64,000 bases of DNA. It comes from Pempheris klunzingeri. Its lineage: Eukaryota; Chordata; Actinopteri; Acropomatiformes; Pempheridae. Numbering within the stretch: the stretch's first letter is position 1; every line of letters begins with the position of its first letter. The stretch is taken from assembly GCF_042242105.1 (NCBI RefSeq), contig NC_092019.1, forward strand, positions 8,584,328 through 8,648,327, read 5' to 3'. Under the pieces are notes generated by a model. It did not search any database, was not told the DNA's origin, and was given only the letters and a program-made list of their open reading frames with translations. Both the position numbers and the translations under genes were made by a program. Shown piece after piece: positions 1 through 64,000 of this stretch.

Positions 1-465
1 TTATTATATCACATTTTTCTGTTCTTCCCCACAGTATACAACAATAATTCATAATGAATTCATCTCTTCACCAAATTAGATTGCTCTCAAACCAAGGCCC
101 AAACAGACAGGTAAAGACAAGGCAGAAAGTAATTTAGGGAGAGTAGAGATGGGAACACCAATAAAGTAATATGATGAGAGCAGTTAACCTGACACGGTAG
201 TGTCTCCTCTAACTTGGCTACAGAGGTGAAATATACCCTTGTTTTTACAGATTAAATGTTTTTAATTGTGATTACAAGTTCATAGGGGAAATATTTTTAA
301 TTTTTTGGTGTCCAAATTAAATTGCATCTTTTTATGCTCCACAGGTCCACTTCCAGCTTTGCAGCAGCAAAGATGAATGTTCTTTAACATTACAACAAAA
401 CGTCAGACTCTGGCATTGGTCAGATAAAAAAAAAACATCTAAACAGACCAGATAGCACAAGTGGT
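1..465. other. No gene seen (downstream of the dispanin gene)
   Basis: AT-rich sequence with no supported reading frame, splice pattern or repeat that I recognise. It lies beyond the likely poly(A) site of the minus-strand dispanin gene. Confidence 0.5.
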
Positions 466-1203
466 TTTTCTCTCAATATACTTTATTCATAAAGAACTTT
501 GGTATACAGTAAAACTTTGGAGGAAAATGACACAGACATACAGACATTTCATGAGAAACACCAAGGCCAGCAATACATTAACAAAACAGATGGGCCAGAG
601 CAACTGATGGAGCAACAAGCAGTTGGCTTGGTGTGAGTCATATTGGCTCCACTGTTGCTACGTTTCTGCTGATTTTGTGAGACGCTTTACATTCCTGCTT
701 AGCTTGAATAAAGAAGATGACTTTGGTGCAATTAAAAAACTTAAAAATAGGGCTGAGAGTACTTGACTTGTATCAAGTACTCTCAGATTGGCTACACAAT
801 GACAAACAGGCTCACCCCTTGTTTTTTCCTTGTTCAGCATGAGCTAAACAAAGCCAACGTATTTTTGCAGTAACATTGGTTAGTTTTTTATTTGTCATAT
901 TACGCTAGTATACTTTTAACAGGGTTAGAGGGCATATCTAAATCCAACAGTTCTGCTGAAAGGACAGTAATATTTTGCTCATCAAACAATAAAAAAAATT
1001 CAACTCAAAATGAAATCTCATACACTACAAACTGTGTTGATGTGAATTATTTTCCATTTGAAATATAAAACTCTCTTTGGATAATAATAATACCAAGGCT
1101 GAGCTCCTAAATAGTTGGCAGGTAAAAAACAAAAAAAGGTTGAAATTACCTGACATAGAACGAGAAAGGGAACTGGAAATATGTGACAGATATTGAAACA
1201 CAT
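466..1203 (-). other. Probable 3' UTR of the dispanin gene
   Basis: On the minus strand this follows the TAA stop at 1204-1206. An AATAAA poly(A) signal (TTTATT at 482-487 on the plus strand) would end the transcript about 720 bases after the stop. The region also holds a perfect 14-bp inverted repeat (753-786). The end of the UTR is inferred from the signal only. Confidence 0.5.
753..786. repeat. Perfect 14-bp inverted repeat, 6-nt loop
   Basis: CTGAGAGTACTTGA at 753-766 is exactly reverse-complemented at 773-786. In the dispanin transcript it would fold as a hairpin inside the 3' UTR. Confidence 0.85.
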
Positions 1204-4200
1204 TTAGTTAACAAAAGACAACATCACCACTATGTAGACAATGACAATGACTGAGATGCTGATGCCAATTCCCAGGGCAATATGGTTCAGTATCTTGGCC
1301 AACCTGCTGTTCCTCTCTGCCTCCATCTGGTTCCCGACTAAGTTGGCTTCACGGGTCTGAGGGTGAGAAAAAATATTTCAAATTAGAAATGTATGAGTTA
1401 AAAAAAAAACAAAATATGCCAAAAAAACTCAATCAAACTGATGTTTGATTTAATGTTTTATTCTAATCATAAGGTTAGACTGCAGTGCTACAGCACAGCC
1501 ATGGATTAAGTGAATTTCACTGTAATATATTGTGGTTAAAGTGAGTCTATGTGATTTATGCTGTGGCCACAAGTGGTAATTATAGGACAACAATTAACGC
1601 TAAAATGTAGTGTAACAGCAACACAAGTGCAGAAGGGCCATGAAGTCAGCAATACGACTCAGTAACGTCACAACAATATTTATTGTTAGTTTGCTAACAC
1701 TGGTCATACCAGACCATGTAGGCCTGAACCAACAAAAGCCTTGAGTGCATCTAAATGAGTATGGGGGTATGTTTTCCTTATTAATTCAATACTCAACTTA
1801 CTTCACTCAAAAGTTACAGTCTCACTTAAAACCGTTTCTTAATAAAAACAGTTGACCTACTCAACCCTGCTCAAAACCAATCGGTTTGACAACCACTGAG
1901 GAGAAACGAAAAGTAGCCTTTACTGGTTACATGTTCCTCTGCATAAACTGTATTCTGCCAGATTTACAAAGCAAGTTGTACTTAGAAGATGTCTTATGGT
2001 TTATAGTGAGCAACGTCAATAATAAGCACACATTCCCTCTTAATGCAACACAAATTAAGCAGCTGAAACAAAGTTTAAATGCTTATTTATTCTCACTATT
2101 CAAATACCCTTAAGCATCTCAAGCAGCTCAATATTGGGAACAACTGTCATGTCTTGTCGTATCTGTTAAGTTTGTCAAGTTCACTCCTGCCTAGTCTTGT
2201 CTCCAACTTCATGTTTTATAGTGAAACCTAACTCTCCTCTCGTTTCAGGTTGCTTGACTTCCTGCCCTTGTGTGTTTCCCACCATTGTGATTGTTTGCCC
2301 CGCCCTGATAGTGTCCACCCGTTTCCCATTACCTCGTGTATAAATAGGCTGCGTGTCCCTTTGTCCTGTGCCAGATCGTCTTGTCCTGTCCAACTGTCCA
2401 TGTTGCCAGTTAAATCAAGTTAAGCCATTGTAAGTGTTGTTTGTCATTGTTATATTAAAGGCGTTGTTCAACTGTCTGAAAGTATCTGGTGTCGTGCATT
2501 TGAGTCTTTCCTGATTCTGGGTCCAAGTTGTAACAACAACTCCATGAAAAAACATAGAGGTGGTTCCCCTGGGGTCCTGTTTTATATTAAACACATCATG
2601 CTGCTAGACTTGATGAAGCGACAGGTTTGAGTATAACGCAGCCCTGTGGCTTCATCAAGACACCAGCCCATTCTTGATCAAAGTACGTTCCCACTCTCAC
2701 TCCCACACCCCTATTAAATCTGTGCCTGAGTGTGTGTGTATGACTGTCGTGAGAAGGTCCAGTCTGATACAGCACAGCCGGCCATGATTATTGGTGGCTG
2801 TCTGGCTTGCTCTCTGCCACGGCTGTGTGTGGCTCGCCACGTGCAATTCATACAGGATAATGTCCCTGTCCAACACTGTCCTGTACAGTTTCCCGTATTT
2901 GGGGATTTTGTGTGAAACAGTAAAAACAGCCTCAAAAGGGTCCACAGGAATCGGTTGATATTCACAAACACAGTTCATTTTTAAAATTCTAAATCGATGT
3001 TCAAATGATTATGTATAAACTACAGACACAGATACAAAACCAGATTTACAGATTCAAGTCACTCTGCATTCATCTGTGCATCATGTTTTATGAGTTATGT
3101 AGCTTGACGTTTGTTTGTGAGACTTTTAACTCCATATGGTACCCTGGTGCTTAGATTGTATTAGATACTTTAAGCCTGATTGGCTGCCCATCTGTCTTTG
3201 TGTCTGTCTGTCTTCTGTGCTCGCTCTGTCTCTGTGGTTGTCAGTGAGTCTCTCTCTGGTTTTCTTCCTTCCTCCTCTGTATGAAAGAGTCATTGTGAGG
3301 AACGATGGCAACAAAAGAAGAGGAGGTTGATATTTGTGAGAAAATCGCAGCGAGCAGAACTGAATAGAGCTGATGAAAGAGAGGATGGAACTTTTGCACC
3401 TTCCACTCTGTCAATTGTCCCGCTTATGCAGCATCACCTCCTAACCTTCACTCCCACAATCTGGCTGATGGCCCAATGGCAAATTCTACTCTGTGACACT
3501 GCTCTCTTGACACGTGTCCCTGTTTTCATGCTGAACACAGTCACACATAGATGCCCTGACACAGGCTCTGTGTTCTGCAGGTATTTCTTAGGTAACCGGG
3601 GACCATATGGTTGCTACTGCTTATGAAGGCTAAACAAGCGTAGCCTCAAGGCCGCAGCCTATTTCAGGGACGTCTGCCTACTCAGTGTGAGTTTGTGACT
3701 TTTAAGGTCAACTAGGTAGGTCTTAAAACTCCCTCATCTGGGATTTAATTTAGTCTAGCGTTCATATCCTTATTAGCATAGATATATTCAAACATTGGCC
3801 GTGTCAGACCAGCTGTCACAGTGATTCAAAATAAGAAGTGGATTACTTATTTCACCTGAAAGCTGAACTAATCAATATTTTTATACCCATCATGGATCAA
3901 ATTGCTGTCTGTACTGTAAAAGAGATCAGTCATAGTGAAAACCCTGTCCTACATTAACCTTGTTTCCAGCTGCAGCAGGCAGCTGTTTTTAGCAAAAATT
4001 ATCTGATAAACTTCAAAGATCTGAGGAGATAGTAGACGACAGCAGCGGTAAATGGAGAATGAGCACGGGTCTTAAATTGATAAGGACATAAATGCTTTTA
4101 ACACGTTCTAAGGGAGTGCTGCACTTCACTGGTTACCTGTGACTTTTAAAACAAAGACTGAATAAATAATGCCTTGCAGGGTCAGGTTCCTGTCTGTATC

Positions 4201-7200
4201 TGTGAGCTTGTAACTCTATGAGCCCAATCGGAGCCAGAAATTGTCCATCAGAGTTCACTCCGGGTCTTTTACTGGCTCACTTTTATATGTATCTCTATGG
4301 CTTTTCCTTAACTGTTGGTGTTTGTTATACTTTTTATATTATTGGATCTAATCTTATTATCATGTTTGTTTCTACTGGAAAGCACTCTGTTTTGGCGTTA
4401 TTGTTGTTATTGTTGTGACATTACTTAGATTTTAACCAAGTTAGAAGTCATTTGGAAATGTTATTTCCCTTTGGCAGACTATCAAACCTCCCACACACAT
4501 AATCAAGGTAAACAATGCCATCCTGTTGGTTGGTAGTTACTGACATACATTTACATTAGCTGTGGCCACAGTCATGTGTTTATTCAGCTTTTTATTAAGC
4601 CTTTTGTTTGCCTTTATATTATTATTATATTTTATTTTAAACAATATATTATTATTAATAGTATGCAGTAGCTCACTAAATAAGTGTTGTTCTCCACAAC
4701 ACTGTAAAGCTTCACGTCTTTGCAAATGAAATATAAAATGGCAGCTCTGACACTCATTGCACATTTAGAATTGTGGTTCAGTGTTTGCAAAAAAATCCCC
4801 AAAACAAAGCTGGTGAGCAGGTTGCATCTGACACGATAACGCTAGCAGGGGTATCAATGCTTTGTTTTTCTTTTTTAAGGTCGCTTGAAATCCATTTCTG
4901 TCGATGAAACCCAAAATATTTCCACAATGCTGATTTATTTCTGAGGGGAATAAATAAGCTCACTGTGTTTTTCTTGGCTGCTTGCCAGCACTTTAGGTAG
5001 ATGGTACATTTGAACAGAAAAGGTGACACAGACGAGCCATGGGAATTTCAAAATAAAGGTGTATCTTAAAGATGATGATATGGATCGATGTTTTCATTTT
5101 GCATCAATGATACTGGATTGTTGATTGTTGAGTCTATCAGATCTTCAGATCTATCAGAGCCTCACCTGCCATCATGAGAAGAAAAAAAAGAAAGAAAATA
5201 ATAAAATAAAATAATTATCAATACTTTTCCACTGGCCTGTGCTTTAATGCGTTTTCGGTGTGATTCCCAATTTTGATCATTTTTATAGTCAAAGTCAGAT
5301 TTCTTTAAGAACTTTTGGAACATCACGGATTGATCTGGCTATGAATGAACAACGGAGACCTCATATCACCATCCACAATGCTAAGGTAAAAGAAAACCGT
5401 GAGATTTTGAAAGACCTTATAGATGCAGAAATGGAAATGAATTCACATTTATAAAATGGATTTATAAAATTTATTTGCGCATTTTTCTTTTTTTTCCTTT
5501 ATTCATAAAAAAGAGGGTAAAAAACCTATAAATTTAAAATTCTTCGACTGAATTGTGAATTTATGCTATTTTATTAGAATATATGTTTGTAAATCTGACT
5601 TTGAAAGTCAGTGCCTCTCCAACCACAAACCTCGCCGCTCCTCACTGATGTTAGCATACTAATGTTAGCATTTAGCTCAGTCTATAACAGTCTCACAGAG
5701 ATACTAGCATTACTGTTTGCCACCTAAATGTTTGTGCGATCTTAAAAAGAACTGTTCTGAATCTGAAGGAAAAAACACCAGGAAAATGTAATTGATTAAG
5801 TATATCAGTTTCTTGTGTTCCTTAGGAATAAATGTATCAATACCAGCCATACCAGGCCCTTTAATTGTCCAGCATACATGTTGCCATGACACCTGCTCTG
5901 ATAACCTAAAGCTTTTCTGACTGCCAACCAACTACCCAATCAGAGCAGCTCTTACAGCTGCTCTCTCGTTGGCGCTGAGATAAAACAAACTCTACAGTGT
6001 TACTCTTATCTATGGAAATCCTGCATAAAGCACATAAATGCATCATGGAAATTGCTATCTGTAACTGTGTGCACAACAGCCAACTTATTACAGTATGTGC
6101 ACAGTTTGTACCAACAACTCTCCTTTGTTTCTGTTCTTGTCCCAGACTGCCAACTGCAAATCTATTTTACATCTGTCATTTAGAGAGACAGTTGCTTAAA
6201 ATACATATTTCAGCTCATCAAAACTAGCTCATATTACTGTTTTAAATGATAATGTGAAATACATAATTGAACAATTATATAAAAAATAAAATGCTATTTT
6301 GCCATACAATTGCAAAAGGAATACTGTGAAAATTAACTTTTTACCTATAAAGTAGGATGCTGTTTTACTGTGTAGGATGGATGAATAATCACATACAAAA
6401 AGCTGAAATCAGAAATTTTTACTTTTTTTTCTTAAGAAATGACTCGGACCCAATTTTTGGTGATTAATCTAATCTAAATCTAATCTCTACTGTGCACCAG
6501 CCCATGAAGAATATCAATACATGCATGTCAGACTCACTAAGAGGGAGAAGACGAGGGCAGCAACTCCAAGAGGGAGGCAGCAGAACAGCATGGTGAAGAC
6601 GGAGTAGCACAGGTAGTTGGTGTATGGGTTGGGAAGCGGGGCATGAGTCATGTATACTGCGGGCTGGACGGTAACAGTGGCTGGCTGAGCTGGGTCCTGT
6701 TGCCCCATGGGATACTGCTGCTGCTGGCCATATACTGCGAATCCCTGCAAGTGTAATTCAACGTCATTGTCAGGTGAAACTAAACAGAAGTAAGAAGTGT
6801 AAAATAGGTTTGGGGAGGCGGTGAAATTCAGTAAAGTGAAAGGCCTCCAAAGAAACAAAACTACAATTTGTCCACAGGTCTTAAAGATGAACTTGTAGCG
6901 TCAGATTTGGCAAAAACAAGCATTAACTTGTGATGTGAGGGCAAGCACAGATGAAGTGAGATTTAACTGAACAATTCAGGGTGGGTTTAACTGACCTGAA
7001 GGTACAGGAAAGTTTTGATGTTTTTATTGCCCGCACTGGTGGCCTGGTGAGGCACACCATCACAGTCACATCCAACAGATCATTATGCCACAGTTACTAC
7101 AATTACTGACTTATTTATTAAAAGAGATGAGACTTCACGTTCATTTAAATACAGAATATATATATGTATATATATAAATAAAATGTCCCCACAACTAAAT

Positions 7201-7620
7201 TAATATTTCTTTAGGCCTTCACTGGTGAAAAATTTATGTGATGCGGATCAAATTGCTTCTTTTCCTCTGTTAGATTATTAATACTCAATAAGAAAACCCT
7301 ATAGGGCTTTAAATGCACCGTCATTAGTCTGCTATAATATTCAACAGTGTAATAAAGAAAAAAAACAACAAAAAGCTGATGTGTGAAACATCCCCTCATC
7401 TCATCTGTTTCTATCAGTGAGGTGCTGGGCTGCTTACCTGCGGCTGTGGTGGGTACCCCAGGCCGGATGGTGGGTACCCCAGGCCGGATGGTGGGTACCC
7501 CAGGCCGGATGGTGGGTACCCTTGGCCGGTGATGTCATGGTAAGGGGGATTCTGGTCCATGGGGGTCTTCTCATCAGTCCAGCCTGCTGGAGGGGCACTC
7601 GCAGGCTTGTTGGGGTCCAT
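1204..7620 (-). CDS. Proline-rich dispanin / CD225-domain transmembrane protein
   Basis: Three coding exons on the minus strand, 7438-7620, 6538-6744 and 1204-1356, join at phase 0 with GT-AG borders and give 180 aa. I chose the ATG at 7618-7620 (MDPNKP start) over one 33 bases upstream because the family usually begins this way; this is a judgement. Residues 1-100 are rich in Pro, Gly and Gln and include GYPPSGL heptads (residues 34-57). Residues about 102-180 form the CD225 domain: a first hydrophobic segment with the CCLPLGVAALVFS signature, a loop with TREAN, then a second hydrophobic segment ending in SFVN. Dispanins (IFITM, SynDIG, PRRT and TRARG1 relatives) are membrane proteins acting in vesicle trafficking or fusion; which subgroup this is cannot be settled here. 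The last intron is about 5.2 kb and holds a solo LTR. Confidence 0.88.
2145..2535 (+). mobile_element. Solo LTR of an LTR retrotransposon
   Basis: A 391-bp block starts TGTCA and ends TAACA (TG...CA termini) and is flanked by a perfect 5-bp direct repeat, ACAAC (2140-2144 and 2536-2540), as expected for an integrase-made target duplication. Inside, in plus orientation, are a TATAAATAGG box at 2339-2348 and an ATTAAA poly(A) signal at 2454-2459. No internal gag or pol and no second LTR are present, so it is a solo LTR left by recombination. It lies in the last intron of the dispanin gene, antisense to it. Confidence 0.85.
2541..4109. other. Intron sequence, nothing recognised
   Basis: Part of the long last intron of the dispanin gene. 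Short open frames on both strands lack splice context, conserved motifs or codon pattern. Confidence 0.45.
4110..4415 (+). mobile_element. Degenerate LINE (L2/Rex-like) C-terminal fragment
   Basis: A frame near 4114 reads LHWLPV followed by TFKTKT, which resembles the conserved end of the reverse-transcriptase ORF of vertebrate L2-type LINEs. About 90 bases on, ELVTL and then a stop stand where the family usually has a similar LTPY-type motif. The stretch ends in a GGAAAGCACTCTGTTTTG tail like fish L2 3' ends. Stops and frameshifts show it is dead. Family assignment is from memory of motifs. Confidence 0.6.
4416..6537. other. Intron sequence, nothing recognised
   Basis: Rest of the last dispanin intron; AT-rich, no supported feature. 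Confidence 0.45.
7449..7528. repeat. 21-bp coding minisatellite (GYPPSGL)
   Basis: Three identical 21-bp units, 7449-7469, 7470-7490 and 7491-7511, are followed by a partial, slightly changed unit. On the minus strand they encode GYPPSGL heptads in the dispanin N-terminal region. Identity at synonymous positions indicates recent expansion and possible length variation between individuals. Confidence 0.92.
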
Positions 7621-7639
7621 AATGCAGCAGCTTGGTCTC

Positions 7640-8810
7640 CAGATTTTCACAATAAGAGGAAATCTCCCTTTTGTCTCATATGACTTGTGTTTTTTCCTCT
7701 GAAGTGTTGAGTGGGCAGTGAAGTTTCACAAATAAACCTATGCTACTACAAGGTGGAGGTGTGATAATTTTTTTTTTTTTTTTTTTCATCGGTGTAAAGT
7801 CAGGGATTATAAATAAGAGCGTCCGGTCAATACAAATTAAAAGCACGGTCAAACTCAAACTGGGTTGTCCGATTGACCTAAAGAAGTGAAAGATGTACTG
7901 AAACAAGGGTATGTTGTTATGTGAGATGAACTGAAATATGATGACCTTTCTGTGCACACTGGTACGGGAAATAGAAATAGAAAAAAGAAGTAGAAGCGAT
8001 CTAATAAATGAAGAATATAACAAGTAGAACTAATAACAGAGAATGGATTTTGCCTAAATGCATTTATTACACTTATAATGCTTGTATAAAACAAAAGGTC
8101 CGTTTAAAAAAGCAGATGGTCAAATCAAACTGGTGTTGATATATTAATTTTAAGAATGTTTATCAAATGAACTCTTCAACATAGAAAATAATTAGGACGT
8201 ACATTTATCTACCCTCACAGGCAAAAAGTCAGAAAGTGGCCACAAGCACTGAAAGTCACTTTAAGATTTGGGTTTCCTTTTGGGATTGGAAATTGTTTGT
8301 GCCAGTTGGCAATGTCAGAGGAAAGCTTGCATTGATATGTAGGTTGCACTGCTTGTTATGGTGTCATGAGCTTTGTTGCAATGATAAACTCCTTGAGATC
8401 AACCACTTAATTTTCAAGGAGGTAATTTAAAAACATCAACAGACTCTGTTGACTCTGTTCTTGACTCCATATATAAATATAAAATATTTGAAATGTTTTT
8501 AAATTACTTTGAAAATATTACATGTGAAATTAAACATTACATACATACAAACATATACATTTCAGACATTAATATTCTAAATATTTCAGGCTTTTATTTT
8601 TAACGAGTTTCTGGTTCTTTCCTGGCTACCACTGGCTAACTTGAGGCAGCAGTGCTCCTCATTTCAGTGCACCAATAGATGAGGAGGGAGGTGCCAAAGC
8701 AGGCAAGGCCAGGTTTCAGACAGGGTCTGTCTGAAGGGAAAAAAACACATATGCCACTTTTATGGAGGCCCATCTCCATCATTGTGACGCCAAAAGACAG
8801 ATCCTGTAGG
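7640..8810. other. Upstream flank of dispanin, no gene seen
   Basis: Contains a 19-base T tract at 7771-7789 and AT-rich sequence. The dispanin promoter and any untranslated first exon should lie here, but I cannot place a start site. Confidence 0.4.
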
Positions 8811-8814
8811 TCAT

Positions 8815-9215
8815 GATGAGAAACTTTATCAAAATAATGACTTTTATTTTGAGATTATTATGACTTTGAGATAACAAGTTATCATTGTGAGATGCTAAAT
8901 CATTGAGAAAGTGCCTCATTTTCAGATACTTGGTCATTATTGTGAGATACTGAATCATTATTTTAAGATACTCGTATTTTAAGTCGTTATTTTGAGAAAG
9001 CTTCTCATTATTTTTTAAGATACTATGTCAATATTTTGACAAATGAAGTCATTATTTTGGTAAAGTTTTTCATTACTTTAAGATACTAAGTCATTATTGT
9101 GAGATACTTGTGGGATACTAAGTCATAATTAGGAGATAATAAGTCATTATTGTGATATATTAGGTTAATGTTTTGAATTGAATAACATTATTTTGAGAAA
9201 GCTTCTCGTTTTAAT
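8815..9215. repeat. Degenerate ~21-bp AT-rich tandem repeat
   Basis: About twenty drifting copies of a unit near TCATTATTTTGAGATACTAA run through this stretch (for example at 8930, 8950, 9050, 9090 and 9120). Copies differ by substitutions and small indels, so the array is old. Confidence 0.75.
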
Positions 9216-10870
9216 TCCTTTTTGCGTCACAGTGGCGGTAATGTGCTTCCACACTGACCAAACAGTTTGAGTAGGATGAAAATAGAAAACAGACCACTAG
9301 ATGGAGTCAGAGCCTCAGCAGAGAAGGTGTAACCACCTCAGATGGTAATAATTACTCCTGTGCTTTTCCTGTTATGACAGTTCATCAGCATGTAGTTCAT
9401 ATGCTACGTTTATATTTATACCTTTCTTTTACTCAGCTTTTTTACACTCAGTCTTTCTTACACCCATACAAGATGTTTTATCTTCTTCTCTTGATGCTTT
9501 ATATTTTGTCTGAAGGTTTGTCGGTTCAAAACTCTTGACCTGAAGAATTATTATATTACCATATTATATCTCTTTCTTATGGTTGAAATGAACTAGAAAA
9601 CGGCACCTCAGTGTGTGTTATATTGACAGAGAAAACTGACTATGGCAAAATCTGTTGTCTTTCATGGTCACCAGCGCTGTCATTTGAGTCATTGGTGACC
9701 AAGAACTACAGGCTCTGTCAGCTCAGCTTATCAGTTTGTTCTGCTGCAATCAATTTCAGCAGGGGCAGTTTCTTTTAGTCTTAATTTCGTTGTTTTTGAA
9801 TGTCGAGCAGAGAGGATTTGGCTGTTGGGAGACAGAAGCTGGTGCGCAATGCATCATAGTAGATGAGAGGTGCTGCTGACTGAAGAATACAACTTTCTCG
9901 GTCAATATAGCACACACTGAGGTACTTATTGCATCAGTGGACTACATTTTCCATCAACACTGATTGGATATCCATGCAAAAAGGGGCAAAGTTTCTAACT
10001 CAAAGCCTCTGAATGTTTTTACTTATTGAGCCCTGTTAGACCTTCTCTCTCAGTGCATATTTTCATATTATCAGACTGTTAAAATCTACTGCAAACGTAA
10101 GTGCACACACACATTCACACACTGAAATAAGATTCCACAGCTTGTAGTTTTTTTTGGTTTTAATAACTCTTTTATAGAAACACGACAGAGTCCTTTAGTA
10201 TCTCTGAACAGTGCAACAGTCCACTACTTTTCCTCCATAAAGCTAAACATGAAATTAACAGATTATCATGAATTATCAACACCACTCATGACTATGTGGA
10301 TTTCATATATTTTACACGTAAGCATGAACAGTGGGTTAGATTGGTCACATTAAGCGACTAAATATCTACATCAATGTTTACCTTAAACACACACACACAC
10401 AGTACTGACGACAGAAGTAGTGCGAGACATTGACACAGCCTACAGTATGTGGACACTTAAGGACGTTTTTGGTAATATTTTTGTGTTACGGTTATATGGA
10501 GTCACTTTCAGCTCAATCAAGCACGGACGCTCAGCTTTAGAAAGAAGTCTGAGGAGGTCGGATACGACAGTGTCTTCATGCCAAAGCCTTTTCGGCTTGT
10601 CAATACCCCAAAAAGTTCAACTGGTTGAATTCAAAGTGACAAAAATTGTGTGTTTGAGTGTGCGCAGGTCTGAGTGCGTGTATGTGTGAAGGTGCAGGCT
10701 GCAGATCAGTAGCTCAGTTATCAGGCAGAAAGCATCACACCTCACAGCAGGTACACACAGGCTACTTTCTGTCGCTCTCTAACAATAAAACAAAAGCCTC
10801 TCATTGGATGCATCAAACCCCGCTGCTCCTCTTCCTTCTCTTCTGTGTTATCTATTGGTCGCAGGTTTGG
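9216..10870. other. Intergenic, nothing supported
   Basis: No splice-consistent coding exon seen. A short (AC)8 run lies at about 10387-10402. Confidence 0.4.
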
Positions 10871-10926
10871 GAAGTCGTGTGTGTGTTTGGTTGACATCTA
10901 GCAGTCGCACGAACGACCTGCAGACG

Positions 10927-10959
<33 letters not shown>

Positions 10960-12032
10960 AGAGGGAGGTGAGTTTCCAAATTCAGATTCAAATTCGCTTA
11001 ATTTTCTGCTTGAAAATGTGATATGTAACATAAAACACTGGCTTGCACAAACATAGAAGCTATACTTTTTTCCACAAAAAGAAGCTAAAAAACAACTTGT
11101 CTAATTTGTGATAGAATTCAAACTGTACTTTTACCATTAAAAGATTAATTAATATTTCAAAGATGCCATATTCTGTTCTCTTTTCGAGTTCATACATGTT
11201 CTACAGGTTATTTTAATGTTATAATGTTATAACAACCTGCTGCTTTGTTCTCGCCTTCAATGTTTTACTCTTAGCGGGAGGTGGTATTAGTGAGTTTCTT
11301 CATTTCTTCAGTAAATCCACAATATTTATTCATACAAACATCATTGAGCTTGTTTTTCTGTGAGAAATTACAGTTACAAGCATTTTGCACTAAAATCACT
11401 CTAACCTCATCAGACTGCATCTATTCCACTATGAAAATAACTTCATACACTTTATTTACTGATTGCTGCGCCATGTTGGAATCCTCAGACCTGAGAGGGC
11501 CCCTTTAATGGCTGCTCATTACATAAAATAAGGTTAGTTTGGTTGTCTCTAAAACCAGCCTCTCCCTCCCGTCCCCTCTGGGCCTGCCAGACACCCAGAG
11601 TCCCACCACCTGTTGAACAGCGAGGCCCCCGGCATCTGAGTCCAACTCTACAGGAGCTTTGTGTGTGGCATGGGGCCGTTTACAGTGAAACAGATGGATA
11701 GAGTAAATATAACTTTAGACCTTAGCAAGACATCAAGTGGATGATGAAATCTTGAATGTTTCAAAGGGAAAGAGGTTGTGTATCTCCCTGAACACAAGTT
11801 TACACACATTATGTTTACTGCATATGTTCAGTGAGGGAGCATAACACTAACTTCAGCTGTTGTTCTTGTTGCTTCTTTCATGTGATCATCAACATTTACA
11901 GTAAACCATAACTACAAACCCAGTTTCCTCAGTGGGTTTATGCATATTTTAATGTAATACTTCCAGAAACAGTGATAATTTGTATTCATTCTGCAGGCTT
12001 CACCTCTTGAGGACGTCATCATCATAAGACCA
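10870..12032 (+). ncRNA. Possible plus-strand spliced non-coding exons
   Basis: A consensus donor (GGGAG then GTGAGT, exon end 10967) follows a moderately GC-rich stretch. A 36-base segment at 11997-12032 has an acceptor (TTCATTCTGCAG) before it and a GTGAGT donor after it. Neither carries a convincing reading frame. Together they could be exons of an antisense RNA or the 5' UTR of a gene I cannot trace further. Chance splice sites are an equal explanation. Confidence 0.2.
10932..10960. repeat. (ACAG)n microsatellite
   Basis: Seven tandem CAGA/ACAG units directly upstream of a plus-strand splice donor at 10968. Confidence 0.9.
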
Positions 12033-12682
12033 GTGAGTGAGACCAGCAGTGATCCCGCAATATCGTCATAAAGCAGACTTGCCATTGAGCCGACTATGCT
12101 TTTTTACACTGAACCAAACAATGACGATGATTCTAAGTAGCATTCTGGCTTTCCAGGAGCAAAAGAGGTGTGATGCGTGAAATAAAAGTTCTGTCGTTTG
12201 ACATTTTTACACAGACGTCAGGTTGACTCTGTTACACTGACAGCAAACGTCCGCACCGAGTCCATCGAATATACACTTCTGTCATCATGTGAACAAACCT
12301 CATACCTCAGACCACGCCACTCAGAAGTAGAAAGAAATAGAAACTGGGCAAAACAAAACAAAAGTTCAGCTCAAAACGGCGCACTGCGTCGCGTTGGGTC
12401 TCTTGACGGCAGTTAGGACAGTCCAAATGAAAAACAAGGCAATCAAAATGATTTTGTCGCTGATTGCTTGCTCACGCCACTTGCTGTTTGGACAGAATAA
12501 AAATTACCCTGTAAGCATGTTTTACCCTGTCGGTGGAATAATGTGGAATAACATTCCCGCCTTGAAAAGGTGGCGTAAAAGGGGCTATTGTCTTGGCTGG
12601 TGTTTTTTTTTTTCTATAGGATGTCAACCCATGACAATTAGTAAGATGAAGGCAGTTTTGCTGGAAGCTGAAATAACATTAC

Positions 12683-15600
12683 CTTGGTCAGAAAGCATCT
12701 GCTGAGCATTGCTTCCTGTTCTCCTTCTGCAAAGACAAGAAAGGTGAGGGTGAGAATAGCAGGAGGTTTCTCTGATTTTATCCACTGTCAACTTGTTAAC
12801 TTTAGCAACTCCATCTTTGGAGCTCAGTAGTAGAGTGCTGCAGGAGTGATTCCTAAAACCTGTAAAAACAGCATTCATGCACGTCTGGTTCCCTTTTTAA
12901 TGGGTTTTTGGTTAGATGCCTGAAATAATGTTTTTGTTATACACAAGCTTAAGAGATTTTCATGCTTTGCTATACGACATAAAATGCGTCAATAAATATC
13001 CTACTTCTGAATCTTTAATGCGGCTAAATGACACTGCAGAGGTTGTCGGGGATGTTATGAAGAACCCCGAAACTCTCCACCTTTACAGACTTGTAGATTT
13101 ATCACTAAATAGCATTTTACAATCATTTAGTACAACTTAGTGGTGATGACAGTGAAGTTATGTGATGCTCACGTAATTTGTTCATTGTTCATTCATTAGC
13201 TTTTTGCCTCTGGCGACTGCATTTACACTTCAAAAATCATAAAAGTGGTGTTGGCTTCTTGTTGAGGGAACCAAGGCAATGCTAACTTCAGTTTTGGCCT
13301 ACAAAAGTACGTCATCACTGCAGCACTCTGTACATACTGCTTTTACAAAATAATATTAAATGTTAACTGTTTTTAGTTTGGAGTTTCCACTTCATTTACA
13401 CAGATGTTTTGTCATGTTTAACAGTGACGGATCACCTTTTGTCCTGGTTGAACTTGCACCTGCAGTGGCCACCTGGAACAACAGAAAAGAAGCATTGACC
13501 TTCTTGACATCCGTGTGTATCTGAGAATTATGTTAGCCTATTTATGACTGTCTATCTGCTGAAAAGGGTGTCGGTGTAATCTGCATCTTACTGAGCAGGA
13601 TGGTGATGCCAATGAGACATAGCACAGCAGCTAGGATCAGGCCTCCAACACGTAGTTTGTGGTAGTCTGCACAAAGAGATCTTAGTTAGCACTAATAAAA
13701 AAAGTAAATCACACAAACAAATTATATGTAAAACACCTTTAAAAGTGAGCTAGTGGGCGTGCAGTCACAGATTATGGTGCCATCTACACCAGTTTTAAAA
13801 CAAAATTTACAGCAAAATGCCCTTCACGTAAATGATGCAGATCATCCTCTTTGTTCCATTAACCAATAAATGGTAGTGAAAATAAGTTAAAAATCAATGA
13901 CTCACCAAAGGTAAATGGATCATCTTCCACTGCAGAAGACAGAGACAGAGAGGGTCATGTGATAATTCAAACAGCAGATTTATGAGGACATACAGAAACA
14001 TCTGCAAAGTGACGCAGTGACATGATAAAGGCAACAGTCCAAAGTGAAGTGAGCAAACACAGTGGCCTAGTTTGAGTCTCTCACTAATGATTGACATACC
14101 TAAACACCAAATCAATACATTTCAACTTAAAACAAACAAAACACTCACTTTTAACCAAACATGTAAAAAAAGATATATGTCTAATGGTTTGTGGTTGTCT
14201 TAACTTTCTATTGTCAGATGTAAAAATAGAAGTCCTTTTTTGGATGAGGAGTTACTGCATTACTCAAATATACGTGCTGATTGGGGGGAAAAAAGACATA
14301 TTAGTGTACTTACCATTCTGTTCTTCTGCAAACACCAGGGACACAACTGCAAGAGTTAAAGAAGAGAGACACACTTAATATAGCGAAACTCAATTAAAAT
14401 ACCCCCGAATCGTTTCCTTTATGTTAGTTCTGGGCACTTTTGTAGTAGCTTTCTATTTAAAATTTTTTTTTATTTTGGTACGTTTGAGGAAAGACAGGTA
14501 AAGTCTCTTATGCAGTATCACTGACAAATGAAACTGTCAGTGTCAATGAATAAAACACCTCTTAAAAAGCTCTTACATCTCTGCTGTGTTTAGTGGAACT
14601 CGAGATCTGTTTAAAAATGTTCCATAAACCTCTTCCTCTCTTCCTCCTTATCCCTCCATCTCTTCTCCTCTACACCTGAAGGAGCTGCCGACGTTGTTAC
14701 CCTCACTTTCACAGCACTGCAGAGCACCTCATCGGCCATCTTACTTACACTGTTGGGGATTTAAGGTTCCTACACATTTCCCATTTCAAAATTCCATACT
14801 TTTCCAGACTCAAATTTCCTGATTTCTAGGTAGACTGTTCAGACCATGTTTGACCTTCATGTGTAAATACATTGTTTTAACTGGTAACATGTATGTCAAC
14901 AGGCTTTATATTTAGGATTGTCAAGCCCTTGGAAAACATTAGTCTGCACTGCAAACATTTCTGCCAAAAGAGGACGTTAACTAACCAGTGCTACCTATAC
15001 TCAGATTATTTTCCCTTAACATATTGAATAAACAGTATTATGTTATTGTACTGACCATGTTTTTAAGTCTCTTTTAAGAGTGAGTTGAAAAAAGTTAAAT
15101 AATTTCATTTTCACAGTGTCTGTGGAGCCTCGTTTATTTACTGTGTCCATGGAAACGACGATGGACGCAGCCATAAAGGTTTCTTTACCCTGAAAAAACA
15201 TTTTTCTGAGAACTACATTACTGCATAACTCAGAAATGCTCTGACAAGCTTAATATTTGACACTATATTGTTAAGCAATTCAAAGACAATGCCATATCTT
15301 CTTTTAATCTGGTGGCAGATGTCTGGATTTGGTAGAGTTATAAGGCACATGGGGCAGAGCTGCTCTGCAGGCTGTGACATACAGGTGTTGAGGCAGCTCT
15401 ACATAGATGAGTGCTATTTTAGACAAAAATAGAGGCAGTATGTGTCCATATTCTTTTTTCAAAACTTATCCAGACCTGGAAATGACTAAAATCAAATTCC
15501 ATACTTTTCCATGCTGCGTAGGACCGCTGGCTATTTCTAAAGGAAACAATCATATCAGAGTGACAACCAGCAACCGGACAGCTGGTGACAACATGATTTC

Positions 15601-15959
15601 TCTAACCGCTCATCAACCCCTCTGTCTCACTTCACACATGCTACTTTGTGTCACGAAGATGTAAACAGTTGAGCAATGTGCTGATGGAAGACAGACCTTT
15701 GGGCAGAGTTTCCTCAGTAAAGAGATAGAGGAGCTGACTTTAACAATGTTTAGTGTTTGGTGGCTCTCTGGTTGACTAGAATTGATCAATGCCCTGACTA
15801 CGGACAATAAAATGAAATCTGTTTGCTTTCTGGCTTTTAAAAAGAGGAAGTTAGTGTTTTAGTGCAGGAGTTCTTGAGGATTTTTTTTATGACTTAATAA
15901 AAAGACTTTAAAGAGTTTCACTCACGTGTCATCAACACCAGAGCACAGATCTTCGACAT
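12683..15959 (-). CDS. FXYD-domain regulator of Na,K-ATPase (first FXYD gene)
   Basis: Minus-strand coding exons: 15926-15959, 14314-14346, 13906-13929, 13592-13666, 13436-13472 and 12683-12726, all with GT-AG borders and compatible phases. The exon at 15926 begins at 15981 with 22 bases of 5' UTR. The protein starts with a signal peptide (residues 1-18, ending SLVFA), then an acidic stretch, the FXYD signature as PFTFD, and the membrane helix (DYHKLRVGG to ITILLS), then SGHCRCKFNQ and a basic RRRTGS tail. FXYD proteins are small type I membrane proteins that bind and tune the Na,K-ATPase. The usual Tyr of PFxYD is Phe here. The 3' end is unresolved: after 12683 there is a good donor (GTAATG), and I could not fix the last exon; reading through instead would end at 12624. 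RRRT could be a kinase site, by analogy with FXYD1. Confidence 0.85.
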
Positions 15960-17842
15960 CTTCAAGCTTGAGGCTGTTTACCTGTGGAGATAAACACACA
16001 CACACCGATATCAACAACAGCATCATCAATTAAGGGAGGTTATGAGATTGATGTATATTTATAGCATTTTTCTATGTATTCTAAGTTGGTTACTTAAGTA
16101 AAACTCCCAGGAATAGGTATTAAAACTTGGATTAACTAAAACTTTGTGCCTTCACTTTTCATTCATGCTCGAATGTTGATGAAAACGTTAACTAGTAACG
16201 TTAACAAGTTGTGCATTGACAGGCCATTTAAACAAGGCTCCAGTTGTAAAGGCTATAGGCTAAATAACGTCATCCCCAATCACAGTGGCACACAAAAAAA
16301 AATCAAAATAAATCAAATGGGTGCGTGGAAAGCTGATTACTGTACTCAAACAGTCAACAGTGACCTGATGCAATGTTTAGCCTTTCTGTGTTTTCTGAGG
16401 ATGTAAACACACAGACACAAAGTCACCACTCCAACAGTACATGCATCCATTCCCTCTGAAGCACACATAAAGAAATTGGATCAAATGGTCTCTCTCCTGC
16501 TCTCGTTCACACTCAGAAACACACAGAAACTCAATCTGATGCTGATGGGCACAAAGTGCTGGAGCCTTAACAACAGGGGAACTGAATCTGTCTGGGTAAT
16601 GCATCACAGTGCTGCCATATAAAAGCTTCAATCTTCTTTTTTCTTGTTTCACTGTCGCCTTTTAATTCACTGCGGATGTATTCCACCATACATAATACAC
16701 AGTACGTACACATCCATGGACAAGTAGTCACCTGCTGTGGCTGGCCAGATTTTTACTTTTACTGCAAAGAAAGAAATTGATAATAAAAAAAATTACTTGC
16801 TGAAGAAAAGAATCTATGAGAATTTTATCAGAGTGATCTAATCCTTCCAAAGCTATTCCTGTCTGTGATGCCTTTTTAATCTTATTTCGAGTGTACATTA
16901 GTGTATAGAAGGTTTGATTTTTGAAGTGCCATTAGTCAACGGGGATCTCTCCTGACACAGAATTTACAATAATCTCATTTTCATCACTCTTAATGAACAA
17001 CGAGATTTCCTGAGCGAGTTGCAGTTACAGCCCACACATTGCCTAACGTGCTTTGTGTGCACGCTGTGTTGGCTGCCATGTTGAAGCAGCAGAGGTAACA
17101 TGTGCAGCGGGAGGAGACACACCTTAAAGTAACACAGCAGTGATTTTCCACTTACTTCACTTTTCCGCTCAGAGTGCTCCATAGTGAACAGCAAACACAC
17201 TAATGCCCATTTCAAACAGTCGTGTGTGAGTAAAACCTCTCACAAACACAAACATATATGCAGGTTCACGGACTGACTGTTTTATCTAAGAGGTTATTGG
17301 GCCACACCGGCAGCATGGGAGCATCTAGTCAAGTTAGTTTGGCTGTTGTACTCTGTCCTCTGTGTTAAGACAGCTTTTATCTAAAGCTTTTCCTACTTGA
17401 GAGGAGGGTCGTCGTAAACGAAGAAAACACTGGAAACTCTCCAGTCCTACAGAGTTTTTTTTTAAAGATTTTTTATGAGTGAGCCTCTTGTCCCTCGCAC
17501 ACACATGAAGACATGCACACATGTCTGCAATAAAGGCTGGAGTCTGTAATGCACCAAGATACACACTGATGTACCAACAAAGGCGGTAAGAGAGAGGAGG
17601 AAGTAAACAATGTAGGATTCAAACCTCTGACTGAAATTGTTTTTGAAAATGTTTTATGAGCAAGACAAATGCATTCAGCGTGTCCCCAAGGATACACACA
17701 ATCAATTTGGTGAGCAACACTGAATGCAAACACAACGTTTATTCATCTACAAAGAAATGCCAAAGCGCACCTTTAAGCTCTAAGGTTCAGACTAATATAC
17801 TGAGACTTTAAAGATGTTACGGTACAGATTCAGCTTCTATCA

Positions 17843-18423
17843 TTCAAGGGATAGTTACAAATATTTGAGGTGGAGTTGTATAAGGTACATATCCACAGTT
17901 TATCACTCTAAGCAATGCAGTGCTGGGCAGCAGAAAAACACAATTTAGCCACCTAAAAATGGCCCACCTAAAAGAACTTGGTAGAAGTTTAAGTGTACGC
18001 CCTATTATGAATTCAATTCAACATTGTATTTGCTTGTCTACCGCCTCAAGTGGTTAGTTTGCTTGTGTTTTTATGTGACTTCTGTGTTTCAAAGGGTTAG
18101 TTAAAACCCGAACTAATGTGTTAGTTCATTGATTGAGGTTTCACTGTTAAAAGGGCTGTCTGATGGCAATTTGTGGTGAAAATATTCTGGATATAGGGTA
18201 CAATTAAATTGATTTTCATATGTAGGCCTTTTTTTAGGTGGCTAAAATAAGTTTTTCCACAATAGCACATTGCTTAGCATCTGTGGCAGGACTCCTGTCG
18301 GCTCCTCCAAACTGGGGACATGGTGACTGGCCATGGTAAGTGGCCATCTACTTAACTAATACACAAACTATGGATAAGTACCTCATACAACTCCATTCTA
18401 AATACTTTAAACTGCCCATTTAA
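17843..18423. mobile_element. Non-autonomous TTAA-type DNA transposon with long inverted ends
   Basis: The left end (from 17847, GGGATAGTTAC through GGAGTTGTATAAGG) is mirrored at the right end (18365-18419) over about 50 bases with roughly three quarters identity. The right flank is TTAA (18420-18423) and the left TTCA (17843-17846). There is no open frame for a transposase. The end sequence resembles the element at 54342. Confidence 0.7.
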
Positions 18424-18689
18424 GTATTTTTCTTGTAGTGTAGTTTTTTAAGTATCTTGAAGGACCCACATACAACAGTGACCTTTGAGACTAAGGGATC
18501 CCAGTGAAGGAGGATGTAAGTAAGAAACAATGTGTCTCAATCCTGTACTGTTGGTATTTGGAGTTTGGCAGAAAGGCAAAGGGAGAAGAGCAGGATCGGT
18601 GCTTCTCTCCTGGTGCTTCTCCACAGCAACCAGAGGCAAGGCAAGGGGAATGTAGGGGATGGGAAACAGGCCAGCAACCACTAGAGAAC

Positions 18690-18840
18690 GGTTTATCTCA
18701 GGAGAGCGGAGAGGAGAGGCAGGGAGAAGAGACAGAGGGCAAAGAAAGAAACAGGAGACAGAGAAGAAGACTCAGAGGGCAAAGTGAGGGTGAGACTGTT
18801 AGAAATGAGAGGCGAAGGAGAGAGAGAGAGAGGGGGGAAG
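18690..18840. repeat. GA-rich low-complexity tract
   Basis: Purine-only stretches dominate one strand. The open frame across it (Arg/Glu/Gly-rich) reflects base composition, not a gene. Confidence 0.7.
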
Positions 18841-19373
18841 ACAGGGTGAGGATCATAAAGCAGGGGAGTATAAAAGAGGTGTCTCCCTCTTCCTATGTGA
18901 AGATCATAATCTAAAGCAAATGTTAGTGTAAGGTGGAGCCAGGTGGTGAGTGCTGAAGGTGTGTATTCAAATCAACGTGTTCATGGGTAGTTAAAAGGAC
19001 AATGTACAGGAACCTAGTAAAGTGTAAACAATGTGCTGCTTGCAGTTCAGGCCACAACCAAACATTTAACTCTTCATTAATCTGCATCTTATTTTTAGGT
19101 AAGAACGGACAAATTGGTTTGTATGTAAAATGGGAGAAAGTAGTGCAAAATGCAGATCATAACTTCCAAGGGTGCATGGTAACATGGTCACACTGCAGGT
19201 TTTATCCTACAATAAGATATTACTAAGATATTCAGTAAGGAATGCAACAAATCCAAAATTCAAAAGATCAGCTGGGACCCTGCTGCTATTTTTGCAATTA
19301 TTAGATTATCAAAACAGTTGCAGTTGAATTTTCTGTTAATCATCCAATCATTCAACTGTTTCAGATCTAATAA

Positions 19374-19520
19374 GATAAGATAATGTTTATTGATCCCTCA
19401 GTGGGGAAAATTTGCTGTTACAGCAGCTCAAGGGAACAGACAAAGCACACAGTTAAGGAAATAGAAAATTAAATAAACATAATATATACAGAAGAAAACC
19501 TTATATACACAAAGAAACAT
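19374..19520 (+). repeat. Fish LINE/SINE 3'-type repeat
   Basis: Contains GATAAGATAATGTTTATTG, then ATCCCTCAGTGGGGAAAATT and a GTTACAGCAG motif, a combination that recurs in many fish genomes at the ends of CR1/Rex-like retroelements. Assigned from memory of the motif. Confidence 0.55.
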
Positions 19521-19919
19521 TATGTACACAGAATTTAGATAGAAGAATCATATTCAGTTGATTTAGACTGATATCAAAAAAAGCTTTATTACCAATATAG
19601 CCAAAGAGTTTCTGAGGACTCATCATGTAAAGAGTAGTTTATTTTCCTCTTGTATAAATTCCATGCGGAGCCACTTCTCAAGCTCTGCCTGGTCCAAGCA
19701 TAAAGGGTTTTCTGTTCTGGCTCTGTCACGCTACTCTTCCTGTCTCCGACTGTCCCTTCTTTTTATTTTTTTGTTTTGTTTTCAGCTCTCACTGCATCTC
19801 TGTTTCTTCCTGTCTTCAGGACTATTTTTCCACTTTTTTGTCTCTTACTATGTTTGCTTCTTTCATTCTGTCTCCTCTCTCTGTCTGTGCTCCTTTCCAC
19901 TTAAGTGAAAACCTTCAAG

Positions 19920-19963
19920 AATAGCAGCTTCAAACAAACCCCTGCTTGTTTGAAGCTGCTATT
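19920..19963. repeat. Perfect 18-bp inverted repeat, 8-nt loop
   Basis: AATAGCAGCTTCAAACAA at 19920-19937 is exactly reverse-complemented at 19946-19963. Confidence 0.92.
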
Positions 19964-21479
19964 TCACACTGGTCTTCTGCTTTTGTTTAGCTGCTTTCTC
20001 CTCTCCAGTTCTCTCCAGCTTCTTTAAACCTCCCCTCTTCTACTTCCCTCTTTCTGACGCATGTCCTTGCTCCCTAACCCGTCCCCTGTCCTCTCCTTTT
20101 GTTAAGTCGTTTCCACTCATTTATCCCTTCTCTTGCAAACGCCTCTGAGCACAGGGACTTCTAGGCTCTACGCTCCGTCTCACGCTCATACAGTAAACTA
20201 TCATCTCCTCTTTTCCATCACGCGCCTCCTCTCTTCTCTTATCCACCAGCATGCTTACACAATACGCTGCAGGGCCGTCAAGAGTCACTCTGTCATTCAC
20301 TCTCTCAGGGTCCCACCCACTTCTTACTCACCAAGGGTATTCAAAGGGACTTTTTTCTTCTCTCATAAAGCATAAAGCTCCCATAAAAAATAAACAAGTC
20401 TGTTGTTTGTCCAGAGTATCAGGGATAAAGAACTTATTTCAAATCTGGCCAAATAAGACCAAAACGATCTGAATGGCTAGATGGCAAATGGCCAACCAAA
20501 TATCTGCATCTGAAGGCCTGCAGCTAACAGGATAAAAACCATTGTGGGTGGTGACAACAAGGAAAATGTATCAGTGGACCAAAATGTCTCCACTGATGTG
20601 AGTTAGCTTTGAATGTGTTTACTGCTTTGTGACTAGAGGTCCATATAGCAACAGTAGTTTGGAGCAGGAAAATGCTGACAGCCAATTATTCTGATGATAT
20701 CAACACTTCCTCTTGTCTTCCACACCTACAATGGGGGTCACATACATGGACACACATAACGTCCTACTTCAACAGTCACATGTTACTCACTCATTCCTAA
20801 AACTGCTGATTTTGTTCAAGGTCAAAGGGGCAAGTGTCAAAACTTAATTGACACAGCGTGTTTGTAGAGGGACATAATTTACGTTGTTTTAATGCTACTT
20901 TTTTCCAAAAACCAGAGATTCAATTTGCGCTTCCTCTATTTTGTGTGCACATGACTGTGTGTGTCAGGAGATGTGGTTTGCACAGCATGTATGTGTGACT
21001 TAGTCCCCGTTTCTATTTTTCCAACACTCCCCCCTCCCCACCCGAATGTGTGTGTGTTCCTGTACTGCACTACAAAGACAGCTGCCTATTCTCAGTGGCA
21101 TTTTTTATTCCTAAATTAGCAGCACTGGATTCCAGCGTGCAACACATCCTTTATGAGGCACGCACACACAGGAGGAGAGTAGCCAACATGGACTAAACTC
21201 ATGAAACACAATGTGAACCTGCTTCGCACTCTGTGATGAGTAACTTGTTCCTCCCTTTGCTTTACTTCACCAGTGCACTCGGGAATTTCTCATTTTATGA
21301 CTTCACTACTACAAGCACACAACCTCAGATGGGTTCTAGTATTAAAAAGTACACTTTGTCTGCTGAATAGCTGGGCAACAGCAGCTAAAAGCTACTGACC
21401 AAAGTTGAGTTTCCACTGAGTTCAAATGAGTTGCTGTTGCCTTTTTTTAAAGTATGCACTGTAATTATTATTCTTGTAA

Positions 21480-21665
21480 TTATGTACTTGTCTTATTCTA
21501 TTTTAGCTTGTTTTTTTCTATTGCCTCAGCTCTTTATTGTAGTGTAAATGTCCTTTAGTGATGTGTTTCTTTTGCACTTTGTTGCTCTGCCTTTAATGCT
21601 TTGTGTAAAGCACTTCAAACTGCCTTTTTGTTGAAATGTGCTACGCAAACAAACTTGCCTTGCCT
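21480..21665 (+). repeat. L2/SINE-like 3' tail
   Basis: Ends with TTGTGTAAAGCACTTCAAAC, then GTTGAAATGTGCTACGCAAA and ACTTGCCTTGCCTT, a tail form widespread in teleost L2-related SINEs and LINEs. An (AAAT)n run follows at 21720-21744. Confidence 0.55.
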
Positions 21666-21835
21666 TCAAAAGATGCAACAACTGTGCAGTGTTGACTCCA
21701 TTAATGTGTAAAATGGAAAAATAAATGAATAAATAAATAAATATAAAGGTGAGGAATTAGTAGAGGGACAGAGGAAGAGGAAGAAAAAAAACGAAAGTAG
21801 AAACACAAGATATCAAGTTGGGAAATAAGAGAGGG

Positions 21836-21860
21836 AGAGGAGGAGGAGGAGGAGGAGGAA
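21836..21860. repeat. (GGA)n microsatellite
   Basis: Tandem AGG/GGA triplets inside a longer GA-rich tract. Confidence 0.85.
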
Positions 21861-24681
21861 GAATTCAAGTCTGGGGGATTGAGAGAAGGAGGCAGGGAGA
21901 CGGGGGAGAGTGTGGTTGGGAAAGAGAGGGAATGAGAAAGGACAAAGAGACAGGCAGACAGACAGAGGGTAAGAGGGAGTGGAGCATACTAGAGCCATGA
22001 GTCACACATGGTAACCACAGGCTAACAGTGAGCGGCTAGCAACAGGCTGCATGCTCCTCAGTCTGCAGTCATGATCAGCAGATCAAAGAATGATGGACAT
22101 TTCCCTCATTTCATCTCACCTTCCGTCCCTAAACCTATAAATCCTGAACATATTGACGAGTAGCTGCTCTAAAAAAAACTTTGTATGAGACCTCATGTTC
22201 ACGCTTTAATAACACTGTGCCTCTACTGCTTTGTATCAAACTGCTGTAACGTTGCTGTGAGCTGTGAATAAACATATCTAAACTGAGCTTTGTGGTTACA
22301 TAGGGAATACACTGAAGGTCACACTCACAAACCCCCGGTAGAAAATCAATGTCTGCTTGTTGAGGTTTCTAAATTTGTGTTAGCGAGCCTCCAAAGTGGT
22401 GTGAGGAAAGGTGAGGAGAACGTGTGTCTCGCATAAGAGGAAGCTCGTTCTATCTCCCCTCCACCTCTCTCTAACGTTTTCCGGCTCGCGCCTATTTTCT
22501 TTTTTAAGAGTTGTGGTCATGTGAGGAGAGGTGAGGACAGAGAGCTAAGTCTGTTTCACCTGAGGAGGGAAAGACAACTCTGTCTGTCTGTCGCCACCTA
22601 CGTTCACCCTCTCTCCATCTCTGCCATTAACCTCTCTCTGCCTCACTTTTCTCTCACTGAAGAGCCGTATTTAAATATGACAAAGACAAAATACAGAAGA
22701 TATTCTGCACTTAGACAGGTGTGAGTTGGATCTGTGACCGTATCTTTCCTACTTTGTGTACTTGTTTGAAATTGTCAGTCAGTTATGTTATGCAGATACA
22801 GTTTTCTTACTCCTAATTTGACAAGTCAAGAAATACTCTTTAATTTTAAGAGATCCAACGATATGAGACTCCCCATATGAGCAAGCACTTCTGGCTCAAA
22901 GGTGGACGGCGTTCTGCCTCGACTGGTCAGGGACAGAAAGAGAGCAGACAAACAGAGCAACAGAGGGGAACAGAGGTTTCTGACTGAGCTGTACAGCAGC
23001 AATAATAACAGCAATAATGTGGTCTATTTCTGTAACCAAGTACAGACCACACTGCAGGCAAAGATTTCCATATATGTTAGTCTTTGCTAAAACTATTTTC
23101 ACAGAATGTCGGGAGGACTAAAATATCCGATACATTTGGGAGTGTAGCTTGAGTAGAAGTTTGTGAAGAAATAAAATCTGTTGAAGCACATTGACGTGGT
23201 TCATGGCAAAACATTGATTTGTTTTGGTAGAAGTGTGCAGTCAAATGACCTGTTATTACAATATATAATCTATAGATGTGAGGAAGACTAAAATGCACCT
23301 CCTCTTATATTGCTTAATATCATCATTATATAATATGTATTAGTATTAACAACTTCATTATGTTGAGTTTTGTAGGTGTAATACTTTTTTGGTGACCCCA
23401 ATTTCCCTCAACATGCTCTGTTCAGCTCTACCTCAGTTACAGATGACCCACATTTTTATTTATTAACAGATAACTTTCCAAACTGCATATTAGCTTTGTG
23501 CTACATCTATGGTCATGGCAACACCCCTTGTTCTTTGTCCAAGCCCTAAACCTCTGTATAATGGTTGAATTTTGGTGTGAAATTAAGATTTGCTCCATTA
23601 TTCTGTGAAATGGACACAAAAACTGATGTTTATGGGTCACAGAAACATATTGGTCATGTAGAAAAAAACAATACACAGTTGTTTCAACTATTTGAATGCA
23701 TCTCTGTCTGAATAACTAATAGAAATGTTATAAAATTTCCAACACAGTAGTATCCCAAGTGATAAGTGACTAAAATGATTCACAACACACCAAAATGAAG
23801 CACTTTGATGCTTCAGCCTACAAATCATATTCTCCTGACGTAAGGGAACAGACCCCAGCAAAAATCACATTGTCACTTTTATGCTTTTTTCAATGCAAAC
23901 GAAAGGCAATACCTGTTGAAATAATCTCAATATGATTTTATTTGCTTATCATTCAGCCCTGATCGCTATCCTTTCATAATCACTTAATTGCTGAAGGCTG
24001 GAGACACCGTAATGTGCCCCCATAAATGTGTAAATGTTAATATGTTATGTAGAAACCTAACTTCTATTTAGTGCTAACAAAACGGTGCTCCAAACAAACG
24101 AACATTTTTCTTTGGCAGCTAATCTGTTGAGTTATTTCTCCATTAATCGCTGAGCTGTTTGGTCTATCAAATGTCAGAGAATGATGAAAAAACGTCGATC
24201 AGTGTTTCCCAAAGCCCAAGATGACGTCCTTGAATGTCCTTGAATTGTTTTGTCCAAAAATCCAAAGATAATCAGTTTTGCTGTCACACAGCAAAGAAAC
24301 CAGGAAATTTTCACATTCAAGATGCTTGAATCAGAGAATGAATTATTAAAATATAAGTGGATTAATTGTATAGCTAATCGATTAATCGTTGCAGCTCTAC
24401 AACCAAATGACTTAATGACTAAAAAGACCAAATTCATGCACGTTTCACCTCCTAAAATGTGAATACGATTGCTTCCTGCCATTGTAAATTAATTTTGTTT
24501 ACATCCAAGTAACCAATACAATCAACCTGACTGATCCAACAGATAATCAGTATTTCTCAGTCCTTCCTATCGTTCATTTCTGCGTTATACAACTACATTT
24601 GACGGCTCCTGTAGCTGTCCTTGTCCCAATTTGTCCTTGTGCCACATAGTAGCAAACTGTTATCACCCCTGCTCTTATCAG

Positions 24682-24707
24682 CCACACACACACACACACA
24701 CACACAC
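24682..24707. repeat. (CA)n microsatellite
   Basis: About twelve CA units. Confidence 0.9.
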
Positions 24708-25371
24708 CAGTTTACACCATGTGTTCAATGAAGCATGCAACAGTGTGACAATACTGAAAAATGTCTTCATTGCTACTGTGTGCTTGTGGATTAAGGAGCT
24801 ATCTGACTGTTTATCTGCTGCTACTGAGGAGACCACAGCTCAGCATCATTATAAAACACACTCACATTTATTTTGTTCATTTTTCTCTGATCTGGTGGGT
24901 TTAAACAGGAAATAAAGGCACAAACAGACTCACTACAGCCTTGTAGAGCACTTTAAACCACCAATATATATAAGAACACACCGGAGAGGAACGTCAGCAT
25001 ATGTTGTGTTTTACTTTAAAATGTAAAATAATGAGACTTTCCTCTGGACAGAATTTATGTTTATCGGTGTTATTGGAGCCGTTTTGAGTGTTTAAGTAAG
25101 TGATTGTGACGGCTGGAGAGAAATACAGTGATTAAATGACTGATTGAATGTTTTTCAGGAGTCTTTATAAGCAAGCCTTAAAAGTGTCCGTCAAACCCGC
25201 CCTTCAGCTCATTTTACATCTCATCTAAACGTGAACTGCCTAAAAAAAACCAGATGCTCGCACGCATGTTTGGATAACTTGAACTTCAGGAACAAATTCG
25301 CTCAAATGGAGAAAACACTTTAATCCTCTCCTGGAATAAGTTAGAAGTTGGTTTATTTGCTCAACACTCAC

Positions 25372-25720
25372 CTCCGGCACGTTGTACTCAGCAGCGACGA
25401 AAAGGAGGAAATTTCTCCCAAGCAGGCGGATATCTGACTCAGGATCGGAGACTTTTCCCCTCACGGAGCGCCAACACCCAGCCCTCTGCGCCGACACACG
25501 CAACAGGTTGGCTCGGTTTTGGATAAAAAAAAAAAAGGGGGCCGAGTTTGAAACACCAGGCGGTTTTTGTCAGTCAATACTGATCCCGGGTCGGTTTCTG
25601 CGGGATGATGATTGGACGGCGGGAGGCGAGCGGGGCGTCGAAACCGATCCAGGGTCAGAAGAGGAGGAGTGGAGCAGGATTAATGTTTGCTTGTCGAGAA
25701 CGAAGATGTCGAGTTGGTCG
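25372..25720 (-). promoter_or_regulatory. CpG-rich promoter and 5' UTR exon, probably of the first FXYD gene
   Basis: This is one of the few CpG-dense stretches of the window. On the minus strand an exon would end at 25372 with a strong donor (CCGGAG then GTGAGTG). Upstream lie GGGGCG, CCCGGG and an inverted CCAAT box near 25609. Splicing to the UTR acceptor before 15981 would give the first FXYD transcript. An open frame through the exon is not in frame with the FXYD ATG. Confidence 0.5.
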
Positions 25721-26478
25721 AACATATGGTAGGCCACAAAAACAATAGTTAAAGTTGATTTAATGAAACTCTAGTAGATCATTAACTAAAGGTCAGTTTT
25801 TAAAAAAAAAGTCAGACCATTTAAAGGTCATAGAGTAAAAGCATTATAAACCTGTGAAAAACGACATTGCACATGTAGGTTTAGGTTAGCAAACTGATTT
25901 ATTTTAATTCTGCATGTGCACACCAAAGGTTTCTAATAAATTGTTATTTTGCCAATATTCAAATGGTTGACCACATGGATAATCTAAGTTTACAGTTTAT
26001 CATACAGCAAAACATGCAATGAAAACAGCAGTGACAAAACATCACAATATGTTCCTGATGATTTAAGTTTAACATATAGGTTTTTAATATATTTAAGATA
26101 TATGCAACATTATGCTACTGAGTAAAGCAGCACATGTGACATAGACTTAATATGTTGTGATGATCCATGTGCCTTTACAGTGACAAACATCTCTGTGAAA
26201 ATATCAGTGCAGATCTGTGCAATGTTGAAGACAAGAAAACATGAGCGTGGCTTCAGTTGTTTCATCTTATTCATGACATGTCAATCTATGAGACTGCTTT
26301 AACACCTTGCATATTTTATTTTAGGTAAATGTTATTTGCTTGCACAGGTCTGTACAGGTATGATCACCTGAGCTGGTGTGTTTCCTCCAAACACCAACCC
26401 CCATCATGCACTCAAACTCTCCGGCCCTTTGCATGACAGCTCTTCTTCCTGGCCGAAACCGGTTTGTCAGGCACCATA

Positions 26479-28329
26479 TCAGATTTCACTGCTGTCATCC
26501 TCCACTTTTCTACAAGGTAAGGGAGGAGGAGGGCGGGGCGGCAGATAGCATGGCAGTTTGGGAAGAAAGACGGAGAAAAAATGAGAGGGAAGTGATAAAA
26601 AGGGGGAGCAACTCATGTTTAGACACAAAGACACATTTTGTCAGTGAGTTAAAAGAGAAAAAGACGTACTTGTTCTTCCTGGAGCACCTGTTATCTGTGA
26701 AGGCAAAGTAGGAAGTGTTACTGAAGATCACTGTACGGTTATGTACTTACAGCAAATGTGATTCTTAAAAAGACCCAACTCTGAGACATACTTTTATACC
26801 TGTAATTGTGGTCCATATGACTCAGTGTGAATAGCTAATGTCTTTTCTATCCCAGCTCAGTCAAAGTAATGTAGGTCTTTGTTCAGGTTTACCATACTGG
26901 CTCATTTATCTGTGCGTGGTCTCAGGACTTACAAAGTAAAACGCTGAATCCTCCAGCCACCAACAAGCAGGAACAGATCAGGCCTCCGATTCGTAGCCTT
27001 TCATAGTCTGTTAGACAATCATGTTAAAAGTTGAGAGAGACCTGCTGCGCTTGAGAAAGTGAAAATTCATTTTCAAAGCAAACTAAAATGTGCTTTTTAA
27101 GTCCCATTTGCAGTGGTTGCTGTTGTCATCAGACATGTGCAATTGGCAGTGATATGGGTGATACTCTCTACTATACTCTCTAAATCTTTGCAATCCATAA
27201 AAATGAGTGAGATGATAAATTAGATTATGAGAATTATAGGAGACAAGAGCATCTGTACTTACTGTAAACAAATGGATCTGTAGACCAAATAGGAGCAGGA
27301 GGAGAAATAAGAATAAGAAAAATTAGTGACAAACTTCGAACAATTACACAACAATTACACTACAGAAGATTCACTTTAACTTTCTCAGTCTGATAAAATG
27401 ATGATTAAAGATTTTCACCTCTCACCTCAGCAAACTACTGTAAAATTTGCAGTTTTATTTTACATTCTTCTGCAAACATTTTCACGCTGCAAAGATATTT
27501 ACAGGTTTTCTGCTCCGGTAATACAGAAGACAAAGCTTTGTGTAAGAAAGTGGGTTTATCAAGCCATTGTTATAGAGACAAAAGGAGCAAATGTCTTTGA
27601 ATTGTCTAAACCAGTTTCTCCACAAACCAGTCTCAGCACAGAATTAGGTGAAAGTAGAGTTTTGGTCTTACTTGCTTCAGTTTCCATAAAAAGGGTGAAG
27701 AGCACTGCAAGAAAAATGTTAATTTTGTTGAGTGGAAGTTGTCCTCAATGCATACAGGGCTAGAATGTGTCTTGTTACACAGCCAGCATTTTTTTTTAAC
27801 AAAAATGAAAAGATTATATTTTATCTTTTACAAAACAAGCTTTTGTACACACATGAATTCTCTTAAAAATGAAATCTCTGCGACATTATGTTTACTTTTG
27901 CCTGTTTGTAGGTATGTAGAGTATGATGATTTAATGTATTCTACAGTTCATGCACAGTGGGTATACTTATGTCTGCTCCAAGTATATACAACTAATTTAC
28001 CTTGTGTGGTTTGATCTTATGTTAGAAACTCACAGCCGTACATTCTTAGAGCTTTAACATCACGTCAAACAGCTCTGTTCTTCTCAGTGATTGGTACAGT
28101 TAATGTTTTGTCAGAAAGCCACATCTTTTTTGGAACTGGCAGCGAACATAATCTCCCAGAGAAAAGAGAATGATCCATGACCTTGAGACCACATTAAAAT
28201 ATTATTCTTGTTTGTGTTTGCCAGCTGTGTCTCTGCAGGGCACTGATGACATGAAATGATGTATATTCTTATGTGCACATTTTTCTTGTATTTACCTGCC
28301 ACAATGGCCACAACATCTAGACGTCCCAT
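26479..28329 (-). CDS. Second FXYD-domain regulator (short form, 70 aa)
   Basis: Minus-strand coding exons: 28296-28329, 27672-27704, 27263-27277 (15 bases), 26933-27007, 26670-26694 and 26479-26509 (TGA at 26479-26481). Phases agree and borders are GT-AG. The protein has a hydrophobic leader (MGRLDVVAIVA then VLFTLF), METEAN, the FXYD core read as PFVYN, the membrane helix from YERLRIGG to FSVLL, a basic YNRCSRKNKK stretch and an acidic EDDSSEI end. Two coding exons and the membrane exon match the first FXYD gene in length (34, 33 and 75 bases), so the genes are tandem duplicates. Asn replaces the signature Asp, because the codon is split across a junction. The PFVY core is carried by the 15-base microexon. 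Expected role: small type I partner of the Na,K-ATPase; subtype not assigned. Confidence 0.87.
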
Positions 28330-28432
28330 CTTCAACACAGCTAAGAGTCAGATAGAAAAAGAAACAGAGAAAGAGAGAGAAAGTGAGACAACACAAAATG
28401 AGCGACAAGAAAAGATCACTTTTCCCATGTTT

Positions 28433-28490
28433 CTATCTCTCTCTCTCTCTCACTCACTCACTACCACACACACACACACACACACACACA
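28433..28490. repeat. (CT)n then (CA)n microsatellite
   Basis: CT repeats at about 28433-28450 followed by about thirteen CA units at 28465-28490, just upstream of the second FXYD coding start. Confidence 0.88.
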
Positions 28491-29890
28491 AGCTACAAGT
28501 ACACACTCCTCCCTCTCCACAGGCAGAGTGTCCTTGTGGTGTGAGAGGTCAGTGTCTTGTCAGCAGGGATGCATTCTGGGTGTTTGGAGAGTAAACAGCG
28601 GATCATTTTCTTGTCTTGGGGCAAAACCCAGCAGGTTTCCAGACAAATTTCCCTCAACCTCCACTCAAAAACACTGTCATGTGCTTTACAGCATCTAAAG
28701 ATAAAAACTGAACCTGTGGTTTTCTTTCACCGACTTTCAGCATCACATGAGCTATTTATGATATCCTTTTCACAATGGATGCATATCCATACGAGTTGTA
28801 ACACAAGTGTTATTGTTAAATTGGCCGTTATAGATCATCAAAAGCTGACAGTGTGTTCTCGAACCCTTCTTAAAAGCATTAAAATATGTAGCTGACACCG
28901 TAGCGAGAGAGGTGAGCACGCAAAAGGACTTTTGAGTGACCTCACCGTAACCTCCAGCTGACCTTGGGCACCCTTGGGACTCCATGGAGGTTCGATTCGC
29001 TGCATTTTGGAAATTTAGTGTATTCTTTTGCTCTGCTTCTCTCTGGCTCAAACTATTTGTCCATTCATTCTTTCTAAACATCCTTAGCAACTGATACAAC
29101 ACGATTAATTCTTTGTTGTACATGTGCAAATGCTGGCGTGGTGCATTTTCTTCTTTGTCTTCTTTTTTTTAAATAGTATCTCCATGTAACTTTTTGCAGG
29201 GATGTCCAGTTTGCACCACATTTTCAAGAAATGGACATAAAATGAATGAACAAGATGATACAGAGACTCCTTATCATGCAGTTTTTGTCACTTATCTTCA
29301 ATCATGACCCCTGTCAAAAAATGCCCTTGCAGCTATCAGTTAGCATGACATTAGTCAAGGTCAAACTGTAGACAGGCCTTTGTATCTCAAATCCCACGTC
29401 TTTAAATGCATCATACTCGTACGCCACACTCTCTGTTTGGGTTTAAAGTGATTTTACAAAAGAATTCGGTTTTGCCCACTCAAGTTCAGTGTCCTTCACA
29501 TTCTGTTCTTAGCGCCTTTGTTAACTGAGTCACAGCAGTTCTTGGTTTCTTAAATGTTTTTCTGGTCCAGTTTGGTGAGTGGAAAAATATGTGAATTAAA
29601 AGACATCAGAAATGCTGCATTTGAAATCACAAACAATTTGCTTTTTTATCTCAAGCAAATTTTTATTTTTCTCCAAATCAATTCGAAATGTCATCTTTCA
29701 GTAAATCTCTCAGATGGCCTCCATGTACCACATAGACTACCACACGCTCCCACACTGAAACCTTCAGCATAAACGGTAATGACACAAGAATCTGACAATT
29801 AACGTTTCCACAGAAAGGTAACCTTGCCCCCCCCCACCCGAACCCTGCCTCCCATCCTGCCTTGCTCTGGCATACAGTACCTGTACTTAC

Positions 29891-29960
29891 CTGTGCTGAC
29901 GGTTCAGGAGCAGAGGAGTGTGTGTGAATGTCCCAAGACACTGCCCGGTCAGAAGTGTGT
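29891..29960 (-). promoter_or_regulatory. Probable 5' UTR exon and start region of the second FXYD gene
   Basis: On the minus strand, CGTCAGCACAG is followed by a perfect GTAAGT donor (29885-29890). The coding exon at 28296 is preceded by an acceptor (CTGACTCTTAG) with exon start 28340, so a short untranslated first exon is expected upstream. The start site itself is not fixed. Confidence 0.5.
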
Positions 29961-31860
29961 ATTTTCTATTTTACCGGAATAAGTAGCACCTGCTCCTCCT
30001 CTTTGTTTGGGGTATAAACTTTGTGATGGTTGATGGGGGGACGTGGCGTGGAGAGTGCGTATAGGAGACCAGTGACAATGTTATTTCATAAACATCAGCG
30101 GGTGTGCATGATGGGCTGAAAGCCATTTGTAATTTGCCCAAGAGAATTAACCTTAATCTTACGCTAAGGCAGGGATTCTAATGTCCACAATAATATCTTA
30201 ACGGTAAATCCACTTCAAGCTGCTTCTGATTAGGCAGCAAGACGTTAAACAACATGTCAAAATAGCAAAATCATGGAGGATGTCAGTCATGGAAACTATG
30301 AAGAGAGGACAAACTAACTTCAGGTTTTCTTCTTTTTTTGATTGCATTTTTGAATTTTAAACAAGACAAAGACACTGGGAGTGAGAATGTGTTGTAGAGT
30401 GTGTTATTTCTGTCCTTTTTCCGCTGACTGTCAGGTATCCCAGGTATCTCCTCAGTGCTCCTCTCTCTGTGGAGCAGATTGCACTGTGTTGGTATTGTGG
30501 TTGACAGACATTTTCCTTTTTTACTAAACCTGGGCAGGAGGGAAGGGTCGTTCTTACAGTTTTTATTGGTTTATTTTGCCTTTCTTTTTGTTTTTACAAA
30601 TGCTTGCTTATCTACACTTGGATACACTTTTTCTCTTAACTCTTAACACAGCAAAACACATGCATCCGGCAAATAACCAAATAGTGAATTTTCTGCTCCA
30701 TCCACATTTTGTTCATTGGATATCAAAATGCCAAAACAAAAGTTACTCTACATACACAAACTCTATCCAAACACAACAAATCCAACCCAAAATCAAACCA
30801 TTCTATCAAAACATTAGCGTATTTTCTATCCAAGAGGAACATATAGTCAATCATAGCACAACACCTCTCAAAAAACTAATAGTTGATGGCATCAGAAAAG
30901 CTGCATTCATTTTCACGTTTCAGTTCTGCCTGCATAGAACAGACAATATGAAATGATCTGCTTTTTAATAATTCAGTTTCCTTTTACTGTAAACCATCCA
31001 TTTTTGGTTGAATGTTGAATGTGTGTATTTTTTGGTGACAAATTATCTAAAAGTGAATGAGTCATCTTTATTTTATAGAAAGTACAGTAGAAAAAAGTAA
31101 TAAACGGCAGAATTGGTCTATTTTACACAACTTAAATCAGCTTTTTCTCAATGTTTCAATGAGCTGTTCATTCAAAAATGCTTATCAGCTGCTTCAATAT
31201 GGTTCTGAGGTGCGGTTGTTGCAGAAGTAGAGACTTTATTCTATACTGAAGGTTTTAAACATTACATTTTCTTTTCTGACCTGCTTTGTGCAAGCCAATG
31301 AAAGACATGAAGGATCCATAAATTTGGTATTTGATTTGGCCTGTATGTAAGAGGAATTCAAGCATTTTAGAAATGTGTTAATTGGCTGCATATTGTGTGA
31401 AAACACCATGAATTGTGTTAATGACATGGTCCATAATGGACAGACATGTTGATTGTGTTTAGAGTTTTGAATTTGTGACTACAGATTGGACAAAAGGACC
31501 AAACCTGTAACTATCAGGACCGACTATTTTTAAAATGGGAGCTGTTGTTTGTTCTGGCATATTTGGATTCAGTTAACTGTAGTGATCAGGTACAGCGTGT
31601 AACTGCTTGGTGTCAGACATACCATAATGCACGTTGGTGTGTGTCTGTGTAACTTTGTTGGTGTTACCCCTATATGTCCAACACATGTGCAGAAATATGT
31701 GAGCGCATGCATGTGTTACAGTGATGACTATTTATACTTTTCCTTGTCACACACTGACCAAGCCGAGGCATGCATCGGCCTCTTAACAAATGATAATACT
31801 ATGAGAACAGAGGAGATAGAGAACGGCAGACACACACCGCGCACACACAGACATACTGTA
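29961..31860. other. Intergenic, nothing supported
   Basis: AT-rich sequence between the second FXYD gene and the microsatellite block. Open frames (for example 30576-30956) lack splice context and similarity to known motifs. Confidence 0.45.
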
Positions 31861-31869
31861 GTTAAACGT

Positions 31870-31893
31870 CTGTGTGTGTGTGTGTGTGTGTGT
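31870..31893. repeat. (TG)n microsatellite
   Basis: About twelve TG units. Confidence 0.9.
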
Positions 31894-32312
31894 AAGTGAT
31901 AATACAATAATTTGACAGCAGATAGATATATGGAGTATCAACTGGTGATGACAATGCAGAGATAATATTCACAGCAGCTTATTCACTCCCTTCAACATTG
32001 TCACACTAACATGCATGGATTTAAATTCAGCGATTACTTAAAATAATTTTATGGAATTAATCTTCCCACAATATGCGACTATGATCGAGATCATATGTGT
32101 AATTACCTCAAAGTGACTCTTAAGGGCTCTTTGGCCACACTCTGTCTGTGCCTTGTTGCTGGTTTCTATCTGCAGAAAGCACCAGTTGCCTGTAACATTG
32201 TTTATGAGAGGTTAAATAAAGGTCACCTTGTTCCATTTCAATGTGACGTCACTGATAGAATTAGAAGAGCCGGGAAATATATAGAGAGAGGATACCCAAT
32301 GTGGTATGTCAG

Positions 32313-32317
<5 letters not shown>

Positions 32318-32389
<72 letters not shown>
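32318..32389. repeat. (TA)n-(TG)n compound microsatellite
   Basis: About thirty TA units pass into six TG units. Open frames coding (YI)n through it are artefacts. Confidence 0.93.
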
Positions 32390-33431
32390 AAGATCTGGGA
32401 TGTTTCTATTTGTATTTTGTCTATTTTCATTACAGAGAAACTCAGAGTGCTTTAACCATCAAGCATATCAAAAAAAGAAAGACGATAAAGAAAACAACAT
32501 ACATTTATACACACAATACCAACACCCCCACACACTACACTGTTCATAGGCCTGAGAGAAACACGAAGGTTTTAAGTTTAATTTAAAATGTAGATATGTT
32601 TTTTATAGATCGCAGCTCATTAGGCACAAGGTAACTAAAATCCCCTTTCCCAGCTCCTGAGATTATTCTGCGAGCCGCAGTGTGAAGACCTGAGAGGTCT
32701 GATGGGGGTGTAGTCAATGAGCAGTAACACATCATCTCATCCCCACTACTGCAGGACAACACTGTTACATACAACAGTTTTTAATAATTGGGCTAAAAGC
32801 CTGCTAGTCCTGACATTTTTATTGTAAAACCTTAACTATAGAAGTAATACAATATATACATGGATCATATTAAAATGACAGCCGTTAAAGAAAGTTCAAC
32901 ACTCAACAATGAGATTAAAACTGGTTTAAAATGTAACTTAATGATGATAACATATAATATGATATAAAATGATGATATAGAATAAAAGATCATGTTACAC
33001 AGCAGGATAACACCTACACGTGTGGTAGACTTGTAAATGTCAGTAGTCTTTTTTTTTAACTAACTAATCTTGCTTTTGTCTTCTTTTTTTTTTAATGTAG
33101 ATATACAGAGGAAACACGAGAGACGTCATATGGCTGCGCCTGTTAAGACTCACATGTAGGATCAGGTCGATGCTGCAGTGCATAAAACATCTTTTTGTGT
33201 CCTTGGTCCAACAAGGAAAATAGAGGTTAGCTGTAGGTCGGTTAAAAAGATTCTAAAAGTTGTAAAATCCATTGACGGCTAACTCAGTATGATCATTTTG
33301 TTAAAGTTTAACTTGAATTGTAATGGTTTAACTCATGTTTCCTCAGGTACTGATAGGTGTAGCAAGTTAAACTGATTCATTATCAGTGAAAGGTCATCTT
33401 GAGAACACACTGAACAAAGTAGGCTATCAGT

Positions 33432-33462
<31 letters not shown>

Positions 33463-34201
33463 GCGACACATGCGTCTCTGTAATGCATCTCTGTTATGGT
33501 GGTATTCAGGATGTTTGTCCATAAACAGTAAAACTAAAGGTCTAAGAACAGGTTGGCTTACGTAGCAGTGAGTCCGATGCAGTCAGTCAGCAGATTAGAG
33601 AGCTTCACTTAGACCTGAAAAGATGTGTGGAAATTAGATTAACATGTAGGTAAGAGATAATCATTCTGAATATCTGCTTGTTTGCAAAGTCCTATTTGAA
33701 AAGTCACGAATGTAGAGCCACTGTAGAGACAGTTCGTGATTGGTCCTCACATGAAAAGAGAGTATTCATGTAAGAGTGCATTCAGACGGGGTTACCAGAT
33801 AGGAATTCTTACCTAATCAGAGCTAAGAAATGATGACCTGACTCGGTCCTGCTGTTAATACACTTCACTATTGTCTCATTTGATCCTTTGTCATGCAAAC
33901 ACTATATGTAGCCTCACACTTTGTCTGTTGTGGAGAACAAGAAGAAATCAGACACCAGATAATGACAGAAACCTATCGTGGAATGAACTGAGGTGTTGCT
34001 GAGCAGCTGAGTCAACACGTTGCTCCACACCGCCTCTGCTGTATCAACTAAAAGTCGAAGCGGAGCTCTCTCCTGCTGATTGCCTTGTGTGTGTTTCTGT
34101 GTGTGTGTGTTTTGCTGGCCGTCCATTCTGCTCTATCAGGTGTCACAACACAAACTCAGGGGGAATGAAGACCACAGTCAAAATCAGCTAGTTGCCAGTT
34201 G
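32390..34201. other. Intergenic, nothing supported apart from a (CA)n run
   Basis: About fourteen CA units lie at 33434-33462. No gene seen. Confidence 0.45.
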
Positions 34202-34247
34202 CCACATAAACTCTTGGTTAAAGTCAATGAACCAAGAGTTTATGTGG
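34202..34247. repeat. Perfect 18-bp inverted repeat, 10-nt loop
   Basis: CCACATAAACTCTTGGTT at 34202-34219 is exactly reverse-complemented at 34230-34247. Confidence 0.92.
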
Positions 34248-34404
34248 ACCAAACTGTGTCTCATTTGTCATTGCTTTGATCATGTGGGACTGTGTGTTTC
34301 TTTAACAAGGCCATGTGAGCAATGTTTGTTTGAGGAGTAGAGTAGCATTATCCCAGTGATTCTGGTAACACAACAGGGGGAGTGAGCAAGACCACAGGTT
34401 TGTT

Positions 34405-34470
34405 GTACGGTGTCCTTGAGTGCCTTGAAAGGCGCCTATAAATAAAATGTATTATTATTATTATTATTAA
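34405..34470 (+). repeat. L2/SINE-like 3' tail ending in (ATT)n
   Basis: CTTGAAAGGCGCCTATAAAT and AAAATGT are followed by ATT triplets (34451-34469), the usual end of fish L2-related elements. Confidence 0.65.
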
Positions 34471-35948
34471 GTGACAAATTAGCAGGATTTGGGATTAGAA
34501 ATGCTACAAGAATATGTTTCAGGTCATTTTGCAGTAAGGACGAACAGGGGAAAAAGGTATATGTCACTTTTTGCTTTGTTCCATCAATAAAACAACATGA
34601 AGACAGGAAGGATAAAGGACAGCCACACCCACTGTGAAGGTCTTACGCTGACATATTAGGAGTTCACCAGCAGGGGGAAGCAGGAGACGTTGTGATCATG
34701 TGGTCACAAGTGCATAACTACTCCGTGTCTGTCTGCTTTTAGCTTTCACAGGGTGCAGCACACTACAGTAAATGCAGCTAGTCAACCTATTAAGTGGCTA
34801 AACCAAAGACACAAAGAGCAAACTTTTAATCATGTAACCCCGAACAGAAGCAGCACCAGTATGAAATCATGACAAGGCAGCAGCACTATGTCGATGATAA
34901 TGAGGACACTCAGGTTTTAGAAAAGAGGAGATAAAGAAATGTGTTGAATTAAAGCAAGCCAGCGTTTCTATATTGTCAAGTATAGTAAACATTTAAAACT
35001 TAAAACTGTGCATGGATAAATGTTAAATATTTAATGCATTTGACACAAAGTTTGTCATGTCAGTGCAGATAAAGAGTCATTTAGACAGAACATTTTGTGA
35101 CATAAGCATGTAAAAGATAAAAAGTTAAATAAAAAGTTAAAGATGAATTTCTGAAATATGAATCAATTCATTCAATTAAACATGATATAATCTGATCAAT
35201 CAAACCTGTGAGAGCAGGATAAGACAAAAAGACATTTATTACTTTAATATCAAATGCTTATAATTCAACATAGAGTCGTCATAATGCTGAGTGGAGTAGA
35301 TTCATACCAAGGACTGCATTCAGTTTTTAATTAAACTTTACATTTTTAGTACAATTTCTTCAGTAATTAGAAAAACCCTACTACAGTCCTGTTTTAACTA
35401 CTTCTAATATTTCTGTGTTTATAAATAAATTGACAAATTTGTGGCCACACAATGAACTATCACTGTCATTCATCTGTTATAAATTCACTTTACTATTTAA
35501 TCTATGTTTTTACGCTGGTTCATCGGACAACACATAAAAAAGAACTTAGTTATTTATGAAGTCTCAGTTCATTTGTGGTCGTTCTGATACAAAATTCACC
35601 CTTAAACAAAACCAACAGCTCAGGTAAGCCAATCATATACGAAGCCTCCTGGTGCCACAACTCCTCCTGCAGCTTTAACTGGTCCACTGACTTCTCCCTG
35701 ACTGCATGTTTTCCATCAGAGGTCCGCACAGACTGATCAAAACTAACTGGAAGGACTGGTCAGCTTACCAGTTGGCAGCCTGTAAGCTAACCTGTCTTGT
35801 ACATCCAACCAGTCCATCTACCCAACATCAACAAATATTTTTCAGCAGACTGAAATAGTATCAGGAGTCAGCTTCTGATTCATGACAACCCCGTCCAACG
35901 TGGACCAGAATGACTGTTGAGGGCTCATCTCAGGGTGCTGAGGTTTGC
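34471..35948. other. Intergenic and 3' UTR of TMEM147
   Basis: The part nearest 35949 is the 3' UTR of the minus-strand TMEM147 gene; its end is not fixed (a candidate AATAAA on the minus strand is near 35235). No other feature seen. Confidence 0.45.
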
Positions 35949-38462
35949 TTAGTTGCTGTGGACCAGAGTGACGAAGAGGAACAATGAGCAGAGAGAGATG
36001 GCACCAGTCAGCACGGCTTTCACCAGCAGCACCGTCCAACTGCCCAGCAGGAAGACGTGGACGAACAACCTGAAGACACAACGGAGACAAACACAGTGTA
36101 AGTTACAGCGTTAAAGAACAAAAAAAGCACATTGGTAACGCTGAAACCATCAACCAGAGCAGGCTTTTAAAAGAGTTTCAAAATTCTTCCAGATAAATAA
36201 ACCACATAAGTAAACAGGCATGCATTTAGTGGCAGCATTCAGTTTATAACCTCTGGTCAACTCCAGCCATCACACAAACATTGTTGCTGTTAATTAGCGC
36301 CATCCTGTGGTTTACAAAGTAAAATGAAAACCGTGGTTGAATTTTCCTTCAAAACAAAAAGTAATAGTAATAGAAATACACATGTTCAGTAGAAAATTGA
36401 TTCCACTTTCATCTCTGTCCATTACGTATAGAGCTAAAGCCAGGATGTGCTTGGCCTAGCTTAGCATAAAGACTTAAAATAAAATAAAGACTTAAAAAAA
36501 TACTTAATTTTCATCAATAACAGCAGTGTCATATCCGTGAAGATCAAGACACAATGTTATTCTGTCTTTCTTTCTATACTGTGTGTGGTTTGTCTGAAGG
36601 AGTGTTTATGTTTGTGTTGAGAACAAAGTGTCAAATCTTGTCAGACTTACTCCATTAAGAAGGCCTTGTAGACACAGAGAGCCAGCAGCACAGTAACAGG
36701 AAGCCTGAAGCTCTTAGGAAGGTCGTAGCGTGTGAACATCCACACCACTGCTGCCATGGCAATATAATGGACCTATAAACACACAGAGGGAACGACTGGC
36801 TTTAGGTCCCATCACATAAACATCATTAGACCCATGGATAGACAGAAATCCATGTATATCTAAACACAAAGTACAAAGAACACATTATTTCCTGTCACCA
36901 TTGATGTCAACAAAGTGAGTGAATGTGGGAAAAAAAACATCAGAAGAAAATTTAAAATATAACCACAGCACATTTTTAATACAGGAGGTCAAAGGAGGTG
37001 ACATGGGAGGATGAAAAGGAAAGGAGAGGTTGGCATAAAAGAAAAGAGCGAAGGTCACGGACAGAAGACTTTAAATACAGGAGCCCACAGAGTAGAGTAG
37101 AGAGGAAGCAGAATAGGACCGCTACTCACCAAACTAATGTTGGAGTCAAAGCTCATCTGGATGTATTTCCAGTCAAACTCAATCCCTCTGGCTCCCACCC
37201 ACAGAGGAAGACACCTAAAGAGCCACAACGCAACACAACCAGTGAGATTCAGTGTTCACAGACTATAATCTGACAAAGTGAAGCTAATGGTTCTTTGTGT
37301 GTTACTGCTTACCTGGACATCACAAGTTCTGCTGTTGCCCAGCCCATCGCAGCCACCATGATCTTGTACTCTCCTTTACCAGCATTACGAGACATCACAA
37401 GATGGAGGCCCAACAGATCTGCAAGGTCCACTGTTGCCTTCATGAATTCCTGGAAAACAAACACAAGCTAGTATTCAATCTGCTTTCATTGTTTTTGAAC
37501 TTGTGATAGTTAACAAAATCTGAGAAAGTGTAAGAAAATGTCCCTTTCTGATGGTGTGATTATGATGAAGTTTAAACACTCACCCCTACAAAGTCATAAA
37601 CTCCAGCTCCTCCTTCCCATGTGGGAAAGAATGTGGCTAAGAACAGCATCTGAAACGCAGACACATCAGTGAATCCTGATTACAGACTCTAAAACACAAG
37701 GAAGCTAATGACATCATAGTTTGTGCCTTTTTCTGCACTCTTTGCTGCAGGATTTCACGTATTGTAATCTCAGCACTTTAGCCTCAAAAGGAACGATTGT
37801 TTAACCACCAAAAAGCTCACTCACCTTACAGAGCTGGACAAAGAGGTAGGTTGCTCCAGCCTGGACACATCTCCAGAAGGCATTGTACTCGGAACTAAAG
37901 AGTGAACACACAAACAGAGTTACTGTAGATGGAAGGACTGTAAAATAAGGAAAGAACACTTTATGTCAAGTAATTATGAAAAATGGTAGTCCATACAGAA
38001 ACTGGCAATTGGGAATGTAATGATTTAAGACCTGAGTGTGATAATACTGACAGAAAAAAAGTAATGTTGCTAAACTCAGAAGCACACTTCACAGTACTAA
38101 GAAGATTATGTGGACCCCCATCCAAACCTCTGCGGTTATTAAGAAGATTACTAACGTAGTCTCTGAGCATATGTTGCTACGACAAAGGAATACACTAGAA
38201 ACCATGTAATAATGATTTACCATGACAGTAAATTTCCACCGTGGCACAGCACAGTAGTTTACTTTCAATACTTTATTCCAATCAGGCTTTACTTTTCATG
38301 ACTGGGCTGATGGCAATCGTAGAGTATATTATCATGTCTTATTCCCCACCCACAGTGCAGATCCCTGATCCAGGCAGACACTTACAGGCCGCTGCACTTG
38401 TATGTTATGAAGTAAGGGAAATACGCCAGGGCAAAGCAGTTCCCAAAGTGAAACAGTGTCAT
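35949..38462 (-). CDS. tmem147: Transmembrane protein 147
   Basis: Seven coding exons on the minus strand: 38386-38462, 37825-37894, 37584-37649, 37313-37449, 37130-37214, 36651-36772 and 35949-36069. All borders are GT-AG and the phases join to 225 aa, one more than I recall for human TMEM147. The protein begins [18 protein letters not shown] and ends LFVTLVHSN. It is highly hydrophobic with several membrane spans. TMEM147 is an ER multipass protein linked to Nicalin/NOMO and to the ribosome-bound multipass translocon (known for the family). The ATG at 38460-38462 matches the conserved N terminus; the exon begins at 38488 after a CTCTCCAG acceptor. I see no break or missing exon. Confidence 0.97.
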
Positions 38463-39072
38463 GATGTCTGGTCACAAAATTCAGCTCCCTGGAGAGAAAC
38501 AGAGATAGAGAGGAGAGGACTTCTGACAAACCTGGACACACTTTATCACATTTTTAATACCAGGGAGGCCAAGAGGACACCTTCAAATGTACTCTTTATA
38601 TATACAATAGGCTGAAAACCATCGCTCCTAATTTGCTAAAGGGATGTAGCATTGAGTTTGCACACTGAACAATTATCTACAGTGTTGACTTGACTTTAAA
38701 TGCTTATTTCTCCTCAATGACAACTGTACTTTGCACTAGACAGTCATTAACAGGCTGGGATGATGCTACACTGCCACCTGCACCGCTTCACACTGGAGCT
38801 ACATTGGTACAAACAGGCTAAAGTCTTGTTTAATGCATTTACAAAGCCATATGTAACAGTGATATCAGTGAGGAAATAAATAATCTGTGCATTAGCTAGC
38901 TAAGCTAAACTAAGCTAAGCTACAATCCCGTCACCGGTGTAGACACGTACGGCTCTTCGTAACGTTAACAAGACCTGAGGACTTTTTCTCTCTGTCCAGT
39001 TGAACCATGAAGCTCTATTTAACGGAGTTATTATTTAAATCACACAGCAGCAGCTGTAAACTTGAGTCTTAC

Positions 39073-39130
39073 TGTGTTTGAAGAGCTGAGGAGAGGCAGA
39101 CTGTCCTGCTGCTGTCGCGTTGAACGCCGA
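39073..39130 (-). promoter_or_regulatory. tmem147: 5' UTR exon and promoter region of tmem147
   Basis: On the minus strand AAACACA is followed by a GTAAGACT donor (39067-39072), giving an untranslated exon that joins the acceptor before 38488. The upstream flank (39110-39190) is locally richer in CpG. The transcription start is inferred. Confidence 0.55.
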
Positions 39131-39190
39131 ACGGAAGTTATCTTGGTTCAACCTGGAAATGCCTCCGACAATATCACCGGTGGGAACAAA

Positions 39191-40503
39191 TAATATGTTC
39201 CACCAGATGTTCGCCTCTGTGTCAAATTACCTTATCATATCTGTCTGTGTATAGGATGAGGCGTGAGTGAGTTGTTTTCATTTTACATTCTGGTCACCAT
39301 TTTCAAAAACCACCTTCATTATTTTATGTTCTCAGAAAGCAAACCCTAAACACAAGCAGGCAGGCACACACGAACATTAAATAGTAATGTATATGTTAAG
39401 CTTTGAAACCCACACCAGAATAATGCCATAATTATATAAGAAAAGACAAAAACGAATTTAAATGCTGTCTAAGTAATAAATATAAAAGGGGATGTAAAGT
39501 TAACTGTGATGGATTAGCTTCAAATGTAGCAGAGGATTTGATAATTATACCATATAGGCCTGTGGAAATAAAGTGAATCTTGAAATCAACATAAAAAAGT
39601 AGTGGTCAAAATAATATTAACTGTAAAACTTATCTTTAAGATAAAGATAAACAGTCCTTTAAGTGAGAGTAAGAGTAAGAAAAACAGCATCCATTTTAAT
39701 TTAAGAATGTTACTAGAATTAAAATGTATGTAAAAACTTAATGTACCTACATGTTATTTGACTCTGAATAGTAAAAATAAGGAGTTTATTAGTAGTTACA
39801 GAGGATTAAAGTTTTAAAAGTATGCATTTTCACATATTTTTGCTTTGTTATATACTTTTAGGTTGCTGAAATGAAATAGCTCAAATGTCTGATGATAACC
39901 TTTATATCTCTGATGGCCATAAAGAAAGGAGACAAAGACACAGTTGCACAACAGAAAGTCCTTAATAATCATCTTAATTAATGGAGCAGTTGTTTTATCC
40001 TAATTTTGGTTGCTATAAGCTAGCTGCAACTGCACTACTCATACGTTACTCTAACATCTAGATTTTAAGCAAATTTTGAAAAGAATAATAAAAATGTGAA
40101 GCAGTAGTTGTGATTTAATTTACAGCATTTAGGGGCTTAGGGACAGTAGCTGAAGGAATCCAGCTGGAGCAAGTAACGATTTCATGTTAATAATGAGTTT
40201 AAACATCAAGCAGGATCATTTTAGAGTATTCATCTCTCTATGACAAGTCTTGGCCATTTGAACTTCTACAGTACAGATTACACAAGCATAATAATGTGTG
40301 AATTGTCACACAAAAGGAGACAAAACATCTCTTTGATGAAGGTAAAAGAGAATAAATGACACCTTCATTCCCCCTCTGTGGTTATATTATCTCTCACTCT
40401 TTAGCTAAATTAAATAATTAAAAGTAATCTTCTGTTTTTCTTCTTCTAACATCTAACATTATCACTATCGGATATAGGACTGTATGGCAGAGAGAGCTAG
40501 ATG
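39191..40503. other. Intergenic, nothing supported
   Basis: AT-rich spacer between tmem147 and the lectin gene; includes the 3' UTR of the latter near 40503. Confidence 0.45.
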
Positions 40504-42225
40504 CTAGCCTTGCATGTAAGTATAATGTCTGTAGCAGATGAAGTTTCTTTTTTCTGAGCAGTCCCTGGTGATCCAGTCGTTTGTGTCGGATTTTGAGAGG
40601 GTTCCACAGTGTTTCCCCTGAGACGGACAGTCTGGCAGCCTCTTCTGGTCTTGCAGCTTCACACCGTTCACCCACAACCACTGTCCTTCCAGGAAGCGCA
40701 GGCCTGTCCAGACCTGAGACACACAAGGCAAGCTTTGAGTGTTTTATCTGTGTCTGCTCACACTTTGCTCACACTTTCATTCACCTCATTGCTTAGTTTA
40801 GGAGGTTGCTGTCTGATGAAGCTCAGAGATACTGGTTTGTAAACAATAAGGTTTTCTGGAGTCTATTTGGCTTATCAACACATGTAGTGGTATTCATGTC
40901 TATTGGACAATGTTTTCTTAAATACAACAGTTATGATCTTATCATTTTTGGGAGAAGCAAAATTTGAATCGAAGAGAAGAAATACTTGATGGTTTTATTT
41001 CTGAACTACTATGAGAACTATGAGAGAAGTGAACATCACCCCTTTGTTAAACTGGTCACAACATGTAACCTGTGACAAAGGGTGCTGGGGATTCATCGGT
41101 TCACTTCAAAGGCTCAAAGTTAGAAATCTTTTTAATGACTAAATTTCAAGACAAGTGTACAGAGAATTTTTTTTTGACTAATGTGTAAATCCCTCCACCC
41201 ACTCTCAGACCTCATCGGTTGTGGCTCTGTAGATCTTGTCTCTGACATAGCTGTAGTCAAGCCGGTCCAGACTCAGCAGGTAGTACTTGCAGGGCTCCAA
41301 AAAGTCAGCACACGGGGTTTCCATGTCCCAGCAGTGCCTCAGGGCGTCCTCCCACGTCTTGTTCTCATTCACCAGCACCAGGTTGTCATCATAGCAGCAA
41401 GGCCGAAGCTTTTGGGAGCACACATTACTGTAATACTGTTCAGTGATGGGATCAAAAGAGGCACAGTCTGCGTTGAGTGGCTGTTGTGGTGCCCAGTTTC
41501 TGTAGTTAGATGGCTGACCCCCGATCCAGCTCCAAGTCTCACCAGCCTCTCGGTACAGTCCAATCCAGCCACCTCTGTCTAATGTATCATTACTGGTGAT
41601 GGTGGCTAGTTCACTTTTCCTGTCCTGACAGTACTGAGAGGCATCATACCAGTTCAGGAATAGTTCATGATGTTCAAGGTTGTCCTCTGTTGAGCAGTAA
41701 AAACTATGTTCAGATGAACATCTAGCACTGTACCACCGCTGATCCTCGTCCACAAGTGCACAGTGACCGCTCTGCTGTCCGTCGGCCCAGTATCTGCTCT
41801 GTGAGATACTGTATGCTGAGAGCCCTTCTCCAGTTCTGAAACAAACAAATGATATCTTGCTCAGCAGCTGCATCTCACCTCATTTATATTTCAACATGTT
41901 GAAATCAGCATATAGATAATTTCAAACAGGGTACTCACTTTACGTTTATCCACTTCCAGAGTGAATCATCCTGAGGGTCTCTGACCAGACCGATCCAGAT
42001 TTGACTGACGTTAATTTCCTTCAAGAAAGTTGTCAGTAATAAGTTCTTCCCGGTCAACCCATGAATCAAGTCAATGTAGTTCTTCTGGCAGTGAAGTCTG
42101 GCCTCTGTCCAGGTCATTGTCTTAAATGAACAGTAACTCATTCTTTGTATGATTGATGCCTCTAAGCAAAGAGCAGCGATGAACAGGAAGGAGAGTGTGA
42201 GCTCAAGGCTGCTCTTGTTCCCCAT
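40504..42225 (-). CDS. Secreted protein with three C-type-lectin-like domains
   Basis: Three coding exons on the minus strand, 41939-42225, 41211-41835 and 40504-40713, give 373 aa. A signal peptide (MGNKSS then LFIAALCLEA) starts at the ATG 42223-42225. Domain 1, residues about 30-140, has WTEARLHCQKNY, WIGLVRD and a cysteine-rich end (CSSEHSFYC). Domain 2, about 145-250, has WYDASQYCQDRKSELATI and GGWIGLYREAGETWSWIGG. Domain 3, about 255-370, has TWEDALRHCWDM, VWTGLRFLEGQWLWVNG and RNFICY. No membrane anchor follows, so it is probably secreted. The EPN/QPD and WND calcium-site motifs are absent, so sugar binding by the usual mechanism is unlikely. It resembles the many fish genes labelled mannose-receptor-like. 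The donor after exon 2 is weak (GTCTGA); unspliced RNA would end two codons later. Confidence 0.87.
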
Positions 42226-42754
42226 GACTGGTCCTGTCTTCACATCAAATCAAATATTTGTCTGTTTTCAGAGCCTTTATTATCCAGGTCAGTGGCTGGT
42301 GAAGAGCTATCACTCTGCTCTTATAGCAGTTACATACCTGGTCACTCCCACATAGACACACCTCAGCAGATCCAGCAGACCAGCATCACCTCTCCACACC
42401 AGATGGAGTTAGTCATGTCAGCAATGTTTTATTGTATCACTCTAGTCTCTTAAACTTATCTTTAAATTTGGGCTTATCTTTTAAATTCTCAAACTACTGG
42501 TCCATCTGAGGTCTTTTTTAAATGTTTTTAAATTTGATTTTAAGGATTATAATTTAAATGGTAAATGTTGCAATTAAGAATGCAGGAAAACTAGTAAAAA
42601 TGCAAACTTGACCATACCAACTGATCAGAAGAGTAAAGAAGAGTAATGAGGGAACATGTTCATCATTTCCAAAAAGTTCAACATGCCCAACCTTCTTGTC
42701 TTATCTGACCCATCTTTTCTCCGTTTCCTTTCCATCCTCAGGACCCTCATCATC
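42226..42754. other. Upstream flank of the lectin gene
   Basis: Likely promoter of the minus-strand lectin gene; I cannot place a TATA box or start site with confidence. Confidence 0.35.
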
Positions 42755-42915
42755 TCTTTGTATCATATTGTGTGGCCTTTGGTAATTTCAAATCCTCCAC
42801 CTCCAATTCTATGGAGTGCCTCAAGGCTCAGTCCTTGGCCCTTTATCATTCTCCATTTATATGTAAGTACAACATCACTTTCCATTTGTATGCAGATGCC
42901 CCCCAGATCAATTGT
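42755..42915 (+). mobile_element. LINE reverse-transcriptase fragment (L2-like)
   Basis: The plus frame from 42810 reads YGVPQGSVLGPLSFSIYM, a hallmark of non-LTR reverse transcriptases, preceded by FGNFKSSTSNS. About 25 bases on, after a stop and a +1 shift, comes YNITFHLYADAPQI, where the catalytic YADD has become YADA. It is a dead fragment. Confidence 0.85.
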
Positions 42916-45671
42916 TCAGTCTGCTTTTTGTAGCGTTTCTGTATTAAAAAAAAAAATGAACACAATGAACCATTGTGTTTTCTTGGCTTTGGTTTATTCT
43001 TCATGTCTGTGCATGGTGTACTTAAAAAAAACAAATGATGACAAAAAAACAAAGTGGACCCAAATCCTGTCATGCGTGGTTCAGTGAAAGGCTCTGTTCC
43101 TCTGTATCTGAAGGCTTAATTCAAATTTTATTCATTCAAAAGTGTCCAGTTTCCATGCTTGGACGGGGAAATCAGGCTGCAGGCAAATGACTGGATTTGA
43201 ATCTTTTTAGTGAGGAGATGCTGAGGACCACATCCCTGCGCTGGACTCTGTCTACCTGACAACTCTGATCTTAGTTTCAGCCTGATGCTGTCCTTTCAAA
43301 CTAAAGTGTCACTGTGATCTCTGTCCTAAAGCTGAAGACGCCTATAGAATGACAAAGAGCAAAGATGTGGACACAAAAAGTCCCATCGTCACTGTTGTGG
43401 AAAACACTAATATGCCTCTATTTGGAGGAGTGTTGAATAGTTCAAATATGTAGATGTGTCTTTCCATGACTTTATTCTTGCAAGAAGATTCAGAGTTCAA
43501 CAGAGCAAACAATGGTCTGCAGAAGTGTGAATAACGAACTGTGAAACTCAACCAGTATTTATAGCAATACACAAACAAGTGTTGAAACGAGACAGTTGGG
43601 GGGCAAGGGGAAACTAGCTATACTGAGAATTAATGAACAGGACATGAAACAACCACATCAGGTGCAGTCAGTACATTTCGACAGAGACAACGTGACCATT
43701 GTCCCCCTAACAGTTAATTAAAAGGTCATACTTATAATTTTCCACTACAGTCACAACATTTCAACACTATTAAATAGTTCAGGTTTAAGTCTTCATGAAT
43801 GTGACTTCTTTATATTTCAACCCATTTAAATTACATGTAAGAACTACTGAAATGTAAACAGACATGATTCCTTCTAAACTCAACCTGTGGTTCAATAACA
43901 TTAAAGGAAATATTGCATTAGATGTTTAAAACAATCAGGCAGTTCAGCCAAAGACAGAAGTCTTATTATTTGTCGAATAAGTTATCAAACATGGTCACTA
44001 TATAGAGTGACTATCAATACCATCAGTCATGATTTCCTTACAACTTAAAAATGCTTTAAAATGTCTTGGTGGTAAATGTTAAGTTAAATGTGTTAAAGGA
44101 CAGATAAAAATAATTGATCATTGCCAGTGTTGATTCACCCTCACTGATGTAGTGTATTATAAAGAAACATGTAACATATACATTGTTTATTCAAAATTAT
44201 TTCTGTTTAATTTCTGACGTTGTGTCCTCCATTTTAGTCAACATTTGTAATTGTGTAGAACACAGCAACACACATGACACGCACATGATAAAATCTGTGG
44301 ACTGACATGCTGGTGTCAAGTGACTTCAGCTGACTTTAGATATAAATGTCATATTGTAATATTGATGATAGTGTATGCATTATGCGTTACATAAATCTGT
44401 GAAATGTGTTGTTGTGGATTATAGAGTGGGCCAGTGTGGCCACTGACACAGGGCCCCCCAAACCCCCCAGTGCTTACAATGTGAGGGCCACCAGACCCTA
44501 GTGTTTAAAACGTAAGGTGACCACAAGGGCCTTACTTCGCTCTGCGCCTAAAGGCTGAACTGACTGGGCCCTGCAACGCATGTACAGCATGAGGCCCCTC
44601 ATTGCTTAAAGGCCTCCAAAAGACATGTGTCCAGGGGCACCACTGCAACATGATCTGGCCCTGGCTGTTTTTATTGCAGTATGTTCAATGAAACAGCAGG
44701 AGGCACTGCAGCTGAATCATTAAAAACAATTTCAAGGCTTTTCATGTTACTTCTGTTTTTAGGGGGAGTGACTTGACCAAGGCAGGATGAAGCAGAAGGG
44801 ACTGTGTAACCACAGACAGTTAAGTATCAAGACAGCAACTATATAAAAAACCACATTGTCACTTTTAACGTATTACTTGATCCCCAAAAAGGAATTAGCA
44901 ATTTCTTCATTAGAGTTTTCATAGAGTAATTAAAATATTGCAACATGTTTTGAAGGAAGCGGTAATTGTTGTTTTAGTGTTTGGTTTTAACAGAGGGCAC
45001 TTATTTTGCAGTCACTCTGTGGTTTTGCAGCAACTGGCTTGTTATCTGTGGAGTGAGTGTTTCCCTCCAGTGGACAAACTGGGAAAGTGTACCTGACTTA
45101 TCTGGCATTACCAAATCAGTGACAACCACCACTGAGTTTCTCACCTTCAGAGGTTACCACATAGCAAAATCAGACACTAAGTGTATACCATAAGGACAGT
45201 GCACATTGGTGTATGACCCTGCACATGTGGAGAAAAGGATGAGGCTTAATCTAATGGTTCCATACCTTTTTGTTTGATGTAGCCGCCCAGCCCTGTTAGA
45301 TGAGCTCAAGTATATTTACCATCCTTGTGTCACGTCCCACATGTGTTTATTTTAAACTGAATGCTGTTTCAACCATTTATCCACTATTAACTGTTCAGAC
45401 TTGTGAAGCAGTTTTCATGCACCCTCAACCACAGTCAACATAGTTCAGGTGTTAGAAGAGACTCAGCGTGTGGATATGTATTTTTCTTCATCAGATCATA
45501 ATTTTTATTTTGTCAGATTAGTTAAGCTGCAGTATACTTTTTCCTTGTACCCCCTGGTGTACAAGTACCCCTGGATGGGAATCACTAGCATAATCATTCC
45601 TTTGATGGATTGTTTGAAGTGCTACATACTATTTTATATACTGTTAGGCTGCGAAGAATGTGTGCAAAGTC
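42916..45671. other. Intergenic, no gene seen
   Basis: Mostly AT-rich. At 44420-44660 there is an isolated GC-rich block with repeated GGGCC, CCAG and AGTG(C/T)TTA motifs, perhaps a repeat fragment, that I cannot classify. Confidence 0.4.
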
Positions 45672-48600
45672 CTAATAGTGAGGGCAGAACAAGTAAGTGA
45701 AGATATCAGGGGTCAGACTGGATCCGGCCTCAAACATTTCAGACATCCTCTCCAGACTTGGGTTCAGTCCAGCTTTCACTTCACATAGATGGGTCAAAGG
45801 ATCTAAAAATAAACACAGTTCTTTTCTGCTTGCAGCACATCAAAGCAACACATTCCTCTGCTTTCTGTCTCCTTTTAGTCCTTTGTCACTATTGTGGTCG
45901 TATCATCTTCTGTTTCTTTTCCCCCTGAGAACACAAAGACATGACTCATTGATTATCAGTTGTCACTTTGTAGTAAGAGTATTAAATATTACACCAGTGA
46001 AATGAAGCAGTGTGCTTACTGAAGCACTTCTGCAGGGTCTCAGATCTCTGCAGCGTGGTATACAATAAACCGAACACCAACAGGATGCCAAAGAAGCCCC
46101 CAATTGTACAGCCAATGAGAGTGGCATAGCTGGTGCCATTATCTAGGAGTGAAGACAACAGTACAGAGTGAGGGAGGAGAAAAAAATAAAGAAAGAAGTT
46201 AGGACAATAGTAAACAAGCTACATTTTGTGGGTATAAGGTTTAATATGAAATCTAATAAAGAGCAAGGAAGCACTACAATATGCAGAAAGACTGAGTCTT
46301 CACCATAAACATGTAGGACGGCAGCACGCGCATCAGGATTCTTTAACTGCCGGCATACGACTCTCGTGCCGTTGTCAGAGAAGGAAGTTCCCTTGAGGGT
46401 CCACACAGCCAGTGACTCTCCTTCCTTCATGTCACAACTTCCATAGAGAGCCTGAGAGAGAAGACAGGGAAGAAAGCATAAGAGTTTGAAAAAGAATATA
46501 AACATTGTGTGTGCTGTAGAAGCTCTAGCCAGCCTGCAGGACAAGCAGGTATAAATAATGGATGGATGGTGAGAGTGCTGTGTTAGAGCAGGAACAAATG
46601 GTGGTCACATTTATGCTTGAACACTTAAAACTACACCTAAACTAGACAATAATGAACTAGGACTAGATCATTTGGCAACACATGTGGTAGTGCTTTTTTT
46701 CAGTTTTTTTTTTTCTGCTTTATTGTGAGTTATAGTAGAGACAGACAGGGGAGAGAGAGGGTATGATGCAGCAAATGACACAGGCCAGATTCAAATGACA
46801 TTGGAGGCAGCAAACACACTGAACTCACGATCGAATGTTGGTCTCTGCACTTTGTGAAATGTGTGTCTCCACTGTCTTTTGTGTTGATGCGCAGTTCATG
46901 CATCTGATATTTCTGTGAATTGCTTGTAGGTGGACATGCTGTCTGAATCCTGTGTTTCAAACTGGGCCTCGCCATGAACAATGAAAACTACTGCATGATT
47001 CTGAAGGAAAAGCCATTCAATGTTCCTTCTTCTCCTCGTGCTAAACCAAAAACCAAACCAGATCCCAAAAATATATTTAAAATAGCTTGTCGTTTAGCTG
47101 TTGTATAATGTGAAATCTTACAGTGAGTTATTTATTTCAAGTAATTTCAATTGTGAGAATTTTTCCGGTGTGATGATACGTTCAGAGTTCATTCACCAGC
47201 ATGTCTGTTGTCTGATGTCTGATGTTGGTTACTTCCTCAGCTTTGTGTATGTGTAAGTGTGACAACAAGATTCAGGGGGCGACCACCTCACCTGGAGAAT
47301 ATCTTCCACGTGGCCGTACGGGCAGGTGAGGCTATAGTTGCCTTTACTCCCATAGAAGGTGAACGTGAGGTTCGGAGAAGCTGTGGGAACTCCACAGCGA
47401 AACACTGCAGGCTCTCCCACAGCCACCGTGACATCAGCTGGGCGTGTGTGGTAACTGAGAGCTGCAGGGTTCGGTGCTGTTGTGGTGTTGTCACTGGCAG
47501 TGTCCTGAGCTGTATCAGTGGTTGGGTGTTGATTGTATGTGGTTAAGAAATAGTGATAAGGAAGATAGAGCAAAGCATAAGTACAAAATACAACTAGATA
47601 TATTTAAAGGTAAACATATTTAGTACCCGGTGTAAACCATGAGTCACTTTCCATTTGTTAAAACTGAACAAAAATGTGATTTTTAAAGAATAACCCTGAT
47701 ATTTTGAAAATTGTTTTTACATATTTTGGGTCCAAAAGTACTGGTGGGTCCAAAAATCTTTGGAATTGGTCCACTAGATCGCCTCAGCTGGCAGCTGGGA
47801 ACAGGCTGCGAATGCAACCACACTTGCCAAGATACATCCACTATTGCTTGTTTTTGCCCCTGACAAGCTCAAGTTGTTATTCAAGGTATCTGACAACATT
47901 ACAGAAAGGATCTGTACAGAAATAGATATTTAAGATCCTTTTTGTTTAACCAGAAACAGCTTTTATCTGTTCAAAGCCACCAGACTCCATTGACAAAAAC
48001 AGTAATTTTGTCTTGCAAAACACTGGAGTTGCTAGTCTAGTTGCTGTGACTTTGGCTTTTTCAACACATTAGTTTGGGTCAGAACTAACTTTTTAAGACA
48101 CCACAATCACACAATAACACTACAAACCTTGCCCTGAAGCATTACATTGCAACCAGTTTAGCCCGTTCATGGTTTCTGGCTGAGGTGATCTGCTGGACCA
48201 GTTCCAAAACGTTTTGGACTTACTGGTCATTTTGAACCCAAAATATGTAAAAACAATAGGGCCAAGTTTTAAAAATATAGGAGTTATCCTTTAACCTGTT
48301 ACAAACAAATAACCTGTTTAACCTGTTACAATCATCAAAGATTTAAACATCTTTCCATCACTAGATAAACAGAAAGTTATGCAGTTGGATCATTTCTGAA
48401 ATAATTGTGGAGCTATTGTTACGTGCAAAAACAGATCTCCACCTATCCTTGTTGCATGTTTTTTTTCCTCCAGTGCCTCCAATGCCGTCAAAAACATTTG
48501 AATATTCTAATGACTGGAAAAATCACTTTCCCGGAAAACGATTTTCTTGAAAGGGTGGGAAGGTTTGTGATACTGTTCTAGTGAAACTCTTACAGGCTAT

Positions 48601-48706
48601 AAAATACTGAGCAGTTGATGTGTTTGTTACCTGTGGAGGGTGTGGTGATTTGGAGCAGAACCAACAAGAGCAAGCAGGAATGAGAAACCTTATTCTTCTT
48701 CCTCAT
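45672..48706 (-). CDS. Single-Ig-domain type I membrane protein, not recognised
   Basis: Five minus-strand exons, 48631-48706, 47292-47509, 46304-46451, 46020-46142 and 45672-45802, with GT-AG borders and agreeing phases, give 231 aa from the ATG at 48704-48706. An ATG at 48728-48730 would add 8 residues. Residues 1-25 are a signal peptide (CLLLLVLLQITTPST). A Thr/Asn-rich linker leads into one V-like Ig domain, residues about 45-147, split over two exons, with canonical cysteines in VFRCGV and VVCRQL plus two extra cysteines (SLTCPYG, GSCDMK), and several N-glycosylation sites. The helix at about 154-175 (YATLIGCTIGGFFGILL) is followed by a 56-residue tail without ITIM or ITAM. A TTAA transposon lies in intron 1. 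Neighbouring Siglec-like genes suggest an immune or adhesion role, but function is unknown. Confidence 0.8.
47683..48294. mobile_element. TTAA-flanked DNA transposon with ~90-bp inverted ends
   Basis: Flanked by TTAA (47683-47686 and 48291-48294). The ends, AGAATAACC and its mirror GAGTTATCCT, extend inwards for about 90 bases with matching TTTTTACATATTTTGGGT segments. There is no transposase. It sits in intron 1 of the single-Ig gene; its middle part resembles that of the element at 54342. Confidence 0.82.
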
Positions 48707-48730
48707 CTCTCCTTTTTTCCTCTTCTCCAT

Positions 48731-50581
48731 TATTTTCTTTCTTCCGTGTGTCTTATTCCATTGGTTGATCTGCAAATGTTTGGACAATGTAACTTAACTT
48801 TTCATACAACAATAAAGGAATGCAACACCTTAAATGGTACAACTCCTTGTGGCTCTTTTTTGTCCTTGAGATTAAAACAGCATGAGCCATAAAATGATAC
48901 AATGATATAATATATCATGAACATATATATACTGTATATAAATGTAGATATATATCATAGATAAATCTGAAAATATTTCTTCACTTTCAAAAATCTCCTG
49001 ATTCAAGGCCTCAGCCAAATAAATTAGAAATAAGTAATGTTGATACTTTTGTTTAGAGATCTTTTTATAGACTTTTATAGAGAAATGGCAAATCTAAACT
49101 TCAGACTTAATGGATTCAACAACAATATTAGCAAAAGGTTACAAGCACAAATCCATCGTATTTTATCTCCTCAAACAATTCTATGAAATTGCTTTTTTTA
49201 GTATATTTTATACACAATAATGATAAAGCTTACTTTTGTCACACTGTCATTTAGATTCCTCTTAATAGCAAAAAAAAGCATGCATCAACATTTTATATTC
49301 TTTTGTTACAGTTTTCTTGAATGCAGTTTTTTAAAATATGTATACCTATCATCCAGACTTACTTGTCCTCAAACCTGACAAGGTTTTTGTATATGAAAAA
49401 TAAAGTAAAATGGAAAAAAGGTACCTTGAATTGTCAAGAAAACAATAAAAACTGGGAGATTCTTAACATTAACCGCGAAATTCCCCAGCAGGTCTGCAGG
49501 TAGCTTCCTTATTCGAAGATTATGAAGGTGATCTTTGGAAAGTAAATCCCATTTAGTGTCAGATATCCCTACAACCCTCTGTGCAGTCTGACATCTATCC
49601 GCTGCCTCAGTGTCTCAGTAAAAGGTGAAGAGGCAGTCAGTGTCTCCACATAATGCTGACTCTCTCTTCACCTCTCTTTGGTTCAATCCAGCTTCACGCT
49701 TGAGCTAGGAGGGAAGTTGAGAACGAAAAATGAAGACATCTTATCTTACTAGTTGTGTATTTGTGAAAAAGTGACAAACAGGTTGGGCAGGCCTGGCCAG
49801 AGCCAATAATGGCTGCTAGGAAAAACGTCTGCTAATGTGTGCAAGGTCTTTCTGCTGCCCCATTTACTTTCATTCTCTTTCTGTCACACACACACACACA
49901 CAAACACACACACTCGTTTCTTAGAGAATGAGCTTTAAATATTTGGCTGACAAAATTTTACTTTCAAATAAGGTCTTTCTTTCTAAGGTTGACCTGCTGC
50001 GCAGCAGAAATGGCATCACTTTTCACCACAGACTCGCTCTTGCACTTGTTCCTGTTTGAATACACAATACACAACATTTAGGCTAAGACTAAGAGTCTAC
50101 AGCCAGGTTTGCTACCTTAGTTTAACCCATTACCGTGATAACTTTTGCAAATTGACATTAAATACATTGGCTTTGCAGATATTTTGCAGGTTAGATGAAA
50201 AGCCAGTCACCAAAGTTGACAGAATACATGCTGTGAGGATCATGAATGTCTCAGTCCATCTAGTAGATTTCACATCATAATGTGGTGCTAAAAACACTTT
50301 TCTGGCTGTTTAGCATTGTGACCATATTTCACATTTAGTGGGATACTAAATTGGTGACACTATTGGAGAAACTTTGGTCTGGACAGACATGGATATAAAC
50401 TATAACTGGACTAGTCAGCAGGGGCATAGAGCCTCAAGGGAGTAAAGTTAGCTTTAATGTTGATGGAGAAAATAGAAAGAAACAAATCATTTGGATTGCC
50501 AGGGAAGAAAGAAATACATTTTAGAGGGAAAGTGAAGAAGCATGGTGCAGTACATGAACGGATGCAAAACATAGGTACTCA
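48731..50581. other. Intergenic between divergent Ig genes
   Basis: No gene seen. A CA-rich microsatellite lies at 49884-49913. The space between the minus-strand single-Ig gene and the plus-strand Siglec-like gene should hold both promoters, which I cannot place. Confidence 0.4.
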
Positions 50582-50766
50582 TTAACCATTTAATGCCTGA
50601 ACCATGAAATAATTGCCAGAAATTTCACATTTTTTGAAACTGGAGTGTTTATTGAACCTTCTGACAAATTACGAAAAAAAACCCCAAAAAACTTTTTAAG
50701 TTTTTAAGATGTAGAGGTCTGAAAAACTCATGTATCAAAATGATACACTTGACGTTAAAGAGTCAA
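50582..50766. mobile_element. TTAA miniature element, copy 1
   Basis: Starts TTAA then CCATTTAATGCC and ends GACGTTAAAGAG then TCAA. The first 70 bases match the element at 56700 closely (GCCTGAACCATGAAATAATT and so on); the interior is shorter. The terminal inverted repeat and TTAA target suggest a piggyBac-type MITE. Confidence 0.75.
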
Positions 50767-51031
50767 CCGCAAGTTCCTCATTTGCAGATGAATATTTTCT
50801 AGCTGTTTTCCACATGTCTGTTTCCACTGCAACTGTTACTACCTCTTTCCCCTTTTCTCTTGTGAAATCACCAGATAACCCTCCCATCCTATAATTATGT
50901 GATGTTGCGCCCTTAATTTTGCCTCTTTCTTCTTGTAATCCAAGCTGCTTGCTGTTCCACCAACAAATGACAGATCAAATCAAATCTCAAATCCTTCTCA
51001 AAATTTTGTGTTTTTCATTGATGTGGAGAAG

Positions 51032-54000
51032 ATGATCGCAATGCTGATGCTTCTGATCCTGAAGTCAGGTAAGGAGTGATTATTTATCAATTTACTTTTT
51101 AAGACAACGAGCAAGATTGTATTTAAAAGCACACAAACCTGGTTTCCTCCCAAAACTTATTAAGACTGGGGATGGTTGTAACACTTTTTCTCTCAGAACT
51201 CATAACTTGTTGAACTTTTGTGTTAAAGCTGTCAAACTTTGTACCCTCGTTTGTCTATTACAAAAAGCAATGTTTCCAACTTCTCCAGCTCCAGGAGTCT
51301 ATATTCATAAAGAACCATGTTAATGTTGCATTAAAGGGACTAAAAACCTACTTAAAAACATTTCGTTGTTAAAAACATTTCACCCTTTAATAGGTTCTCC
51401 TTGAGCATACCTTGTTTCTTGGCTGTTGTACCTAAGTGACCACAACAATTATTGAACAAATCTTTAATTTATAACTGCAAGCTAAAAGAAATTCTACAGT
51501 TACTTGAAAATAATTATTTTAAGCACATCTTTTATAAATTTGGCCTACCACATCACACAGCACACAAAGGCTGGTCTAAGCTGCTCTCTCAGGTGTGTCT
51601 CAGTGCAGGTAGAAAGATGCAGATGAGCTAGAGTTGTTGTTACCTCTACTTTGAGTTGTTTTTTTTTATTTCTGTAGAACCCAGGAATTCATTTTATCCC
51701 CCCCACATCCTACACATCCAAAAGATAACAAAATATTGCTGCAGAGAAGTACCCTGTTATACTGCTGTGTGTTTCCATTTCCTCTCATTGATTGAGAATC
51801 AGTAAAACAAATACAAATGCGTTATATTATGATCTCTCTGCAGGAACTGTGGGTGCTGATTGGTCAGTGACTTTTGAAAACCCAAATCCTTGTGCTTTAA
51901 AGGGGTCATCTGTGAAGTTCAGGTGCTCATACAATTACGACGATGGCGAAACTGTCAGAGAGACTTCATGGCACAAAGGGATGTTAAAAGACAGCCTCTG
52001 GACACGTGTTGAGCTTTCAGACCTTCCTTCATATCAAAATCGCTCTGAATATTTGGGTGACAAGCAGCACGACTGTAGCCTGTCAATTCATGACCTGCAG
52101 GATAATGACACTGGATATTACTACTTCAGGTTTGATTCGGCTAGGTATGGATGGCGGAGTAAAAAATCTGTGTATCTGTCTGTCACAGGTAAAATTAATC
52201 CTCATTGAGCTTTAAACCTTTAGCTTAATATATTCACCTTTTTGTGCAATGTCATGATTTTATTAACTGTTTGATGTCCAGAGCTGAGAGCCAGAGTGCA
52301 CCCTGAGAGTGTGAGAGCAGGAGACAATGTGACTCTTGAATGTGGAACATCCTGCCAAATTTCCAGCGCGGTTTGGTTCAAAGATGGACGTCCAGTAGCC
52401 AAACCAGAGTTTCAGGCTCAGACAGAGGATGCTGGGAATTATTCATGTGCTGTTGAAGGACAGGAGTTGGTGCTATCGGACCCTGTGGCTCTGAATGTTC
52501 AGTGTAAGTTTAATATGACGTTATTGGCTGAGAAACTGGTATTTTCCCCTTATGATGCTTGCACTTAAAGGAATAGCTCGACATTTTAGGATATACTCAC
52601 TACTATTTATTTTTTTATCCTCAGAGGTAGATGAGAAGATTAATACCACTCTCATGTCTGTCCAATAAATAGGAATCTTTCAACAGCCTGTTGGCTTTAG
52701 TTAAAAACTGGAAATAAGGGGAAACAGCTACTCTGGATCTGTCCTAAAGTGACAAAATCTTCCTGAAACTAGTGACTGAGATCATAGACTAGACATGCGC
52801 ACTGTTGTAATAAATCAAATGAGAAATAGGGTAATTTTCTCATAGATTTCCTTTTGGAACCAGTAGAGTTGCCCCCTGTTGATTAGAAAGAATGCAAGTT
52901 CAGGCATTTCTGAATTTCCTTCACTTCTCAGACGTAGAAGGTATCTTTTACACAGTCTGTGCTTTATAGTCTTGATTTATTATTGTACAGACATGAATGT
53001 GGTATCATTCTAAATCTAATTCCCAGCAACAAAGCAAATAGGCGCATTTCCCTAAATGTCAAGCCACGTCTTTAATTCTTTCTTTTGTTTATGAAATATG
53101 CTTTGACAATTTATGATTTGGTACTCAATATATAGCATAATCCATGAATGGTTCCTTGTGAATGTATACAACAGCACAGTGGTTGTGTTTTTACTGCAGA
53201 TCCCCCGTTGAATGTGTCCACTGAGGTGAGTCATCCTGGCCACCTGACATTGGGCAGCAGTGTGACTCTGACCTGCAGCAGTGCTGCTAACCCTGCAGCA
53301 CACATCTACAGCTGGTACAAGAGGAGGGCTTCTCCGAGCTCCATGATCCAGGTGGGCTCAGGACAGGTGCTGTCTCTCCCCTCTGTGGAGGCGTCCCACG
53401 CTGGACTCTACCTCTGCCAGGCCAGGAACCCACTGGGGGAAAACAACTCAACTGAGTTGCTGCTGACAGTGGACAAAACAGACGGTGAATATGCAATAAC
53501 TCCTCCGATGGGGAATGATGTAAATGTTGCAAACTAGCCTGATTGGAAGGATTTTTAGGGGAGTGGGCGAACAATCTCAAGCAAAAATCGTATTTATCTC
53601 ATATGCATCCATAAATCAACAGTCAGATCCAAAACTTCTCGTTGAAATGGGCTGCCTTTAAAAAATATAGTATGATTGATTTAAAAAAACATCAACTAAA
53701 TTTTTACAATGTATTTGCTGAAGATTTAACTAATCCTATAGGTTCAATCTTTCTCTTTCTACCTCTACCTCTGCTAACAGGGAACCGTTTGATCCTCCTT
53801 GTTGGTATTGGAGTCAAAGTTGTTATTTTGCTGTTCCTTCCACTGTGTATTATCTGGACTTGGTAGGTTACATTATACACACTATTTGACATGGTTTATT
53901 TTATCATGACTGTCATGATATGTTACAGAAATTAATGTATAAACTTTTCTTATTTCACTGTTAAAGGAGGCAGAGACACAAGTTGGCTGGGGAAAAAGAG

Positions 54001-54192
54001 GTAAGACGGACCCAGATCTTAAATAGATTAATAAATTAACGATAAATTAATAATAGTTAATAATAATTAATGATAGTTTCTCACAAAATGTCTGTTATGC
54101 TTTAGGAGGACAGCCAAGATTATGAAAACATCAGCGCTGCAAGGATTGGTCAAAAAAACAAGGTCACAGAGAAGGAAATGTTTGATGTTTGA
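51032..54192 (+). CDS. Siglec-type receptor with membrane lysine (CD22/MAG-like)
   Basis: Seven coding exons, 51032-51068, 51844-52188, 52282-52503, 53200-53484, 53781-53862, 53967-54000 and 54106-54192, all GT-AG and phase-consistent, give 363 aa. After a signal peptide come a V domain (residues about 18-127) and two C2-type Ig domains (128-201, 202-296). The V domain has the Siglec cysteine pattern: C29, C40 and C90, with the second partner in strand E (DCSLSI) and none in strand F. R108 in YYYFRFD matches the Siglec sialic-acid-binding arginine. C152 in domain 2 can form the interdomain bond. The membrane helix (300-322) contains K309. The tail is short, with one tyrosine in DYENI: a YxN (Grb2-type) site, not an ITIM. 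Lysine plus no ITIM suggests pairing with a DAP12-like adaptor; this is inference. Ligand and cell type are unknown. Confidence 0.88.
52565..52770. mobile_element. Fragment of a fish TTAA-type MITE
   Basis: Begins TTAA then AGGAATAGCTCGACATTTT and continues with GAGAAGATTAATACCACTCT and GGGGAAACAGCTACTCTGG, a sequence seen repeatedly in teleost genomes. It lies in the intron between the second and third Ig exons of the Siglec-type gene. Confidence 0.6.
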
Positions 54193-54341
54193 TTGGAAAT
54201 GATGATGTTTCATTTCACTAGATACATGATTTGGCACTTGGCACAGAGATGTCTGTGGTTTGCTCACTGCTGGGAAAAAACAGCTTGATTTGGAGATGAT
54301 GACCACATTTCCTGGCATGAAAAATGCAGTGACACATATCA

Positions 54342-55035
54342 TTAAAGGGATAGCTCAGATTTTTTTAAGTGTGGTTGTTTGAGGTACTTATCCATAGTTA
54401 GTGTATTACCGACAGTAGATGGTGGTCAGCATGCTGCTGGTTTGGAGAAACAGGCAGCATTCTCAGCACAGACACGTGCACACTAAATGATGTACATTAT
54501 ATTTCGGATATTTTTACCGCTTTACATAGCTCTCAGGCAACCCTTTCCACAGGGAACTACAGCCGTTCTGTCTTTCTTTTTGCTCACTTCAAAGTCACCA
54601 GACTCTATTGACAAAAACACTCATTTTACCTTGCAGAACACAGGAGTTCCCTGAGTTACCACTGCCATGATCTGTGAACTAACACATTAGTTTGGATCCA
54701 AACTAACCGTTTAAAACACCAAAGTCACACAATAACACCAGAAAACTAACCAGTCGAGACAGCTGTAAACTAGATAGAGCAGATAGAACTGCTGTTTTTG
54801 TCATTGGAGTCTGGTGACCTTGAAGTGAACAACGAGAGATAACGCCTTCTCCTGCTCTGTGGAAATGGATGTCTGACAGCAAAATATTCTAATTCAAGTG
54901 TACATCTTAATTGATATTAAATTGAATTAGTTGGGCTTTTTTAGGTGAAAAATGTGTTTTTCCACCTGCTCCTCCAAACTGTGGGTGTGCTGACTGCCAT
55001 CTATTGTATATAATACACTATATACAATGTCTCCT
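54342..55035. mobile_element. TTAA-type element with nested inverted repeats
   Basis: The left end TTAA then AGGGATAGCTCAG leads into GAGGTACTTATCCATAG and a GTAGATGGTGGTCAGC block; the latter is mirrored near 54965-55015. An inner inverted pair (TCACCAGACTCTATTGACAAAA near 54594 and its mirror near 54809) is also present. The outer right end is missing. It follows the Siglec-type gene's stop, so it may form part of the 3' UTR. Confidence 0.65.
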
Positions 55036-56699
55036 GACTCCTGAGACAGAAGAGAAAACATTACTCATGCTTATTTAATCTATTAAATACCCACAACCTT
55101 GTAACCTTCAGTAGTCAGTATCAGCAGTAGTTATCCTGGTTGAGTATGCTTTGTATGTTTTCTGTTGTATTCATGCCCATTTGAACAGTGTCTCTGGTCT
55201 GAAATATTGTATCTTTTCACTTCGGGTACAGCAGACTGTATCCAGAGTCACTGTGGTCAAACCAGGATATGCTGCCTCCTAGAGTTTGAAATACTCATGT
55301 ACATTATCTCTTGGTGAACTTGGAAATATTTTGTTACATTCAGTTGACCAACTTATTTGTTGTTTTCTAAGGCATATTGTCGTGCCCTCTTCATTATCAA
55401 TATACTTTGTTTGATAGTCATTTTTTTGTTTTATTTATTTAAGCAAGTGTTCTTAACTTGTTTTCTTGTACAATTAACTCTTTTAATTTGTTATAAGAAA
55501 TCAACCATTTTGTAAATCTTGTATTATACAAATGCTAAAAGTGGACATTAAATGCAACTGAGCAAATATTCTCTTCAATTGATGTGCACATATGTTAAAC
55601 TGTCTCTTTAAATGTTTGAGAATTGAAACACTGCATTTCTTTGTTTGCTTGATTAACATTTAAAAATAGAAAATGTGTGCGCCACTATAATATGTGAAAC
55701 AACAAAAGCTCAAGTCTAAAAACAGGCTAATGAGATGAAGAGTTGATATCCAAGTACATTTTGTAAATGGGTGTCCTGGCGTCAGAGTCACTGTCCTCCT
55801 GGTTTCCATCCTCCTCCACTTCTCCTCGGGCTCTGGTCAGTATCTGTTAGAGCCTTATCACACTGAGGAGTTTACTCAAAGCCACACAGATGAGACCCGG
55901 TCTCCACTGCTCACAGCTTTTAATTGGATCATTATGACTGTTTTTCCGTCATCATCTTCATGCTCATCATCATCCTCAAAGGAATAGCTGCTTCAGTGTT
56001 CTCTGTTTCTGGACATTGCTTACACAGTACTTGGTGCACTCTGTGGTGTGTTTAACTCCAGTGGAAGTATCAGTGCTAACAACAACTCCGGATGTCATCT
56101 GTGGACCATGAAGGACATATTCCAATTCACATCTGTGACTGCCAAATGGTGCAACTGACAAGAGCACAAAGTGCAAAGACATAATAGAAGATTTTCTCAG
56201 TCATAATAAATATTTTTTAGAATTCAGTTCCAACTGCACTTAAACAAATGATCAGAGACCCACAAGCCAACAGAAAATAAATATTCAGACTTTGCAGTCA
56301 AGTTGATCCTTATTCAACTCGGTGCATAGAAATCCAGGAATTTAGAATTTCATTGTGATGTCCTGCTTGTTTTGATGTACAGTCATTTCTATCATATGGT
56401 CTTCAGGCTCTCATTCTCTGTGTGAATTGGCGCCACTGTCAACAGTCTTGGGAGTTGTTTTTCTTCTGTGTACATGACTTCAGTCATGGGCTTAAGCAGG
56501 CCACAGTGTGCTACAGCATGTGATAGTTTTAAAGGGTTGACTTGGCAACAAAAGGCGTGAAGGTAAAACCACAAAAGTGTCTGAAAAAAAGGGTACTGAG
56601 AGGAAATTCTTCTCATTTTGAGTGACTTAAATAACAAAAGGTGTCATATGTTCTTAGTGGTTGCAGGGTGTTTATACTAGTTTTGTGCAGTATCAGTCC
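55036..56699. other. Between the two convergent Siglec genes, no gene seen
   Basis: AT-rich; probably 3' UTR of one or both genes (an ATTAAA poly(A)-type signal at about 55547 suits the plus-strand gene). No further exon recognised. Confidence 0.4.
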
Positions 56700-56959
56700 T
56701 TAACCCTTTAATGCCTGAACCATGAAATAATTGCCAGAAAATTCTAATTCTTTGAAACTGGAGTGTTTATTGAAGTTTGAAGTTTTAATTTGTATCACTT
56801 TTGCTACATCCAGCATTTTTCTGCAATTTATTACTCACAGTTTGTTTAGCTTAAACAAACAAAACATATAAAACACAGATAAAATACAAACAAACATCAC
56901 ACTGATGATGCAGAGGTGTATGTATGAAAAATATGATACACTTGGCGTTAAAGGGTTAA
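56700..56959. mobile_element. TTAA miniature element, copy 2
   Basis: TTAA at 56700-56703 and 56956-56959 flank a 252-bp element whose ends, CCCTTTAATGCC and GGCGTTAAAGGG, are inverted repeats matching at 11 of 12 bases. No open frame for transposase. Same family as 50582-50766. The right TTAA overlaps the stop codon of the minus-strand Siglec-like gene. Confidence 0.88.
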
Positions 56960-59900
56960 GGTGCTGTAGCAGTTGTCTCTGTGAGGACATACGACCGATG
57001 TCTGGATGTCTTCTTTCTCCTGAAAGGACACACACATATCACAAAAAACACTGGCATTTAAATTATTAAAGTTGTCTTATCACAGCTTGTTTTTCTTGAA
57101 ATATAATAGATAATTGATTAATGCATGTAACACTGTATGAAACACCAACCCAGACACTGAAGGTCTTTGGCTAATATTCACACTACTGTGAGCAGGAAAT
57201 TGCAATAGGTATGAAGAAAGAAAAAAGAAGGGTGTTAATATCAGTGCAAAATGACGAAAAACATAATGAAAACAAAAATTACATCAGGGAATCTAGTTTG
57301 TTTTTTTCATGCTTTTTTCCCTGCCTGTGGAGCCACAAACTAGTCCAATAGGTGGCAGTAATGCACCTGTTTGCTACTTTGTCAATTGCCATTAAAAACC
57401 AAAGAAGAAGAAAACTAGAAAATTATTAAGAAAGAGCACATGCATATATAAAAAGTGACACAAAAAGCCTGGCAAATAGCTTCTGATCCTGTTCATCGCC
57501 TTTTCGAAGATTTCACAAAACTGCTCTGAGGAAGCTGCTACAGAGCCGCTGCAGCAACCAAGACCAACAAACCAACATTTACAAAAAGTCTTTCACACCA
57601 AATGCAATAACTTTGCTAAATTTGTAAACATAACTGACACTCAAATCATGTCTGTTATTTTTGTCTATACTGTGGATGTGGTGTTACTTATTATTGTAGG
57701 TATTGTGATTCAATATGATGTGTTTACAAGCCACACTTATTATGAATATGAGTCTTTTGTTATTAGTGATGCTTATCAAGAGTACTGAGGCAGCACCTAT
57801 TGCTCTTTATTTAGAATTACATTATTTTACCTGTATAGTCCACCAATCCAACTGCAGTACGTTTTTAAGATTCTTGATGCTGAAATGCTGATAGATCAAA
57901 GAAATAAAAAAAGGAACTAAAGAAATATAATGATACTGATCACCTGTAAGAGAAGAAAAGATCTCACCTTGACATAACAAAGGCCACTATGGCTATAATT
58001 GCCAGCAGAACACCGATGGTCACTCCAATAACCAGCAACCTGCTTCCTGAAGACTCAGACAGGGGCGCTGCTTTAATGGACAGAAAAGGAACAAGAGCCA
58101 GAGTTTGGATGGAAATCATTACAACCTTTAAACACTCAGAAATGTTTTACTCTGGGACTATTTTTTGCAGGGACACGGTTGAACGACAGCCTTCTCATTC
58201 ACCCACCTTGTGAACCTCTGAGTGTTACACTGGAAGTCTGTGATCCATGTCTGTTGCGTGCTACGCAGCAGTGCTCCCCATATTCCTCAGTGGTGATGTT
58301 GGCCCTGCTGAGTGTCGGGCCTCTTCCTGTTGGTGTAGACGGGGTTTGTCTTGCTTGATGAAAGCTTTTGTCTGCGGTAGGGACGCACGCTTCACCTTGG
58401 TACCAGGTGTATGTGTGGACAGGAGGGTTGGCATCACTGCTGCAGGTCAGAGTCACAGGAAGCCCATCCTGCAGCTCTGCAGCAGGAGAGACTGAGACGT
58501 CTGTGTTTCGAGGAGGGTCTAGACAGGAAGGAGATCAAAGGGCGTTGACTGCTTTTCGCCCACTTATCAAACCTAATTTTAACGCAGTCATCAGGTCGGG
58601 TGGAGAGGTGTGTCTTTATCTAACGAAGAATTTCTAATGTATAATAAATTCTCTGTTGAAATGCTCTCATGGCCACTACCTTGTTTAACTTATGTTACTG
58701 TTAGGCACGGGCTAAATGAACACGTCTTTCTGAATATTTTTCCTACCGTCTGACCGTCTGCACTGTCTGTACATTTGCAGTACATTATTTACCATGACAT
58801 TTCAATATGAATCTAAATCAGAATTAAACTTCACTTACACTCTACATCAATGGGCAGCATTTGTGAGCTTTGCACTTTATCTCCAGTCTGTATCTGACAG
58901 TAGTAGCTGCCGGAGTCATCAGATGAAACCTCACTGATGTGCCACACCTGTCCAGTGTGTCTCGGGCTGGTGCTTGAGCTCTTGTACCATCTGAAGTGGG
59001 CCTGTGGACCGGCCGCAGGGCTGCAGCACGCCAGACGTAAGGCCGCGCCCTCAGTGATGTCACCGGAGGCACTTACTGACGCTGTGACTGCGCTGGAGGA
59101 GGCTGGAGAAAACAAAGAAATTACACATGTGGTTAGAGTACTTACTTTAGATATTCGAGTAGACAGAATTACTCATCTGACTATTTGGTCAATCCCTGTG
59201 TGCATTATCGCAGGACGCAAACCATTTATTAACTAGCTGGCTGGAAATATTGACATCCAGTGTTTTCCATGATATTTCTGCAGGATTGTTTCCAGAAGTT
59301 CAATGATTTCTGAGCTGAAACAAAAAAAATGTATAGCACTCTCTCTTCAGAGACTTGGCCAGGATTTTAAGATTGCTGAGGTCAAAAGTCTAACACCTTG
59401 TCAGATCATTTTAAAGATTATTTTCTTTATTTGGGATATTTTTCCATGTTTACAGTAGTTGTGTTGAGATTCTCTATAAGGCTGTTTTTTCCTCAGCCCA
59501 GCAAGAAATTCTGTTTTATTCTTGGCTGAAAATGATTGAATTTAGGGGGCCCACATTGGGCGTAATGTTTATATTACACAATATTATTAAATATTCCCAT
59601 TAGTTGTAAGAATGGGATACTTCAGCCCTTATTCTCACAAAAAGAAAACAATTCAATTCAATTCAATTTTATTTGTATAGCCCAATATCACAACAGAGTG
59701 TCTCATAGTGCTTTACAAAGTTCACTGAAATAAACAAGTGTAAGCGAACAAACAATCTAATATCTAATAATCAATCTAATAATGAGTCCAGCAGTCGATG
59801 AGGCCATTGGATCAGTCCGGTGGATCAGTCCGAGGCATCACCTGCCCTTTATGACCCTCCTTGGACATGGAGCTAAGTTCTGATGTGGGGACTAATCAAC

Positions 59901-62769
59901 CATATCATAATAAATTCTGGCTCCTAATTTGATTTTCAGAACTGTCTATTCATTTAACATTCACACAAAAATGTGCTCCTATTCTATTGTATTTTTAGTT
60001 GTTTTGTTCATCCTACAGATCACCGTGGGCTTTTGTGAATCACCAAGAATGACACAGGATGGCAACAGAAAGGAAAACAAGAAACCAACAATAGTGTAAC
60101 TTCACGCTGATGTTTCTCAATAATTACAACACCGTCACCTCCCAACACCAACCACCCTATCCTTCTCACAAAACCAGGCGCTAATACCTTAAACTGCTCT
60201 AAATCCCTCTTATTTTAAGTTCAGCAAAGTCAAGTTACAGCTCGTCCCTAGGCGTGTTGGGTGTGAGGGATTTTACTATGAATGTCACTGAATTAGTCAA
60301 AATCTATTTGCAATCGTTTCATTTCCACTTCATTTAAATAGCACAAAGTGTCACACAGAGTGTTGCATAGAGGACGTGCTAAAACAAAAGCATGTGTTAT
60401 CCAGCTATTAGAGTGGTGTTAGCAAGTTAGCAAAGTACAAATATTCTTAATTTTGTGTTTGTTTCTTGAGCTATTACAATTACATAACTATGATTGAATG
60501 CTATTACTGTGACTGGGCAGAAGTTACAGGCAATAAGGCAGCGAGTGAGACACACAAAAAGAAGACTGTTACAAAATAAGGACAAAAAAAGGAAGGACAA
60601 ATAAAAAGACTGTGGTTTGTCAGCTGTGGTTTTTCAGTGCAAACTGACATGAAACTGTCAGCTTTTCCTTTAAGGCTTTCAGATTATTGTGAACATCAGC
60701 AGGATTGATATATTTTATTATTTTATTTAAGATGATGAGATGTAAGATGTACTACAGAGATGTAGCACCTACTGCTATTATTTGAGCCATCAATGATTAT
60801 TCCACCAAAATTCACTCTAGTTTTATCACGTTAGCTGCTGCAGCATTTGTAAATTTAGCTTTACGTTCATATTTTCCTACTTTTCAACTCCACAATTTCT
60901 GAATTATTGATTGAAGACTGTGCTGATAACGCTTTTAGGTAGTTGTAAATGAAAAATTCCCACCTGCCACCAGCAGCTGTATCCCGCTCTGCGCTGGCAT
61001 CTTCTCTGTGGGGTGGCTGGTGATGACATAAAACACGTACGCCCCGCTGTCCGACACTCTCAGATCAGAAATCCTCAGGGAACAGTTTTTTGTTCCTGGT
61101 TGTCCCAGATACTCCACCCTGCCCTGGTAGGAAGGATCTGGGAAGACACCATCACTGTGGAAGATGTATCTGAGACACACAAACAGTCGGCCTTAATAAT
61201 TTCTGTGTATCATAGAGACAGAGACACTACAGGTGGATACAATAAAATTATGGATAGATATTAACATAGATAGATGTCATCTCTGGGTGATGATGATGAT
61301 GATCTTTATTCTTTTGATGACATATTAGAGCACAAATTTTGGATATGTTTTTTTCAATCACACTGTAGATATCAACAGCCATAAAACGATAATTTTTGCC
61401 ATGCTATATAAAATGTTGTATAAGTCAAGGTGTGAATGATATATGTACAAAGGCCTTTGTAAAAACCCTCAGAATATAGATACTGAAGTGAAGATTTCTT
61501 GCTTAACGTATCTTTTGAGAAAAAGGCCCTTTAAGATGTGGTTTTAGAAGAAATCTACAGACAGACTGGTCTGAAAGATGACATGTTATGGAAGCAAAAT
61601 AGCCTAAAATCTCAAATTGAGCAGTGTATGAATTTGGAGGTAGTTTCTGGCCTAAATATTACCTTGGGGTGATACAGCGACTGTCTTCGAGACACCACAT
61701 CTCAGACAGAACTTCTCCCTAATCGAGAAAAAATACAGAGTAACGAAATGAAGGGCTTTGAACAAGGGATAAAGTACTGCAAAATACCAGTTGCCCCACT
61801 TACGTTAACCAGACACTAGATGCCAAAAATGGTTAGATAGATTAAAATAGTTTATTTCAGTTACTCAAATCAAACCTCTATAGCTACACGTTTCTATTCA
61901 TCCTAATGACAGATTTCAGTCCTCTGGTTAAAGACACACTGCCGGATATTCTGCCACTGCTAACAAAGCCCTCTTTATTGAATTACCGGAGCAGAGGGCC
62001 GTCCCTCCTCCTTGGTTTCATTTGAGCTTTGGGGGTAGTCATAGGAACACGGGAGAACAACAGAGGAGCCAATCACAGCACAGATAGGGCTGGAGGGGAG
62101 ATGAACTGACCAATCACCAGCAAGAATACCTGAAGGACAGAGGATAGGTGTTAAAACATAGCAAGTTACTGCATTATAACCTCCAACTTACAGTTAAGTA
62201 GTGAACTTTCCTAAAGAATTAGATCTACTGTTTAAGTTTCACTGCGAGAGTTTAGAATTAATTTAGTTATTTATGAGAAACACATCTGAGTACACCCATA
62301 TTACAGCTACTGTTACAATTCTCAACATTATATTCATTGTATTTCCAAGGTGTCACAGCTCATTTTCTAATACTTAAAACACATAAGAGATGTGTCTGTT
62401 TAGAGAGATTGTACTTATCTAGACCCTTTTTCACTGGGAGGCATATCAAAATGTTTTACTGCCTATAGTGGATATATACATTATGCATCTAAATCTGGAT
62501 TCACAGCCCGCATGAAATGATTTGTAGCAATGGCAACATAACATGTCATTTAATAAAGATGTTTAACATCTGACACTGAAACGAACCTCCGACCAGTCAT
62601 TACCACACATCATTTTTTGTTTCAATTCTGCAATTTCTCTCTTAGAAGATAGATACTAGAGGTTAGTGAACTGTTGGGTCACTTTAGTGCTGCCGGTCTC
62701 ACCTTTGAGAGAGAGTGTGAGCAGCAGCCAGCAGCTCTGTGCAGCTCGCCCAACCATCTTCTTCTTCAT
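56956..62769 (-). CDS. Siglec-like receptor lacking the key arginine
   Basis: Eight minus-strand exons, 62703-62769, 61987-62129, 61663-61718, 60964-61169, 58839-59102, 58207-58518, 57968-58070 and 56956-57019, phase-consistent with GT-AG borders, give 404 aa. After the signal peptide comes a V domain (about 27-157) with C39, C50 and C118 in the Siglec pattern (ICAVIGSSVVLPCSY, NCSLRI), split over three exons. At the arginine position there is Y136 (AYVFYVIT). Two C2-type Ig domains follow (158-245, 246-349): the first with FRWYK and SYYCQI, the second with TLTCSS and EHCCVARN. The membrane helix is 361-382, uncharged; the 22-residue basic tail (SRRKK) has one tyrosine (SYVLTE) and no ITIM. 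It is tail to tail with the other Siglec gene. Sialic-acid binding is doubtful; function unknown. The last exon is the least certain. Confidence 0.83.
57300..57420. repeat. Fish interspersed repeat fragment
   Basis: The segment with AGGTGGCAGTAATGCACCTG and AACCAAAGAAGAAGAAAACT resembles a short DNA-transposon relic common in fish. It lies in the last intron of the minus-strand Siglec-like gene. Confidence 0.45.
59645..59890 (+). repeat. Fish interspersed repeat
   Basis: AATTCAATTCAATTTTATTT, GTATAGCCCAATATCACAA and AGTGCTTTACAAAG are the usual opening of a very common teleost repeat. It sits in the 1.9-kb intron between the V-domain and second Ig exons of the Siglec-like gene. Confidence 0.65.
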
Positions 62770-63024
62770 CTCCCTCCTCTTCCACTTCCTCTTCTACTAC
62801 TCTCCTCCCTTGTCTTCACCTTCTCTCTCCTCGTCACCTCTCTCTCTCTGAGACTCTGTGATCCTTGTGCACCACTCTGCCCTCCTCAGTCAGAGACGCC
62901 TGCTTCTCTTTCTCCAGAACAACAACATTTATAGGTCAGATAGCGTGACTTCCCTTTTATTTTCTCTGCCTATAGGGAACTGGGGTGATTTCTCAGCTTT
63001 CGTGACAGCAAAGGGAACTCAGTC

Positions 63025-63048
63025 AGTGTGTGTGTGTGTGTGTGTGTA
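63025..63048. repeat. (TG)n microsatellite
   Basis: About eleven TG units upstream of the minus-strand Siglec-like gene. Confidence 0.9.
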
Positions 63049-63254
63049 TATAAGTGGAGGTTGGAGGAAACTGTGTGTATTTTCTGCATCACACTACATC
63101 AAAGCAATGGCTGACTTCCTTAGATCAGTGTTGTGCTGTGTATCATTGTGACTACCCAGTCTCTCAGGCCAGTGTGCTCACCTGGGGCAGGTACACAGGG
63201 CCACACAGCCTCTGAGAGCGCTCGTTCCCCGTCAGTCCACTCAGAGACGTGAGC

Positions 63255-63262
63255 TGACGTCA
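63255..63262. promoter_or_regulatory. Palindromic CRE-type site
   Basis: TGACGTCA, the full CREB/ATF consensus, in a CpG-containing stretch between the minus-strand Siglec-like gene and the plus-strand exon ending at 63718. Confidence 0.5.
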
Positions 63263-63305
63263 CTCGTGCCCCTCTAGCGTGCGCAGCTGACCGCTCACAG
63301 GACGA

Positions 63306-63308
<3 letters not shown>

Positions 63309-63339
<31 letters not shown>
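63309..63339. repeat. (CA)n microsatellite
   Basis: About fifteen CA units between the CRE site and the putative first exon. Confidence 0.92.
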
Positions 63340-63340
<1 letters not shown>

Positions 63341-63399
63341 GACTAACCACGGATAAACTTTCACTAACTTTATCTCAACTTGTCCACTCTTCCAAATGT

Positions 63400-63718
63400 T
63401 TCTCTCCTTTCTATTAGAAGCGGGCGCCGGCGGCTTTGGTTGATAGAAACGGTCGCTGAAAAATTTGCTACCTGTTTTTTTTTTTTTTTTTCTTCCTTTT
63501 CTTTCTCTGAGGTCAGTAACCTGTGAAGAGAGCAAAAAAGGGATTTACTGAAAACTGGGATTTATCTTCGGTGGTGTTTAAACGGTGCTGTCTGCCTGCT
63601 TTTTAGGCAGAGGTTTTTATGTTTTTTCTATTTTTCTCCTCAAATTGGACTAAAACAATAAGATAATATTTGCCACTAAAGAAGAAGTTCAGGCTCCACC
63701 TGCTGCAAGAGAAGACAG
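63400..63718 (+). promoter_or_regulatory. Probable promoter and first untranslated exon of a downstream plus-strand gene
   Basis: A CpG-rich core (GCGGGCGCCGGCGGC near 63420) is followed by about 280 bases without a usable reading frame, ending at 63718 in a strong donor (AAGACAG then GTGAGTC). The next exon would be beyond the window. An (ATA)n run lies at 63764-63786 in the putative intron. The start of the exon is a guess. Confidence 0.45.
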
Positions 63719-64000
63719 GTGAGTCACTTCTGGAAGGCCACAAAGTTAAGGTTTATACTAACAAATAATAATAATAATAATAATAAAGATTATCAGCTAA
63801 TGCTCTAGTTTTGGAATCTTTGAATAGTTATAGCTTTGCAGTAGATTGTATTTCTTAAGGTAGTAGTAAATATCTTTTGGAAACGTTTTCAAGACATTTT
63901 CCAGTAAATTGAAGTAGACCATCTGTGTTATTTGAATTAATTCAAAATCAGCCCTTTGTTCTGTTTTCTGTCCCTGGACTTCTGCAGGCTAAATTAGCCC

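Follow-up and report, generated by a model that had tools for sequence, protein, structure and literature searches.

Gene A, located at 8.64 Mb of C8 in the 646-Mb assembly of Pempheris klunzingeri, looks like an adaptor-type receptor of the CD22 lineage and part of a paired set of fish Siglecs. It lies in a window, i.e., the whole stretch of 64,000 nucleotides analysed here, corresponding to C8:8584328-8648327. A short, adaptor-coupled and activating Siglec of the teleost CD22 lineage is considered the best explanation of this gene, with moderate confidence. An activating Siglec had also been proposed in the initial annotation. The parts of that proposal concerning the Siglec-type V domain with its arginine, the central lysine of the membrane helix, the lack of an ITIM and the YxN tail held up, and further support came from an array of related genes, in which all six tails read from basic-helix genes had a single tyrosine (in DYINV) and all three read from neutral-helix genes had ITIMs. 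However, DAP12 as the partner, the implied uniqueness of the layout, the CD22/MAG-type position and the full disulfide pattern were not supported.

Gene A is a complete gene with GT and AG at all exon borders (Table 1), and joining of its seven exons gave a single open frame of 1092 bases coding for 363 amino acids. The encoded domains are, in order, a signal peptide, a Siglec-type V domain, a short Ig domain, a C2 domain, a membrane helix and a tail, and no additional Ig exons were found within the gene when the protein was searched against the window with tblastn. The codon positions initially given for R108 and for K309 in the membrane helix were confirmed to the base.

Table 1. Coordinates of gene A, its key codons and related genes. 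Positions of genes A and B are those of the window; those of the array are given in Mb on C3.
Feature	Position	Strand	Description
Gene A	51032..54192	+	complete gene, seven exons
Gene A exon 1	51032..51068	+	signal peptide (MIAMLMLLILKS); donor GTAAGG; in frame with exon 2
Gene A exon 2	51844..52188	+	Siglec-type V domain; Pfam V-set and Ig_CD22; top solved structure CD22
Gene A Arg108 codon	52128..52130	+	F-strand sialic-acid arginine; aligns with CD22 Arg
Gene A Trp116 codon	52152..52154	+	8 residues past Arg108, spacing as in CD22 and Siglec-7
Gene A exon 3	52282..52503	+	second Ig domain, short; contains C-x3-C (C148, C152)
Gene A exon 4	53200..53484	+	third Ig (C2) domain; matches to Pfam Ig_3, Ig_2 and I-set lie in residues 213-292
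Gene A exon 5	53781..53862	+	membrane helix ~300-322; best hydropathy windows 300-318 and 301-321
Gene A Lys309 codon	53816..53818	+	middle of membrane helix
Gene A exon 6	53967..54000	+	short cytoplasmic exon; GT/AG borders and frame
Gene A exon 7	54106..54192	+	tail end and stop; Tyr341 (54121-54123) in DYENI
Gene B	62769 to ~56956	-	CD22-like, 404 amino acids, 8-exon model
C3 array	2.83-2.93 and 3.34-3.40 Mb		17 V exons

The family placement of gene A was taken from the search with the V domain and not from that with the whole protein, in which carcinoembryonic antigen and FcRL5 ranked above CD22 among the solved structures because of the C2 domains. The V domain matched the Pfam models V-set (1.3e-16) and Ig_CD22 (2.4e-10), and its closest solved structure was CD22 (9.8e-11). 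Down to an E value of 0.011, 19 of the 21 solved-structure matches of the V domain were Siglecs, among them CD22, Siglec-7, CD33, Siglec-8, Siglec-5, sialoadhesin, Siglec-10 and MAG, the remaining two being JAML and SYG-2; the other 34 of the 55 matches with E up to 1 were other Ig proteins. In the alignment, R108 and W116 of gene A are in register with the sialic-acid residues R120 and W128 of human CD22, with the same spacing in Siglec-7, and the F-strand arginine claimed for this Siglec-type V domain is therefore substantiated. A tryptophan at +8 from the arginine occurs in only one of the 26 CD22-type V exons found in the genome, that of gene A. The residues of CD22 in contact with sialic acid are given as R120, E126, W128 and R131, and salmonid CD22 is described as keeping R120 with nearly all other contact residues absent (PMC7226832). 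At the places of E126 and R131 of mammalian CD22, gene A has instead Tyr114 and Lys119. Sialylated glycans are the most likely ligands of the V domain of gene A, which would contact them by means of Arg108 and Trp116.

The disulfide pattern of Siglecs, which had been claimed for the V domain, is present in part. At the level of the sequence, C40 and C90 of gene A align with the B- and E-strand cysteines of CD22, and Phe107 is found at the usual position of the F-strand cysteine. Three hallmarks of a Siglec, an N-terminal V-set domain, the F-strand arginine and, as judged from the sequence, a B-to-E disulfide in place of a B-to-F one, are present in gene A. However, the canonical inter-domain cysteine, which in CD22 lies five residues before the B-strand cysteine, is replaced by Ser35. 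Another cysteine (C29) is found six residues earlier than Ser35, and C148 and C152 form a C-x3-C in domain 2. C29 and C148/C152 may form a relocated bond between domains 1 and 2, which is considered likely because the V exons of the C3 array share the early cysteine and C-x3-C is present in Ig domains of the array.

The tail of gene A comprises 39 residues with a single tyrosine, Y341 in DYENI, and a motif scan of this tail, as given by the seven-exon model, found no ITIM, ITSM or ITAM. The absence of ITIMs and the single Grb2-type YENI tyrosine, as originally annotated, were accordingly borne out for the modelled tail, and gene A has the basic membrane residue without ITIM that characterises adaptor-coupled Siglecs. 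Four ITIM-like strings (at 54379, 55003, 55299 and 56015) are located in open frames 3' of the stop codon, between 54193 and 56500; a longer tail may reach them, and this was counted against the activating reading. In introns 3-6, hydrophobicity reached 1.83 at best, compared with 2.81 for exon 5, so that no candidate for an alternative membrane exon without the lysine was found there, and a genome search with the helix and tail of gene A returned gene A alone, without a second copy of exon 5. The membrane-insertion score over 21 residues was estimated at -1.57 for gene A and -4.74 for gene B; Lys309 costs insertion, yet the helix of gene A still scores as inserting. Taken singly, a basic residue within hydrophobic sequence provides little evidence. 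Within the window, K or R occurred among the central 11 residues in 7 of 28 hydrophobic 21-mers from stop-to-stop frames of at least 40 amino acids, that of gene A included. The weight of K309 therefore comes from the combined features and from the relatives of gene A, not from the lysine alone.

A search of the genome with the Ig_CD22 model found at least 26 CD22-type V exons (counts are lower bounds), belonging to genes A and B (one each), C8:13.33 Mb (two), C8:21.95-21.99 Mb (five) and C3 (17). The sialic-acid arginine is kept in 23 of the 26, the exceptions being gene B (Tyr) and two array genes (Met). Both V exons at 13.33 Mb are MAG/sialoadhesin-like, and one of them, L034, matched sialoadhesin at 3.6e-18 and MAG at 2.1e-13. 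The "CD22/MAG-type position" assigned earlier to gene A is correct as far as the contig is concerned, but neither the MAG-like genes at 13.33 Mb nor the Siglec cluster at 21.95-21.99 Mb is adjacent to it. The array V exon L018 had sialoadhesin as its best solved-structure match (4.2e-5). L009 gave the top Ig_CD22 score (7.1e-38) and had no clear Siglec match among the solved structures, where both an antibody and the coxsackievirus-adenovirus receptor outranked Siglec-7 (0.0054). One group of the V-domain tree (support 90/69) comprised the 17 V exons of the array together with genes A and B, and human CD22 was placed weakly beside it (73/76). When the V domain of gene A was used in BLAST, the array was nearest (best 66 bits; 32-37% identity), closely followed by L034 (36%) and gene B (35%). 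The tree, in which long branches meet at this place, points with moderate strength to a grouping of gene A with the CD22-like V domains of its own genome. The viral and prokaryote sequence collections contained no relatives of gene A, as expected.

Gene B, the neighbour of gene A in the window, shares 29% identity with it over 381 columns. Its V domain is split across three exons and has Tyr where gene A has R108, its helix is uncharged and no ITIM is present. Gene B is a useful control, since this family member lacks both the arginine and the lysine. It also indicates that CD22-like genes can lose the arginine, the lysine and the ITIM, which was counted against the activating reading of gene A.

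The layout of gene A recurs in the C3 array. Ten of its 17 genes have in common the membrane exon NIIRLSLVVVMLIPLLLLCLW, which contains an arginine (helix NIIRLSLVVV), and a genome search for this exon returned ten copies, identical at the protein level and all within the array. The layout is consequently not confined to gene A, as had been implied; ten array genes are similar, with arginine in the helix. Six of these ten tails could be read, the fetched stretch ending before the tail in the other four, and all six have a single tyrosine, in [PL]DYINVPD. The form PDYINV, in four of the six, is outside the ITIM consensus, and the form LDYINV, in the other two (L030 and L031), formally fits it ([IVLS]xYxx[LV]); the latter two genes also carry Met for the sialic-acid arginine. 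ITIMs were found in the tails of all three neutral-helix array genes that were read (LQYASV, or LYYASV and VEYTVV). Outside these counts are L022, L026 and L029, with no helix in the fetched stretches, and L028, with a neutral helix and no tail found. Likewise, each of three Siglec genes at C8:21.96-21.98 Mb combines a neutral helix with an ITIM-like tail, the V exons being provisionally assigned to the tails by order.

Among the genes read in this genome, a single YxN tyrosine accompanies the basic helix and ITIMs accompany the neutral one, gene B, neutral and ITIM-free, representing a third state. Helix charge and ITIM tyrosine have been called mutually exclusive features of Siglecs (PMC6890642). 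Here, a basic helix and an ITIM-like tail are not strictly exclusive, because L030 and L031 read LDYINV; these two tails slightly reduce the probability of the activating reading of gene A and of a paired system, and slightly raise that of a damping role. No p-value is given, since the array copies are tandem and non-independent. It is possible, with a probability slightly short of even, that fish have a paired Siglec system within the CD22 lineage which is independent of the mammalian CD33-related Siglecs. The array would then mix arginine-helix/DYINV and neutral-helix/ITIM receptors with closely alike V domains, the lysine member would be the one found once, on another contig (gene A), and the fish "CD22" with three Ig domains, which has been investigated as an inhibitory receptor of B cells, would be one of the activating members.

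Four Siglecs have been counted as regularly present in fish, Siglec-15 being the activating one, and fish genomes were said to obviously lack inhibitory CD33-related Siglecs (PMC7226832). The one genome studied here has both basic-helix and ITIM-type receptors among its CD22-type genes (at least 26 V exons). If the pairing is true, Siglecs of the activating and inhibitory types have more than one origin, and the published data on the fish "inhibitory CD22" need re-examination. A literature search covering titles and abstract openings, with subscription papers mostly outside it, found no report on CD22-type Siglecs of fish with lysine or arginine in the helix, nor on a fish array of paired Siglecs.

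Mammalian CD22 has seven Ig domains and no basic residue in the helix. Gene A, on the contrary, has three Ig domains and Lys309, and differs from CD22 proper, which is recognised by its ITIM tail and seven Ig domains. Three ITIMs are described for mammalian CD22 and none is found in the modelled tail of gene A, whose DYENI resembles the YENV Grb2 motif of the mammalian protein (PMC6286995). Siglec-14, -15 and -16 and mouse CD33 share with gene A a basic helix and the lack of a bona fide ITIM (PMC6890642, PMC7226832). Siglec-H is also placed with the adaptor-coupled Siglecs which, like gene A, have a basic helix residue. Siglec-14 and -16, Siglec-H and mouse CD33 are CD33-related mammalian genes; unlike these, gene A groups with the CD22-like genes of its own genome.

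The gene structure, the motifs, the relatives and the adaptor exons were observed directly, and the sugar binding, adaptor pairing, signalling direction and cell type of gene A are inferred. Arg108 and Trp116 of the V domain would engage sialylated glycans, and Lys309 would interact with an aspartate in a small adaptor that carries an ITAM, be it DAP12 or a member of the FcR-gamma/CD3-zeta group. Once ligand is bound, Syk-type signalling would follow and the cell would be activated, and the DYENI tyrosine, which resembles the Grb2 site of CD22, would tune this activating signal. Within a paired set, gene A would represent the lysine type; in the remaining members, the helix is basic and the tail of the YxN type, or the helix is neutral and ITIMs are present. 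According to the mammalian rules, a central lysine is DAP12-like and an arginine at the outer end of the helix, as in the array, is FcR-gamma-like. Four membrane exons of CD3-zeta/FcR-gamma type, each with the LDG aspartate, were found in the genome. Both FcR-gamma and DAP12 are reported to be present in fish (PMC4810170). Catfish IpLITR 2.6b resembles gene A in being an Ig receptor of fish that has a lysine in its membrane segment and a short tail, and it was reported to bind FcR-gamma, FcR-gamma-like and CD3-zeta-like chains but not DAP12 (PMC4810170); it differs from gene A in being a leukocyte immune-type receptor and not a Siglec. Because this lysine-bearing receptor used other chains, DAP12 is not established as the partner of gene A. 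By analogy, the DAP12 rule does not necessarily hold for lysine receptors of fish, which was counted against the activating reading. On the other hand, mouse CD33, which lacks a bona fide ITIM and has a lysine in the membrane, is described as requiring Dap12 for surface expression (PMC6890642) and offers a precedent for the activating reading.

On-CD22 of Nile tilapia (LOC102077587), with 356 amino acids as compared with 363 in gene A, has the same domain layout, reported as V (26-128), Ig (134-202), C2 (219-278), one helix and a tail motif at 335-341 (PMC12837193). It was described with eight exons and an ITSM-like inhibitory motif, whereas gene A has seven exons and no ITSM, and the main text of that report never uses the word lysine (PMC12837193). 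The start-codon primer of On-CD22 matched the start codon of gene A at 18 of 21 positions (maximum of 300 shuffles 15), and primer 663F matched domain 3 at 16 of 18 (shuffle maximum 14), with the order preserved. The match of primer 858R was weak (13 of 18) and not above the shuffles (14), and the stop-codon primer had no match in gene A (best 14 of 21, shuffles 15). The best matches of the start, 663F, 858R and stop primers in gene B were 15, 12, 11 and 13, respectively. On-CD22 is probably the orthologue of gene A or a close paralogue with a different C-terminus. Expression of On-CD22 was reported to lower the IFN1 and IFN3 reporters and to raise the NF-kB and STAT1 reporters (PMC12837193); carried over to gene A by analogy, this pattern would be not plainly activating, and it was counted against the activating reading.

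Instead of activating cells, gene A could be a shortened CD22 that damps signalling through its single Grb2-type tyrosine, as the YENV of CD22 does with PMCA, and without an ITAM adaptor, the lysine being tolerated or serving trafficking only. The YENV/Grb2 site of mammalian CD22, which DYENI resembles, is reported to attenuate calcium (PMC6286995), a point counted against the activating reading. A damping role would also agree with the inhibitory motif that the authors assigned to On-CD22 and with the lowered IFN1 and IFN3 reporters, but not with the raised NF-kB and STAT1 reporters (PMC12837193). Moreover, LDYINV, the ITIM-fitting form of the same motif, is found in two array genes with the arginine helix. 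However, the modelled tail of gene A has neither an ITIM nor an ITSM pattern, and all array genes read with ITIMs of the LQYASV/LYYASV type (three of three) have a neutral helix. Damping by gene A is regarded as unlikely, although it is the strongest of the rival explanations. Less probable still is a non-signalling or adhesion-type Siglec, which would bind sialic acid and in which the membrane lysine and the tail tyrosine would be incidental. The frequency of K or R in the middle of hydrophobic frames of the window (7 of 28) is in line with such a role, as is gene B, in which neither a basic helix nor an ITIM is present and which indicates that the lineage can lose parts used for signalling. 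However, the combination of basic helix and YxN tail recurs, and ten identical arginine helices are hard to explain by drift, even though tandem copies are non-independent.

The activating reading is favoured far more strongly over two further explanations. That gene A is the fish orthologue of Siglec-15, which has two Ig domains and forms a lineage of its own, is largely refuted and regarded as very improbable. Gene A has three Ig domains, and Siglec-15 was absent from the matches of its V domain up to an E value of 1, on which ground this candidate was rejected; a Siglec-15 chain (7zoz) was present in the searched structures and was matched by another V domain of the genome. Siglec-15 likewise has an arginine in the V domain and a lysine in the membrane and is known in salmonids, and according to the same source none of percid fish is in public databases (PMC7226832). 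There is likewise very little probability that gene A is a pseudogene or an assembly error: its seven exons have proper borders and form one open frame, and two primers of the expressed tilapia gene match it well and in order.

In the source genome assembly, the tandem CD22-like array on contig C3, which comprises 17 V exons, carries an identical arginine-bearing membrane exon in 10 genes. All six tails that were read among these arginine-helix genes contain a single tyrosine, located within the motif [PL]DYINV. Three further genes of the array combine a neutral helix with an ITIM tail; one neutral-helix gene had no tail, and three genes had no helix, in the stretches examined. In two of the arginine-helix genes, L030 and L031, the position of the sialic-acid arginine (the V-domain F-strand residue aligned with Arg120 of CD22) is occupied by Met, and the tail motif LDYINV matches the ITIM consensus. 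The same frame has possibly been put to a different use in these two genes.

The Siglec-type genes L035-L037 on contig C8 have uncharged helices and tails with the ITIM-like motifs VEYASI, VEYSHI, VEYSKL, and VVYSNV. Gene B, the CD22-like neighbor of gene A (the CD22-lineage Siglec-type receptor of the window), has its V domain shared among three exons and a Tyr at the sialic-acid arginine position, with neither a basic helix residue nor an ITIM.

For tilapia CD22, the expression primer listed in Table 1 of PMC12837193 places the His tag ahead of the signal peptide, and therefore the tag may be lost from the mature protein.

Locations of the genes and arrays considered
Feature	Location	Strand	Remark
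CD225/IFITM family membrane protein	window 6517-7725	minus	Pfam CD225
C-type lectin domain gene pieces	window 41205-42249	minus	Pfam Lectin_C
Possible small Ig-like membrane protein gene	window 45985-47603	minus	candidate, by eye
Gene B, CD22-like	window 56956-62769	minus	convergent with gene A
Tandem CD22-like array, 17 V exons	G000 C3:2835000-2932500 and 3342000-3406500		loci L013-L022, L025-L031, L038-L062
L030, L031	C3:2899420, C3:2892367		array genes with arginine membrane exon
Siglec-type genes L035-L037	G000 C8:21953001-21981000

Elsewhere in the window, Pfam searches returned zero matches for the proline-rich 7417-7725 piece and nothing above the curated cut-off for the pieces of the possible Ig-like gene. 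The 6517-6900 piece matched CD225 at 1.6e-8, and the lectin pieces matched Lectin_C at 1.9e-12 and 3.1e-4, the second being slightly under the curated cut-off.
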